NCBI GenBank assembly: GCA_963575745.1
Contig: CAUYUJ010017813.1
Span: 124,001 to 188,000, forward strand
Source: Prorocentrum cordatum
Lineage: Eukaryota; Sar; Dinophyceae; Prorocentrales; Prorocentraceae
Direction of reading: 5' to 3'
Length of the DNA stretch: 64,000 nt
Position 1 is the stretch's first letter. Every line of letters begins with the position of its first letter. The notes under the pieces are model-generated. The model did no database searches. It was not told the origin of the DNA and saw only the letters and a list, made by a program, of their open reading frames with translations. The position numbers and the translations under genes are program-made. Shown here piece after piece: positions 1 to 64,000 of this stretch.

Positions 1-600
1 TATCAAGTCCGATGCCAATGCAATGTCGTTGGGGGCAATCCTTTGTGGTAGATTTCATAAGGAATCCTTTTCTGCAGAGGGTTTCAATCGAAATCCTTCC
101 GCGAAGGGAGGCATAAGGACTCGCCGGCGCAATCCTAAAGCAGTGCCTACGCAATGCCAAACCAATGCCAAGGCGACCCCGATCCAATGCCAATGCCATG
201 CCAATGGGGGTAATCCTTTGTGGTTGATTTCGATAGGAATCCTTCTGGGGTTTACACTAGGAATGCTTTTACGAAGGAAGGCATGGTAACTCGCCAGCGC
301 AATGCCAGCGCAATGCTAAAGCAGTGCCGAAGCAATGCCAAGGCGACCTCAATCCAATGCCAATGCCATGCCAATAGGGGCAATCCTTTGTGGTTGATTT
401 CGATAGGGATCTTCCTGGGGGTTGCAACAGGAATTCTTCTGCGAAGGGAGGCACTGGAACTCGCCAGCGCAATGCCAGCGCAATGCCAATGCAGTGCCAA
501 CGCAACGCCAGCGCAATGCCAATGCGATCTCAAATCCGATGCCAATGCAACGTCGTTGGGGGCAATCCTGTGTGGTAGATTTCATAAGGAATTCTTTCCG
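1..600. repeat. Tandem repeat, about 175-bp unit
   Basis: The segment 'GGCAATCCT..TGTGGT' followed by 'GATTTC' recurs near 31, 207, 376 and 557, giving spacings of about 170-180 bases, so three full units and a part are present and the array runs off the window edge. Between these landmarks each unit is filled with short repeats of the type GCAATGCCAA. Overlapping open frames here only reflect the short internal repeat. The array abuts the 3' side of the minus-strand LINE that follows, so it could be that element's tail or an independent satellite. Confidence 0.85.
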
Positions 601-1169
601 CGGAGGGTTCCTGTCGATCACGTCGATCAGCTCAGGCCTCGCACCCGCGAGCGAACTTGAGGAGACGCCGTCGAAGATGATCACGTAGAGGAGCCGCTCT
701 GACAGCATGTTCACGCATCGCCGGACGTGCAGCCCGTTGGGGGCGAGGACGCACGCTGGGAGACTGGGGGAGGGCATCGTGGGCGGCAGGGCGACCGCAG
801 GCAAGCAGGTCCAACTGCGGCCCAGGCGGCGGGCACTCGACAGCAGCTGCATGCAAAGTCGCCACAAGCGCGGGGGGAGCGCCAATGAGTTGAGTAGCGC
901 CGCCGAGAGCTGAGCATCCGGAGCGACTGGTCCGCGACGCGCACCTCCGCGTGCGACTGCAGGTTGGACAGGATCTCGCTGCACCGAGGGAAGGCGATCA
1001 GCGCCGCGCGCAGCAGCGAAGCCGCGTCGAGGCGGGGCCATCGCACCACTCGAGGTCCGCTCCACATCTCAATCTGGGACCACGCCTCGGCCGTGAAAGT
1101 GCCGAGAGCAACTCGAAATACCTGTGATTGGCCGCCCGTCTCAATGCGAAGAGCACCCCTCGGGGGCCA

Positions 1170-2560
1170 TCAGAATTGAGCAATGTAGGAGGGTGTCGTG
1201 ACAATTCTTGAATTGTAAACGTTCGCAGACATAGATGCAAGGGCGAGGCCCAAGCTAAGAGCACGAGCCCGAAGGCGAAGTTTGGTGACCGGGTCTCTCC
1301 CGAGCCTTTCAGGATCAACAGCGGGGCCAAGCCAGACATCCAAGTATAGGATGGACCCAGCAATCTCGAACGAGGCCCAGCCAGGGACGGCGCTCTCAAT
1401 GCAGTCCCGCAAGCGACACTTCAGATTGTCGCTAAAGGCTTCAGATAATGGTACCAATTTGCATGTCTGTATCTGAAATGCTAGTTACGCGAAACGGTCA
1501 GCCATCGCCATCGCATCGTGGATCTCCTTTAGATGCTGGGCGCCACGACGCGCCCCGCCAATATCATCAGCACGCGCACGAATGGCCCCAGACCCACGCG
1601 CGTCGATCCGAGGGGCCAAATCGACGACGAAGGGCGAGCAGGCAAGCGCGTAGAGCGAGCCCGATGGCGCGCGCCCTTGGGGAATCCTACTCCGGACCCA
1701 ATGCAGATGCGAGTTTTCCCCCGCCACCGCAGCAATACCCTCGATAGCTGAGTATAGGAACGAGACGAAGACCAGGAAGGCGGGCGGCAGCTGGAGCGAG
1801 GAAAGGACGAGCACGAGGTAGTCCTGGTTCAGGGAAGGGAAGGCTTGGCCGAAGTCTCAGGAGAAGACGGTCGGGATGTCCTGGGGCTCGGAAGGAGGAA
1901 GGGGACATTTCCTGCTGGTGGCGCCCAGCTCCAATGCATCCAAGCCAAAGTTCCCCCCAGGGAACGACGCCCCGCTTGCAGGGGAGAACGGCGCGATCAT
2001 GTGCAAGTCGCATAGAAAAGTTCATGCTGGCAGAAATTATCTTGACATCGCAATTACGCAGGCCTTGGGCGCGAACTTTGTCGGGGGAACGTGTGCACGA
2101 GCCACTCTGCAGCTCGACGTCGTCGATGATTTTTGGGGGAACGCTTGGATGGTCGCGCTCGCAGCATCAAACAGGAACTGGCCCGAGGAGACCCACTCGA
2201 GGCAGGCCCAGAGGACCTCGGGGCCAGAAGGGTCGGCCTGCCAGGCCGCATAGGGGAGCCCGTCTTCACCAGTAGGCGAGCGTCGAGCACGAGCGAGAAC
2301 CGACTTCATCATCTTGAACGAGCGGGGGGCGGGAGGACGAGGCCACCGACGGGGGGGGGCAACTCGCGGATGTAGGGTGTCACCGCAGTCTTGTCCCACG
2401 CCTTCTTCGAACAAAAGACAAACAAATGCCCAGAACTCACGGAGGCACATGGGCCTCTCCCCGGGTGTAGACGCAGGCGAGAGATTCGCGGCAGTGACTG
2501 CGGCGGGCGAGGCCCGACTGTTGAGTGGAGGCCAAATCCTCGCGCGCCTCTCCAACGCCT
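1170..2560 (-). pseudogene. LINE reverse transcriptase, many frameshifts
   Basis: Several frames in a row carry RT landmarks: GEDGLPYAAWQAD (about 2290-2240; usual form PGPDGLPYAAW), the segment KIISASMNFSMRLA (about 2040), SGSLYALACSPFVVDLAP (about 1640) and RADDIGGA (about 1570), where the usual form has an aromatic residue before ADD. A post-RT region with LYLDVWLGP and VYNSRIVTTPSYIAQ follows at 1457-1170. RT synthesises cDNA from the nicked target. Each block sits in a different frame from its neighbour, so this copy is inactive. Codons downstream (about 1170-620) resemble the C-terminal tail but hold no firm motif. Confidence 0.75.
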
Positions 2561-2571
2561 GCAGCTGGGCC

Positions 2572-3865
2572 CTAAACTGTGGTGACTCGCCATTGGCCTC
2601 GCGCTGCTTGCGAAGCTCGGCGCGCGCAGCATCCGCCTTTCACACTGAACTCGATTAGACCGGGCCAAGAAAGATCCGGGGTGACGCAATCGCACCGCGC
2701 CACGCTCAACCACCGGGAAGTCGGACGCCACGTGATGAGAGCGGAGTAGTAGTTCCCCAAGAACAACATCATGCCTCCACACACACACACACACCGAGCG
2801 ATCGAACGTGCAAGCTGCAGAAGAGCACGAGGATGGCGGGGATGAACACGAAAGAGACGATCACGAGTCTCCCCAGCAGAGATGCGAACCAGCTCTTTGC
2901 GCCGCTCGAGGCGACGAGGTGGGGGGGGACGAGGTAGGTGACGACGGAACGAGTCCTGGAACGCACGACGGTCGACCGGCTGCTTGTCGCTGGGACGGGG
3001 GCGCCTCGGCGAGATAGCGAGAACAACTGCCGCATGGTCCGACGCGAGGGTATCCGATACCTCAGCGGCCGCGCCGATAGTGTTAGCCTGGAGGAATAAC
3101 TGGCATACCATCCACCCAGGGCACGAGAGGAATAGACGATCGATGCGCGATTCAGAGTTGCTGGATTTTTCGTAGTGGGCGGGCGCAGTGCACTGCACCT
3201 CCATCAATTCGGCAAGCGCGGGACGCCAGGTGGGCGCCTGCGCGCGGTGCCGCCGAGCAGCGCGGTGGACCGCAGCCTGCGGCATATGCAGAACCGCGGC
3301 CTCCTGCGACGCGAAGTTGAAGTCCCCGTTGACGATGGCGAGGCGCTTGGTGGGATCCCTGGCCGCAAAGGCCCGAGCACCGCGGATGGCCCGCGCCGCC
3401 GCCGCGATCTGCATAGCCGTGAGCTCGTGGTTGTGAACATTGACGATGTCGAGCTGGATGTCCGCGATCTCGACCATTATGAAGATGACGCGCCCAGCCA
3501 CCAATGGGACAGCACGACTCTGAGCCGGGTGGCCACCCACAGCGCCAGGAGCAGGTAGGAGGACCGCCACGCCACCACGAACACGTCCCTCGGGGGTGTC
3601 GCCACAAAATGAGGCGTGAATAGTGACCGTTGGGTCGATACCCCGTATGAATTCACTGAATTGTCCAGAATTTGCCGGACCTCCTGAAAAGAGACAATAC
3701 TCTTGCCGATGCTCAGCTTCTCAACGTACCTCCTCTTGAGTGCGGCCTTAGCCCCGGCCGCTTGCAAGAGGGCCCTGCCATTCCAAGTCACTACACGTGG
3801 CGGGGGGATAGCGGCGCCAGGTACAGGAGTAGAGCATTTGAACAGCTTCGCAACATCAAAGACAC
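2572..3865 (-). pseudogene. LINE endonuclease (EEP/APE type), frameshifted
   Basis: The N-terminal strand VVTWNGRALL and the metal-binding glutamate region FQEVR lie in one frame (about 3800-3640). The catalytic GDFNF, the SRIDRLFLS segment and the SDHAAVVLAI motif lie in another frame (about 3450-3030). These are the conserved landmarks of the endonuclease/exonuclease/phosphatase family that nicks target DNA for target-primed reverse transcription. The shift lies near 3540. After the SDH motif the frame continues through a linker region interrupted by a (CA)n array at 2778-2794. The order and spacing fit the N-terminal domain of a LINE ORF2, but the protein cannot be made intact. Confidence 0.75.
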
Positions 3866-3874
3866 CACTGGGGC

Positions 3875-4735
3875 TTAGCTTGCGGCGCCACGAGGTGGCG
3901 CGTGAGCTGCGCGAGGTCGTTCTTGCACAGGTTGTGCTTCTGCAGAGCCGCAGGGCCCTGCGTGATGGTAGGCAACTTCGACCCGAAGGATCTTGTCCCA
4001 ACCGACCGAAAGCGTGCCGCGGTCGCGGCCGCTGAAAAGACGAAGGCTGGGATGGGCCTCGGCGATGGTGGAGCGAAAGCGGCGGAGAAGCATCTCGGTC
4101 TTGATCTGGCGAGGTTTCTTGTCGGGACCGAAGTGCATGCGCGCCCGAGGGGCGCCTGGCACTTCCACGTGGAACTCTTTCCACGCACCATCCACACGTA
4201 AACGAGAAAGAACGCGAAGAATCTTGCGCGAAGCGACGGCGACGAGCCCGCCGAATTGGAGGATGAACTTCTTGCAGGGCGCCTGCCCCGCTGGGGAGAT
4301 GTCGTAGTCGGTCTCGGGGAAGCCAAGCTCGCCCAGCCACTCCGCGAGCGCCGCGCACTCGAGCTGCTTCGTAGTAGCTGCTTGGCACACGATGATGACT
4401 ACAGTGGCGTCGACATCACGCTCGAAGCCCTGCGGAACGGCGAGCGTGGCCTGAGGACGCTTCTCGGCGATGGCGAGCTGGTCGCGGAGCTCGCGCATAT
4501 GTTTCTGGAGCTCACCCACATCACCCTCGACCGACGCGATACGACCACCATGATCTTGAAGGGCGCCTGTGCACACATCAATCTGCTCCTGGAACCGACG
4601 GGAGGCGTCGTCAACGTTGCGGCGAACCACCCCAAGAATCTGCTGATCGAGCGCTGCACGTTGACCAGCGAGCTCACTCCGAAGTTGGCCGGCGAGGGCA
4701 AGCTTTTTCCCATTGGCCGTGGCCACATTGTCGGT

Positions 4736-4767
<32 letters not shown>

Positions 4768-4994
4768 ATGACGGAGTTCGCCAACTCCTCCTTGACGCCC
4801 TCCAAGAGAATCGGGGAGAGATCCATACACACCTGGCGGACATAGTCGTCCGACATATACGCATCCTCGGTCTCCTGATCGCAATCATCATCAGCAACAG
4901 CACGTTTGCAGGGAACGAACTTGCCAAAACTACTCGCAGGAAAAAAAAACACCAGGAGGAGCAGCACTACGCCCACCCTTGCCCGCACCGCCAA
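3875..4994 (-). pseudogene. LINE ORF1-like protein with coiled coil, frameshifted
   Basis: Two frames together make an ORF1-like protein. The upstream frame (4994 to about 4768) encodes an acidic N-terminus with motifs such as EDAYMSDDYVRQVCMDLS. The downstream frame (about 4735 to 3875) encodes a heptad-rich coiled coil (around LALAGQLRSELAGQRAAL and IASVEGDVGELQKHMREL) followed by a basic domain with WLGELGFPETDYDISPAG. The switch of frame falls at a (CA)n array at 4737-4767 that would be translated as CVCVCV, so array-length change is the likely cause. ORF1 proteins of LINEs bind their own RNA. No zinc knuckle was seen. The protein ends close to or overlapping the endonuclease frame, as usual for the ORF1/ORF2 junction. 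Confidence 0.6.
4737..4767. repeat. (CA)n microsatellite inside ORF1 of LINE 1
   Basis: About fifteen CA dinucleotides interrupt the LINE ORF1. The reading frame of recognisable protein differs on the two sides. A second CA array lies at 2778-2794 in the same element, between endonuclease and RT. Confidence 0.9.
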
Positions 4995-5253
4995 TTGGCG
5001 CGGGCGGAGTCATGTGAGCCGAAGGTGTGACAGACCTCGATGGCGGCGGCGTCCTGGGTCAAGAGCTGGCGGTCAGCTGTGGCGGCCATGGCTGTGATAC
5101 TTGCTGCGATCGGACCGACGGGAACGGGAACCGCATCCGTTTACCCACCGACCCAAGCGCAGGGAAGGTTGACGAGACAGAGCGCCAGACTTCAAGAAGT
5201 CTTGCCAACCGCGGACTAGCGGTATCCGCTTGGTTCCCAGGGGACACCTGCAT

Positions 5254-5275
5254 CTTGAGCCAAAACGGCTACGGA
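5254..5275 (-). other. Relic of the dinoflagellate spliced leader (DinoSL)
   Basis: On the minus strand the bases read T then CCGTAGCCGTTTTGGCTCAA then G. The conserved 22-nt dinoflagellate spliced leader differs at one place only (A instead of G after CCGTAGCC). It is followed directly by ATG. No splice donor follows it, so this is not an SL RNA gene; it is the footprint of a trans-spliced, reverse-transcribed RNA. It lies about 260 bases upstream of ORF1 of LINE 1. Confidence 0.85.
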
Positions 5276-5800
5276 GGAGGAGGAGGAGGAGGAGGAGAGG
5301 GCGGAGAAGGCGCGGAGGCGGAAGGGAGGAGGAGGTGACGGGGGAGGAGAGGGCGGAGCAGGCGAGGAGGGGAGGAGGGAGGGGGGAGAGGAGGAAGAGA
5401 AAGCGGAGAAGTAGGGGAGGGAAGGGGAGGGAGGGAGAATGGAGGGGGAGGGAAGAGGGGGTAGGAAGGCGGTGCAGTTGGAAAAGAAGGAGCTGTCTAG
5501 AAGGCCATCGGCGGATTTGTACAGCCCGGCGACTTTTGTACAAAAAGCTGGCCTGGACCCCCAAACCAAGCCATAATGCGGCCGTCGTCGGCATATAACC
5601 TGCCACCTCCCCCTGGTCAGTCCGCTTTCGAAGCGGTCGCGGCCAGGCCAGAGAAGCGAGGGCCGGAAGAAACCTTCAGGGAAGGAGGCAAGGCCCAGAA
5701 GCTGGAGGGCCGAATGGGCAGAAGGCAGACAGGCTGAGCGGCTGAAAGGCTAGAAGCCAACAGTGACAGACGGCTGACGGGTAAACGTGCTGACTCCCTC
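5270..5800. repeat. GGA-rich tract and spacer
   Basis: The stretch 5272-5465 is a degenerate GGA/GGGA purine tract lying immediately 5' of the spliced-leader relic. From 5465 to 5800 the sequence is unique-looking with no recognised gene. Open frames over the tract are low-complexity. Confidence 0.6.
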
Positions 5801-6235
5801 CCCTTCCTCTCCCCCTCCCCCTCCCCCTCCCCCTCCTCCTCCTCCTCCTCCTCCTCCTCCTCCTCCTCCTCCTCCTCCTCCTCCTCCTCCTCCTCCTCCT
5901 CCTCCCCTCCTTCCTCCTCCTCCCCTCCTCCTCCCTCCTCCTCCCTCCTCCTCCTCCTCCTCCTCCTCCTCCCCTCACCCTCCTCCTCCTCCCCCTCCTC
6001 CTCCTCTTCCTCCTCCTCCTCCTCCTCCTGCTGACCTCCCCCCTGCGCCAATCCACCCCCCTTTGTAGGAAGCCCGCCACGTTCGCGATGCCGCGCCTCA
6101 GTTCGTGAGGCCGCCCTCCTGCTGCGGACGCTCCCTTAACGCGGTCAGACATTCGGGGGTCCGCGCTGCGAAATAAATCACGACGTCGGATGTCCTCCTC
6201 CTCCTCCTCCTCCTCTTCCTCCTCCTCCTCCTGAC
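5796..6235. repeat. TCC microsatellites with intervening unique DNA
   Basis: Nearly pure TCC/CCC arrays span about 5796-6032 and 6193-6231. The DNA between them belongs to the 200-bp duplication listed next. Frames encoding long Pro, Glu or Arg runs are artefacts of the array. Confidence 0.9.
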
Positions 6236-6350
6236 TTCCCCCATGTGCCGATCCCCCCCTTTGTAGGAAGCCCGCCACGTTCACGATGCTGCGCCTCAGT
6301 TCGTGAGGCCGCCCTCCTGTTGCGGACGCTCCCTTAACGCGGTCTCGCGG
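6030..6350. repeat. About 200-bp direct duplication
   Basis: The segment TTTGTAGGAAGCCCGCCACG through GGACGCTCCCTTAACGCGGT occurs at about 6060-6146 and again at about 6260-6343, each preceded by a TCC array ending in TGAC(C/T)TCCCCC. The two copies therefore form a roughly 200-bp tandem duplication that includes the microsatellite. Confidence 0.8.
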
Positions 6351-6385
6351 AGCCCGTCTGAGCAACGAGAGCAGGCGGGTCTTAC
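6324..6385. repeat. 62-bp direct repeat R, left copy
   Basis: Begins GGACGCTCCCTTAACGCGGT and ends at GGGTCTTAC. A near-identical copy lies at 7649-7711 on the other side of the 1.26-kb inverted-terminus block, and a partial copy at about 6122-6146. The left copy ends exactly where the inverted terminus begins. Confidence 0.8.
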
Positions 6386-6631
6386 GTACAGTCGGGGCCT
6401 TGACCTAAGGAACCCAAAATCCGCCGGCCCCCTTGTGGGGCCACCAGGCTGTAGGCGCGGGTTCGCAGTTTCCAGTACCAGTTGTAGCTTGTAGTTTCCA
6501 GTGTTACAATTCTGCTTCTTGCTGGTTACTGTAACTAGTTGATTGACCGCGCGAGGGGGGGGGAGGCCCAAACAGGATTTTTAGCCTCACCTGGGCGCGT
6601 TGTCTGAATTGCTGGGGGGGCTCGAAATCGA

Positions 6632-7216
6632 CACCCCTCACGCAGATCCGCGGGGTCAGGGTCCAAAAACACACGGGATTTGCCACATTTCTGAAATTCG
6701 GTGCCACCCCTCACGCAGATCCGCGGGGTCAGGGTCCAAAAACACATGGGATTTGCCACATTTCTGAAATTCGGTGCCACCCCTCACGCAGATCCGCGGG
6801 GTCAGGGTCCAAAAACACAGGGGATTTGCCACATTTCTGAAATTCGGTGCCACCCCTCACGCAGATCCGCGGGGTCAGGGTCCAAAAACACATGGGATTT
6901 GCCACATTTCTGAAATTCGGTGCCACCCCTCACGCAGATCCGCGGGGTCAGGGTCCAAAAACACATGGGATTTGCCACATTTCTGAAATTCGGTGCCACC
7001 CCTCACGCAGATCCGCGGGGTCAGGGTCCAAAAACACAGGGATTTGCCACATTTCTGAAATTCGGTGCCACCCCTCACGCAGATCCGCGGGGTCAGGGTC
7101 CAAAAACACAGGGGATTTGCCACATTTCTGAAATTCGGTGCCACCCCTCACGCAGATCCGCGGGGTCAGGGTCCAAAAACACAGGGGATTTGCCACATTT
7201 CTGAAATTCGGTGCCA
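6632..7216. repeat. 73-bp satellite, eight units
   Basis: The landmark TCACGCAGATCCGCGGGGTC begins at 6638, 6711, 6784, 6857, 6930, 7003, 7075 and 7148 (to within a base or two), so seven intervals are 73 or 72 bp. Units differ at only a few sites (for example ACACATGGG, ACACAGGGG, ACACAGGG). A ninth, broken unit follows at about 7212. A solitary relative on the opposite strand lies at 37497-37545. The open frames here simply repeat the unit. Confidence 0.95.
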
Positions 7217-7221
7217 CCCTC

Positions 7222-7345
7222 ACGCACATCCATCGCAAGGCGTGGTAACCCAAACTGCGAGAACTCCCTCGGCCCTTTAATCGCAAGGTGTGGTAACCAA
7301 GCCCGTAAACCATACACGTCTTACCAATCGCCAGGTGTGGTAACC
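7222..7345. repeat. Three copies of a short GTGGTAACC motif
   Basis: ATCGCAAGGCGTGGTAACC and close variants occur near 7231, 7280 and 7327, about 48 bases apart, just after the satellite. From 7345 to 7620 no gene or repeat was recognised apart from A/T runs. Confidence 0.65.
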
Positions 7346-7736
7346 CCTCTTGTGATCAGTTGGTTTTGCTGATTGCGAATCGGCTTCGCATGAAGTTTCG
7401 ATACTGCTTCACGACAGCGCCAAGGCCTCATGACTTAGCTCTTCCATGGCCGATTCTCCGAGAGAGGGGGCCGGCGGCAGGGGGCGAAGCCCTTACGGAT
7501 AAGGAACGAGGCCCCTTTTTTTCCATAAGTTAACCTTCGAATTCCGATCGAAAAAAAAAGCAAGACCTGAGGCAAGCTGCGAAACACTTAAGGAACGCGG
7601 AGCCCCTCCCCAACGAAAAGGGTTCCTTCTTCAGGGCCCCGACTGTACGGACGCTCCCTTAACGCGGTCTCGCGGAACCCGTTTGAGCAACGAGAGCAAG
7701 CGGGTCCTACGTAAAAAGGCATAGCGACCTTACGCG

Positions 7737-8453
7737 GTGTCTTACGCGGGCCGCCAGCGCTGCACGCTACATTGGAGACGAGGGCGCTCAGACGCGGCCT
7801 TACGCAGAAAGCTTACGCGCAAACGTTGGCGCAATCAACCACTTCTTCTTCTTCTTCCGTCGCTCATGTGGATTCATGTGCAGTCAAAAGTGATGGTAAG
7901 GATGCACGGTAATGATGCAAGGGCCTTGGACGCCCAGGCCCACATTTTTCGAACGGGGCTGGCCATCGAAAGTGTTAAGGATGGCCCGAGGATGACCCGA
8001 GAGGCAAGGATGCAAGGGTACCCTGGGAAAGTCGTTCATCCTTTCTCTCGGTGCTGCCTGTACGCGCACGTCCTCATTTCGCTGCTCCTGACTTTCGCCC
8101 CGCTGATCCGCATGGCGGGGCCACGGGTCCTCCGTGCCGTCGCCCCTCGGCTCCCTCTCCTCGTCCGGCTCGTCCTCTCGAAGCCCCCAGCTCGTCTCCC
8201 GGAAGTCGTGCTCGATGCCCCACTGGAGGCGGCTTTGGGTAATTTAGTCCTTTCCCATTTCCTCCACCTCCTGTTTTCCGTCCTCGTCCTTACTTACGCA
8301 GCGCCAAGGCGCGATCCTTGGCTTCAAGACCTGAAAACGCTGGCCGACGGCCTGCGCCGCGTTCCCCGGCACCCCCGGCGCCCATGTTTGAAGCTGGGCC
8401 CTCCCGCAACGAGTGCCGGCCGTCCTCGCACGCGCAGGTCCCAATGTAAATGA
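7737..8453 (+). CDS. Unrecognised open frame, doubtful gene
   Basis: A 238-codon plus-strand frame opens after the right R repeat. It has a hydrophobic stretch around residues 105-125 and a second Leu-rich stretch near residue 175, but no family was recognised. Its residues about 50-105 are encoded by a repeat found again at 45005-45150, where the frame is not the same, so that part at least is repeat-derived. No spliced leader acceptor, polypyrimidine signal or other support was identified. It is more likely a chance frame in GC-rich repeat DNA than a gene. Confidence 0.15.
   Translation: MSYAGRQRCTLHWRRGRSDAALRRKLTRKRWRNQPLLLLLPSLMWIHVQSKVMVRMHGNDARALDAQAHIFRTGLAIESVKDGPRMTREARMQGYPGKVVHPFSRCCLYAHVLISLLLTFAPLIRMAGPRVLRAVAPRLPLLVRLVLSKPPARLPEVVLDAPLEAALGNLVLSHFLHLLFSVLVLTYAAPRRDPWLQDLKTLADGLRRVPRHPRRPCLKLGPPATSAGRPRTRRSQCK
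7890..8045. repeat. Dispersed repeat, copy 1 (other copy at 45 kb)
   Basis: The order GATGCACGGTAATGATGCAA, GGGCCTTGGACGCC, TTTTTCGAACGGGGC, GAGGCAAGGATGCAAGGGTA and ACCCTGGGAAAG is matched in order, with substitutions, at 45005-45150. No inverted ends were recognised. Confidence 0.7.
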
Positions 8454-8689
8454 TGATGTGCGCCTGTTCCCCCACTTGTGCCACAGCAAGGTGTGCTTCC
8501 TGGTTGTTCACGACGCCCGTGATGCGGCCCCATCGCCGGGCGAGCCAGCGCGGCAGGTGCACCACAGTGCAACAAAAAGAAACTGCGTGGGGGGGGGGCG
8601 GGGGTTAGCAGCAATCACGGTCGCGGGCATTGGTGTGAAGCGCTGCTCCTGGGCCACCCCTTGCTCGCCTCCGCTTGGCCAAGTCTGGC

Positions 8690-8811
8690 CATCGCTCGGA
8701 CGTCCATTTCCGGTGTTTTTTTTCAATTTCGTGCGTGTTTTTTTCGCCAAATGGTCGAGGATGCTCCTCGAAGGTCCTCGCCGAGGAAAAAATGCACACG
8801 TCCGAGCGATG
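8690..8811. mobile_element. MITE-like element with 14-bp terminal inverted repeats
   Basis: CATCGCTCGGACGT at 8690-8703 is matched by its exact reverse complement at 8798-8811. The interior is AT-rich on the left and ends GGATGCTCCTCG..GGTCCTCGCCGAGGAAAA. A longer relative with the same ends lies at 32968-33290. It carries no coding sequence. Confidence 0.7.
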
Positions 8812-8814
8812 CCA

Positions 8815-9263
8815 GGGTCGGTGCAGTGGTGGCGATCTGGACCGCCTCTCTGGTTGCGTATCTCACGACACCGTACCCCAGCGTCTGCCGTAAGCCGTGG
8901 CGTCATCTGTGATCGCGCTGCAGTGATCCACAGCGCCCGCCTGCTTCATGTGGTCCTCGAGGATGCGCGTAGGGGGGGTAGCTGCCGAAGCCCCTCCCAT
9001 TTGCAAGGGGAAGCTCACCCCGGCTTCGAAAAGAGGGGGAGTGGGGAGGGGGAGCTTCCGACGCTCACCTCAAAGGGGGGGGGGCCAGCTTCCCAAAGGG
9101 AACGGGGGGGACTTCGAAGGCCTCCTCCCTCCTTTCGGACTGAAGGGACTGGCCCCCCCCCCTTTTTGTCATCCCCGTCTCCCGGAGCACGCTCTTTCAC
9201 GGGCATGTGAAGATACATGCGAATATATGCAAATATCAGTTATACATATAATATACATATATA
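8815..9263. other. Spacer without recognised gene
   Basis: GC-rich with G and C runs (9075-9170), then an AT-rich stretch (9215-9263) of ATATAC type that borders the retroelement. The overlapping plus-strand frames share no family motif. Confidence 0.4.
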
Positions 9264-9426
9264 TGATCCCGTAACATCCCGTGCCAGGACGTGCAAAGGC
9301 GAAGCCTCAAGATATGCAAGCAGACAGTTGCCATCTTTTCAGCAGCACAGTGCACAATGTTACTGAGCTCTCCGCCTGGGCACACAACGAGGCAAACAGT
9401 ACACATCAGCAATCAAATCACTCCCA
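9264..9426 (-). repeat. Split direct repeat b2 (outer 3' end)
   Basis: Starts TGATCCCGTAACATCCCGTG on the plus strand and matches 9585-9791 almost base for base, except that it lacks about 44 bases present in b1 between two AGCA motifs. It forms the outer 3' end of the element. Confidence 0.9.
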
Positions 9427-9517
9427 ACCGGAGAGGTTCGTTCCGCTTTAGCGAGAGTTGTGAAACAACTGAAAGGCAACCCTGCTTCACAGGGTTGAGG
9501 GTGGTTAGCGGGCAGGA
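9427..9517. other. Hairpin-bearing segment between a2 and b2
   Basis: Two close perfect hairpins: AGTTGT-GAA-ACAACT (about 9455-9469) and CAACCCTG-CTTCA-CAGGGTTG (about 9477-9497). No second copy of this segment was found in the element. Hairpins here could mark recombination or RNA ends, which is inference. Confidence 0.6.
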
Positions 9518-9585
9518 GACTTGAGCCGTAACACTATGATACGGCATTCCCTTCAAGCTTTATCATAGCTCGTGCACTTTACAAT
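9518..9585 (-). repeat. Split direct repeat a2
   Basis: 68 bases beginning GACTTGAGCCGTAACACTAT and ending in ACTTTACAAT, with 64 of 68 identical to a1 at 15913-15980. Its last base is shared with the start of b1. Confidence 0.95.
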
Positions 9586-9791
9586 GATCCCGCAACATCC
9601 CGTGCCAGGACGTGCAAAGGCGAAGCCTCAAGATATGCAAGCAGACAGTTGCCATCTTTTCAGCAGCACAGAGCACAATGTTACTGAGCTCTCCGCCTGG
9701 GCACACAACGAGGCAAACAGTACACATCAGCAGTCCAGTGGCGACGAGTTGCGGGATCGTGAGACATGTTCGAGCAATCAAATCACTCCCA
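9585..9791 (-). repeat. Split direct repeat b1 (inner)
   Basis: Full-length version of the b repeat, containing the roughly 44-base segment absent from b2. It lies directly beside a2, as expected for B1-A2 of a YR retroelement. Confidence 0.9.
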
Positions 9792-10061
9792 TACCCACAT
9801 TCACTTGTGCCCTATGGAGTGTCTAAAAACATGTGTTAATCTAGACCCAAAAGACGGGGCCCGAGGCTGTGCATATACTGTTCAGTTAAATGGGCGACCA
9901 GGGAGCGAGCTAAAACATTACACAGGGGGGCGGGATAGGCCTGAGCCCTTCTAGTACGGAAGTTACCCTCGGCGTCCTTACTCATGAGCTGTATGCGGCT
10001 ATGCCCCGTAGCAGAACAGCGCCCCCCTGTCCCAGAACATCTTTTGAAATCGATCAGCGAG

Positions 10062-10640
10062 TTACAATTGATAACCAGGAAGCATGTAGGTTTTTTTCCA
10101 CTGGGTTCCATATTGACAGCAATGCGCCTCGAGCAGACGTGCCCCAAACTTGCGCATAAGAGAAGTGACCTGCTTGGTAAGCCAGACCCTGGACGAAAGC
10201 GGGTTCTCGAGCACCACGGGGGCCCCGATGGAGGCCAGCTGACAGATCGTGCGGAAGGTGGTGACCCAAAGCCTGTTGCCTAGCTGGACCCTGTCGCGAT
10301 CCCTTTTTGAGAGTTCCGGGAGACCCCGGAGGTGTTCACGATCGCCCCGAAGAGGTCCTGGCCCCCGACCATCGCTTTTTCGGGCCCGGGCCCAGGTCTG
10401 GCAGGGGAGGGCAGCAAGCAGGGCAAGGGCTCTGCCCGACTTAAAATCCTGGACGAGCCTGCGTCTGTTGGCGGTCCTCAGTATATCCGCGCCGAGCCCG
10501 TCGATCACGCCCCAAGCTTCCGCTTCGACCCCATGGGCGGCAACTGCCCTCGAGAAGCCGGCTTCACCAGAGAAGAGCTCGACGATTTTCTGGCCCTCGA
10601 AGAGCGCGCGGATCGGGCGAAGTGCGGCATGCCTGACCGG
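10062..10640 (-). pseudogene. C5-cytosine-methyltransferase-like domain of the YR element
   Basis: The last about 190 codons of this frame show VELFSGEAGFSRAVAAHG (AdoMet-binding motif I), LPCQTWARAR (Pro-Cys loop, motif IV position) and VVLENPLSSRVW (ENP in place of the usual ENV of motif VI), then CCQYGTQWKK. No target-recognition domain is evident, so the fold is a short Dcm-like core. DIRS-type elements usually carry an N6-adenine methyltransferase at this place; the PC and ENP motifs point instead to the C5 class. It lies in a different frame from the recombinase upstream, so either a frameshift fused them or a programmed shift was used. The role could be methylating element DNA, which is inference. 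Confidence 0.7.
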
Positions 10641-11645
10641 AGCTGGGCCTCGAGGTTGACCAGACGCGTGGCGGCGCGGCTCTGTGTCGCCTCGGAGACC
10701 AGCTTCTCTTGGAGCTGGAGCCTGCCGTGCGCCTCGTAGCGTCGGACCGACCGATCGCCCCTCCAGCGACCTCTGTCCTTTACCTCTGCCTTCGAGCGGA
10801 GACGGTTCAGGATGTCGTGCGAGGGCCCGCCGTGACGCAACTGGTATAGGTCGGGCTTGAGGGCGGCCAGTCCTGCGGTCCTGGCAGCAGTCTTGAAACT
10901 CTCGTTGAAGCTCCGGTTTTCGAAGTCGAACAGTGCTGGCCCTGCAGCCGCGCCCCGGTGCGCGTCCAGAAGGTATCCGAGGAACGGGGGAGCCGACGAG
11001 TCCAACAGCAGCGTCTCGTCGTACAGGCCAACTTTGCTGGGCTGGCCCCGCTCCGCGCGACGCAAGTGAATCGCGTAGCACGGGCTGCCCTTGGTCGGCG
11101 CGAGCACGTCCGTCACCTGAAGCGAGAGGAGCTCGATCGGCCTCAGGTAGGCCGAGAACAGGAGCATCACCGCCAGTGCCATGCTGACGAGGTTCATGCC
11201 GACGAGCTCCACCGCGATCAGCGCCGCGAGCGCCAGTGGCAGCGGCGGCCTGGTCCTGCCTGGGTCGAGCCTGTTGAACCCCTGCAGCGCCTTCATGGTC
11301 CGCACCAGTTTGTCGGGGCCCCTCTTGGAGAAGGACGGGCGGAGCTTGACCCAGGCCGCGTAGGTGCCCGTTGCCTCGCCGATGTCCGCGCCCACGATCC
11401 ACATCTGGTTCAGGTAGTGGACCAGCGCGCAGTCCACCAGCTTGGCAGAGGTGAGCCTGAGCCCCCCGGCATCCGCCCAGCTCTCGAAGTCGGCGACCCT
11501 CTTCACATGCATGGCGTGGGTCCGCTCGGTGACGGCGTTCGCCTCCAGGAACGTCTCGACGTGCGACTCCGACGAGTTCGACGCCTTGATCCCGATGGAG
11601 CCGACCAGCTCGCGCCTGAGCTGCGCCCGAGCCTGCTTGTTGGGC
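10640..11645 (-). pseudogene. Tyrosine recombinase of the YR element
   Basis: The frame 11645-10640 encodes an N-terminal helical, SAM-like core-binding domain (ETFLEANAVTERTHAMHVKR onward) and a catalytic domain. First-box arginine is in LLFSAYLRPIELLSL, second box is YQLRHGGPSHD (Tyr replaces the usual His three residues before Arg), then GRWRGDRSV with Trp in the third His/Trp position, and the likely nucleophile Tyr in VRRYEAHG. This fits the R-(H/Y)xxR-W-Y plan of phage-integrase-type recombinases, which would integrate a circular cDNA. The open frame with an ATG starts at 11512; homology-like sequence extends upstream without ATG. The upstream RNase H end lies in another frame. Confidence 0.8.
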
Positions 11646-11869
11646 GCTCCTCGAGCCAGGCGCTGCTTCTCCTGTGCTCCCAGCGTGCGGGCTCAGCGCG
11701 CTGCAGCGGCTGTCGGACGCCGCGGAGGCGGCCTCGCCGGCGCCGCCCTGAGGCCGCGGGCCGCGTGGCTGGAAGCCCGCCCAGTGGACGGGAGGGGGCA
11801 GTCCTGGCGGAGGTCGTGGCACGGTAAGCTGCGCCCCAGCACCCGCGGCGCCGGTCGGTAAAGTGCGCC

Positions 11870-14193
11870 TTGAGGAAGGAGACCCCTCCCCATGTTTGAG
11901 CCTAAGGTGCTCCCACAGACGGGGCCCCTTGTCCACTGGGTTTCGCTCCGAGGGTATCCAGCGATGGTGAGCGCGTGCTGATGTGGCGAGCTCCAGGGCA
12001 CAATCTCCTGCAGCAAACCAATCGCGTGAAGTTCTTCATTCGGCCCTTCTCCTGCCCCAAGACATTGCCTAGGTTGTCTCCCAGATGAAGGTGATGAGAA
12101 CGAAAGCCTCCAGAGGACCTCAGGGTGCGTTTTACGCCAGAGACCGCGGCCCGAGACTCCAGATCCCCGATGCCCTCCTTGAACACAAAGGGCGCCGCAT
12201 AGCTAGTCTTCCACATGGAGTCCTGCAGGAGGACCTCGGGGATCTCTTTGAATAGGAAGGTGGGCTCGTAAGGGGAGGGCTCGAAGCGGTCGACGATGGG
12301 CTTCACCGTCTCGAGGTCCTAGAACGGGTCGAGGGCCCCCAGAGCGGCACGACGCGGCGCGGAAGACGGCACGGCACAGCGATAGCGAAACCTCTCGCGA
12401 GCACCTCCAGCCTCCATCACATCCGAGACATTCCAGAGAGACTTGCCCACGGCGTACCCGGACAGCGAAGCATCTGTAGCTTTCACCTGCGGAATCCACG
12501 GCATCCTGAGGTCCGCCCAAGCGAGCGGCAGCAGCACAGATATCCACTTACACTCCAGCGCGGCGGAATGCCAGAGACGCCTCTTGCGGCTCCAGTTCTC
12601 GTGCGTGAACTGATGCAGGGCATTAGACAGCGAGAACATGGAGCGGGTGAGGAGGAATATCGGCGCGACGTAACCGAGAGCCTTACTAATTTGCCAGCCT
12701 GTGACGCGAGGTCTTCTCCTGAGATGAGTGAACGCTGCCACGGCCTTCTCAAGCCGATGCGGGATCGGAAAGACCCCCCCCCCGCGTTTTCCATCAACAA
12801 GGTAGCCCAGGGACTCGAAAAAGGTTGTTACCTCCACCTCTTCATGAACCTGGAAGCCCGCACGTCTGAGCTGATCGACTGCCAACATCTTAACATTACT
12901 GACAGAGTCCTTGTCTGTGCCCATGACAATCAGGTTGTCGCAATAGGGGGGGACCACGGGAACCTTACAAGATAAATCCGGAGTGGGAGCGTCTTCTTCG
13001 AGAAGTCGGTCAGAGCCCAGTTGGGTACCCAATAAGACCTGATGAGAGTGAGCCCTCTGTGCGAACCAGAATGCCCAGGGCCAGCCCTGAGGACAGACAC
13101 GCACGACAGGATACACGCGCCCAGGAAGGCCAGCCCGAGAAGACTCATGTCCAGGAAGAGCGCTCCAAGAAATGACGTTGGCAGCACTAACAGTTGGCAG
13201 GCCAAAGTACTTTCGGAGCCCGTGCGGCAGCACGAGCCAGTAGAAAAAGTTGCTGACATCCGACAGAGCACCGTGCAAAACTTGGCCTTGCGGAGCCTGC
13301 AAGCGAGAGAGGACGGCCCCCGTCGCAATCCTCATCCGAGGCGGCGCTCTGCATCTACGGTTCGGACTCCTGCAGTCCAAGACCACGCGCAGAGCAACAC
13401 CTTTCTTGTCGACAAAGAATGGAGTGATGTGATCCTCGACCTCAAACGAAAACTCAACGATACCCGCGTGATACAAGTCTTTCACAAAACCTTCGTATGC
13501 AATCTGATCAGCTCGTAAGACCTCATCGAAGTAGGGGGTGACATGAGGAGAGGTCTCGATCACTTTCCCCCACTCCTGTGGGGTCTTCAGCATGCGGTCG
13601 GCCCCCTCGATTAAAACCTGGCGCCCCTCCTGGTCGAGAACATCCTCGAGCCTGGGCGCCCTTGCGCCCGACTGAGGAAGAGACGCGGGGGCAGTGCGAA
13701 AGGGTCGGACGCGGCTCGCAACCTCCTCCGAAGCGTAGGAGAGGTCTGTGCGCATGACCTCACGGAAGGCGTCATGCGGAAAAGGTACAGGTTTACCGCT
13801 GCCAGGCACAGAAGCTAGCTTGCTCAGTACCTGATGGTGAGCCTCCTCCTGGGCGAGGTTGGGGGCGAGGTCCGTGGAGCCGACCCCGTACAACTCATTG
13901 AGGGCATTGCACGCCGTCGTCGCTTCTTGCGCACGCCGCTCACGACGCCGGAGGGATCGATCTGAAGCCAAAACTTGCTCAGGCACCTCATGTCCTGCAT
14001 CAACTGGAGGCAAAGGAAAAAGATCGCGTGGCCGATCGCCTGCGACCGCCTGACCATGTCGATGAGCATGAAAAGGCCCAAGCACCTGTGGAGCGCGAGC
14101 TTGATGAAGTCGAGGCTGTAAGACATCACCACCGCGCTGGCCTGGGAGATCTCCTGGGAGTCGGCCACACTGCCCAGGAGGGAGGGGGCTCAT
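11870..14193 (-). pseudogene. Reverse transcriptase-RNase H of the YR element, with in-frame TAG
   Basis: The main frame (14193-12322) holds VTPYFDEVLR, ITPFFVDKKG, RVVLDCRSPNRR and PPYCDNLIVMG. The last is the active-site region, with YCDN where most RTs have YxDD; I believe Asn at the last position is common in this dinoflagellate family. RNase H follows: VKATDASLSGYAV (first Asp), then a TAG stop at 12319-12321. Beyond it the same frame resumes with EGIGDLESRAAV (Glu) and LHLGDNLGNVL (Asp). A shift near 11990 then leads to RWIPSERNPVDKGPRLW (last Asp), the usual end of this RNase H. One stop and one shift therefore break an otherwise continuous protein. It converts element RNA to DNA. Confidence 0.85.
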
Positions 14194-15508
14194 CCCTCCT
14201 CGCCCGCGGGGCCCAGCCCGCCCCCGCCGCGACCACGGCCTTTGCCGCGTCCACGACTCCGGGCCTGCTGCTCCGGGCTTTTCTGCTCTCCTTCGCGATG
14301 GCCGCCTGGTCCTTCAGCTGGTTCGCCACGTACTGGGCCAGCGCAGGATTGGTGCCGCCTCCTGCCGTCTGGGGCCCCCAGCTCATGAGCACATCTCCAG
14401 CAGAGTAATCAGGATTGGATGGCGCGGCCCTGTGGGCCTCCTTGATGAGGGCCATGCGGCGGCACACCAACTCGGCCCACTTCAGAGCCGGCAAGTTGAA
14501 TTGGTCGTAGGTGGCCGCCGCGTCCAATATCCTGCACAGAACCTGATGTTCATACACCGAACGATCGCCCTCTGGGATGCGGGAAGATCGAACCCACCTC
14601 TCATGGTGAGCGTTCGGGCTCGCATCATCATCTCGGATCTGCTTCAGCTGCCAGAACGTGGTAGGCGGACCGTCGAGGCCGAGACCGCCGCGCGGAGGCG
14701 CAGGGCCCATGGCCGCCACCGCGTCCGCGAAGCCGACCTTGCGCTCACCCGACGCGTCCGTGACGACTGGCAGCACCCTGAGATCGTCATGCACGAATCG
14801 GTATATATCAGCCTCCGCCGTGCGCTGCACGAACAGGTGTCCGTTCCCGTACTGGATGATGGCCTTGTCACCGAGGGTCACTCCGTGATCGGGCAGCGTT
14901 GGTATCTGGGTCCCCTTCGCGATGTTCAGGGTGCCCTCGGCCGCGACCCACGCGAGCGGGGGGCCAGCCTGCGCCGCGGCGCCAGCGGGCCCGGGCGCCG
15001 CGGCCGCCGCAGCAGCCGCACCTGGGACAGCCGCGCCGCCTGCCACCGCAGGCGGGGGCGCAGCGGGGCCGAGGTGAGCTCCCAGCGGGGGGGCCGCAGC
15101 CACCAGTGCCCCAGGCGGCGGGGCCGCTGGCCCCAGCGGCGGATGCCACGCGGCGGGGGCAGCGCCAGGTGGGCCCACAACAGGCACCACAGGCCCTGGC
15201 GGAACTGGAACCCCTGCCTGAAGAGCACCATCCGCCACGTGCTGGATCATCTCGGCAGCCGTCGGCACGACACGAAACCGATACACACTTGCTATGGGAA
15301 TGTCTGGGGGCGACACCCCTGGGGCGCTCCGAAACTCAGCAATATCGAGAATATCTGGACGAAGCTCTTCCACAAAAATGTCGCCGTCGAGCGTTAGCAC
15401 TGCGAAGTGGCCTGGCGGATTGCCAACAGCGAGAATGAGCCGCTCATGCCAGAGCGGCGGGCCAGGCAGGTCATACCTGACCAGCACCACATCACCGGGC
15501 GCCACCAT
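14126..15508 (-). CDS. Gag-like protein of the YR element
   Basis: Intact 460-codon frame. Residues 1-100 form a compact beta-rich region (starts MVAPGDVVLVRYDLPG). Residues about 105-190 are a Pro/Ala/Gly-rich linker. The C-terminal half is helical and charged, with WAELVCRRMALIKEAHR, NPDYSAGDVLMSW, NPALAQYVANQLKDQAAI and KESRKA. I recognise this C-terminal pattern from repetitive dinoflagellate proteins upstream of RT domains. No zinc knuckle or protease motif is seen. The ATG overlaps the end of the preceding small ORF by 17 bases, and the 3' end overlaps the RT frame by 68 bases in another frame, so Gag-Pol expression may need a frameshift or re-initiation. Confidence 0.7.
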   Translation of the reverse strand: MVAPGDVVLVRYDLPGPPLWHERLILAVGNPPGHFAVLTLDGDIFVEELRPDILDIAEFRSAPGVSPPDIPIASVYRFRVVPTAAEMIQHVADGALQAGVPVPPGPVVPVVGPPGAAPAAWHPPLGPAAPPPGALVAAAPPLGAHLGPAAPPPAVAGGAAVPGAAAAAAAAPGPAGAAAQAGPPLAWVAAEGTLNIAKGTQIPTLPDHGVTLGDKAIIQYGNGHLFVQRTAEADIYRFVHDDLRVLPVVTDASGERKVGFADAVAAMGPAPPRGGLGLDGPPTTFWQLKQIRDDDASPNAHHERWVRSSRIPEGDRSVYEHQVLCRILDAAATYDQFNLPALKWAELVCRRMALIKEAHRAAPSNPDYSAGDVLMSWGPQTAGGGTNPALAQYVANQLKDQAAIAKESRKARSSRPGVVDAAKAVVAAGAGWAPRARRDEPPPSWAVWPTPRRSPRPARW

Positions 15509-15929
15509 TGCGCTGACGTATGATGGCGAGCTGCTTCAGCGCCAGATCCCGCGTAGCAGCGTCGTCCACGACGGCCTCGGGCTCGGGGCGCCTGAACACG
15601 AACGTGGTCAGCCAGCCGCCGCAGCGACCAATGGGACCTGTGCAAGTCAGGACTCCAAATCCCACGAGGAGGCCCGCGACGAAACCGAAGATGCCAGACC
15701 AGCCCGCTCCCTCGGCGACCTGCGGGGTCACTGACGGACAAGAGAAAGTCGGACAAGTGATATTGATCGACGGCGTCGAACAAGTGACTGTCGGACAGGT
15801 GACCACGCAGTCAGGGCAAGGCGGGCACTGACGCGAGCCCAGGCCCCAAATGATCGCAAGATCGGCGGCCTTGGTAGCGACTAGCTGGGCGGGCCAACCG
15901 ACCATGAGAACAGACTTGGGCCGTAACAT
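15492..15929 (-). CDS. Cys-rich single-pass membrane ORF at the 5' end of the YR element
   Basis: Intact 145-codon frame. Residues about 33-70 carry a run of CPPC/CPTVTC/CPTFSC-type Cys-Pro motifs. A hydrophobic segment (GWSGIFGFVAGLLVGFGVLT) follows, then a basic, charged tail. The first ATG lies inside repeat a1, and a second at codon 8 (MVGWPAQ) may be the true start. It overlaps the Gag-like ORF by 17 bases, an arrangement that suggests translational coupling. Such a protein is not part of the standard DIRS/PAT/Ngaro gene set. It has no signal peptide that I can define. Function unknown; anchoring particles to membrane is speculation. Confidence 0.6.
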   Translation of the reverse strand: MLRPKSVLMVGWPAQLVATKAADLAIIWGLGSRQCPPCPDCVVTCPTVTCSTPSINITCPTFSCPSVTPQVAEGAGWSGIFGFVAGLLVGFGVLTCTGPIGRCGGWLTTFVFRRPEPEAVVDDAATRDLALKQLAIIRQRNGGAR

Positions 15930-15975
15930 TATGATACGGCACTCCCTTCAAGCTTTATCATAGCTCGTGAACTTT

Positions 15976-15980
<5 letters not shown>
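15913..15980 (-). repeat. Split direct repeat a1 (outer 5' end)
   Basis: 68 bases matching a2 (9518-9585) at 64 positions. The outer border runs straight into a (TA)n array, and the inner part contains the first ATG of the small membrane ORF. Confidence 0.95.
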
Positions 15981-16033
<53 letters not shown>

Positions 16034-16052
16034 ACATATATATATGTATATA
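15978..16052. repeat. (TA)n array
   Basis: Nearly pure TA dinucleotides from 15978 to about 16030, then CACACATATATATATGTATAT. It borders the 5' end of the YR element and could be its target. Confidence 0.9.
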
Positions 16053-16290
16053 TCAGAATGAGGGGGCGAAGCGGTCATTCATGCTCCAGGCGTGGCTGAA
16101 TTGAGAATCCGCGGTGAGGATTATGTTGGTTGCGTTGTTGTTGTGGTTGCTGTTGTTGTTGTGATTGTGGTTGTGGCTGTGGTTGTGGTTGTGGTTGTTG
16201 TTGTTGTTGCTGCTGCTGCTGCTGTTGTGGTTGTTGTTGTTGTTGTTGCTGTTGTTGCTTGTTGTCGTCGCCCCCCCCGCGTCGCGCCAC
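16052..16290. repeat. Dispersed repeat with (GTT)n array, copy 1
   Basis: CAGAATGAGGGGGCGAAGCG, GGTCATTCAT and GCGTGGCTGAATTGAGAA precede a GTT/GTG array (about 16120-16260) ending in TTGTTGTCGTCG. The same order occurs at 28210-28580, so the array is part of a mobile or duplicated unit. Between 16290 and 16440 nothing was recognised. Confidence 0.75.
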
Positions 16291-16439
16291 CCGCTCGTGA
16301 AACCTAGATTTGGCCGTGTTCCCTGGACCTGGGAGTATAAGTCGCTGTGCTGTTGCGTCGCTTTTGCCAGAGTATTTAGATCTGCCCACCATTGCTTTGC
16401 CCACGGAGTGCTGCGCTCGTGAACCTTGCCCGCGTTGTC

Positions 16440-17132
16440 TCAACGGCGGCGCGTGACGCAGTCATCCAATCTCGTGGTTCCGAAAACCCCCATGAGTGCT
16501 TGCTCGTGATTCGCGGGGCCCCTGACGATTGCCCTGGTCCACCTCAAACGTGGCAGCTGGAGCTCGACGGCAGTGGGCGATATGTCCCAGAAGGAGAAGA
16601 CCGTCCTGGAAGGCATGCGGCGAGAGCGGCCGTCGTCTGCCGTGACCGCCGGTCTGCCTTTCACCAGTCCCCGAAGCATTCTTACGATCACGCTGTCCAA
16701 TCGATCAGTGCAATCTTCAGGTAGCACAAATGCTGACAGTCCAGATATAGCTGCCGAGTACACAAAGCATAAGAAGAGCATCCGCTTCAGCCTGTGCGGC
16801 AGCGGCAGGTACCAGGTGTGTCCTAGCGGTCGCCATTCAGCACGCGCTGCTTTAATTATGTTCCTCCACTCCGTGCGCAGCACGCCGTCGAAGGGAAGGA
16901 TCGGGCCGAGGAGCCTTGTCTCACGGTCGACAGTGCCCTTCACCACAGACTGCACGCACATCTGCTTGATGCATGCAAAAGCCCCCTGCCCGACGATATT
17001 CACGATGTGTACTGTTTCATGCTTGTTTAGATGCTGCCCTGTATTAAGTACTTGCTCTTGCAGTAGATCAGTTGCATGATTCAGTTGTGCTGCTATGTGT
17101 TGTGCTGCTAGCTTGCATGCGTGAACGCGCAT
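16440..17132 (-). pseudogene. LINE RT C-terminal region
   Basis: A 230-codon open frame. ETRLLGPILPFDGVLRTEW and WRPLGHTWYLPLPHRLKRML fit the RT thumb region (R-x-LG-x-x-L..G), and LPRLRWTRAIVRGPANHEQ followed by GVFG fits the tail after the polymerase in dinoflagellate LINEs. The frame begins at an internal ATG, not a true start. The upstream frame 17562-17164 on the same strand (MRAAIEHATAHVKAMGGEQD) may be the preceding part but has no firm motif. Confidence 0.6.
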
Positions 17133-17683
17133 GCGTGAGACATCGCCGGCGAACGCGTCAGAGTCAAACCCTTTTGTCGACCACCTTCCGGAATATTACG
17201 CTGCGCCCAGCGAAAAGCTGGTAAGTGAAATCCCCCTGTCGCAATTTGTCACACCACGTCTCAATCCCTGGGGTGAAGACGTCCACGAAATCAGCTGCAA
17301 CCCAAGAGTGTCCTATGGCGGTCCCACGATCGGCCCGGTAGTCCTGCTCCCCGCCCATAGCTTTCACGTGCGCGGTGGCATGCTCGATCGCCGCGCGCAT
17401 GTACGACTGCTGCTCTGGCTGTGCTGCACTGCTGTGCAATGCGCGCAGACATTCCCGATTCGTGGAAGCGAACGCGTTCGAGCTGTCGCGATTCGCCAAT
17501 GCGTGCGACACTCGTGCATCTCTACAACGCCATACTGCTGAGGAAAGGGCGAGCACCCTCACGACGACGACCTCGGAGACCCCCGTGTGCGAAATCCTTC
17601 GGTGTGGGTCTCTTCGTGCGCTTCAGGAGCTGTCCGCAAAAACTCATGCCGAACGCGTCGTAACAATGCAATATGCGCTGCCT

Positions 17684-17992
17684 TTATATACCGCGTGAGC
17701 CATTCTGCTTGGGCTGGAAGAAAGCGCGCGGCCGCGCTGTGCTCGCGGGCATGAGCTGTACCACGCGGATAAGGGTGAGGAGATCGTCATACCTGCGGGA
17801 GAATGAGCGAGGGATGCAGAAGTGCGTGCCGTTGTCGTTGGAGTACATCTCCTTGTCCATGGCGATCAGCAGCGCCTCAGAAGTGACCCCCCAGGCTGGG
17901 CATACGCGCCTCTTGGGGGCATGCCGAAGATATTTTATCGGACCTTGCCGATCGGAATTGGCCTGGGCTACTGCAAAACCTGGCGGTGCCAA
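17684..17992 (-). pseudogene. Possible LINE RT N-terminal fragment
   Basis: A 102-codon frame with KRRVCPAWGVTSEALLIAMD could correspond to the segment that leads into the polymerase domain. There is no catalytic motif, and the assignment rests on its position between the endonuclease end and the RT end. It could equally be unrelated. Confidence 0.25.
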
Positions 17993-18151
17993 CTTGGGTA
18001 AAAATTGATAATCAGCTGCCAGCTCTGTCCGCCGTCTTCAGCTTGCTCGGCGAATCCTTTTGCGGCGGCGTCCGGCGCCATGCTTTCTTTTGCCCCAAAA
18101 TTGGAACGCTTCTTCGGGCATCGAGCAGTGCCTGAAAGTGAAGTCCTCAAA

Positions 18152-18798
18152 CTACGTACTTGTGACCAATCGCGTTTTTCCAAGCCCTCGAAAGTTCTTC
18201 AGCGGTCTCGGCGCGCCTCTCCAATGTGCATCGCCGTCGTGCTCATTGAAGTTCGCGAAAAATGGCGCCCAGTCGTTCACATACTGCGTCGTATTCAGAT
18301 TGCTGGAGACTTGATTCGCTAAACGCCTTGCTTGGGCCATGCCCCCGTTTTTCACGTGAAACTGCTCATCTCCGCATTGAATCCATCCGCCCCTTTCGCG
18401 CGTGCTCGCACTTCTGAAACTCATGCTCGCCACGAGGAAAAATCTTCACTGAGATTTTTTTGAATGCACTCTCGCAATAAATCCCAGCCGGTTTGCGCGT
18501 CGCCTCGGCCCCACATTCCCCTCCAAGTGTCTTCGGGGATTTCTTCGGTGTTCCGCTCAATCTCTTTCAAGTAGTCTGTGCGCAAGTGCCCGTGCACGTA
18601 GGCCCCCATAAAAGAATCTCGATTAATTCGAGGATGATGAGAACCTTTGTGCCCATGCTTCCCATGAGTGTCAATCTCAAGCATCAGCGGCACGTGGCCC
18701 TGCGGCACCTCGGTTTCCCGTCGCTGCAACCGTCGGCCGAGCTGCTTTAGCGCGCGCATCGAGGAGCAGGAAAGTAAGAACGCGAACGCTCGAGGCAA
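18152..18798 (-). pseudogene. LINE endonuclease end and linker, frameshifted
   Basis: The frame 18798-18421 has VPQGHVPLMLEIDTHGKH, which resembles the SDH-box strand of the EEP endonuclease (GHVPLMLEI), followed by INRDSFMGAYVHGHLRTDYL and a linker with IPEDTWRGMWGRG. A second frame (18433-18152) carries on with FFANFNEHDGDAHWRGAPR. The earlier endonuclease motifs are not recognised upstream, so the domain is truncated or scrambled. Confidence 0.45.
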
Positions 18799-18799
18799 C

Positions 18800-19330
18800 C
18801 CTAAGCGAAAGCGCCGTTCCTGCAGGAAGTCCCGGGCGGGAGCTCACGACGGGCGGGTCGGGCGGGTGGGGCATTCAAGCGGGATGCCTGAGCATGGCGA
18901 GAGCGCAATTCCCAAGTAAATTGCGGCGGCGTCCTCGGCGCAGCGCGTTTCCCGAGCGTCGAAAGCGCGATGTCTGAATGCATTGCATGGAAATCGCAGG
19001 CGATAGCGCAATGCCTGAATCAAATGTGAGGGGTTCTCTGGGGGGAGCGGGGGTCCTAACTAAATTGCGACGAAATCTGAACTAAATTGCGAGGAAGTCT
19101 CATGCGGGAACGCCGTTCCTGAGCACATTGCGAGGAAGTCTCAGATGGGAAAGGGGCTTCCTGACTAACTCGCGAGAATGTCACAGGCGGGAGCACTGAC
19201 CCTGAGTAAATTGCGAGGAACTCCCCGGCGGGCGCGGGGCGCCCTGAGAAAATTTGGAGAAAGTGTCAGAAGGGGGCCGTTGTTATCGCAATCCGGGGGG
19301 CCAAGGGCACAGTTTGAGCATCGAGATTTC
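18800..19330. repeat. Degenerate minisatellite, TAAATTGCGAGGAAGTCTCA type
   Basis: Variants of 'CTGAGTAAATTGCGAGGAA' followed by 'GTC..GGCGGGA' recur every 40-60 bases, clearest at 19050-19250. Earlier units from about 18800 are more diverged. No gene is supported in it. Confidence 0.6.
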
Positions 19331-20100
19331 CTTTGTCAGCAAAAAACAAGGTGCGAGCGTCGAGGGCGCGCTCTGATTAAGAAAGAACAGCATGCGCCGG
19401 TGATGGGGGGGGGCAACAGTGATTATCCTTCAGAAATGAGAATTCAAAACAACTAAAACAACAGCAACAGCAACAATGCAACAAACGCATTTCTGACCAC
19501 GAATTCCTTTTTTTCAGCCACGCACCCAGAGGCAATGAATGACCGTTCGGCCCCCTCACTCTGATAATATACACATTCGCCAGCATCGACGACAGCGACC
19601 ACCCTGTCCACGAGAGCAACCCTCGCAGGAGTCAGGACTGGCACATGCATCCGAGGGGTGCGCATCGCGCTGGGCTTGTGGCCCGGCGCCAGCAAGGAGG
19701 GCCCAGACGGCCATTAGCCACGCCTTTCGAAGCTACCAATAAGCAAATGCTGATAATGGCATGGGATGTACTAAAGGCTTGGCAAAACCATGTATTTCGG
19801 CTGGCCTCACGGGTGTCAGCCAGTCGTTGAGATGACGACGGGTGGCGAGGGGCGGTGGCGATGATGGCGAGGAGGATGATGAGGAGCAGGATGAGGATGA
19901 GGATGATGCTGATGGTGCTAGTGGTGGTGATGATGAATGTCCAACGATCTGAGAGCCAAGGAGAAAGGCTATACTTGAGCATGCCAACTTGCAAATGTTG
20001 AGGCTCGTCGCAGAGAGCTGCGACTCTAGAGCGCTGCTCGGTGCATGACGCCTGCAGGGTGCTTGCGCAGCGCGGCCCGGCGGCATGAGGGTAGCAACTA
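19330..20100. other. Spacer without recognised gene
   Basis: Contains a short AAC/CAA-rich patch (about 19445-19485) and a GATGA-rich patch (about 19855-19935). Frames on both strands are short and hold no motif. Confidence 0.4.
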
Positions 20101-20273
20101 GTCAGAAAAGTCAGCTGCCACGAGTTCTTCTGCCCCGTAATCGTCATGGACAGGCTCAGGGTCGGCAGTCTGTTCTGGCAGATGCTCGGCTCGGCCCGGG
20201 CTGGGCGAGGCCGCGCGGGCAGGGGCGGCGCGCGCGGCTAGCAAAATACCTCCGCTCACGAATCGCATCGGCG

Positions 20274-21034
20274 TCAGAAACCCTCGCTGATAGTCTCGGG
20301 CCAGTGGCCCACCTCGTCCTCGAGCCAACCCGCTGGCGCCACTCCTTCGCGGTGAATCGCTGCGTCCTCGGCCCGCAACGCCTCCTGAATGAGTGGCCGC
20401 CCCTCCCAGTTGGGGGCGCCGACTATGACCTTCGTCTTCTGCGAGTCGTACCAGCTCTCTAAACGCAGGGAACTCAAGCTGCTCTCCAGGTCGGCTTTGT
20501 CGACGTCGGGCTCCGCCTCCGCCTCGTCGGGGGGTCATTTCAGCAGGTGCGCATGGATCTCGTTCTTCGCCGCGCCGCCGATTTCGCGCATCGCCGGGCC
20601 CTCCAGGGGCGCCGGCGCTAAGCTGGCGGCGGGGGGCGATGGCCTGTATTCTTCTTGCCGTCGGCTCCCGGCGCGCAAATTGAATCGAGCAATCCTTTGT
20701 ATTCCTCCAGCTCTGCGCTGACCTTGATCACCGTGTCGCGCTTCGTCGGCGTCGCGCGCGCGTCGATCGAGACGGAGGAGGTCAGCCTGTGCGCGCGCGC
20801 CGTCTGCAGTGCGAGTTTGAACGTTGCCTGGAGCAGCGCGAGCAAATTATTGTCCTTGCTGCTCCACGTCTTGATATGATGCTCGCCTCGGTGGGCTCGG
20901 CGCCCGCCCCGGCGCTTCGGCTTCCTGCGCTGGTCGCCGTCCTCCTCGCCTTCGCCCTCCATGGCCGCGTCGCCCACCTCGGCCGCTGCTGCTGCCCCGC
21001 GGGGCGGCGGAGGCCCCGTCGTCAGCTCGGGCAT
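20274..21034 (-). pseudogene. LINE ORF1-like fragment
   Basis: A 138-codon frame (21034-20618) has a basic, Arg-rich region then LLALLQATFKLALQTARAHR and SAELEEYKGLLDSICAPG, a helical pattern I associate with the protein upstream of the endonuclease in dinoflagellate LINEs. A shorter frame downstream (20477-20274) has KTKVIVGAPNWEGRPLIQEA. A Pro/Ala-rich frame upstream (to 21647) might be its N-terminus. No decisive catalytic motif exists in such proteins, so the call is tentative. Confidence 0.35.
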
Positions 21035-21039
21035 GGCCG

Positions 21040-22980
21040 CTGGCGGCGTTCCCTCGGCTCTCCCCGAGCTTGGCCCAGATCCTCGCGAGGCCTAGGAGGA
21101 GCTCGGGGGGTGGCGCCAGGCTGCCCTCGCGGGCAGAGCCGTCGCCGTCGCCTCGCCCATCGCGCCCTCTGGCATCGCTTTCGTCCTGAGGCACAGCCGG
21201 TGGAGGTAGTAATGTCGGGGTCGCCGCTGCCTTCGCGTCCGTGGCGGGGCAGGGACTGTCGACCGGCTTGGAGTCGATGTTGCTCTCGGGGAACCAGCGC
21301 CGGGCGGTTTCGCTCGCGCGGGGGCCTTCGCGCGAGCCGGCAGCAGGAGCCGGTCGGAAGCGCGTCTCAGCTCGCACCTGGCCGCCAAGGTGCCCCGCGC
21401 AGCTCGTGGGAGACGTGGCGGGGCGGCGCAGCGAAGGGCCAGCTCGATGGTTGGGCGGTGGTGCCAGCAGCCGGTCTGCGAGAAATGGCCTCGAACAACG
21501 AACCCGATGGCGACGGGTGAATGCGGGTGAGCACGTGTTGCCGTAGCTTCCCAGGGTCATTTTCAGGAATACATGTAGATCCACTTGATACTCAGCTATC
21601 GGACCTGCCGTGCATGTTGAAGGTGTCCATGGGTATGCAAGGCGCACAAGTTCCGCGATGCACCTGCCGCGTTGCCACGCTCGTCGCGAGCGTCGTACTG
21701 CGAGACCTACGCTTGGGAATGTCGCATTGCATGCAACGCATGTGTTGCCGTAGTGTAGATGAAATAGGATGTTGGGCTGCCCGCGCCCTTCAGCTTTGCT
21801 TTTTGTTCGATGGCTTACCAGCTGTCGTATTGCGCCGAACCAGAGACCGCGCCCAGGGAGCCCACTTCCGAAAGGAAGGAATACCTCGTCGCCCCTGTCG
21901 GTCTCAGCCTGCTAATTCTGGGACGGGGCGGCCTCCGAAATCGTTCCCCCCGGGGGGGGGGGGGTCCGCTGGCGCGCCCAGAAGCCTGCGCGTAGTGCGC
22001 GCATGTCGCAGAAAAGAAAAGCGTCACGGATGTCGCCATCGATCCAAGGTTTTGCCCATCGTCTGCGGTTGCCACGGCTCTCGAACAAATCGCCAGTCAA
22101 ATGCGGGATGAGGCACTCGTCATCAATCGAGAGCACGCGTGCCCATGGATGAGCAGGCGCGCCGACCCCTCGCCCTGCTCATTGAGGGTGGAGACTGGAA
22201 CGGGGCGCTTGCTCGTGGCCGCCTGCGTCTCAAATTGACATCTTCCAAGGAAGACCGCGAAGAACTGACCGTCGTGGCTGACGTTGCTAACGGTGCGTTG
22301 CCACCATCTGAGGGCCACTTGCCACTCTCGGAAGATCTGGGGCGTTGTCTTAGATCGACGATGGCCTTCTGGGTCCTCGCGGTGCGCGGCTCCGTTTTGC
22401 ATGGCCCGTGATATGTTGTTTGGCTAGCGCGCAGTCTAGTGGGCGTTCCTCGCGGGGGCACAGTACGTAACTCTCGAGGCCAGGCAAGACGCGGCCCGCG
22501 ACGTTCGACAGTCGACAGGAACGATAACCCTTTGTTGTTCCAAGGCCCCTTGGAGATCCACTAGTCACCCATCCGAATCCACCCTATATTGCCTGATATG
22601 ATACGTTCGTGTAGCTCGCGCTGCGAGTGCAGGGCTACGCGCATAGATCCATCCAGGCGCGCGAGATCTTGGACCGCCTTACCCGAGATACGTCGCTCAG
22701 CTTCTTTAGCGACAGCTCGGCTGGCTAGGCTGATGAGGGCGTCCTGCTTGCTTATAGTTTGTGGATGCCCCCCGCGACGCAGTGCCCGAGATGGGCTTGC
22801 ATTGTCGATCTCATCCAGCGGCGAGGCCTGGTCGGCGGCCCCGTGGGGGACCAGGGGGATCTCAACTAAGTCGCCGCTGAAAGCGCTAAGAGGCCCAGGG
22901 GGGACCTGCTCGGCAAAACGGACAAACCACTTGAAAAAGGCCCCCCCCCTGCAGCTCAGCCATCTCCTCCTCCCGCTCCT
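21040..22980. other. Region without firm gene call
   Basis: Open frames exist on both strands (plus 21521-22111, minus 22402-22097) but no family motif was recognised. The minus frame with WQVALRWWQRTVSNVSHDGQ has a Trp-rich pattern that could be another retroelement ORF1 piece. G and C runs at 21940-21970 interrupt frames. Confidence 0.3.
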
Positions 22981-23259
22981 CCACTAACGGGTCACATGAT
23001 TGCATGAAAAGCTCTGGCTCGTTTGAATTCCCCACCCGCCCTCCTGCGCCTGTCCGAGGTGCGAGGGTGGCACCAGCGGCCTGAATGAAGACAACTGCCT
23101 GAGCGCGGCGCTGCTCCAGCAGCGGGTGGAAATGCCCGTCGCCGCGTCGCGCCGCGCGCGCAGCGTAATGTCGGGCACGAACGCCCGCGGCGCAGGCGCT
23201 GCGCACGTCATTACTCTTGGCCTGGACAGATACGTTGGCTGCCCTCAACTTCCAGATCA

Positions 23260-24440
23260 GTAGTCTCGCGAGCAGCGCGAGAGAATCGCGCCGTCTGGGA
23301 CGCATGCCTCCGCGGGCCCACGCTGGCGCGTCGCGGTTCGAAGATAGAGGCGCCAGAAATGATCGAAGCAATGAAGGAGCCGAACGCACTGATGCATATC
23401 TTCTACAGGGCGCCCTGTGGGGGCCTCGCCTTTCGCGCTGATCGCAACGGCGCGGCTCGTGCAGGCTTGGGCCTGCAGCCCCGCAGCGCGCCGAGCATGT
23501 CCGAGGAGCGTCGCATGTGCCAGTGCCACATGGTAGCGCGCGTGCGCGCCCAGTTGGAGCTGCCGCCGATCAGGTCGAGGAAGCTCTTCCGACGGCGGAT
23601 GCATCTGAAAATGGTTTCTTCTCTGGCCCCCACCCCTGTGCGATCTGGTCCAGGTCGAGTGAGAAACTTCGGCGTAAGCATCATAATCGTCAGCTCGATG
23701 GGCAAGGCCCGGGACGGGCCGCGCCTTCGTCGCTGCTCACGCCAGAGGCGTTTCTGCAACATCTGTAATTCAGTGCTGGCTTCCTCGAGGTCCTTGATGG
23801 TAGCGGCGCGGGCGTAGCCGCCAATCGGTTGCAATGTGTCCGTCTGCGCCAACAGTCGCGGGACTGCCAATGTCTCCTCAATATGCATGCTTGCGCGTGG
23901 TCGCCGTCATCCCACCGTCGGTCGCATCTGCTGCCGGTGCCTGTTCGCACTTGCTTGCCGAAGGTCGCGTTGAGGGACGGGGTAAATATGGGCGCCTCGG
24001 CGGTCCCGCTCGACGGCCAACTCGAAGATGCGTTAAGTGTGGAAGCCGAGGTAATTCATGAGATGTCCATGCTTGTCGAATGTCGTTGTCGAGGCTAACT
24101 TGCCACGAGTGATTCACCCATGTTTGATGGCCTCGTAGTTGGGCTTGGAGGGCGCGGAGCACTCGCGAGTTGGAAGTCTGACCACTTTCGCGCGCCTTGG
24201 CGCGCTGGCATAGGAGTCGAAGCCGGTCCCTTTGAGCTGGTTTGTGCCAGTGTGGTTTGAGGCCTTCGCGAGAGTAGTATGTTGCTGCCGTCGTGCGAAT
24301 CAAGTGCATAAGAATTGCTGCAAACCTCGTCGAAAACTGGTCCATCTTTGCCGCTCGAAGAGCGTCCTGGTATTTGTCGATGCCCGATGCAAGGTCAATC
24401 AGAAACTCTTTCCGTTTGTATCCTTTTTTTGCAATCCTGC
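23260..24440 (-). pseudogene. LINE linker and RT N-terminal fragments
   Basis: After the endonuclease a long charged linker (KKGYKRKEFLIDLASGIDKY to about 23900) resembles the region joining endonuclease and polymerase. A following frame (23888-23403) holds LPIELTIMMLTPKFLTRPG, and another (23604-23257) EDMHQCVRLLHCFDHFWRL. They could match early RT segments, but the catalytic ADD box was not found. Weak assignment by position and pattern. Confidence 0.4.
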
Positions 24441-25484
24441 AGCAAGAGCCCCCCCGATCCCATGTCACTCGTGCCTCCAATGGTTTCGTCGTGTTCGTCG
24501 GCATCCGTATGCGCAATATCATGGGGGTACGGTCAGGGAAGTGCTCCAATCCGCGAACTCGCCGATGTGCCTTCCAGTCCAATCTGATGCTGCGCATGAT
24601 CCCCTGCAGTTTGAGGCGGCCGATGAAGTAGTCGACGCGAGATCGGGACTTCTGGGGGCAGTAGTAGGTATGTCCGACGTCCGCGTGCGCAATGAGCGCC
24701 GAGAGCTCGTGGTAGAAAAGCTGGTTGTGAATGGCGGCCAAGCTCGCTCTCGTCGCCAGTGTGGCATGGGCCTACGTCGGCGTCGGTTACCGTCCTATTG
24801 GCTTGCATCCCAAGGCATGGGCTAAAGCCTGTGGAGATGATGAGGGTGGTGCTGGCTTGAACACTCGGCCGTGGCCTTCATGAGCCAAGTCCAAAGTCGC
24901 ATGCAGCCGTCCTTGCATGGTCGTGTCTTGGCTGGCCCACCCGCGGGTCGAGGAGCGAAGTATGCAATGATGTACCTGATGCGCAGCTCGCCGCTATGTA
25001 CTTCGACCAGTCCCCCTCGTCCGCGCAGTTCGGGCCCAGGGTTCATGATCTTGCATATGTCCGTCTTGCGGAAGTACTTCTTCGAGAGGCCGATGCTGCA
25101 GCCCGCCGATACGTTGGTGTGAACGCCGCGCGTCCATTCGAAGTGTATCCAACGATGTGCCACTGACGATTCTGAATGGTGGGGCGCGTCAGGTGTGGCC
25201 TGTCCGATTTCTGTACCCACGATCATGATAGTTTGACACACGTTTCGCTGATGGCGTCGATCCTGCCAGGCAACCCCTTGAGCGCGAACGAGTTCCACCC
25301 GACAGTGGGCACGGGCTTGACGGCGCACGGCTGGTAGATCGGGTCGATTGCGGGCTGCTGGTCCGTCTCCTCGAGGTGGGGATCTCCCTGCTGTGTTGGC
25401 GAAGGGGAAGGAGGCAGGCGTTCTCCATCGCCAATTGAGCCGAGGGAGAAGGAGACAGGCTTTCTCCCTCGGTCTGCAGTACAT
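24440..25484 (-). pseudogene. LINE endonuclease (EEP/APE type), frameshifted
   Basis: In the first frame, TIMIVGTEIGQATPDAP, HRWIHFEWTRGVHTNVSAGC, GPELRGRGGLVEVHSGELRI and YIIAYFAPRP follow the layout of the dinoflagellate LINE endonuclease. After a shift near 24750, SRSRVDYFIGRLKLQ (Asp of the family) and HFPDRTPMILRIR (DRT in place of SDH) close the domain. An upstream frame to 25723 contributes KGLPGRIDAISETCVKL. The altered SDH box and the shifts indicate an inactive copy. Confidence 0.65.
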
Positions 25485-25887
25485 GTGGGTGGTTCAGCGT
25501 CGGCAGGCAGTGGCGTGACCTCTGGTGGCGCAGGGCTGCCTGAGGGGGAGCTCGGTTGCGCTGTGTGTTCAGGCCAAGGAATCTGATCGACGTCGCCGGG
25601 TGAATCTGTTTGGTCATGTTGCAGCACCTCCTTAAGTAACGCGGCTAGTGCGTCAGCAGCGGCAGTGGGCAGATGGCGGCGTGCAGTGGCTGCTCTGGCT
25701 GGTAGTTGATCGTCTCCCCGCATGCCAGCGCCAGCCGTCGTTAGCGCCTCGTCTGGAGCACGCCCACGGCATGGCCGAGCAGCGCCATCATCGATGGGCC
25801 CTCTGTCCGAAGCCTCGGACGTGGGGGGGTGGGGCGCGTCCAGTAGGCCGCTGCGCCATCAAGGCCTGAGCTCGCGGCGGCCTTGTG

Positions 25888-26182
<295 letters not shown>

Positions 26183-26186
26183 AATA

Positions 26187-27014
26187 ATTCGCCGGCCCAA
26201 CGGGCCAGAGGCGTGCTAAGATCTCCGGTAACTGGTTAAGAATTCTCTAGTTCGCGCGGGCGGGGCGGCCCCTGGGGGTCCCCGGACGAAAAGTACCCAG
26301 GCAAGGTCCTGAGAGAGTCCCGGGAGGAGTCCCCCAGAGCGCTCCAGGAGCGCTCCATGAGCGCACCAACAGGGCTCCGAGACGTCCCCGAGAGCCCCAA
26401 GCAAGGCCAAGAGGCCCCCAAGAGGCCCCCAAGATGGTACACGAGGGGTCCGACATGCCACAAGATCGCTCCAAGACGCCCAAGATAGCCCCCAGACGCC
26501 CTAAGAGGCCTCCCAGAGCACTCCCAAGAGGGCCCCCGGAGGCAAAATGCGTTGTTTTTCCTTAGGTTTTTGAAAGATTTTGGAGCTTCCACCTTTTCGG
26601 TTCCCGACGCCCCAAGACGGCCCCGCCCCAAGAGGGCCCAAGAGGCCCCCAAGAGGGCCCCAAGATGGCCCAAGAGGGCTCGAAGACGGCCCAAGAAGCC
26701 TCCAAGACGGTCCAAGAGGGCCCCAAGAACACCCCCAAAGGGGCCCCAGAGAGGGAACACGAAACAAAATTTCGCGCCCTCGGCCCTAAGAAGCCCCTAC
26801 GAGGCCCCAAGAGGCCCCTAAGAGGCCCCAAGAGGCCCCCACGAGGCCCTCAGGAGGCCCCCAAGAGTCCCCCAAGCGGCCCCAGGAGGCCCCCTAAATG
26901 CCCCCCCGAGCGCCCCAGGAGTCCCCCAAGCGGCCCCAGGAACCCCCAAAGCGCCGCATTGACACCAGGCCCTCGGGCAAACGGCAGACATGAGACCGTA
27001 TGGGCCGGCGGAAT
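26187..27014. mobile_element. 850-bp block with short inverted ends between direct repeats
   Basis: The block starts ATTCGCCGGCCCA and ends TGGGCCGGCGGAAT, which is an inverted match with one extra base. It lies between the direct repeats 26095-26182 and 27033-27147. Its interior is mostly the degenerate CCCAAGAGGCC repeat described separately, with an AT-rich interruption at 26545-26610. No protein-coding content is supported. Confidence 0.5.
26230..26960. repeat. Degenerate 'GCCCCAAGAGGCC' repeat, orientation 1
   Basis: Variants of CCCAAGAGGCCCCCAAGA and CCAAGACGGCC repeat with an irregular period of about 10-20 bases. Six-frame translations give Pro/Arg/Gly-rich frames without family motifs. 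The same repeat continues at 28905-30180. Confidence 0.85.
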
Positions 27015-27032
27015 GAGCGAAGCGATTCAATA

Positions 27033-27147
27033 ATACTAATGATGATGTGGAGGAGGAGGAGGGAGGAGGAGGAGGAGGAGGAGGAGGAGAGGAGGAGGAG
27101 GAGGAGGAGGAGGAGGAGAACGAGGAGGAGGAGGAACACACATCACA
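27033..27147. repeat. Direct repeat flanking an 850-bp block, right copy
   Basis: Same start (ATACTAATGATGATGTGG) and end (AACACACATCACA) as 26095-26182, with GGA and GGGA repeats between. Confidence 0.9.
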
Positions 27148-27149
27148 TG

Positions 27150-28210
27150 CCAAGTGCAACACACAACCATTCCGACTGGACTGACACCGCTCAGACTGAA
27201 CTGGCACCTTTCAAAGTTCCCCTGCGGCTTCCCCTCATTCTCACCCCCCCTGCTGTAGTGGCACATGCCTGCAGAGTCAGACAAGAGCAAGCGAAAACTC
27301 GCGCCTGCGCGATGAGGTACCTGGATTGCCGCTGCGAGTGGCATGCCGATGCACGGGGCGAGTGCAGTATCAGGCGCACGCATGGCTTGCGAGGGCGACG
27401 AAACCTTTTCGAGCATGCAGCACTCGAGCGCCTCCACCCTTAAGGGGGGATCCTTCATCATCGATGGGTTTCTGAAGCCCCCCCCCCGAGAGCGCGGCAC
27501 CCGGGGTCGCTCCGACGAGGTGCCACTCTCACGCGGAGCCGACGCGGCCTGCTCCCTGCGAGACGGGCCCCCAGGGGGCGCGGAGGCAGCGCAGAACCCG
27601 TCGCACCCGCCGCCAGCACTGCTACGGCCAGGGCTCTCCCGGAGGGCGCCTCGGAGGGAGCGGCCGGCGACGTCGCCGCGGGCGTTCGGCCTTGGGGTCC
27701 CCCTCAGCGGCCGTCCATCAACCCAACCATCCTCCTCCATCCATGGCTGTGCGGGCCTCTGCCTAGCGGCGGGCCGCGACGTCAACCTTGACACCACACC
27801 CAGGCCTTGCAGGCTGATGGAATATGTCGCTCTGCTTCGTGAAGCGGGAGGCTGGGAACAGCTCGGGACGTTGATGCCTTGGGGCCTTGGGGACTGGGAA
27901 ATGCCTAAAGAGTCGCGCCACAGCGTGGTGGTACAGAACTGGCGGCGCGACATGCTGAGCAAGTGTTCGCGACCGCGCTCTCGTCATCCGTCTGCCCATC
28001 TACCCTGGAAAGCATGCAGCCGCTGATGCTTTTTGCTGTCTCACAAGACCTCCTCCTAGACTCAGCCATTCGGACAGGTTCGATCCTGGCCATCCGAAAG
28101 GGGCCCTCCTTCTTCTTAGTAATCTTAGTATTCGTATTCTTAAATTAATGATATTACTATAATTAAGAATATCAATACTATTACTGTGCCGTGTGATTTT
28201 TACTATGATC
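27150..28210. other. Spacer with overlapping unrecognised open frames
   Basis: Long open frames occur on both strands (plus 27343-28026, minus 27962-27036), as expected for GC-rich DNA. Neither shows a domain I know. The last 120 bases are AT-rich. Confidence 0.35.
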
Positions 28211-28457
28211 AGATTGAGGGGGCCCGAACGGTCATTCATTGTCCATGGGTGCGTGGCTGACTAAGGAAGTCGCGGTCAAATTCTGCCTGTTGCCTTGTTG
28301 TTGTTATTGCTGGTGTTGTTGTTGTTGTTGTCGTCGTTGTTGTTGTTGGTGTTGTTGTTGTTGTTGGTGTTGGTGTTGGTGTTGGTGTTGGTGTTGGTGT
28401 TGTTGTTGTTGGTGGTGGTGTTGTTGGTGTTGGTGTTGGTGTTGGTGTTGGTGTTGG

Positions 28458-28536
<79 letters not shown>

Positions 28537-28580
28537 ATTGTTGTTATTGTTGTTGTTGTTTGTTGTCGTCGTCGTCGTCC
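28210..28580. repeat. Dispersed repeat with (GTT)n array, copy 2
   Basis: CAGATTGAGGGGGCCCGAAC, GGTCATTCAT and GCGTGGCTGACTAAGGAA lead into a long GTT/GGTGTT array (about 28295-28560) ending TTGTTGTCGTCG, matching 16052-16290. Confidence 0.75.
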
Positions 28581-28589
28581 CAGCCGCGA

Positions 28590-28712
28590 CGTACGTGCGA
28601 CCCACCCGCGACCCACCCCGCGACCCAACCTGCGACCCACCCCGCGACCCACCCGCGACCCACCCCGCGGCCCAGCCGCGACCCACGCCGCGACCCGCCC
28701 GCGACCCACCAT
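28590..28712. repeat. GCGACCCACCC minisatellite, copy 1
   Basis: Eleven-base units of CGCGACCCACC with small changes. The same unit forms 30828-30900. Confidence 0.85.
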
Positions 28713-28807
28713 CAAGGGAGGAGAAATCCGCCGACCCTTTGTGGGTCTCTTGGCGTGTGAGATAGTTCCCCCCCCATAACCCCCCCAGGGACCCCAAACC
28801 GGAGATT

Positions 28808-28905
28808 TGACCCCCCCCCCCGGCCCGGCGCGAGCGCACCACGATGCTTTTCCGGACCCCCCCCGGCCCGGCGCGAGCGCACCACTAGGCTTTTCCGGAC
28901 CCAAG
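28808..28905. repeat. 45-bp tandem duplication
   Basis: GGCCCGGCGCGAGCGCACCA, then CGATGCTTTTCCGG or CTAGGCTTTTCCGG, occurs twice, each after a run of C. Confidence 0.9.
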
Positions 28906-30180
28906 AAGGCCTAAAGACGAGCCAAGAAGGCCCCAAGAGGCCTCCAAGACGGCCACGAGGGCCCCGAGACACCAAACGAGCGCTCCAAGACGCCCAAGAT
29001 GGCCCAAAGACGGGCTAAGAGGCCTCCTAGACGGCCCAAGAAGTCCCCACGAGGCCCCAAGAGGCCTCCAAGATGCGTCCCAAAAGGGTCCCTAGACGCA
29101 AAAATCGGCCCATTCCCTTCGAAAAACGTACAATTTTTCACAAGGTCGCCTTCTGGGCTTTCCGATGCTCCCAGACGGCCCAAGAGGCCCCCAATACCGC
29201 CCCAAGACGGCCAAAGAAGCCTGCAAGAGGGTCCCAAAATAGCCCAAGAGGGCCCCAAGACGGCCCAACAGGCGTCCAAGACGGCCCAAGAGGGCCCCGA
29301 AGACGGCCCCAAGAGCGTTCCAGGAGCGCTCCAAGTGGCCTGCAAGAGAGCTCAATCTGGCCCCACACGGTCTAAGAGCGATCAAAGACACAGAAAATGG
29401 CCTCCAGACGGCCCAAGCTGCCCCCAAGAGGCCCCGAGAGGCATCCAATACGCGTCCCAAGAGGGCCTCTGGACGCAAAAAATTGGCCCGTTCCATCCGT
29501 GAAACGTACATTTTTCACAAATTCGCCTTTTGGGCTTTCCGATGCTCCCAGACGGCCCAATAGGCCCCCAAGTCCGCCCCAAGACGGCCCAAGAAGCCTC
29601 CAAGAGGGCCCCACGACAGCCCAAGAGGGCCCCAAGACGGCTCAAGAGGCGCCGAAGACGGCCCAAGAGAGCCCCGAAGACGGCCCCAAGAGCGCTCCAG
29701 GAACGCTCCAAGTGCTTCCAAGAGAGCTCAACATGGTCCCAGACGGTCAAAGAGCGATCGAAGACACCCGAGATGGTCTCCAGATGGCCCAAGAGGCCTC
29801 CAAGATACGTCCCAAGAGGGTCCCTAGACGCAAAAATTTGCTCATGTCCTTCGTAAAACGTGTGCTGTTTCACAAATTCGCCTCGTGGGTTTTCCGACCC
29901 TCCCAGACGGCCCAAGAGGCCCCGAAGACAGCCCCAAGACGGCCCAAGAAGCCCCCAAGACGGCCCCACGACGGCCCAAAATGGCCCCAAGACGGCCCAA
30001 GAGGTCCCCAAGACGGCCCAAGAAGGCTCCAAGACGGCACCAAGAGGGGCCGGCCCCCACGAGCCCCAGGGGGCCCCAAGAGTGCCCCAAGAGGCCGCCA
30101 GAGGCCCCCAAGAGGCCGCCAAAACGCTCCACGGAGCCCCCAAGAGGCCGCCAGGAGGCCCCCAAAAGACCCCCAGACGC
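28905..30180. repeat. About 365-bp higher-order repeat of the CCCAAGAGG family
   Basis: The landmark GGTCCCTAGACGCAAAAAT (second copy GGCCTCTGGACGCAAAAAA) followed by a C-rich segment, then a stretch ending ACGT and TTTCACAA(A/G)..CGCCT, recurs at about 29083, 29458 and 29814. The spacings are 375 and 356 bases. Between landmarks lie short CCAAGACGGCC units and 'GCTCCAAGTG' with a following AGAGAGCTCAA. This is a nested structure: 10-12-base units inside a roughly 365-bp unit. Confidence 0.8.
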
Positions 30181-30825
30181 ATCCGTATTGCGAGCCGCGA
30201 AGCCAACTGCAATGCACTCCGCGCGTACAGCCTTACTCTTCCTCGCGAAGTGCTAACTATCTTGCTCGGCGCTAATGTGCTGCTGCCGCGCGAACTGTTT
30301 AGTGCGCGCTGCGAACGTCGACAGCCTCTTCACCCGTTTCGACTCATCTGCCACATCTTTCGCGGTGATGCCTCGCTGACCACAGCTTCCGCACACCACT
30401 CTTGCTCCTTTCGTCTTCCGGTGGTCCTCCACTTGGCTGCGGGTCGAAAGGCCGACCTCCCAGAAGGACACCCCGCACCTGGGCGCACAGCACGCAAGGC
30501 GCTCGCAAAACACGCCCCAGACCACCGGCATGACGCAAACATTTGGACCCCCTACGTATCTGCCACCACCCGCGTGCGACACCGCACCCTCACACAAGAC
30601 GCCGCTGGCCACAAACTCCTGGCCTCGCAACACTCACAGAAGGGGTCGGCGGATGTTGCGTAAGCCTGTAGAATCACCTGGACCCGACAATTGACGTTTA
30701 CTAAACGGCCTTGGGCGCTGACGAAACAGCTCTGCCCTGTTCGATTCATTCCTTGCGTGCGTTTAGTTAACGGCTTCGCTTGGCGGGGTGATTATTATGG
30801 GGTGATTTTCTGCCCTCCTACACCC
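30180..30825. other. Unique spacer, possible decayed minus-strand frame
   Basis: A 126-codon minus frame (30633-30253) has VVCGSCGQRG and a basic C-terminus. An adjacent frame has FCECCEARSLWPAASC. Cys pairs at this kind of place occur in tails of dinoflagellate LINEs, but the match is too weak to name it. Confidence 0.2.
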
Positions 30826-30827
30826 GC

Positions 30828-30900
30828 GACTCACCCGTGATACACCCGCGACCCAATAGCGACCCACCCGCGACCCATTTGCGACCCACCCGCAACCTAC
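30828..30900. repeat. GCGACCCACCC minisatellite, copy 2
   Basis: Six to seven degenerate units of the same 11-base repeat as 28590-28712. Confidence 0.8.
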
Positions 30901-31087
30901 CACATTGGTTTAACGAAGAAATCGGCGCCTGCGGCGGGCTCGTTGTATAATTTGTGAAACTTTGGCGCCGGCGGCGGGCTTCTCCAGAGTCTCGCCAAGT
31001 GCGGACGTTCGCGCGCCGCCCCCTCACTCTTATCCGCATCCGCGGTGTGTTACGTATTATTAGTTTCCTTCTCCTGCCGCGTAGCCG

Positions 31088-32160
31088 AACTTCTTCTTCT
31101 TCTTCTTCTCCTCCTCCTCCTCCTCCTCCTCCTCCTCCTCCTCCTCCTCCTCCTCCTCCTCCCCCTCCTCCCGCATCCCTCATCACTTCGGGCCAGCCGT
31201 GGTGGGGGGGGGCCTCGCCCGCGGCGTCCTCCTCCTCCTCCTCCTCCTCCTCCTCCTCCTCCTCCTCCTCCTGCCCCGAGGTGGCCCCTCCCGTAGGGGA
31301 GGGGTCGGGACCCCGGGGTCCTCCTGGCGCAAGCGGGGAGCGCCGGGCCCGAGGGGCGAAAAGCCCCCGCTCCTCTGGGACGGCCCCCGTAAGCGGGGTC
31401 CCATTCCCAGGGGGGGCAGCCAGGTCCTGGGGCCTCCCCCGGGGCGGCGCAGGGATTCTCCCCCTGCGTTCGCCGCCTTGGGGATGGGCTGGCTGTCCGT
31501 CTTCCCTGTCGTGTCGTCGTTCGTCGTCGTCGTCGCCGCCGTGTCGTCGGCCCTGGGGTCCGTTTCCCCGGTTTTTTGCCCGTGTCCCTTGGGTGTGCGG
31601 GTGGCCCTGCCCGTTCGGCTCCCCCCCTTCGTGGGGGCGGTTTCCGTTCGGGCGAGGCTCCCGCCTGTCTGTGGGGCGCGGCCTTTTTCCCTGTGTTGCA
31701 CGGGCGGGCTCGCCCGCCGCCCGCGCGGGCGGGGCGCCGCGGCCGCGCCGCGCGGCCGTGCGCGACACCCGCGGATGAGCGGTTTGGGCTGAAGCGCGCT
31801 GCGGTAAAAAAATCCCCCTCCTCATCCTCCTCATCCCTCTCCTCCTCCTCCTCCTCCTCCGCCTCCTCCTCCCTCCTACTGTCTCCTCCTACTGTCTCCT
31901 CCTTCTCTGCCTTCGCCTCCGCCTCGGCCTCCGCCTCGGCCTCCGCCTTTCTCCTCCTCCGGCTCCTCTTCTTCCTCCTCCTCGTCCTCCTCCTCGTCCT
32001 CCTCCTCCTCCTCCTCCATCTCCTCCTCCTCCTCTCTCCTCCTTCGTGCTCCCATGATCTTCCTCCTCCTCCTCCTCCTCCTCATCCTCCATCTCTTCCT
32101 CTTCCTCTTCCTCATGCTTCTCCCTCCTCTCCATCCACGTCCTTGTTCTTGTCCTCGTCC
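31088..32160. repeat. TTC/TCC arrays and GC-rich interval
   Basis: TCC arrays at 31093-31165, 31222-31272 and 31805-32160 (with TCCGCC and TCCTCATCC variants). The 31275-31800 interval is GC-rich with no recognised gene; the plus and minus frames over it end in array-derived Ser, Leu, Glu or Arg runs. Confidence 0.8.
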
Positions 32161-32387
32161 TCCCTCCGCCTCAGAGCCGACAGGGGGAAAGAGCAGGCCG
32201 CCGCCGCGGTTTGAAGCGACAAGCGTCACGCCCTGCCCCCGCAGGCACTCCCGCGCGCGGCAACCCGCTGGCGAGGCCACAAGAGGCCGTTTCCGTGCAT
32301 CCTGGGTCCGTGTGTTTCCTCCCCCTCCCCTCTTCTGAGGGGCAACGAGCAAAGAGACTGGCTCGGGAGGCAGGAGAGCCCAGAATC

Positions 32388-32550
32388 GAATCGATAAGTC
32401 GGATCGGAATAGGTCGGCAGCCGAGTCGGGGAAAAGTCGGATCGGCGGACATCGGCAGGCAAGCAAGCCTCCGTTGAAAAACCGGAGCCCAGATCGGAGT
32501 CCGAAGCCGAATCGAATTGGAACCGAATCGAATCGGAGGAATCGATGAGC
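32388..32550. repeat. Degenerate 'ATCGGAATCG' short repeat
   Basis: Variants of GTCGGATCGGAATAGGTCGG and CGAATCGGAGGAATCG repeat with an irregular 8-12-base period. Confidence 0.65.
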
Positions 32551-32757
32551 CCTGCGGAGGGGGGGAGGGAACAGCGACCTGGAAGAGGCGTTGTTACGCC
32601 GCCGATGCCGCGGCGGTGAGCGCCCCCCACAGCGAATGCTTCGGGCGCCCGCGGGGCGGACGGGGCGTGGTAGCCAGGCCCCCCCCGGTCGGCGACGGAT
32701 GAGCGAGCGGGGGTCGAGGATGCCCCTCCCCCCCCCCTGAAGCCCTTTCTCCCCCCT

Positions 32758-32955
32758 AACTCCTCCTCCTCCTCCTCCTCCTCGTCCTTCTCCTCCTCCT
32801 CCTCCTCCTCCTCCTCCTCCTCCTCCTCCTCCTCCTCCTCCTCCTCTTGTTTCTCCTCCTCTTGTTTCTTCTCCTCCTCCTCCTCCTCCTCCTCCCCCTC
32901 CTCCTCCTCCTTCTCCTCCTCCTCCTCCTCCTCCTCCTCCTCCTGCTCCTCCTCC
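32758..32955. repeat. TCC array
   Basis: TCC repeats with occasional TTC and CCC, ending just before the second MITE-like copy. Confidence 0.9.
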
Positions 32956-32967
32956 CCCCTATCTCGC

Positions 32968-33290
32968 CATCGCTCGGACGTCCATTTCTCGTGCATGTGC
33001 CGGTTTCGTGCATGATGTTCTTCGTCGGATGATCCAAGATTTGGCGGCGAGGGAGGGGGGGGACACGAGAAGGACAAGGCCTGCTCAGAAGGCGGCGGGA
33101 CGTCTCAGAAGCCCTTGCGCCTTCTGAGATTTCTGCGTTTTCGGGGAAGGCTCAGAAAATTTCTCAGAATGCCAGGGAGCTTTCGAGCCTTCTGATAAGG
33201 CCCGCCCCCTCTACCTTGCCCCTCGCTCGTCGCCGAAAGATGCTCCTCGATGGCCCTCGCCGAGGAAAACATTCACACGTTCGAGCAATG
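32968..33290. mobile_element. MITE-like element, second copy, with internal insertion
   Basis: The left end CATCGCTCGGACGT is identical to 8690-8703. The right end ACGTTCGAGCAATG differs at two positions from 8798-8811, and GATGCTCCTCGATGGCCCTC before it matches the first copy's right half. The extra roughly 200 bases in the middle (about 33045-33235) contain several CTCAGAA/TTCTGAG inverted motifs and look like a nested insertion. Confidence 0.65.
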
Positions 33291-33454
33291 TTCAGCGAAC
33301 GTTTCCCCTGAAGCCCCCCTGGAGGGGAAGGGGGGAGGGGAGAACGATGCGTCGGATGGAGGCTCCCGGATGCGGTTTGAGGAGGCGTTCTTCCCGCTCT
33401 CTTCCTCCGCGGCCGCCGCTCGCCTTCTCCTGAAGCCTCCTCCTCCTCCTCCTC

Positions 33455-33524
33455 GAGCGTACCAATGCGCAGTTACCTGCAGTGGATCTTAAGTCCACCC
33501 CCTTAACCACTCGGGCAAACTGAC
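33455..33524 (-). pseudogene. tRNA-Leu(UAA)-like, 3' truncated
   Basis: On the minus strand: a 7-base 5' acceptor GTCAGTT, TG, D-arm CCC-GAGTGGTTAA-GGG, anticodon arm GTGGA-CTTAAGA-TCCAC (anticodon UAA), and a type II variable arm GCAG-GTAA-CTGC. The T-arm begins (CATTGG) but has no complementary 3' half, and the acceptor 3' strand is missing: a GGA array follows instead. It may be a decayed tRNA gene or the head of a tRNA-derived SINE. Confidence 0.75.
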
Positions 33525-33534
33525 ATCCTAAGCC

Positions 33535-33806
33535 TCCTCCTCCTCCTCCTCCTCCTCCTCTTCCTCGCAGCTGTGCGCACTCAGGCTTCGCAGTAGCCCT
33601 ACGTGCTTTGCCCGACGGACTCGCGCGACAACCAAGCCTGCAGCAAGTGCTCCGACGTCGGGGCCCCGCGTGAGAATCCTCCAGTCTAATCTGGAAGTCA
33701 TCCTCATCGGCGGTATCTTCCTGCGTGGGCCTCCTCCTCCCTCCTCCTCCTCCTCCTCCTCCCTCTTCCTCCTCCTCCTCCTCCTCCTCCTCCTCCTCCT
33801 CCCTCA
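33535..33806. repeat. TCC arrays around unique DNA
   Basis: TCC arrays at 33533-33560 and 33728-33806. The intervening DNA has no recognised gene, but TTCCTGCGTGGGCCTCC at 33718-33734 resembles one arm of the hairpin that follows. Confidence 0.85.
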
Positions 33807-33808
33807 TA

Positions 33809-33855
33809 CCACGCAGGAAGAGGGCCTCCTCTACGGAGGCCCTCTTCCTGCGTGG
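33809..33855. repeat. Perfect 21-bp stem hairpin with 5-base loop
   Basis: CCACGCAGGAAGAGGGCCTC(C) at 33809-33829 pairs without mismatch with 33835-33855 around the loop TCTAC. A third, partial copy of the arm lies at 33718-33734. Confidence 0.9.
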
Positions 33856-33884
33856 CATCTCCTGGTCCTTGCCCACGCTTGCAA

Positions 33885-34510
33885 TACTGATTGAGGATGA
33901 CCGCCTCGGATGACAGAGGACGCTCGACAGAGGAACGAGGCTGCCGCTCGAGACTTCCTGAAGAGTCAGACCCCCATGTGTCACACAACCTGCGCTCTTA
34001 CAGTGAATCCAGATGGCCACCTCGGATTTGAAATCTACCTTGGGGGCCGAATTCAGATTTCCAACATGCGTGGACCCCATAGGGAGGAGGCTCCCGCTCA
34101 AGGCTTCCTCGCGATTCACTCACCGACGAGGCTTTCGCTGGAGGCATCCTTTCAATTGTCTTACAAACGCGGCTCCCAGGTGTCACCAGACCTGTGCTTG
34201 TAGATGGTTTTCGGATGGCCGCCTCGGGGATCGAACCTGGAGGTGGAGACCCCACAGGGAGGAGCTCCCACTCGAGGCCACCGGTTCAATTATCGTAGGA
34301 GCGGGGCTCCAGCTCGAGGCTTCCTCGGGACCCAGGCTCACTCCCAGGTGCCACCAAACCCGTGCTGTTGCCTGGTCTTCCTATGGCCGCCTCGGATTCG
34401 AACATGGAGGTGGGGACACACCTGCAGGGAGGGGCTCCCGCTCGACGTTTCTGTGCGATTCGCTCACAGACGAGGCTTCCGCTCGAGACTTACTCAAGGC
34501 GAGTGCGCGA
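33885..34510. repeat. Degenerate tandem repeat, 120-200-bp units
   Basis: ATG(G/A)CCGCCTCGGAT..GAA and GGGAGG(G/A)GCTCCCGCTCGA with following GGCTTCC recur in four units, near 33893, 34011, 34211 and 34383. Plus-strand frames through it are repeat-derived. Confidence 0.75.
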
Positions 34511-35960
34511 GTGTGTCAGTGAGTACGGTACTGGTGATGATGATGACGACTGTCGACGGTCCCGATGGTATGGTGATAACGGTGACGGTGGTGTTGACGA
34601 TGACGATGATGGCCCGCCAACAGACCGCTTCGGCCCAGAGACGGCCGCCTGCTCCGAGCGGCTCCCCCAAAGCCTGCTGGGTCCTTCCGTGCCCGCACGG
34701 AGGAGACATCCGGACTCCTGGTCACGAGCCGCGCCTGCTCTGCAGCGTGCACCTGAGATGGCCCGACAGTGCGTTGTCGTTGTGCTTGTGGAGCTTCGGA
34801 GAAGCAGATCGAGGCCCCGCGCACGATCCCACTTGCCCCGCCCACAACAGCAATGGAGGGCACATCAGAAGCCCATCGCACTCAGGAGCATCATGCTTGG
34901 ACGAACTTGCTCTGCTGCCATCCCTTGTATCCCACCTTTTCTCCGTGGCGCCATCCGTCCCTCCCTGTCTCTGTCCCCCGTCCTGCTTTGCGTCGGAGCC
35001 GACTGGACGGCCACAAGATAAAGGCAACACGGGGGGCACTTGCAGCCAAACGCGTCGTCCACGGGTAGCTCCTCGTCAACGCCCTGTAAATGCTCCGCTT
35101 CCATCTTCGAGACCTGTTGAAGTAAGATGTGGATGAGGTGCAGGTGAGCGATGAGACAGAAAGATGAGACATCGAATATGCATCGCCTTCGTCAGGAATG
35201 CACCACCGAATCATCTGGCACGTCTGCAAATTCCACGCAAATGCGTGTCAAACGCAGGGGAGTGCTGTTTACGGTCGAGTCCCCTGGCGGTATTGACCAC
35301 GCGAGACAACCTGAACTCTTGCGAGCCGAGTGACCATGAAAGCAGTTCTGAGGAAAAGGTTGCCCCAGTCGGCTGTGTCAGCACTCTTGCTAGTGATACC
35401 CCTGCGGCAACGAAGTAGTTATGACTTGCACGGGGGACGTGGAAAGGAGATGAGAGGGCACCGCAAGCAAACGATAGAAGGACGTGCAAGCCCACACTTG
35501 TGCGTACCACACCGTAACCGAACCATCATGTGATGCTAGTGTTTCGAGCTACTGAGATGTAGGCATGGGCGAATAAGGATCCATCGGGGTAGACGCGGGG
35601 CAGACACGCTAGAACCACGCGCGCGCTTCGCGCGCGCTTAGGTTAAAGTGTGCGAGTCAGTGTAGCACCAGCAGGTGGGCACGACCACCCATTCATAACG
35701 ACTGAGACGTCGTTGAGTCCATTGCGAGATCGTGGGCAGAAGTCGGAATGAGGGGCCGAAAGGGCTTGCACACCCGCTTCGGTGCTTTAGCTGCGCGCGT
35801 TGCTGCGTGGTGTTGCGTAAGCCAGCGAATCCAACATTCAAAGGGAAGGAAGGAAGAGGAGGAAGGTAGTTTTAGGCCTCCGGAGCCATCACTATGGGAT
35901 CGGGAAGCCTCAAGAAGCCCGAAACCTGGATTCTAGAATCAGGATCCTCGAACGGCAATC
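34510..35960. other. Spacer without recognised gene
   Basis: Includes a short GATGACGATGA patch (34535-34610). Frames on both strands are open over several hundred bases but show no domain. A GCGCGCGCTTCGCGCGCGC inverted repeat lies at about 35620. Confidence 0.35.
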
Positions 35961-35964
35961 CTCG

Positions 35965-36500
35965 ATCCTCCTCCTCCTCCTCCTCCTCCCCCTCCTCCTC
36001 CTCTTCCTCCTCTTCGGGCGGAGTTGCGTTGGTTTCGTAACTACCAGACGTGTGTCGGTTTTGGGACCTCTGGGGGCGCATTTGAAACCGTATTGGGGCC
36101 AATTTGTCTGGATTGGGGCGCGTCTTGGGGGTGGGGGCTGGGGAGCCTATGTTATCTTGGGGAGCTTGGGGGTGGCTGCTCTGAGGCTCCTCGGTGCTTT
36201 CCTGAAGCCCCCCTTGGTCGCGCGGAGAACACCGGATGCCTCCAGGGGGCGTCTTGGGGAGCTTGGGGCCCTGGTGCGGGGGTACTCTGAGGCTACTTTC
36301 ATCTTTCCTGAAGGTCTCCCACGCCCCGCGGAGAGCATGGGATGCCTCCGCAGGTGCCTGACTGCTGCCGAAATTGCGTTCGTTTGGGCTCTCTTGGGCC
36401 GTCCAGGAGCCCTTCTGGGCCGCCCTGCCGGGCTTTAGCCGCGTAGGGCCTCTCTTGGGTGCCTCTTGGGGCTCTTTCGGGCCGTGCTGATGCCCTCGTG
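35965..36500. repeat. TCC array and degenerate 'CTTGGGGGC' repeat, orientation 2
   Basis: A TCC array at 35965-36020 is followed by TCTTGGGGGCCTTG-type repeats to about 36500. They are the reverse complement of the CCCAAGAGG family at 26-30 kb. Confidence 0.75.
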
Positions 36501-37100
36501 GGCGTTTATTTTTTCTCGCGCGCAGCCCGCCCGATCCGCTGCCCCTCAGGAGGGCGGCTATCTTTCCGGGGCCAATCGACGAACACAGCAGTAGAGTTCG
36601 CCAGGCTGTCCTGCGAGCGTGGCCGAAACTCCTCCGATGACAGCAGAAAACAAAAACCAGCAATAGCCCCGAGGAGGAGGAAGAAGGACCCCCGGCGAGG
36701 TGTAGCACAACACAGATGCTATGTGGACACCCCCCTCTTGGCCTAGCCAGCCCGATAACAACAAATCGCACACAACGACTTCAGGAAAGGAGGAGGATAA
36801 GACGAGGAGGAAGAGGAGGAAGGGAATGAGGAGGACCGGCAGAAGAGATAAAACAAAACACACGCTCAGTGTGCAAATCGCGAGGCGGCAGCCGCCAGCG
36901 AGCCAGTGCCAGGTCAGCGAAGCACAGTCGGAGCTGATATCAAGTTAAAGAAACATGAGTCCAATCTGGGCACATGGCACGTGCCAAGAGCGCGTTTCTT
37001 TATGTTCGGCGATGGCGGGCGTCGTGGGGGGTGGTATGACGTAACGCCCCCCCCCCCCCCGCCGTGTGGCTCCGGCACCACAGCCGCGCCCGCGCGCACG
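36500..37100. other. Spacer without recognised gene
   Basis: Mixed composition with an AGG-rich patch (36790-36850) and C runs at 37047-37060. No gene motif was seen on either strand. Confidence 0.35.
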
Positions 37101-37400
37101 ACGCGACGCACGACGAGCGACGAGCGACGAGCGACGACGACGACGACGACGACGCACCAGCATGTAGGTGGCGATATGCCCCGCGGCGCCTGTGTACACC
37201 ACAACGCTCGCGTGCACCACAGAGCGCGTGTACACCACAGCGCCTGCGTACACCGCCCCCCAGGAGGCTCCGAGGCGGGGTCTGGGGTACCAGAACGCAC
37301 AGAAAGCCCCAGGAGGCCTCAGGAGGTTCCAGGAGGCCCCCAGGAGGCTCCGAGGCGGGGTCTGGGGTACCAGAAGGTACGTCGGGGCTCGATGTTGGGA
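37100..37400. repeat. ACGAGCG/ACG array and 81-bp direct repeat
   Basis: ACGAGCG and ACG repeats span 37105-37155, then a GTGCACCACA-type 15-base repeat to 37250. CCAGGAGGCTCCGAGGCGGG and the bases after it (GTCTGGGGTACCAGAA) occur at about 37258 and 37339. Confidence 0.8.
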
Positions 37401-37496
37401 GGATGTCTCAGGCGAAACCGCCATTCTCTGAGAATCGGAATCGAAATCATTGAAATTACCATGTGTTTTTGAAGGTTTTATGTTAGAATGTTGAAT

Positions 37497-37545
37497 TTCC
37501 CATGTGTTTTTGGACCCTGACGTCACGATCTGCGTGAGGGGTGCC
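37497..37545 (-). repeat. Solitary unit of the 73-bp satellite
   Basis: CCCATGTGTTTTTGGACCCT and GATCTGCGTGAGGGGTG on the plus strand are the reverse complement of the satellite unit at 6632-7216, with seven central bases replaced (GTCACG-like in place of CCCGCGG). Confidence 0.85.
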
Positions 37546-37738
37546 ACCGATTTTCAAAATTTCGAGGATGTCCCGAATTTCGAAAATTTCCCCGAACGAA
37601 ACGGCCAGAAAAATAGCGGACGCGGCGCCCCGCGTACGCATTAATCGCCTCTGAGCGTTACTCCCTCGGAGAGGTGCGTGTCATAATACATATACATATA
37701 TATATATATATATATATGCAACAGAAGCCGAGGCCTGT

Positions 37739-38327
37739 TTGAGGCGCACTTGTTGGGAGGCAAACCTTCCTGAGCAGCAGGCAATTGCCAAGCTGCGGCA
37801 ATTGTTGATGCGTGCCGACGTACATCGTCGAGACGGGGGCACCGCGCGGCAGGCTTGGGGCCGTGCGTTGGCGGAGTGGCCTGAGTTCGACAGCGGCCGT
37901 CGTCTTGTGGAGCTTTTCCTAGTCTGGGAAAGGAACACGGGCCACGTGGAGCGGCGATTCCGCCGATTCTCTGAGGTGCACTGCCCCGAGAGGGCCAGTT
38001 TGCTGGACGCTTCCGCTGGGGAGCGCACGCGCGTGGACCAAGCGCCCCCCTAGCAAGGTGCCGCGCACGTGGCTGGGCCAGCAGGAGCGGGGCGAGCGCC
38101 AGGCGTTGGTACAAGCATGTGCTCCAGCTGCACGAGCGCTTCCACGGAGGAGGGCCGACAGGCGCGACAGGGGAATCACAAGGGAGCCTCGGCCAGGACG
38201 CCGGTCAGATGTAGGCTTCGGCCGCAAGAGAGCAGCTGCCATCGACGCCATGGTGGCCGCTTCCCCGAGCAAGCGCACTCGCCTTCTCGCGGAGGCCGCC
38301 CCCGATCTCGCCGCGGTGGAGAAATGA
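37739..38327 (+). pseudogene. Coding relic, possible C-terminal part of a transposase
   Basis: One frame (37739-38053) encodes a 104-residue piece with LRQLLMRADVHRRDGG, WGRALAEWPEFDSGRRLVEL, FLVWERNTGHVERRFRRFSE and a conserved-looking HCPERASLLDASAGERTRVD. A stop follows a run of six C at 38045-38050. One base fewer in that run would carry the frame on without a stop to 38327 through VPRTWLGQQERGERQA and FGRKRAAAIDAMVA. The xVERxFRRFSEVH pattern recalls the C-terminal dimerisation part of hAT-like transposases (N-x-x-VER-x-F), but this is inference. A TA array precedes the frame, and the N-terminus is missing. Confidence 0.45.
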
Positions 38328-38329
38328 GG

Positions 38330-39065
38330 CGGCCCAGGCGAGCGTCGCAGATCCAGCCCGCGCGGCTGCAACAGTCGTCGCCTCTGTTGCCAAGCGGGAG
38401 GCCAGGGCGCGACAGCGCAACCTTGGAGGGGCGAAAGCCGCCGCCAAGGCCAGGAGTGCGCGGGGGGAGAAGGCCTTGCGCAATGCCACGCCAGGCCCTG
38501 CGGGCCGTGACGCCTACCTGGCTACCGCGCGCCCTCATGGAGCCCTCTCCCACTATGTAGTTAGGGTTCCTCCGGTGGCTCCCTCGGGCCCCCTGGGGAC
38601 TCTCTCGGGCTGCTTTGGAACTCTCTTGTGCTGCTCGACGCTCTCTTGATGCTGTCTTGGAGCCCTCTCGGGGGCCTCGTGGACCGTGTGGCGCCGATTG
38701 GGGAGCCTTTGGGGCTGACATGGCAGCCGATGGGACATAAGAAGCGAATCTCATAGAAATGTACGCTTTTCCATGGGAAATGTTCGTTCTTGGCACCCGG
38801 GAGCTTTCTCAGCGGCCTCTTGGACCGTCTTCAGGGAGTCCTTGTAAACCTTTTTTGAATCCTCTGGGAGCCCAGTTCGGCCGTTCCGGGTCCCTCTTCG
38901 CCCGTCATGGGGACCCGAGCCCGTCTTGGGGCCCTCGGGGGGCCCTCTCCGACCATGTAGGGAGCCTCCAGTGCCCCCCTGGGGGTTCCTGGGTACTCTC
39001 TTGGGCCGTGCTGGAGCTCTCTTGTGCTGCTTGAAACTCTCTTCAGGCCGTCTGGGGGGATTCAC
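38330..39065. repeat. GC-rich spacer and degenerate CTCTTGG repeat
   Basis: No gene is recognised from 38330 to 38560. From 38560 to 39065 units such as CTCTCTTGGGCCGT and GGGGGTTCCTGGG form another orientation-2 segment, interrupted by an AT-richer 38740-38800. Confidence 0.6.
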
Positions 39066-39069
39066 CTGT

Positions 39070-39415
39070 GTTTCACCCGATAGATAATCTCATCCGTTTT
39101 GTTCCATCCGTTCAATTTCATCCGTTTCATTCCATCCGTTTACATCCATCCGTTTAACTTCATCAAGTTTAAATTCGCCCGGGTGTAAACTCATCCGGTT
39201 ACAAGTCCCCCGGTTTAAATTCATCCGGGTTTAATTCGTCCAATTTAAAGTCATCCGGTTCTAATTTCTTCGGTGCGCTTCTTTCTGGCTCCCGTCATTC
39301 AAACCTCTCCCAATTAAACTCGTCCGGTTTGAAGTCGTCCAGTTTGAATTCATCCAGCTTTCTTGGAATTCGTTCGGTTTTAGTTCGGCTGGTTTGAATT
39401 CATCCCGCTGCCAGA
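39070..39415. repeat. Degenerate TTCATCCGGTTTAAA minisatellite
   Basis: Some eighteen units of about 15-20 bases, variants of AATTCATCCGGTTT and TTCATCCGTTTCATTCCA. It is AT-rich, in contrast to its surroundings. Confidence 0.85.
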
Positions 39416-39463
39416 CAGCCGAGGGCATCCAGCGGCGCCGACGCGGAAATGGGGGAAGATAAC

Positions 39464-40110
39464 TGAGGAGGAGGAGGAGGAGGAGGAGGAGGAGGAGAAC
39501 GGAGGGGGAGGAGGAGGATGAGGAGGAAGAGCAGGAGCAGGAGGAGAAAAAGGAGGAGGAAAAGGAGGGGGAGGAAGAGGAGGAGGGAGGAGGGCGGAGA
39601 GAGGAATGAGGAGGAAGAAGGGAGGAGGGAGGAGGAGGAGCAGGACGAGGGCGAGGAGGAGGTCGAGGAGGAGGCTGTCGGGAGCCTCTTGTGGGGCTTG
39701 TCTGCGGCTTCTTCGGAGCGTATTGGGGCCTCTTGGGGGCCTTTTGCGGGCCTCTTGGGGCCTCTTGGGGGCCTCTTGGGGCCTCCTGGGGGCCTTTTGG
39801 GGTTGGAACTGAATCATAAAATTGGGGCGTCTTTTGGGCTCACGGTCCCCCTCTTGGGCTCCTCTTGGGGCCGCCTTGGGTCTCTCTTGGGCTCTCGTGG
39901 GCGCCTCGTGGGCCGTCTTGGGACAATAATTGGGGCCTCTAGGGTCGTCGTCAACACCGCAAAAGCCAAAACATCGGATGTGCCAGAATGTACGGTTTCG
40001 CATGGGAAACCAATGATTTTGGGCGGTTGGGCCATGTGGATAAGCATCTTGGGTTCCTCTGGGGGCGTCTTGGCGGCGTGTACGGCTCTCTGAGAGGTAT
40101 CTTGGGCGTC
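39464..40110. repeat. GGA array and orientation-2 degenerate repeat
   Basis: GGA/GGAGGAAA repeats at 39464-39670, then CTTGGGGCCTCTTGGGGGCC repeats to 40110 with an AT-richer insert near 39960-40030 (GAATGTACGGTTTCGCATGG), comparable to the insert at 38755-38790 (AAATGTACGCTTTTCCATGG). Confidence 0.8.
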
Positions 40111-40221
40111 TTGAGGCCATTTGTCGGCGACCGGTGGCCGTCCCGGTGCTGCCCGGGCCTCCTCCCGAACGGCTCCGCGCAGTCCGAGACACCGGAGGCC
40201 CCGGAGGCCCCCACCATGTAC

Positions 40222-40273
40222 CCTGGTATATATGTAGATATACATCTGTATATATATATAGACATACAGACAT

Positions 40274-40310
<37 letters not shown>

Positions 40311-40500
40311 AAGACAGACAGACGGACAGACGTGTATAAGGAGTGAAGATCGCGCGAGGGAGAGAGGGAGACACACAATAACAAAACATATATATATATA
40401 TATATATATACACACTCATATCTATACACATGTGTACATTGTGTGCACGTTATGAAGGGTGAGAGAGAGAGAGAAAACAAAAAAATGAGAGGGAGAGAGG
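40222..40500. repeat. TATA/ACAGACAG and TA/GA arrays
   Basis: CAGACAGA repeats at about 40262-40330, TA repeats at 40387-40410, and GAGAGAGA at 40462-40500. Confidence 0.9.
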
Positions 40501-41185
40501 TTGAGATATACCCGTGGCAATTTCAGGCCTGACCCACCCGAAGCTGCAGAGGGAGAGGAAAAGCGAGAGAATCCGGATAATGATAAGGAAGATGTGGGTG
40601 AAAATGATGAAAAAGGGAGGAGGAGGAACAAGAAGAAGAAGAAGAAGAGGAAACGGGGAGGAAGAGGAGGAGGAAACGCCTCGAAGAGCGCCCTGATGGC
40701 GGTGTCAAGCCAGGACTCCTGCGATGCTTGCCAAGGCGCGCCCGAGGGAGCAACCCAGCGGGGGGGGTGCATCCTCCCTGGGGAGGAGCAAGAGGAGAAG
40801 AGGACCCTCCCCTGCCAAGCTGTCGTGTCCCCTTCTCTGCCTCCTGCGTATCGTCCTTCCCTCCACCCTCATCCTGCTCCTCCTCTCCCTTCTCCTCCCT
40901 CTCCTCCTCAGTCATTCCCCTCGGCAAGGGGCCGAGTTCGGGACGGCAAACTAGGGAATGGCACTGCCGCTCAGAGCCATGAGGAGGTTGGAACCCCGCC
41001 ATCAAGAGAGCTCCACTCCCCTCGTCGGCGTACTCCTATCCTCAGGAGTTCGCACCCCTTTCATGGTGCACGGGCCCCCTGACGGGCTACGTGATCTCCG
41101 CATGAAATAGGCGGACCGACCGACGGACGTAGTTGAAGTGTGCTCCGACGGTTGCAAAGAAGCTGGCGTTGGCGACAAGTGAGCG
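40500..41185. other. Spacer without recognised gene
   Basis: GAA/GGA-rich (40600-40680) and TCC-rich (40855-40910) patches. The frames over it are low-complexity. Confidence 0.35.
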
Positions 41186-41188
41186 CCG

Positions 41189-42105
41189 ATGGACAACGAA
41201 GCAAACGTTATCAGCGACAACGCTCAGGCCACGGCGTGTGCCACAGCCAGGCGGTGGCAGGAAGCAACGGGTGCCGCTGGCGAGGCAGCTCGCAGCGGCA
41301 GCAAATTTGAAAAGGCGAGCACTAGTTGCCAGCGGTGGGACGACGTGGAGCCCAACGTCATCAACTACAGCGCTCGGGCCACGGCTTGCGAGAACGCGAG
41401 AACACCAGGCAAGGCAGCAGGCAGCGAAGGGATCATCTCGTGCGAGAAAGCGAGTGGCAAAGGAAAACCAGGCCGGCCCACGGCCACAGCCGAAAGGCAG
41501 GGACCAAGGTGGACTGCGAGAAGGGGGTGCAATGACGACAAATGGCGGAAGGAAGGAGAGCCCACCGTCATCAGCTGCAGCGCTGGGGCCACGGCGTGCG
41601 AGAACGGCACGCAGTCGCAGCATGCAAAATGCAAGCCGCTGCAGTGACTTCGAGGAGGAGGCGCGTGTAGGGGGAGGACAGCCTGGCCCGCCCCACGTCC
41701 CCTGCCGCAAGTCAGGGACCAGGGTGGACAGCGAAAACTGGGCGCAATGGTGGCAAACGGGGGGGGGGGGGAGGGAAGGTGAGCCTACCGTCGCCATCTT
41801 CAGCTCCAGGGTAACGGCTTGCGATCGGGGCGGGCAATGGCAGAAGGGACGGCGCGCAGGAGCCATGCCGTCAGCTCCAGGGCAGGGATCAGCTCGTGCT
41901 CAAACTGCGCACCTTGCGCGGCAGGGCGCGCAAAGCACAAGCGATCAGCTACATGCAGGAGCCAGCTCGCGCGACGAGGCGCAAGAGTGCTCGGGCCGAG
42001 GCGGAAGAGTGCGGGCAAGGGAGACGACGCGGCCGTGGCGCGGGAGCCGCGGCGACACGGCCGATCTTCGGCTACTCCTTTGAGATCAGGGCCACCTTGG
42101 CTCAG
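41189..42105 (+). pseudogene. Decayed PPR (pentatricopeptide repeat) gene
   Basis: Five degenerate copies of the helix signature (E)PNVI-x-YSA-x-x-xACE can be read: EANVISDNAQATACA (near 41207), EPNVINYSARATACEN (41350), EPTVISCSAGATACEN (41557), EPTVAIFSSRVTACDRGGQW (41790), and QAISYMQEPARA (41940). Dinoflagellate PPR proteins have many copies of EPNVISYSAAISACEKG; PPR proteins bind organelle RNA. The first three lie in a 152-codon frame (41189-41647); the fourth is in another frame after a run of twelve G near 41760. Spacing is irregular (143-233 bases rather than multiples of 105), so units have suffered indels. No start exon, signal or full 35-residue repeat remains. Confidence 0.7.
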
Positions 42106-42179
42106 CCGAGGGGGCACACACACACACAAACACTTTTTCTCGTCGGCGGCGAGGACGGGGGTACGAGCGCGTCTCTGCG

Positions 42180-42300
42180 CATGAGCCTGGGGCCTCCTGG
42201 GGCCTCCTGAAACCTACTGGGGCTTCCTGGGGCCTCCAGGAGCCTCTTGGGGCCTCCTGGGGCCTCCTGGCAACTCCCAGGGAGGCTTCCTGCCCCAGGA
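42180..42300. repeat. CCTGGGGCCTCCTGGGG repeat
   Basis: About nine units of a 12-base repeat related to the degenerate CTTGGGG family. Confidence 0.8.
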
Positions 42301-42494
42301 GAGGCCCAATCTATAGCAACCGACGTACAGCACCATCGAGCGGGCCAAAAGGCGGCGCCGGCGCAGCGAATGGCCAGCAGGCGCGAGCGGAACAACAGGC
42401 GGCAGGGGGGGGCGGCCGCAGAGGGGAGGGAGGGGCGAGGGGCCACTCTGAAGGGGCCCCAGGACAACACACACACACACACACAAATAAAATG

Positions 42495-42612
42495 ATTCCC
42501 CATATTTTCCCATGTTTTTTTTCAATGTCTGTCTTCCCCCCCAGTTCCCATACTTTCCCACATTTCCCTGGGAGTGGACGATGAATTGTGTCTGTGTGTT
42601 CTTTCCCCTCCT
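42495..42612. repeat. Dispersed repeat, uninterrupted copy
   Basis: GATTCCCCATATTTTCCCAT, GTCTTCCCCCCCAGTTCCCA, TACTTTCCCACATTTCCC and GGACGATGAATTGTGTCTG are matched in order at 54195-54283 plus 54494-54525, where the copy is split by the 205-bp element at 54284-54488. Confidence 0.8.
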
Positions 42613-44415
42613 GACACTCAAGGGCGGACGGGTCTCACCCATGCGTGAGCCGGCGCGGCCAGGCCCGCCGTCGGGGACCGTGGCAGCTGCTGGGCCGCGG
42701 CGCCGGTGCACCCGCGGGCGCGGGCGGGGCCCAGTTCGCGCACTGCAGGCAGACGACACAGCGTGGCCTGCGACGAAGAGCACGACGTGCAGGGTGGACG
42801 GCGAGGGCCGCGCGCGGCCCAGGTGGGAGGCACAGGATTAAGGTGCGGCAAGTACGTGTGCGTCCAGGTGCGGCAGCGCAAGTAACACACACACACACAC
42901 AAAGCGCGAGCCGTGCAATCAGCTATAGCTGCAGTTCAGGGTACAGCACTCCTCTGCAGCCGGGCCGGGAGAAGTCCAGCTTCGCAGAGGTGCATCCACT
43001 GAGGCTCCGAGCACGCTTGGCCGTAAGTAAAGTGCAGTGCAGACTAGGACAATCCAGGACAGTCCCTCTCCTCCTCACCGTCCTCCGTGCTTCGTCTCCT
43101 GCCGGCCTCTCAGCCCTGTCCTTATCCTTGTCCTCCCCCGGCTCCTCTTCCTCCCGCTCGTCCTCCCCGTACTCCTCCTTCCATTAGCTATCCTTCATCA
43201 AGTCTTCCCCTCGTGCGTGAAAATCATCCTCCTCCTCGTCCTGCTCTTTCCAACCCTCCTCCTCCCACGCCTCCTCCCCCTTCTTCTCGCCGTCGCCGTC
43301 TTCCTCCTCCTCCTCCTGCTCCTCCTCCTCCCCCGCCTCTTCCTCACACTTCCACCCCCTCCAGCCCACCTTCTCGTCCTCCCCCCCTCATCAACCCCTC
43401 CTCTCATCCAGCGGCATTGTCATCGTCCTCCCTCCTCACTGCATCCCTGCGGAAGAGAAAGCAAGGGACCGAATGAAGCAACATAGAGCGGAAATGGTGC
43501 GTCCGCCCCTGGATCCCCCATAACTGGCCCCAAACATCCCCCCACAGAAGCCCAGGCGGTTTCCCGTCGAAGGGGGAGAAGCCCGCCGAGGCAAGTAAAG
43601 ACAGATGGAAGCAAGTAAGGCGATCGAACGACAGATCGAACGACAGATAGAAGCAAGTACAGCGATCAAATGGCAGCGGACTCCGACAAAGTGGGAGGGG
43701 AACGAAAATAAGTGTAATCAAAATCAAAAGGTCAGGAAAGGGAACCAGACCTGGGAGCAGCAAGCAGCTGTTGTGGTCGATGGGCAAAAACTGATGGCAC
43801 TGCGACCGATGCAACGGGGATGGCGACGACAGCGACGACCACGACGCGGGCGGTCGTCATCCTCTTCTCCCTTCCCTCCTTCGGGTATTCGTCCGCATCC
43901 TTGGAGTTCTCCTCCTAGTGCTGCCTTTCCTCTTGCTCCTCATCCTAATAATCCTCCTGCGTCGGTGTCTGCAGTTTCACCTCTTCTCTCATCCCTGTCT
44001 TTCTCCCCCTCCTGCTCCTCCATCCTGCCTCTGCTGCACCCCCTCCTCGCTCTCCTCCCCCGCCTCCCTCGTCTTCGTCCAGGCCCTTGTCTCGGCGGTG
44101 GACAAACCTCCCTTTAGTAGACCTCCCCTTAATGAAAACGGCCTGGGACCGAAACCGACGGACCCGGACCCGCAAAAATGACGGCCGCGACGCCCTCTCG
44201 CGAACCGAAAGCGGCTAATCCCTTAATCGACGTGTCAGGGTAGGAGCTCTGTCCACCCCCGATTGTCCTCGTCCTCGCTTCCGCCCTCGGGCCCCTCCGC
44301 CGACGCCGCCCGCTCGCGCAGCGGCGATCCTCCTCGGGCTGGGAGGGCCCGCTGGGCAGGCAGAGCGTCCCGTCGGCGCGCTCGACGAGGTGCACGCACT
44401 GGCCCTGCCGGGGCG
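42612..44415. other. Spacer with low-complexity patches, no recognised gene
   Basis: A (CA)n array lies at 42884-42902 and TCC-rich tracts at about 43230-43390 and 43900-44080. A CGATCGAACGACAGAT short repeat lies at 43618-43670. Frames here are low-complexity on both strands. Confidence 0.4.
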
Positions 44416-44418
44416 GGC

Positions 44419-44636
44419 GGCCCCCTCTGCACTCGTCGGCTACACGCAGGAGTGACCCTGGGTAGGAGTGACCTCTGGTGCGCGGCTTCTGGGGGGCCGC
44501 GGGGGGGGGGGCCAAGAGCGGGCGCGCAGGACGCCACTGCCGCCTCGCGTTCGGCGATCGGGGACCCCAGTGGGCCCGCACCAAAGGTCACTCCGGCGAA
44601 GGGTCACTCTTACGTGTAGACGAACTCGGAGGGGCC
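44419..44636. mobile_element. Fold-back element with about 60-bp inverted arms
   Basis: The left arm 44419-44482 (with CGGCTACACGCAGGAGTGAC and GGAGTGACCTCTGGTGCG) pairs with the right arm 44577-44636 (CGCACCAAAGGTCACTCCGG and GGGTCACTCTTACGTGTAGA) with scattered mismatches. The spacer of about 95 bases contains a run of G. There is no coding sequence. Confidence 0.65.
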
Positions 44637-44711
44637 TGCCTCCGGCCTTCCCCGCCTCGGGCCTCCACCTCCTGCCGATGGTGCTGCGCGGCGGTGCTGC
44701 GGGCAATAGTT

Positions 44712-44886
44712 CTATCCACATCCAATGCGTCTTGGATTCCTGGGCTCTCTTCCCCAGAAGCCGTAGACGCACTGGGTATGGATAAACAACTGGCCCCAAG
44801 AGGCTTGATTTTATCCATATCCAGTGCGCCTCGGCGTTGCGGCACCTCTTCCCAAAAAGTCCACGACGCTCTGGATATGGATATAA
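44712..44886. mobile_element. Two tandem fold-back units of about 75 bp
   Basis: TATCCACATCCAATGCGTC (44713) with GACGCACTGGGTATGGATA (44766), and TTATCCATATCCAGTGCGCC (44811) with GACGCTCTGGATATGGATAT (44865): four copies of one 18-20-base arm in alternating orientation. Each pair folds into a hairpin of about 75 bases. Confidence 0.75.
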
Positions 44887-45004
44887 GTACTGCCCGCAGG
44901 TGCCACGTGGGCGGCACCCCCCAAACCATGCATCTCCTGGAGGGCCGATGCATGCTTCCGCCGGCATCCGCCGGCGGACTGCAGTCTTCAGTCGACCCGT
45001 AGAA

Positions 45005-45150
45005 CAAGGACGCACGATACGGCTGCGAGGGCCTTCGACGCCATTCCGAAGCTTTTCGAGCGGGGCGCGGCCAACGAAAATGGCCAGGGACGGACCGAGG
45101 AGGCAAGGACTCAAGGATACCCTTGGGGAAGGTTGCCCATCCTTACCATG
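45005..45150. repeat. Dispersed repeat, copy 2 (other copy at 7.9 kb)
   Basis: Matches 7890-8045 in order: GGACGCACGATACGGCTGCG, AGGGCCTTCGACGCC, CTTTTCGAGCGGGGC, GAGGCAAGGACTCAAGGATA and CCCTTGGGGAAGG. Confidence 0.7.
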
Positions 45151-45654
45151 CTGGTTGACTGTAGCCTGCCTGATGCCTTTCCTGCCAGCCTCCCGCCGCC
45201 TTTCGCCGAGGAAGGGGTGCCAGCTTCTTGACCCCTCGGAGGCGAGGCCCTTTCTGGAGAGCGCCTCGCGTGGCACGTGAGCTCAACGAGGCCTGCTGCC
45301 GACGCCCTGACCGGATCCCAGCTTATTGAAGGCAGAAGGCTCCCCGGTGCCAGTGCTGGGCCCAGTTGCCTGGCGCGCGACAGCTGGCACCTCGCTGGCC
45401 CTGCAGAGCAGGTGAGCCATGCCGGCGCATGCCCTGCAGAACAGAGGAACCATGGCTGCTGGGAGAGTCACCGTCGATGCAGCAAGCCGCGGGCGACGAG
45501 GTCCCATTATGTCCCCATCACGCTTGCAGGGGTGAGGGGTACGCGACGCATGTATCCCTCACTCGAACGGTCGCTCAGATAGGCGCTCCTGCTAGCAGTC
45601 CGATCCAGAGACTTCCTAACACCTCCGTAGACATTCCAGAACTTCAGGACACGT
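45150..45654. other. Spacer without recognised gene
   Basis: Open frames on both strands without any family motif. Confidence 0.35.
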
Positions 45655-45722
45655 CCTCCTCCTCCTCCTCCTCCTCCTCCTCCTCCTCCTCCTCCTCCTC
45701 CTCCTCCTCCTCCTCCTCCTCT
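45655..45722. repeat. Pure TCC array
   Basis: About 22 uninterrupted TCC units. Confidence 0.95.
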
Positions 45723-48065
45723 AGGCAAGCGCGATCCACTACTCGCAAAGTCATTACTCGCTAATTGCCTGGATCAGCAGCGGAGGATGTACGATCAATT
45801 ACATCGAGGCGAATGTGTGTGTGTGTTTTTTGTTTTTTTTGTTTCTGACGTTTGCGAGTAGGCACTTTGCGAATAGTGGAACGCGCCCCTTGATCCTCCT
45901 CCTCCTTCTCCTCCCTCTCCTCCCTCTCCCCCTCCCACTTCTTCTGCTAAGAGGGGATGGGGACGCGCAGGGGGGGGGGGGGGACCGAGAGAGGACAGCG
46001 GACAGGAAAGAAGGAGAGGAAGTGGATAGGTTGGGAGGAAGGGAGGGGATGAAGGAGTGAAGGTGCACATGCGGAGGATGGGAGGACAGGAGAGGAGGAA
46101 GCAGAGATGGTGCAGATGCGGAGGATGGGAGGAGAGGGGAAGACGGAGAAGAAGAGAGAGCAAGGGGAGACATAGGACAGAGGGTGGACATCTGACCGCA
46201 CCACGTGCGTACGTCCTTATGTCCTCATCCTCTGATCCTCCTCCTCCTCCTCATCCTCCTCCTCCACGTCCTCTTCGCCATCGTCCTCCTGCTCTTACTT
46301 CACCACGTTGTCCACCCACCTAACCTCTTGAAATCTCCCAATCGCTCCCGAACTCAAAACCTCCAACTATTTTGCACAAGCCAGCGTCAAACTACCAGAA
46401 CAGCAATCATCCCCGTTGTTCCCCAGTCGCCTCCTTCCTCTCCCTCTCTGGAGACTGCCAAAATCTGAAAATTCCTGCTCCTCCTCCTTCTCCCTTCTCC
46501 TGGCAGAAAGTTCCTGTCCAGGCTCATGCTCCCCCCTCCCTCTCCCGCGCGCGCGGATCTCAGAGGACAAGGAGGAAGGACGAAGAGAGACGAGCGGCAG
46601 GGACGGAGAGCGACGAAGAGAGGCGCCACGACCACAGAGGTGCGAGCTGAAACGAACCTGCGGGCCTACACCACCCACAGGCTGTGTGCGCGCGTAAAGC
46701 AGGGCTGCAACCTCCTGGGCACATTCCATAGCGCACGCCCCAACCGTACTAAAGCAACTTGGGACGGCTCAATGAGAAAGAATCTCTATTTTTTTTTGGG
46801 GGGGGGGCCTCTGGGGGGCTCCAGGGGGCTTCCACGGGGCGCCGGCGAAAAGCTACCGGAAGACGGCGAGCGCCTAAGACGGCCGGCGGCGAGAAATCTA
46901 CTACTGGACCATGCGGGGAGCAGCGCACCTCAGAAGATGTACCGGGGGTAGCAGCGGCGATGACGACGAGCAGAGCCTTGAGAAACAATCTGCGCAGGAA
47001 ATTATCCCGGCTCCCGGCGGCGGAGCGACGTGAGACTTGCATCACGAGCTGCAGAACAACGGGCGCAGAGCGTGTAATGATTGCGGCAGGCGGGCTTCCT
47101 CTCGCATCCGAGGAGGCTCCCTTGTTGCTCGATGTGGCAATGCGCGCACGTAACCCAGGCTCCCGTCTAGTTTTTGAGAGCGGCCACGCGCAATGAGAAT
47201 GACGAAGACGGGGGGGCGCAGCTGACACCACTTTTTGGGGGAGGGAGAAGATCGTAGGGGACACCAAGGTGAAATCTCCGTCTGGGCACCACGTCTGTCC
47301 TGCGAGCGTGGCTGGAATTCGAGACCCGAACTCGGACATAAGGGAAAGACGAGAGGAGGAGGAAGAGGAGGATGAGGAGGATCTTGTCTTAGTTTCATGC
47401 CAACGCTACCTTGTTGAATAAGTGGCCGGCTGGAAAACAATCACCACATACAAACCAGGAGGAGGGGGGAACGGCAGACCAGACAACGGCGTTGTGCGTG
47501 CACCCCCAGGGTCCAAACGACCAACAGTGCTAGCGATACGAATTGATACAGCACAGTGCTAGCGATACGAATTGACCCAGGAAGCGTATCAACAGCAAGG
47601 GGAGCGAGAGGAGGAGGATGAGGAGGAGGGGGAGGAGGTGGAGGAGGAAAACCGCGAGCCAGGAGAATCATGAACTCGGTATTTGTTAGGCGCGGCGCCG
47701 CCTGCCCCGCAGGAGAGCGTGGCCGCGTCCCCTGGTGGCTCAAGCCACCGAAACTGGCAGAAGCTGACAAGACGTGCAGCTGAGCCGAGGAGGAGCAACG
47801 AAAGGACGGGACGAGGGAAAGGATGACGTGATGGACGCCGGGTCACAGCCAAGGGCTCCCCTGGCGGGCCACAAACACCCTCGAGAGCAGCACGCGCAGT
47901 CACACGCAGAAGCGAGGAGCAAATCAACGCGAGCAGTTCCTGGACACCCGCGGCGCACCGAGGCCACCCGACGCGTCTCCCCCCGCAGAAAAAGGCGGGA
48001 GGGGGCAGAGGCTTCCGAGAGGGCGGGCAGCCCCGGGCGGGGCCCGGAGCCCGCTTGCAAACTGC
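45723..48065. other. Spacer with purine/pyrimidine patches, no recognised gene
   Basis: TCC and GGA-rich patches lie at 45895-46170 and 47345-47380 and 47605-47650. CAGTGCTAGCGATACGAATT occurs twice (47525, 47553). A 145-codon plus frame (46759-47196) and its minus counterpart have no recognised domain. Confidence 0.4.
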
Positions 48066-48069
48066 ATGA

Positions 48070-48240
48070 AGCAATGCCCAGACGGCCATCGGAGGCGGAG
48101 GAGGAGGAGGAGGAGGAGGAGGAGGCGGGGCCTAGAGCCCTCGGAGGCGAAGGAGGAGGAGGAGGCGGGGCCTAGAGCAATGCCCAAACGGCCATCGGAG
48201 GCGGAGGAGGAGGAGGAGGAGGAGGAGGAGGACACAGAGC
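48070..48240. repeat. 105-bp direct repeat with GGA arrays
   Basis: AGCAATGCCCA(G/A)ACGGCC and ATCGGAGGCGGAGGAGG occur at about 48071 and 48176; GGCGGGGCCTAGAG occurs twice between them. Confidence 0.85.
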
Positions 48241-48310
48241 AACACGCGTCGAGCCCGACGTCAGACACGCCGTCAGCCTGTAGGCCGTCAAAACTCGTCG
48301 ATACGGGCCT

Positions 48311-49600
48311 TCAGAACACTTCTGGATGATCGAAGCTGGTCGATGCCGTCCGTGTCCAACTGGAAACGTCGGAGCTGGTGTCGGAGCTGGTGTCGGAGCT
48401 GGTACGATGCCGGTGTCGATGTTGGTGGCGTGCGGGTGTCGGTGCTGGTGTCGGTGGTGGTGTCGGTGCTGGTGCCAATGCTGGTGTCGATGCTGGTGTC
48501 GATGAGGACGCCGGCGTCCGCTGAAGCGCTAGCCCCAGAGCTGGCGTCGAGGGTGGTGACACTCTTTCTGCCGCTGTGAGTGGGTGTCGGTGCCGGTGCC
48601 GATTATGATGTTCGATGCACAATGATCTGGATAACGATGTGTCGCTCGAATGATACCGGACGGGCACTTTGGGAGTGTTGGGATCCGTAGTGCAAGAAAT
48701 CGACGTGGTACTCGGCTCCTGTGCAGTGACTTGGTAGCTCTGGATGCCGTAGGACTGGACAGCAGCTTGGTGGGTACCGCGGTAGGCTACAATTCCAAAG
48801 GGACACGTAGCGGCTCGGCGTTCGATTCGGTCATGGTGGACCACAATATTACTGGGTAGCGTCGTGATGCCCAATCCCGCCGCAGATGTCGGCCACACAG
48901 CCGTGATGAAATTAGGCGGGATCTGACCTCAACCCATGACAGTTCACCAAGCCGAGACGAAGGTTAACAAATTGTCCTCCCCCCTCCATAGTGAGCCCCG
49001 TGGCAAGCCCCTTTCGACAGCGGCGGGCATCCAAATGGTGCTCATCTCTGATGTGGTGGAATCCGTGGCAGAGCTCGAATTTACAGGGCCGGTCGGCGAC
49101 GTAGCGTTCGTCTCAACCGTGATGGACAACTGGACAACATATCGGTGACCCGTATCTTCTACCATGTGGAAGTGGAGGGTGCCGCACTCCGGCCAGCAGT
49201 CCCGCGGGTACTACTGGAACCTGCCGTGCTGCTGAACTTCATACAGGACTGTGCTCGAGTGCTCACCAATGAGTGTCAGAATCGAGGGTGCTGCGCGCCA
49301 TCGCGTTGTCCCCGGAGCTGGTGTCTCAACCAGACTCGGAATTGGGGTAGGAGCTGGAGTCGGGGAGACGGAGCCATAGTCGGAGATGACGACGTAACAT
49401 GAGTAGGCAACAGAGGGCAAGCTGGTGCTGGAGCTGGAGTCACTGAGGTCGCTGGGGCTGCGCTAGAAGTCGGTGTCAGAGCTGGCGACGGGAAGGTGGT
49501 CGGGGCTGGAGTTGGGGCTGGGGACAGAATTGGAGTGGGAGCTGCGTTCGGAGCTGGAGCCGGAGTCTCCCCTTTGAAGCTGCGGTCGTCATGCTGTCCT
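48311..49600 (-). pseudogene. Pro/Ala/Thr-rich coding relic, possible cell-surface protein
   Basis: Three minus-strand frames hold long open stretches of unlike-repeat protein. 49570-49280 encodes GETPAPAPNAAPTPILSPAP and similar PT-rich sequence. 49165-48944 encodes VVQLSITVETNATSPTGPVN and a Ser/Thr-rich run with several N-x-S/T sites. 48898-48311 encodes a segment ending in Thr/Pro/Ala and Ser/Asp-rich repeats. The DNA of the first and last parts is a GGAGCTGGTGTCGG-type degenerate repeat. Such composition is seen in secreted or wall glycoproteins, but no domain identifies it. Frame changes and stops mean it is not intact, and part may be repeat only. Confidence 0.3.
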
Positions 49601-49629
49601 CGATCGTACTGTCCGCTGTCGTGTTAGTG

Positions 49630-50652
49630 TTAGTGGTCACCGTTGTATTTGCTCGCCGCCGCGCTGCCCATTGTCATCCTAATAGGATCCGTTGGACTGG
49701 TTTGTTTTTGCGCACCGTGGCAACCTAAACGGTCGCCGATGTGGGGCACGATGTGTCCACGAATTTCGGCCACGTTCGCAGGACAACGTTTGAGTATGGT
49801 CAGCCTGTCGTGCACAACGTGGTGCTGACCAGTCGTGGTGGCCGCCGTATTCGTGGAGGTGTTAGGCGTCGCGGACATGAAACTCAGCGCCAGCGTGCGG
49901 CTGATGCCCAGTGTATTCCATGAGGGCGAGTCGGAAGTCTTCCCCCGCGCTCTGCCAGCCGACGTGGGCGTGCCGCTCCCCATCGTCGTGCCATAGGTGC
50001 TGGAGCCAGTCGAAAAACACGTGGGCGCAATCGTATCCCTGGAGCGGCTGGCCGTCATGATGCCGCCGCTCAGCGACGCCGTGCCGCTGTCGTGCCGCTG
50101 ATTCCCGATGCGCGCGATCGGCTCGTGCTCGATGTCGTTGCTCAGGAGCTAGCTGTTGGTCGGCACTGTCGGGCCATTCGGCGTATTTATGGTGCTGGCG
50201 TGGGGCCCGAGCGAACAACCATCACTCGCGTCGCTGGCGGTCGCGGCCGTGCGGCGCAGCGCCGTCGTGGCGTTGAGACCCGATGCGATAGTCGCACTCG
50301 TGGTGGGACCGAGGGCTACATGCCGGTCGGAAGAAGTAGGTAAAAGCATGAAGTAGGAACGCGGATCAAGTAGATTGGGTTCACCAGAGAGTAACAACAT
50401 ACAGCAAAAGCAGATCGATTCTTGAAGTAGGCAGGCGCTTGAAGTGGGAAATCCAAAATACCTACTTTCAACGACGGATGTGCAGCTGTGGCAATTATTG
50501 CCCAGTGGGTTGGTCAGAGGGTCAGATCTGGCTATTGCATTCGATTCCTGCAGGTGCTTGAAGACGCCGTGTGCCACCAGGGGCCCCGAAAGCGGATCCT
50601 CCAGGCCAAGGTGTGTGCGTGACTTGGCGGACGTGGCGAACGTTCCTGGCAA
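49630..50652 (-). pseudogene. Ser/Thr-rich open frame with one internal TAG
   Basis: A single minus-strand frame runs from 50652 to 49630, broken once by TAG at 50149-50151. The upstream part contains the MITE at 50317-50483, which contributes about 56 of its codons. The downstream part has SATIASGLNATTALRRTAAT, HEPIARIGNQRHD, TASRSRDTIAPTCFSTGSST and CPANVAEIRGHIVPHIGD. I recognise no family. The length of open frame with non-repetitive sequence suggests genuine past coding, and it lies next to the Pro/Thr-rich relic on the same strand, so both may derive from one gene. Confidence 0.35.
50317..50483. mobile_element. MITE family A, copy 1
   Basis: The left end CATGCCGGTCGGAAGAAGTA, continuing GGTA, and the right end TACCTACTTTCAACGACGGA, continuing TG, are inverted with a few mismatches. 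The interior shares GAAGTAGG and AAGTAGATTGGGTT segments with copy 2 at 53406-53588. No coding sequence of its own. Confidence 0.75.
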
Positions 50653-50814
50653 AAATGGTTAACGCAAGATGGCGATCGACAGGGCGCCTGCGTCGGTGAG
50701 TAGGCGATGGGGCAAGGGCGCCGTGCGACGGTCACTTGCGGCCCAACCTGCCACTTACACAATAGGTATTGCAAGCACACGACGCAAACTTCTCTTCTTC
50801 TTTTTTCCTCCTCG

Positions 50815-51035
50815 TCCTCCTGCTCCTCCTCCTCCTCCTCCTCCTCCTCCTCCTCCCTCCCTCCCTCCCTCCCTCCCTCCCAGCCTCCTCCCCAGCGGCG
50901 CGCCCGCCGCCGCCCGCCTGGCCCCTCCCACGCAGCAGGACGACGCCGGCGTGCCAACCGCTGGTCGCGCCGCCTTGCGGGCCCGCGCCCCCGCGCCCCC
51001 GCGCGTCGGGGGCCGCGCTTCGGGCGCATAGCCTC
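50815..51035. repeat. TCC/CCCT array and GC-rich spacer
   Basis: TCC units at about 50812-50855, then CCCT units to 50882. GC-rich DNA without a gene follows to 51035. Confidence 0.8.
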
Positions 51036-51372
51036 GGGCGCCCGAGTTATCCGTGGTAGCTCGGGCCCGGGGCAACTCGGGTTCGGATTCCCGAAGAACG
51101 AACCCGAGTTAGCCCTGACCCGAGTTACCCCTGATGATTTGGGGCTCTGGGCGCCCGAGTTATCCGGGGTAACTCGGGCCCCGGGCAACTCGGGTTCGGA
51201 CTCCCGAAAAACGAACCCGAGTTAGCCCTGACCCGAGTTGCCCCTGATGATTTGGGGCTCTGGGCGCCCGAGTTATCCGGGGTAACTCGGGTCCTGGATA
51301 ACTCGGGTTCGGACTCCCGAAAAACGAACCCGAGTTAGCCCTGACCCGAGTTACCCCTGATGATTCGGGGCT
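51035..51372. repeat. 113-bp tandem repeat of hairpins, three units
   Basis: GCGCCCGAGTTATCCG begins near 51038, 51151 and 51265. Each unit has two perfect inverted repeats: CCCGAGTTA..TAACTCGGG, and ACTCGGGTTCG..CGAACCCGAGT. The units end CCTGATGATT(T/C)GGGGCTCTG. Confidence 0.9.
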
Positions 51373-51579
51373 CTGAGGCTGAGCCCAGGGGAGGCCAACA
51401 CGTGTGTCCAGGGCCGGCGAAGGCCCATGCCTTCGGCGAGGCTCCCGAGCGCATGCGTGTCTGGCTCCCCCCCCTGGGCCATTCGCCCCTCTCGTCGACG
51501 CCGCGCGGGCGCACGCCTCCGCGCAAGGCCCCGGCGTCGTCGCGCTGGCCGCGGCAGTGGCCGAGGCCGCCGCGGCCGT

Positions 51580-51805
51580 CCTCCTCGTCGTCCTCGTCGT
51601 CGTCCGCGTCGTCGTCGTCGTCGCCCATCCCTCTCGCCCCGCTCCTCCCTCCTCCGATCCCCCTCTTCGCCCTCCCCCCTCCCTGCCAACTGTTCCCCCC
51701 ACCCCCCTCTATCGTCCTCCTCGTTCCCCTGAGGTTCTGCACCTCGCGCCTCTGCTCCTCCTCCTCCTCCTCCTCCTCCTCCTCCTCCTCCTCCTCCTTC
51801 GCCAC
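51580..51805. repeat. GTC/TCC arrays
   Basis: GTCGTC/TCC patches at 51578-51630 and a TCC array at 51755-51798. Confidence 0.85.
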
Positions 51806-51852
51806 CAGTCCCCCTTCTCTCCGCCCCCATCTCCGCACCCAGCAAATACTGT

Positions 51853-52098
51853 CGGACACTTCGAGGCTGGTACGATTGACCGCAGCGCTCAGTGTGGTCG
51901 GTCGGAAGTTGGTACAGGAGAAGGAATCCGCCCGATTGCTATGCGCCGAAAGCGTTGGGCAAGTGCGCCAGAACACACTGTGGCTCTATCGCGTCGCGTG
52001 CCGTGACCAGTTGCGGAATCGCCGCCTGCTGACCTTGGCGCAACGATCAAGGAGGTACTATGATACTTCGGTGCACCGAGGTCCCACCAATGTTTGAT
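51853..52098 (+). CDS. Unrecognised open frame segment
   Basis: The end of a plus-strand frame, beyond the TCC array, encodes about 80 non-repetitive residues with TSRLVRLTAALSVVGRKLVQ, VRQNTLWLYRVACRDQLRNR and a stop after HRGPTNV. It looks helical and basic. It could be an exon or chance; no family known to me fits. Confidence 0.2.
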
Positions 52099-52099
52099 T

Positions 52100-53280
52100 G
52101 CGATGCTCTGATTCGGGGACTCTGACGGACTGTTGCTGCTTGTGGACTCTTCGAGGGATGTCGAACGTCTGCGGAGGGGGACTCGAGAGGAGATGGTGGC
52201 AACGACAATGGCGAAGGTGCTGATGGTAAGAAGGTTGCTGATATGATGACAGGTAGAGGAAGAACAGGTGGCATGAGGGATGACCAGGAGCGACAATGAG
52301 GAGTAATGGAGAAGAGAACAGAGGGGATGAGGAAGAAACATGGAAGGCCCTGAGTCCAGGAGGATGGCGATGATGCGCGAGACGAATCACGGACGACCAT
52401 GCTGGGCGATGGTGATGAACGAGTGGGTGACAAAGCGGAAGATGATGGACGACGGAAGATGGAGGACGAAGAAGGAGGTGGAGGACAGAGACGTCCTCCT
52501 CCTGCGGCTTCGCTATGCATATGTTCTCCCAAAGGCCACCCGAATCCTCCAAGAAGCCCCAGCAGGAACCCTGCCGATTCTCGAACCTCCTCCGCTTCCT
52601 CCTTATCCTGCTGCCGTCGCTTTCCCCACCCTCCTACTCCTACTCTGCATTCTGCGCCTTCTCCTTCGTGTGAGCCCGAGTGGCGAGCATGCCAGGTTTG
52701 TACTCCACGAGTAGGGGATCGACTACAGAACTGATTTACCCCAACATTGACTTTCCCACCGAATCTAGAAACCAAGACGTATAATGCCCCGTGGATGTGC
52801 GCACATTCTATGTGTTTCGTGTGCACTCGGCAGGAAAAAAGCAATTCTTGAGTAAACTCATTCTGCAGCCGATCCCCTATTCGGATTCCTTCTGGGTCTG
52901 CCAGTGGCCCGTCAGGGTCAGGGGTGACGCATTGCAGTCATCGCTCAGACTTCAGTGCCAAACGAAGCAGACAGTCCTCGACCGCCAAACAGGTCCATCA
53001 CAGTAATATGATAAACTCAACCGATTAAACATGTAAAGATCACGAGCGGCATAACAAGTAGATACCCCATGGCCGGTAGCAATTGTACTTACACTTCGAT
53101 CGCATAATGTTTGAAATGATCTCCAAGCAATATAATCCCCGAGTCTCCGATGGGGGGAGGCGTGTCTAGCGAGCCGTATGCCCGAAGTTTGGGGTAACCC
53201 GCGCTTTCCTGCCATCATTGTTACGTACCCAAACACGTCTCAAACCGTCGCCCGTGACTGCAGCTCACACCTCCCGCCAT
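52100..53280. other. Spacer without recognised gene
   Basis: GA-rich from 52150 to 52480, then mixed. Frames on both strands lack domain motifs. The 52730-53220 interval is more AT-rich than its surroundings and holds no long frame. Confidence 0.4.
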
Positions 53281-53362
53281 CTCCACCCAGCCCTCGCGTC
53301 TCCAACATGTGCACCACTGGCTAGGGCTCCCGCCACCCCCTGACACTACGTCACGAAAGGGC

Positions 53363-54130
53363 GGGGGGAAACAGAACCAACGGCCCCATCTCCACACGCG
53401 ATTTACCCATCGGTCGGAAGAAGTAGGTAGAAACATGAAGTAGGAAGGCGTTGAAAGTAGATTGAGTTTCCACCCGCCTCCTGAAGAGGAGGGAAGAGGG
53501 ACAACCACTCGACTCTTGAAGTAGGAAGGCGCTGAAAGTAGATTAGAATCTGGGAATCCAAAAATACCTACTTTCAACGACCGATGGGTATCCGTTTGGA
53601 CCTGGGATCCCCCTGTAAGGGTCAGCCCGACGGGTAGCGGGAACGCCCGCCGGGGCTACGGCCACCGAGCTGCCGCAGGGAACGCCGAACAGGGCACGAA
53701 GGGGCCCGAAACCCGAACCGACGGCCCCGTCTCCACATTTTTGTCCGCCGGCGGCGAGGCAGAGGCAGTCCGCTCCAGAGCGTGGCTATCGGGCACTCCA
53801 CCTCCTTCTTCTCCTCCTCCTCCTCCTCCTCCTCCTCTTCTCCTCCTCCTCCTCCTCCTCCTCCTCCTCCTGCAGGCTGAGTGTGGCTATCCGGGGGGCA
53901 ACCTGAAGGCCAAGTGGCCGGCGTGCAGGAAGGGGGGGGAGAACGACGAGAGCGGCCGCGCGGAGGGAGGGGGAGGGGGAAAGCCACCCCGTCCCCACTC
54001 GCGTCTTTTTTCGTTTGGAGCTGGATCCCCATGCGAGGGCCCCGAAGCCCGACGGGTGGCGGGAACGCCCGCCAGGGCCACGGCCACAGTGCTACCACAA
54101 GAGCCGAGCAGGGCACGAGGGGGCCTGCCT
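53363..54130. repeat. Tandem duplication of about 350-420-bp units
   Basis: GAACC(A/G)ACGGCCCC(A/G)TCTCCACA occurs near 53368 and 53714; GTTTGGA(C/G)CTGG.ATCCCC near 53594 and 54012; CCCGACGGGT(A/G)GCGGGAACG near 53626 and 54048. A TCC array (53800-53872) lies in one unit and MITE family A copy 2 in another. Confidence 0.75.
53406..53588. mobile_element. MITE family A, copy 2, with TA target duplication
   Basis: The left end CCCATCGGTCGGAAGAAGTA(GGTA) is inverted at the right end as (TACC)TACTTTCAACGACCGATGGG. Both sides are flanked by TA. The related tandem unit at about 53985-54030 (CCCACTCGCGTC then GTTTGGAGCTGG) shows the site without it. Internally a block GAAGTAGGAAGGCG(T/C)TGAAA with AGTAGATT after it occurs twice. 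TA duplication and such ends fit a Tc1/mariner-type non-autonomous element. Confidence 0.8.
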
Positions 54131-54194
54131 GGCCGCGGCGGCCCTCGGTGAGGGGGCCCAGGGGCGCACCAATGAATACATACGCATCCCAGGA

Positions 54195-54525
54195 TTCCCA
54201 AATATGTCATGTGTTCTGGGTGTTCGTCTTCCACCCCCACTTCCTATGCTTTCCCACATTTGCCTGAGAATCGACGATTCATTTCGGGGAGACATAAGAC
54301 TCGGGTAAGGAGGACTCGGATTGGCCTGACGGGGCCATCACAAAAATGACGAGACCCAATCTGAAATTTGACGCGGGCTCCCGCTGCAAACATCCCACGA
54401 AAACTGGACCGTCAAAATCCAGGACGCGCTCGTCAAAAAACGTAGGCAAACCCGAGTTCCGGCTTACTCGAGTCTCACGTTTCCCCGATCATTGTGTCTG
54501 TGTGTTGTTCCCCTCCTGACTCTGC
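54195..54525. repeat. Dispersed repeat, copy interrupted by a 205-bp element
   Basis: Matches 42495-42612 on both sides of the insertion: CTTTCCCACATTTGCC before it and TTGTGTCTGTGTGTTGTTCC after it. Confidence 0.8.
54284..54488. mobile_element. MITE family B, 205 bp, with TCATT target duplication
   Basis: The left end TCGGGGAGACATAAGACTCG (54284) is inverted at the right end as CGAGTCTCACGTTTCCCCGA (to 54488); over 26 bases 22 pair. TCATT stands on both sides (54279-54283 and 54489-54493). The paralogous copy at 42495-42612 has GAATT once at this place and no insert. No coding sequence. Confidence 0.85.
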
Positions 54526-54710
54526 CACAAGCGAGGTCCCCGACCCAGATCCGAGGATCGGCCCACAGGTCAGAGGCCCTCCTGAACTCGACGTGGCACT
54601 TACGGCGCGACTGTTGAGACGGAGCCAAGGCGGGGACAACATCGGGCGAGGACAAATCGAGAATCTCTGAGATCCGGCAGCTGTGGAGGGTGTCTCGGGC
54701 GCCGTGGCCT

Positions 54711-54738
54711 TCTCAGAGCGTTCCGGAACGCTCTGAGA
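54711..54738. repeat. Perfect 28-bp palindrome
   Basis: TCTCAGAGCGTTCC followed by its exact reverse complement GGAACGCTCTGAGA, then a second partial palindrome GAGCGTTCCGGAAAGCTC. The core GAACGTTC-like inverted site resembles a dimeric binding site, but no adjacent gene supports a regulatory role. Confidence 0.9.
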
Positions 54739-54739
54739 G

Positions 54740-55150
54740 CGTTCCGGAAAGCTCTGGCACGGACGTATCCTCGTCTCAGCTCCTCATGAACTCAGTATGG
54801 CCCTTACGTCGCGACTGTGCTCGCAACACAGATCCCCGAAAATCCAAGCCGCTTCCCGGGGGCCGGCTTGGCGTCCCAGTTCGTCTTCTGACGGCCCCAG
54901 GGCCAGGTGAGGCCCCCACGAGGCCGAGCACTTCGAAACGTTCCGCCGTGTCGTTGTTCATGGCGAAAGGATCTGGGCTTCAGCGTCTGGGCTGCGCTGC
55001 GCGAGGTGCGCAGGGACCAGCCACCGTCCCCCCCCTCCCCGCCCGTTGCGCGGGTCGGAGGAGAGAGGGGGATGGCAGCGGGGGTCGTAACGAGCCAACT
55101 GTCAGCTCACGAAGATGGCTTGCCCGGCGCAAGCCAGGCGCTGGGAGGCG
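54740..55150. other. Spacer without recognised gene
   Basis: Plus-strand frames running from 54690 into the CATA array owe their length to the array. No domain is seen in the non-repetitive part. Confidence 0.35.
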
Positions 55151-55154
55151 CCAG

Positions 55155-56025
55155 CGCAAACATACATACATGCATACATACATACATACATACATGCATA
55201 CATGCATATATGCATCCATACATACATGCATACATGCATACATGCATACACTCATACATAAATACATCCATCCATCCATCCATCCATCCATCCATACATA
55301 CATACATACATACATACATACATACAAACACCCGTTCATGCATACACAGCTACCTATATACCCACCTACCTACCTGCATGCATGCATACACACATACACA
55401 CACATACACATACACACATACACACATACACATACACATACACATACATATACACATGCACATACACATACACATACACATACACATACACGTACACATA
55501 CACACATACACACATACACACATACATACATACGTACATGCATGCATACATACATACACGCATACATACATACATGCATGTATGCATACATACATACACG
55601 CATGCAATCATACATACAAAATGCATATCTATATACATGCATGCATGCATACATACATACGCACAAACGTACATACGTATGCATACATACAAACATGCAT
55701 ACATGCATATATATATATATATATACACACATTTATACATGCCGACCTACCTATCTATCTACCTACCACCAGACATACATTCACTCATAGTTGCATGCGC
55801 AATTACAAAACTATATAAGTACAATCATACATACAACATACACAAACATACACACGTTCGTATACACACATACGCACGTCCGTCCATACATGCGTGCATA
55901 CGTACATACATACATACATACATGCGCACATACCTACGTACGTACATACATGTATGCGTGCATGCGCGCATGTGCATCCATGAATGCATACACAAATATT
56001 GAAACACCCACACACACATATACAT
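55155..56025. repeat. (CATA)n / (CATACA)n array, about 870 bp
   Basis: CATA tetranucleotides with CATG, CATC, CACA and CATATACACA variants. The apparent proteins of alternating Ile-His-Thr-Tyr or Cys-Met-Tyr-Val are artefacts. Confidence 0.95.
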
Positions 56026-56099
56026 GTGTGGCATGTCTCCGGAAATCCCAGGCGACAGCGCACCCCACGCGTACTTGCGGAAGCTGATGCACCATGGGA

Positions 56100-56205
56100 A
56101 GGCGGAGGAGAAGGAGAAGGAGGAGGGGGGGAGGAGGAGGACAGGGAGGAGGAGGAGGAGGAGGAGGAGGAGGAGGAGGAGAAGGAGGAGGAGGAGGAGG
56201 AGAAA
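56100..56205. repeat. GGA array
   Basis: GGA units with AGG and GAA changes, next to the 3' side of LINE 4. Confidence 0.9.
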
Positions 56206-56509
56206 ACGCGGCGGCTACCGCGCGGGCGCGGCGGGCCCACGGCCTTCGCAGGCAAGCACGCGCGTCTGCAGCGCGGCCAGCCAGTCGGCGCCCGGCGGGC
56301 CCGACGACGGTCGCAGGGGAGCTGCCCTCGCCTCGCAGACGGCCCGCGCAGCGGCATCGGCCACTGCAGCGCGCCCCGCGGCCGCCGCGCGGGCCGCGGC
56401 GACGCGGCCCTTGGCTGCGGCGGCGGCGCCCGCGGCGCTGGGACAGCCGCGCGAAGCCCCGCCCGCGGGCGCCATGCGGCAGCGGAGCCGCGCACCGTGG
56501 CCCGCCTCA

Positions 56510-57078
56510 GGGCGCCGCCCGGGCCACCCAGGACGCGCTCGTGCTTTCTTCCTTGGCGGCGTAGGTGACCGCGCCCAAGACGGCGCGCTCGTGCGCCACG
56601 AGCTTCTCAACGCTGTTGAAGACCCTCGAAGCTGGACCGCACGGCGGCGGACAGCCAGCGGCATCCTTGGCAACGACGTCCGCAAAGGACTGGCCCTCCA
56701 AGCCACTGCTGTGACCGCACATCCGTCGGACCTCTGAGCCACGCCGATCAAGGACTGAGCGCCGTGAGCTGGCATCCAGGTAAGCCATGCCAGCAGCGAC
56801 AAAGGCTGATATGTCGCACCGACGAGAGTGGCCACGCGAGACCACAGCTGCGCAATCCTTTTTGTTGGTTTGGTGGCCTACGCCGTCCCCGCTTCTGCTA
56901 GGAGCGCCAGGTAGTCGGTGCGAATGATGGGCGGCACCACGGTGATGGAGAGTACGAGCATGACAGCCCAGAGCTCGGCGGCTGCCGCCTTGCGGACCCA
57001 GAGCGGAGCCACGGCGCAGACGTAGGCCACGAGGTCGGGAGCGGCAAAGAGGGGGGTGTCCAAGAGGGGGGGGTGCAA
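56510..57078 (-). pseudogene. RNase H domain of LINE 4, frameshifted
   Basis: A frame at 57078-56878 has AAAAELWAVMLVLSITVVPP and IIRTDYLALL, the Glu helix and Asp strand of a retroelement RNase H. A second frame (near 56780) has LAWLTWMPAHGAQSLIG, and a third QSFADVVAKDAAGCPPPCG with the last Asp, followed by a helical tail (RVFNSVEKLVAHERAVLG). The first Asp strand is not clearly seen. RNase H removes RNA from the cDNA hybrid. Three frames over 570 bases show decay. Confidence 0.55.
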
Positions 57079-57819
57079 ATCATGACCGGCGGGATGTGCG
57101 CGGCCCAGCGGGGGGGCCAGAGACGTAATGAAATAAGAAGGGGCGCCGTGAAATCTGGGGAAATATCATGGCCCCCGCCATGATATCCACCCCCCCCTAG
57201 TCATCACCCCCCTCTTTTCCGCTCCCGAAAACGCGCAGCGCTGGAGCTCCCACACCGGACCGACCTTCATGGAACCGTCGGTGAAGCAGCATCAATCGGC
57301 GGGTGACGTCCGCGAACCAGCGGGCGGCCAACTCTGCCTGCGGCGGACGGCGCGGTAGCCGAAGCGTCAGAAGCCCACGGGTTCGAGGAAACACGAGGCC
57401 GGCCTGCGGCACGGAGAGCAAATGCCAGTAGATCTCCGGCGGCTCAGGCTTCCCGTTCGGCGGCAGCGAGGCCTCGCAGACCCTGCGATGCATGTGAAGG
57501 TGCCCGGCCCGGCGCGACTCCGCAGAGCTGGCAGCCCTGGTCCGCGACGTCTGCGCCCCACAGCCTGGCCAGGCGCACCCCCCGCAGCAGCAGACAGCAA
57601 CTTTTTTGTCCCCCCCCCCCCCCTGCGCACTCCCCCTGACGCTATCCTCCGTGCAGTTCCCAGCGCAAGCACCCAGACAACAAAGCGTGGCTCGTTCCGG
57701 CGTTTTGCTCGTGGTGGCGTCTTGCTGGCAGCAGACAGCACCTGGGAGCGGCACGGCCCCGACCACTGCGGCGCCGTGCTGCGCGGGCGCCCACGGCCCT
57801 TGAGCAGGGCAGCGCGGGG

Positions 57820-58671
57820 GCCCCTTTGCGGCTCACGAGCACGGCGACCACGGCGGCATCCCTGCCGAGAGGCAGGTCGGGATCGCTGCTGCCGAAAGCC
57901 AGGAGCTCCTGCACCGCCCGCTGCGTGCGCCACCGGCCGACGGACCTGTGCACTGCAGAGGCCACCATCGTCGGGGACGTGAGGACGAAGTCGACGGGCT
58001 TCGCCGAGGTCGTCTGCGAAACGCCTCGGGGTGGGGCACGTCCACCCGAGGCGCCAGGCCGTGGACGCCCGCCACAGGGCCGGCCACGGCGGGCCACGGC
58101 GAGCGGCCTCTCGCCACGACACTTGCCAGGCGATCCCAGGACAGCTCGAAGCCGGCGTCCGGCCACTCTGCGGGTGCCAAGCCCTGCCAATACACCCAGC
58201 CCCAATGGCGCAGTGGTGCGGCATGCGCCGCGCGGGCGGGGATCCAAGCAAGCGCCCCCGACATCGAAGACGGCGAAACCAACGTCGACGTCATGGCTGG
58301 CGCCTGGCGGCAACACCGCCCTGAGTGCGGCGACTCGCACGCTGTAGGTGCGTGCCGGCTGCGCCGACGATGTCCACGCCGTACAGCATGCTGAGGCTGC
58401 CTGCCGCCTTCCCGCTTTGAGCGGCGTCGACACGCTGGCACCTGAGAGCGTGTGTCCTCGGGATGCGAGCTCTGAGCTCCTCTGGGCGGCTTCTCAACAC
58501 GCCCACCGTCCGTGCACGGCCGCCCGCGTAGAGGGCCCCCAGCAGCTCCACGCTGCGCCTCGGCACCCGCAACCGCCGCCTGGACGGGGGGGGGGCAGCC
58601 GAACCGCCAGCCGGGGCCTCGCCGCGACGGCAGACAGCTTCTGGGGCGAGGCCGCCACAGCGCATGCCCAA
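57820..58671 (-). pseudogene. LINE post-RT region, frameshifted
   Basis: Frame 58671-58291 has RRLRVPRRSVELLGALYAGG and GSLSMLYGVDIVGAAGTHLQ, like the segment after the polymerase in dinoflagellate LINEs. Other frames supply WPAVAGPVAGVHG (near 58080), AWRLGWTCPTPRRFADD (near 58040) and VDFVLTSPTMVASAVHRSVG (near 57980). Together they match the pattern GPV..-..GW..-..D..G-..LT..SP that I know from these tails. The function of the region is not established. The frames alternate within 100 bases, so it is dead. Confidence 0.45.
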
Positions 58672-58854
58672 GAGGGGTGCCCGGCGGCGGGGCCGACACC
58701 GCCTGCACGCAGCAGATGGTGTGAGTACCCCGCCCCGGTGCCCTCCCTCCCCCCTTCCGTTTCCCCCCTCCCCTCTCGGCCCGCTCCCTGCTCCTCCTTG
58801 ACCTCCTGCTCCTGCTCCCTCCCTTGTCCTGCCATGCTGGGCCCCTCCATTTTC

Positions 58855-59170
58855 CCCCTGCTCCTCCCCCTCCCCCTCCCCCTCCCCCTCCCCCTCCTCC
58901 TCCTCCTCCTCCTCCTCCTCCTCCTCCTCCTCCTCCTCCTCCTCCTCCTCCTCCTCCTCCTCTTCGGCGGGCCGTGGGGGCGCGTCGCGTGCTCCTCCTC
59001 TGCTCCTCCTTCTCCTTTGCGGCGTGAGACAGTTGATCCTCCCCCTCCTCCTCCTCCTCCTCCTCCTCCTCCTCCTCTCCTCCTCCTCCCCCTCCTCCTC
59101 CCCCCCTCCTCCTCCTCCTCCTCCTCCTCCTCCTCCTCCCCCCCTCTCCTCCTCCTCCTCTTCCTCCCCC
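58855..59170. repeat. CCCCT and TCC arrays
   Basis: TCCCCC units at 58860-58890, TCC to 58962, unique DNA, then TCC/CCCC units at 59036-59170. Frames of Pro, Leu, Gly or Arg runs are artefacts. Confidence 0.95.
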
Positions 59171-59294
59171 CCTCGACCTCATCCTCCACCCTCCCTTGCA
59201 GAGCCTCCCCCCTGTCGCGCTCCCAGACGTATCGGCACGGCGGCCTTGGCGCGTCACCTCTGTCGTCCTCACCGCTTACGGGCATCAAGCCTAA

Positions 59295-59960
59295 ACGTTG
59301 CAGCACCTTGAGAATTGGAGGCCGCGTCTTTTTCCAAAACATGAATCCCGCCTTGCCGACACGCGCGCTCGTCCAAACAACATGCAGCAGCTTGAAGGAT
59401 GGGTGGCGGGCCGTTTTCGAGATGCGGCCCTCGCCTATGCGCCGCGCGCGCTCGTCTAACAAACCTGCGACAGCTTCAGGGATGCAGGGGGTGGCTTCCA
59501 AACTGAGGCTCTCGCCTAAGCGCCGCCCGCAGTTTTTTTTTATTTTAAAAAAGCAGCAATTTACCAGATGGGCGGCGCTTCCTCTGCAGCGTGCGGCTCT
59601 CGCCCTGACGCCGCACATGCTCATCTCAAGCTTGTGCAACAGCTTCCTGGATGGACGGGGTCGTTTTCGAAGTGTGGACCCTGCCTCGCCGCGCAGCCTC
59701 GTGCTATAATTGGATCACGGCTTCAGGCATGGACGGGAACACGTTTCAAAGTGTGGCTCTCGCCTTGGCTCTGCGCACGCTCACCTTCAACGCGCGCAGT
59801 CGCTTCACGGACGGCGGGCAATTCACTTTCCAAGTGGGGCTCCCGCCTCAGCGCAGCGCCACGTTCGTCCCAAACTCACCCAGCAGCTTCAAAAGAGTGA
59901 GCGCTGGTGGCTTTCAGGGCGAGGCTCTCTCCGTAGCGCCACGGGCACTCTCTGTCTAGA
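59295..59960. repeat. 84-bp degenerate minisatellite, eight units
   Basis: A pattern of CAGCTTCAGGGATGGACGGG, then CGTTTTC(G/C)AA and TGTGGCTCTCGCCT..GC, starts near 59303, 59388, 59472, 59556, 59639, 59722, 59808 and 59888, an average of 84 bases. Because 84 is a multiple of three, one open frame spans several units; it is not evidence of a gene. Single diverged units recur at 60415-60480. Confidence 0.85.
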
Positions 59961-59983
59961 CGAGAAGGAAACAGCACAAACTA

Positions 59984-60089
59984 ACTTTTGGCGCTCCTCG
60001 CGGATTTCCTGGATCTGCGCTGGAATCCCCTCCCTGGCGCGAGGGGGCCCCGGCGCGGATCCAAGAAATCCCCGCGGAGCGCCAAAAGT
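59984..60089. mobile_element. 106-bp fold-back element with 40-bp arms
   Basis: ACTTTTGGCGCTCCTCGCGG at 59984 is inverted at the other end as CCGCGGAGCGCCAAAAGT (to 60089); the arms of about 40 bases pair with five to six mismatches, around a 26-base loop. No coding sequence. Confidence 0.85.
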
Positions 60090-60277
60090 CTATGCCTATG
60101 GCATTCCTTCTTCGATTTTTGGTTGGGGGGCGGAGGACAGCTCTTTTTCGTACTGGGGCTCTCGCTTGGGTCGATGATCCTCAGAACGTGTGTTAGCCCC
60201 AACGTCTGTTTGTCCATCCAGGCCCTGCGATACGACGCAGGCGATGTAATGTTCTACTGGTTGGGCTGAAGGGGGTA

Positions 60278-60283
60278 ACACAC

Positions 60284-60332
<49 letters not shown>
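60278..60332. repeat. (CA)n microsatellite
   Basis: About 27 CA units with one CG. Confidence 0.95.
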
Positions 60333-60337
<5 letters not shown>

Positions 60338-60920
60338 GGCTAACACACTCGTCCCGAAAACCATCGACTGGGACTTCGTTGGCCTGCATGACCCGGAACC
60401 TCCACACATGCAGTGCTGCACGGATCCTGGGGGAGGCGTGTTTTTCAAAACCGAGCTCTCGCCCGACGTTTCCTCGAAGGTCATGGCCACTGCGCGCACT
60501 TTGCACAGCGTTTGCACGGATGCGGGGCGATCCTGATTCAAGAGGGAGATTTCGCTGCACACCCCGTCGAACAACATGACCACACGCTTCCGCAGTTCTG
60601 ATGATGCGCCAGACACTGCAAACCAGCTATTTTTTCTCAGAGCGGGGCAGTCGCCACAGTGGCAGGCCCACCTGTGCTGGTTTTCCAAAAGGGTTTGGCG
60701 CGGTTCTTAAGGTGAATTGGGAAAACCTGTAAGAGCATCCGGGGAGGGGGCTCGAGACAGGAGGGTCGCATTGCAGCATCGCAAATAATCTTCGGTTTAC
60801 TCCGGTGCCCCTTCTCCTTGCCGTCCTCCCTCCTACCTCTTTTCCTCCTCCTCCTGAACCTCTTCCTCCTCCTCCCTGCTCCTTCTCCGCCCATCTCCCC
60901 GTTCTCCTGCTCGTCCTCCT
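60333..60920. other. Spacer with diverged minisatellite units
   Basis: One or two diverged units of the 84-bp minisatellite (GGGGGAGGCGTGTTTTTCAA, AGCTCTCGCC) and otherwise no recognised gene. Confidence 0.45.
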
Positions 60921-60924
60921 CCGC

Positions 60925-61160
60925 CTCCTTTCTTACTCGTCTTCCTCATCCTCCTCCTCCTCCTCCTCCTCCTGCTCCTCCTCCTCCTCCCCTCCTCCCC
61001 TTCTTCTCTCCTCTCCTCCTCCTCCCTCCTCCTCCTCCTCCCCTCCCCCTCCCCCTCCGTTCTTACTCGTCTTCTTCCTCCTCCTCCTCCTCCTCCTCCT
61101 CCTCCTCCTCCTCCTCCTCCTCCTCCTCCTCCTCCTCCCTCCCCCTCCTCCTCCTCCCCC
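60925..61160. repeat. TCC array
   Basis: TCC units with CCCC, CTGC and TTC changes; densest at 61078-61138. Confidence 0.95.
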
Positions 61161-61645
61161 TCACTTCGGGATCCTCGCTCGCGCGCCCTGCCCAAGTCGG
61201 CCCCCCCGCAATCAGCCGTCCTGCGGCGGGTGCGCGGCGGCTCTCCGACTCGCAGCCCGGCGCGCCGCCGTCCTGAGAAGCCAGGGGCGGCGAGCGAAAA
61301 GAGGGATCAGCCAGGGAGGAGGAGGATGATAACGAGGAGGAGGAGGAGGAGGAGGAGGAGGAGGAGGAGGAGGAGGAGGATAACGAGGAGGAGGAGGAGG
61401 AGGAGGAGGAGGAGGAGGAGGAGGGAGATAGGTACCCCAGGTGCTGATGTACATGTCCAGTGAGCAGGCACAACTAGGCGAAGACGGCACATCCATAAAT
61501 CCATGACAGGCTTTCGACTCACAATTGGACTAAAGAACCAATGAAGTTGTTCCCAAGTCTGTACCCGACACACACACACACATATATATACCTATACGAC
61601 CACCCTTCGGGTGATAAGGAGGTTCGGGGGGGGGGAGGAACCAAC
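61160..61645. repeat. GC-rich spacer, GGA array and CA array
   Basis: GC-rich unique DNA to 61315, GGA arrays with GATAAC breaks at 61316-61425, unique DNA, and CACACA/TATATA at 61568-61592. Confidence 0.8.
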
Positions 61646-61870
61646 GTCTCACTCGATCGGTCTCACTATCGATCTCACTATCGATCTCAGTATCGGTCTC
61701 GCTCGATCGATCTCCCTCGATCGTTCTCACAATCGATGTCACTCGATATATCTCACAATTGATCTGACTATCGATCTCACAAACGATCTCACAATCGATC
61801 TCACAATCGAAATCACATTCGGTCTCACTATCGATCTCACTATCGATATCACAACCGCTCTCACAATCAA
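61646..61870. repeat. TCTCACTATCGA minisatellite
   Basis: About eighteen 12-base units such as TCTCACTATCGA, TCTCACAATCGA and TCTCGCTCGATCGA. Confidence 0.9.
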
Positions 61871-62149
61871 CGTCATCATCATCAACAACAACAACATCAT
61901 CATCAACATCATCATCACCAACATCATCATAATCGGAACACCGTCCCCATCATCAACACCAACATCATCATCATCACGGGCATCAACATCATCGGGACAC
62001 CACCATCGTCATCATCATCAGCACCATCATCACAATCATCATCATCATCAACATCATCATCATCAGCAGCATCGGGACACAGTCATCGTCATCATCATCA
62101 TCATCAGCAGCAGCATCATCATCGGGACACCATCATCATCACCATCGTT

Positions 62150-62198
<49 letters not shown>

Positions 62199-62652
62199 GC
62201 ATCATCATCATCATCGGGACACCATCATCATCATCATCTCATCCTCATCATCGACATCATCAGCATCAGCATCATCAACATCATCATCAGCATCATCATC
62301 GTCATCATCGGGGCACCATCATCATCATTACCAACATCAGCATCAACATCCTCATCATCATCATCACCATCGGGACGCCATCATCATCAACATCATCATC
62401 ACCATCGGAATAATTATCATCATCGGGACGCCATAATCATCATCAACCTCATCATCATCAACATCATCATCATCATCGGACACAATCATAATCAGCATCA
62501 TCAACATCAACATCATCATACTCATCATCACCGGGACACCATCATTGTCATCATCAAGATAATCAACAAAATCATCATGATCATCATCCTCATCATCGGG
62601 ACACCATCACCATCATCATCATCATCATCGTCATCATCATCATCGACATCAG

Positions 62653-62689
<37 letters not shown>

Positions 62690-62811
62690 GGGACACCATC
62701 ATCATCATATCATCACCATCATCATCATCGTCCTCATCATCATCAGCATCATCATCAGCATCACCATCCTCATCATCATCGTCATCATCATCATCAGCAG
62801 CATGATCATCC

Positions 62812-62842
<31 letters not shown>

Positions 62843-62898
62843 CATCACCATCATCATCATCATCATCTTCTCGTCATCACCATCATCACCATCATCAC

Positions 62899-62957
<59 letters not shown>
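61870..62957. repeat. (ATC)n array with interspersed CGGGACACC
   Basis: More than a kilobase of ATC/CAT trinucleotides with ACC, AAC, GTC changes. About ten times the sequence TCGGGACACC(A/G) interrupts it. Confidence 0.95.
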
Positions 62958-62959
<2 letters not shown>

Positions 62960-63056
62960 GCGGGACACCGCGGGACACCGGCGGGACACCGCGGGGCACC
63001 GCGGGACACCGCGGGACACCGCGGGACACCGGCGGGACACCGCGGGCCACCGGCCG
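62957..63056. repeat. CGCGGGACACC minisatellite
   Basis: Eight to nine units of CGCGGGACACC or CGGCGGGACACC immediately after the ATC array, sharing GGGACACC with the interruptions in it. Confidence 0.9.
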
Positions 63057-63540
63057 CCCGGAAGGGAGTCATTTGGTCCGGCCGCGCCTCAGCCACAGGA
63101 GACTTTCTCTCGCCCGCCCACGCAGCTTCGCCTCGCCCGCACGGCACGCACGAACACGAAACCGAAATCGATTTCCCGGTAGGGGGGCTCTCCGTTCCAC
63201 TTCGATCTCACCCCCCAACCTCCGATATATAGATATATGTATATACATGACCGCAGAAGACCTTACTCATCATCACACGGCACATCTGTCACAGTCATTT
63301 ACCCACAGCCCCATACCCTGCACACGCCCACGGAGGTATACCTGGGGGAGAGGCGTCGAGGGAAGGCCTCTACATGGATCAGCGGACACTTAGAAGCTTG
63401 GACAGATTGACAAGACGACCCATACTGTTTCTCATACATAGTCTCCGTTGCCATCGGGCTCAAATCTATAGCTGGCACGTTCGCCAGCACATGCATACTC
63501 AGCTCGAGGTTCCCGGCGCCGCCCCCTTACACTCGGACCA
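63057..63540. other. Spacer, possibly upstream part of the coding relic
   Basis: A TATATAGATATATG patch lies at 63223-63245. Plus-strand frames are open in parts (for example YMDQRTLRSLDRLTRRPILF near 63375-63430) but cannot be tied to the relic that follows. Confidence 0.3.
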
Positions 63541-64000
63541 ATAGCAACACATACGCTGTGTTCGAGAGTACATGGGCCAATGCGCGACGGTTCGCCTATC
63601 GACATTCACTGTCAATCCACATGACATGGTCACTCAAGAAGGATGACGACATCACAAAAGAGCCCAAGTATCTGATCGACTCGCTGTACCGACAGTCGAC
63701 CGAACAGTACATTGATGGGGGAAGCGGGACTACACCTCCACTACTACGTACCCACGGTCGAAAAAAAACCCGACCTACTACGCAAAGCTACCTCATCCAC
63801 ATACGACCCAGACTGCGCACAACCACTACGCGCACATGTCGGGCCAGACGAGCAGAATATGATCACCGAGGCCGACATCGAGAAGCACTTTGTCCACGTC
63901 TCCCTACGACTTGGCCACGGATACTTGCCTGTACCCACCAGCAAAGGCTTGGCCAAGGCCAGGATACAGACGCACATTACAATTGCATATGTACCCGACA
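63541..64000 (+). pseudogene. Unrecognised coding relic, running off the window
   Basis: Two plus-strand frames in succession hold non-repetitive, well-mixed protein. The first (about 63541-63710) has NTYAVFESTWANARRFAYRH, SIHMTWSLKKDDDITKEPKY and LIDSLYRQSTEQY. After a one-base change near 63706-63712 the second continues to the window end with MGEAGLHLHYYVPTVEKKPD, GPDEQNMITEADIEKHFVHV, GHGYLPVPTSKGLAKARIQT and HITIAYVPD. HVSL and HITI recall the H-x-S/T-x motifs of 2H phosphoesterases, but their spacing of about 32 residues is shorter than I would expect, so this is only a hint. No start codon or splice signal could be placed. Confidence 0.4.

Follow-up and report, generated by a model that had tools for sequence, protein, structure and literature searches.

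A multi-copy tyrosine-recombinase retrotransposon of Prorocentrum cordatum with split direct repeats, an apparently nested recombinase gene and a predicted C5-like methyltransferase domain

We report that positions 9264-15980 (minus strand) of the window, i.e., of the whole stretch of 64,000 nucleotides of Prorocentrum cordatum DNA that was analysed, are almost certainly occupied by a multi-copy retrotransposon that uses a tyrosine recombinase (YR) and has split direct repeats of the PAT type. The YR gene appears to lie inside the Pol gene, and a methyltransferase (MT) domain appears to form the end of Pol; in this layout, read from the frames of the copies, we have high confidence. The explanation that joins the parts (nested Pol and YR, a tethered C5-like MT, and circle integration by YR) seems to us, as a whole, the probable one.

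The order on the minus strand is A1 - ORFs - B1 - A2 - B2, as the preliminary description had it. A1, the left terminal repeat (15912..15980), holds the likely ATG of ORF1 (15929); past the ORFs follow B1 (9586..9791, placed by repeat comparison), A2 (9517..9585), a spacer (9427..9516) and B2, the right terminal repeat (9264..9426). The two A copies are identical at 65 of 69 bases (64 of 68 had been claimed). B1 and B2 differ in the window copy by one 44-base gap, which lies in B2, and two substitutions, in agreement with the earlier estimate of about 44 bases and two substitutions. The B1/B2 match is 152 bases long in this copy vs 171-209 bases in ten loci of the same family; considering these longer matches, the simplest account is that the window B2 has lost the 44 bases. 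The spacer contains two predicted hairpins (fold z -2.05, with equally good folding in 6 of 200 shuffles). The B1/A2 junction, GGGATC-AT-TGTAAAG, is the expected circle junction; eight of the ten same-family loci (L026-L033) start with TTGTAAAG and have GGGATCATTGTAAAG as the B1-A2 joint, which fits this expectation. The terminal repeats are direct, not inverted, and the only inverted repeats found in the window element are (AT)n palindromes, unlike the inverted ends and internal complementary regions that mark DIRS1-like elements. A DDE integrase had been named as evidence that would speak against this class; the ORFs scanned matched no DDE family in Pfam, which a divergent one could escape.

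The assembly to which the window belongs (4.13 Gb in 21,875 contigs) was searched with the YR query and gave at least 111 matches, a lower bound obtained with 105 of 11,291 candidates scored. Twenty loci were fetched, ten of the same family (YR 85-92% identical) and ten distant ones (34-41%); the choice favoured longer and better matches, and the share of unbroken frames given below is therefore not a genome-wide estimate. All ten same-family loci carry A1, B1, A2 and B2 in the same order (with a shorter A match in L034 and L035), and the alignment covers almost their full length (L028 has an internal deletion). The distant loci have B pairs in ten cases of ten and A pairs in nine (L043 lacks one), again in this order. 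The identity of A1 to A2 is 92-100% and of B1 to B2 95.4-99.5% within the family; the distant loci show 95.3-100% for A and 97.2-100% for B. Such high values make some copies look recent. Other copies with the same repeats and gene order, which the preliminary description had proposed to look for in dinoflagellate genomes, were thus found among the fetched loci; the 20 loci also bear out the presence of several copies in a dinoflagellate genome, and the repeats, whose absence from other copies had been raised as a doubt, are present in them.

Pfam at E 1 matched nothing in the element ORFs except for a chance Ribonuclease_3 hit (0.25) in an off-frame ORF. As it gave nothing useful, the ORFs were identified through their relatives, sought in a set of 5.8 billion proteins; 12 were found for YR, 4 for MT and 7 for the reverse transcriptase (RT). 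Among the 10 proteins scanned, PF00589 was matched by P0010 and weakly by P0022, and RVT_1 by P0017, P0019 and P0023. The assignment to tyrosine-recombinase retrotransposons with split direct repeats is supported by the copies together with the YR and RT relatives.

The coding units (all on the minus strand) are as follows. ORF1 (15492..15947; 151 aa stop to stop) encodes a short protein rich in Cys and Pro, one stretch of which is hydrophobic and membrane-like. It is 89% identical over 96 aa to the predicted protein P0018 (source name Prorocentrum cordatum) and is present in all ten same-family loci, so the Cys-rich membrane ORF of the preliminary description stands; an automated filter found such an ORF in four of the ten distant loci (L041, L043-L045), and two more (L038, L042) were recognised by eye. 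ORF2 (14126..15535; 469 aa stop to stop), a protein in the gag position, is 77% identical to P0018 over 293 aa and has no Pfam match, including a zinc finger (a scan with Pfam alone); its pattern occurs in eight of the ten distant loci, the matches in L043 and L044 coming from a pattern that had been taken from L043. The first part of Pol (12319..14313) comprises RT with motif C YCDN and the start of RNase H, and ends at an in-frame stop. Pol continues in the same frame past this stop (11902..12318) with RNase H, up to a frame break near 12.0 kb seen from the ORFs and the alignment, and then (10062..12035) with the end of RNase H, a linker overlapping YR, and MT, whose motif I begins at 10583; this last part is delimited by the ORFs, the motifs and the openness test of the overlap described below. 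The MT domain extends beyond 10062, in another frame of the window copy, to about 9878 (9836..10120; tblastn match 10108-9878), which had not been noticed in the first reading. The YR gene (10505..11692) is nested at +1 in the Pol frame, has a catalytic-type Tyr codon at 10738, and is 88% identical to P0018 over 342 aa. P0018 is one predicted protein with the Cys-rich ORF, the gag-like ORF, RT pieces and YR, and its model stops before MT; since ORF1, ORF2 and YR all match this single Prorocentrum cordatum protein, the ORFs are real. The YR ORF has 395 codons in the window copy and 510 in seven of the ten same-family loci. With the in-frame stop in Pol, a reading frame broken within both RNase H and MT, and the shorter YR ORF, the window copy is decayed.

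The layout is best read from the other copies. In 11 of the 20 loci (L029, L032, L033, L036, L038-L044), one ORF of 1,072-1,591 codons extends from motif C of RT as far as motif IV of MT, so that RT, RNase H and a C-terminal MT form one unbroken Pol frame; in each of these 11, the Pol ORF encloses the entire YR ORF (456-576 codons between stops) at an offset of 1. Pol is interrupted by breaks in the remaining nine. Among the ten distant loci, the RT adjoining YR and the start of MT share a frame in nine. In the window, the MT frame is at -1 to YR and, beginning in RNase H, stays open as far as 10062; every copy in which MT and YR are both readable has MT at this -1 position. Back-translated proteins add to this picture. 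When the YR tails of P0002, P0005, P0006 and P0009 are translated at -1, MT motif I appears 46-49 codons past the Tyr motif (for P0009, 100 of 200 shuffles did as well with the 24-column profile, and significance was reached with the 14-column profile only). The Tyr motif of YR appears in the +1 frame of the P0014 N-terminus (1 of 500 shuffles), and in P0017 the YR N-terminal motif was significant (0 of 200) and the YR core profiles were not. MT motif I was not significant in the tail of P0001 (19 of 200), nor was the result for P0011 (7 of 200, at a different place) or for P0003, P0007, P0008, P0010, P0018, P0021 and P0022, most of whose tails are too short for the motif. These frames in the relatives had first suggested that the arrangement seen in the window is ancestral, and the genome copies decided the matter.

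The overlap was tested for constraint across the 290-codon YR core. The Pol frame has no stop in 18 of the 20 testable copies and one stop each in L034 and L045 (L035, which lacks a YR ORF fit for the test, was excluded); when the same codons were shuffled synonymously, the mean was 2.1-7.2 Pol-frame stops, and 0.1-9.3% of the shuffles were as low, the copies of one family not being independent. The third frame behaves as expected (5-11 stops vs 7.0-11.6 in shuffles). Substitutions fall mostly at YR third positions, 60 of 94 between L033 and the window copy and 25 of 32 between L036 and L038; the L041/L042 pair is weaker (19 of 40). Between families (six pairs), the Pol linker is 29-35% alike, the third frame 31-36% and YR 34-44%. 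Considering the third-position substitutions and the unconserved linker, it is YR that is under selection as a protein in the overlap, with Pol seemingly only kept open. As the frame stays open although the linker sequence is not conserved, the linker looks like a stop-free tether holding MT on RT.

YR is identified by 12 homologs with conserved R, K, RH, W and Y, the roles of which we take as commonly assigned. RNase H was recognised by alignment and by its D-E-D-D pattern, with no match to Pfam RNase_H. P0021 (source label Skav, which we take to be Symbiodinium/Fugacium kawagutii) and P0022 each combine RT with YR in a single protein that has no MT. In the YR tree (14 rows), the window groups with P0018, P0001, P0002, P0003, P0005 and P0006 (96/97), and P0009 has no firm placement. 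The usual RT motif C is YxDD; here it ends in DN in eight of eight aligned proteins and in all 20 loci (17 YCDN, 2 YVDN, 1 CCDN), and a literature search for "YADN" with reverse transcriptase found no paper. Relatives were not found in viral contigs scanned with the YR, MT and RT profiles, nor in genome contigs scanned with the MT profile; a tblastn search of phages with P0014, P0013 and P0015 yielded nothing beyond a single chance match at E 3. A sequence search of the PDB gave no significant match (best E 0.28 for the MT profile and 0.095 for YR, none for RT).

The MT domain very probably has a C5-type fold, judging from profiles, motifs and a structure model. The PCQ and ENP motifs of the Dcm-like domain in the preliminary description are present and conserved, and PC-TW, ENP and YG--K are retained in its relatives, which are 31-55% identical. 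The profile score is 40.1 for C5 vs 24.8 for N6A. In the comparison of C5 and N6 families by structure prediction, which had been proposed, a low-confidence model of the relative P0014 has the C5 methyltransferase fold, and no N6A fold is among the 50 structure-comparison rows listed for this model. In alignment with C5 methyltransferases, motifs I, IV, VI and VIII appear in order. The predicted fold and the order of motif I, PC, EN and YG--K are shared with M.HhaI, M.HaeIII and DNMT1/3. The domain differs from these in having ENP as motif VI, for which the C5 consensus is ENV, in a short region past motif VIII (YGTQWKK-like), and in the lack of a significant sequence match. PF00145 scored below its cut-off or was absent, and gave no match in the window family even at E 10; NCBIfam gave nothing useful for MT. 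PHROGs gave weak DNA-methyltransferase matches (best 0.0012 for P0015 and 0.00092 for L036) and, for L042, none so named.

Among described groups, the accounts we cite being consulted in part, PAT elements combine split direct repeats with an MT domain (PMC4157794). The PAT-like Pat1 and Toc3, of echinoderm form, share these features and a YR in direct orientation with our element; as far as that account goes, they differ in that here MT is C5-like and past the YR position, the whole of YR is overlapped by Pol, the zinc finger of their Gag has no Pfam counterpart in ORF2, and there is an additional Cys-rich ORF1 (PMC4157794). DIRS1-like elements likewise have a Pol of RT, RNase H and MT that overlaps YR; in the description available, the catalytic part of their YR is in a non-overlapping 3' end and their terminal repeats are inverted, whereas here all of YR, Tyr included, is inside the Pol frame and the repeats are direct (PMC3266345). 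Ngaro and VIPER have the split direct repeats A1-B1-A2-B2 and YR; unlike our element, they are described as having no MT domain and usually no ORF overlaps (PMC3266345, PMC6681497). The term DIRS is absent from the main text of the P. cordatum genome paper (PMC10666404) and of a dinoflagellate genomics review (PMC11453091). A YR gene wholly nested in Pol was not reported in anything retrieved by our literature search, the reach of which excluded most subscription papers. Three features look unreported in the literature searched: the nesting of the whole YR, the Pfam-invisible MT, and an RT whose motif C ends in DN.

A chance cluster of decayed fragments beside unrelated host DNA has a negligible probability: the in-frame stop and frame breaks of the window copy might suggest it, and it is ruled out by the nearly end-to-end alignment of all ten same-family loci and the order shared with distant families. 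The MT block, for which grouping with host DNA had been considered, travels with the element in the loci fetched. Our first model, in which ribosomes translating YR would slip to -1 at an A-AAA site immediately upstream of motif I and so make MT, is now very unlikely. It drew on A AAA at 10589-10586 of the window, in the YR frame directly before motif I, on the MT frame having no ATG within 484 codons upstream of motif I in the window, and on the -1 position of MT to YR in all readable copies; however, the vicinity of the site lacks a heptamer of the X XXY YYZ type, and the downstream RNA structure is not unusual (z +0.79). The model was replaced by read-through of Pol, given the RT-RNase H frame open into MT in 11 of the 20 genome loci; a Pol frame open across the whole YR core would, moreover, be needless if MT were reached by frameshifting from YR.

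The gene set had been presented as one not known from described YR groups. This does not hold: dinoflagellate elements of A-B-A-B layout with a C5 methyltransferase had been described before as SymbioDIRS-Dnmt3 (de Mendoza et al. 2018, PMC5890265), DNMT3-bearing DIRS-like elements of Symbiodinium with DNMT and a divergent RT in one ORF and YR in a separate ORF, as the parts of that paper available to us describe them. It would be simplest to regard our element as a Prorocentrum member of this group and nothing more, considering the same host phylum, the A-coding-B-A-B layout, the C5-type MT in the Pol ORF of RT and the divergent RT. We consider this unlikely, as the DNMTs of that group were found by PF00145 and placed in the Dnmt3 clade, whereas our MT is nearly invisible to Pfam (no PF00145 match at E 10 in the window family) and lies past the YR position; in addition, the text there describes YR as a separate ORF and does not mention nesting, and it is by this description that we set apart a YR whose frame is wholly inside Pol. 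A somewhat less remote alternative, still rather unlikely, is that MT is not an active DNA cytosine methyltransferase and is dead, acts on RNA or is a structural part. The ENP and YGTQWKK-like motifs, the altered motif IV (DC) or VI of some families, the short region past motif VIII and the lack of CpG depletion (a footprint of self-methylation) in the element would agree with it; the Cys of motif IV in every MT row read, about 19 of 20 loci (L045 was not recovered, and in L028 it is in the deletion), and the retention of PC-TW, ENP and YG--K in the relatives argue against it.

The mechanism we propose for the nested element is the following. During reverse transcription, the A and B repeats would serve to close the DNA into a circle with a B-A junction. 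YR, presumably made as a separate protein, would recombine this junction with a short AT/T target, which for the window copy is an (AT)n stretch. Stops would be kept out of the linker so that MT stays tethered to RT, and the tethered MT would most likely methylate cytosines of the new cDNA before integration; this role is offered as a tentative one. Equally tentative is the broader picture of an old, separate dinoflagellate YR clade, in which YR would be obligately dual-coded in Pol, the linker would be only a tether for a captured C5-derived MT marking cDNA during synthesis, RT would have Asp-Asn for Asp-Asp, and the element would possess its own Cys-rich membrane protein.

A complete enzyme gene of about 460-580 codons lies, in a different frame, inside another across families in which YR is only about 34-44% identical; such nesting would, to our knowledge, be among the longer gene-in-gene overlaps in eukaryotic mobile elements. 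The stop-free and otherwise unconserved linker offers a testable reason for it, namely, that MT is kept attached to RT. The constant Asp-Asn in motif C bears on the need of RT for the second metal-binding Asp. Dinoflagellate retroelements would also have a second kind of C5-like MT, and as it is almost invisible to Pfam, surveys based on PF00145 would miss it.

Among the other open reading frames in the window, the minus-strand one at 2572-3720 carries a below-threshold match to the endonuclease PF03372 (E 0.0074) and is possibly a LINE remnant. Many of the long ones are of low complexity or overlap on both strands (e.g., 44440-45282 and 20684-21911); they are what a GC-rich genome typically shows rather than genes.

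The window also contains a tandem array at 6632-7231 (73-base unit, 8.2 copies, 98% matches); a stretch of 63-65 bases related to it is present in inverted orientation at 37498-37560. A 113-base unit is repeated three times at 51036-51375, and this triple repeat is also self-complementary over the span 51030-51380. Long, degenerate simple repeats of ACAT and TCA occupy 55160-55951 and 61873-62959.

As to the surroundings of the tyrosine-recombinase (YR) element, an (AT)n stretch adjoins it on the A1 side (15981-16049), and the flanking DNA on the B2 side is AT-rich; (AT)n is also present beside L032 and L034, two of the same-family copies from this assembly. Two hairpins are predicted in the A2-B2 spacer (9427-9516; folding z -2.05).

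In two protein relatives of the element (P0021 and P0022), the reverse transcriptase, RNase H and YR form a single uninterrupted protein, without the methyltransferase domain. Thus, relatives with the YR fused in frame, and not nested, exist.
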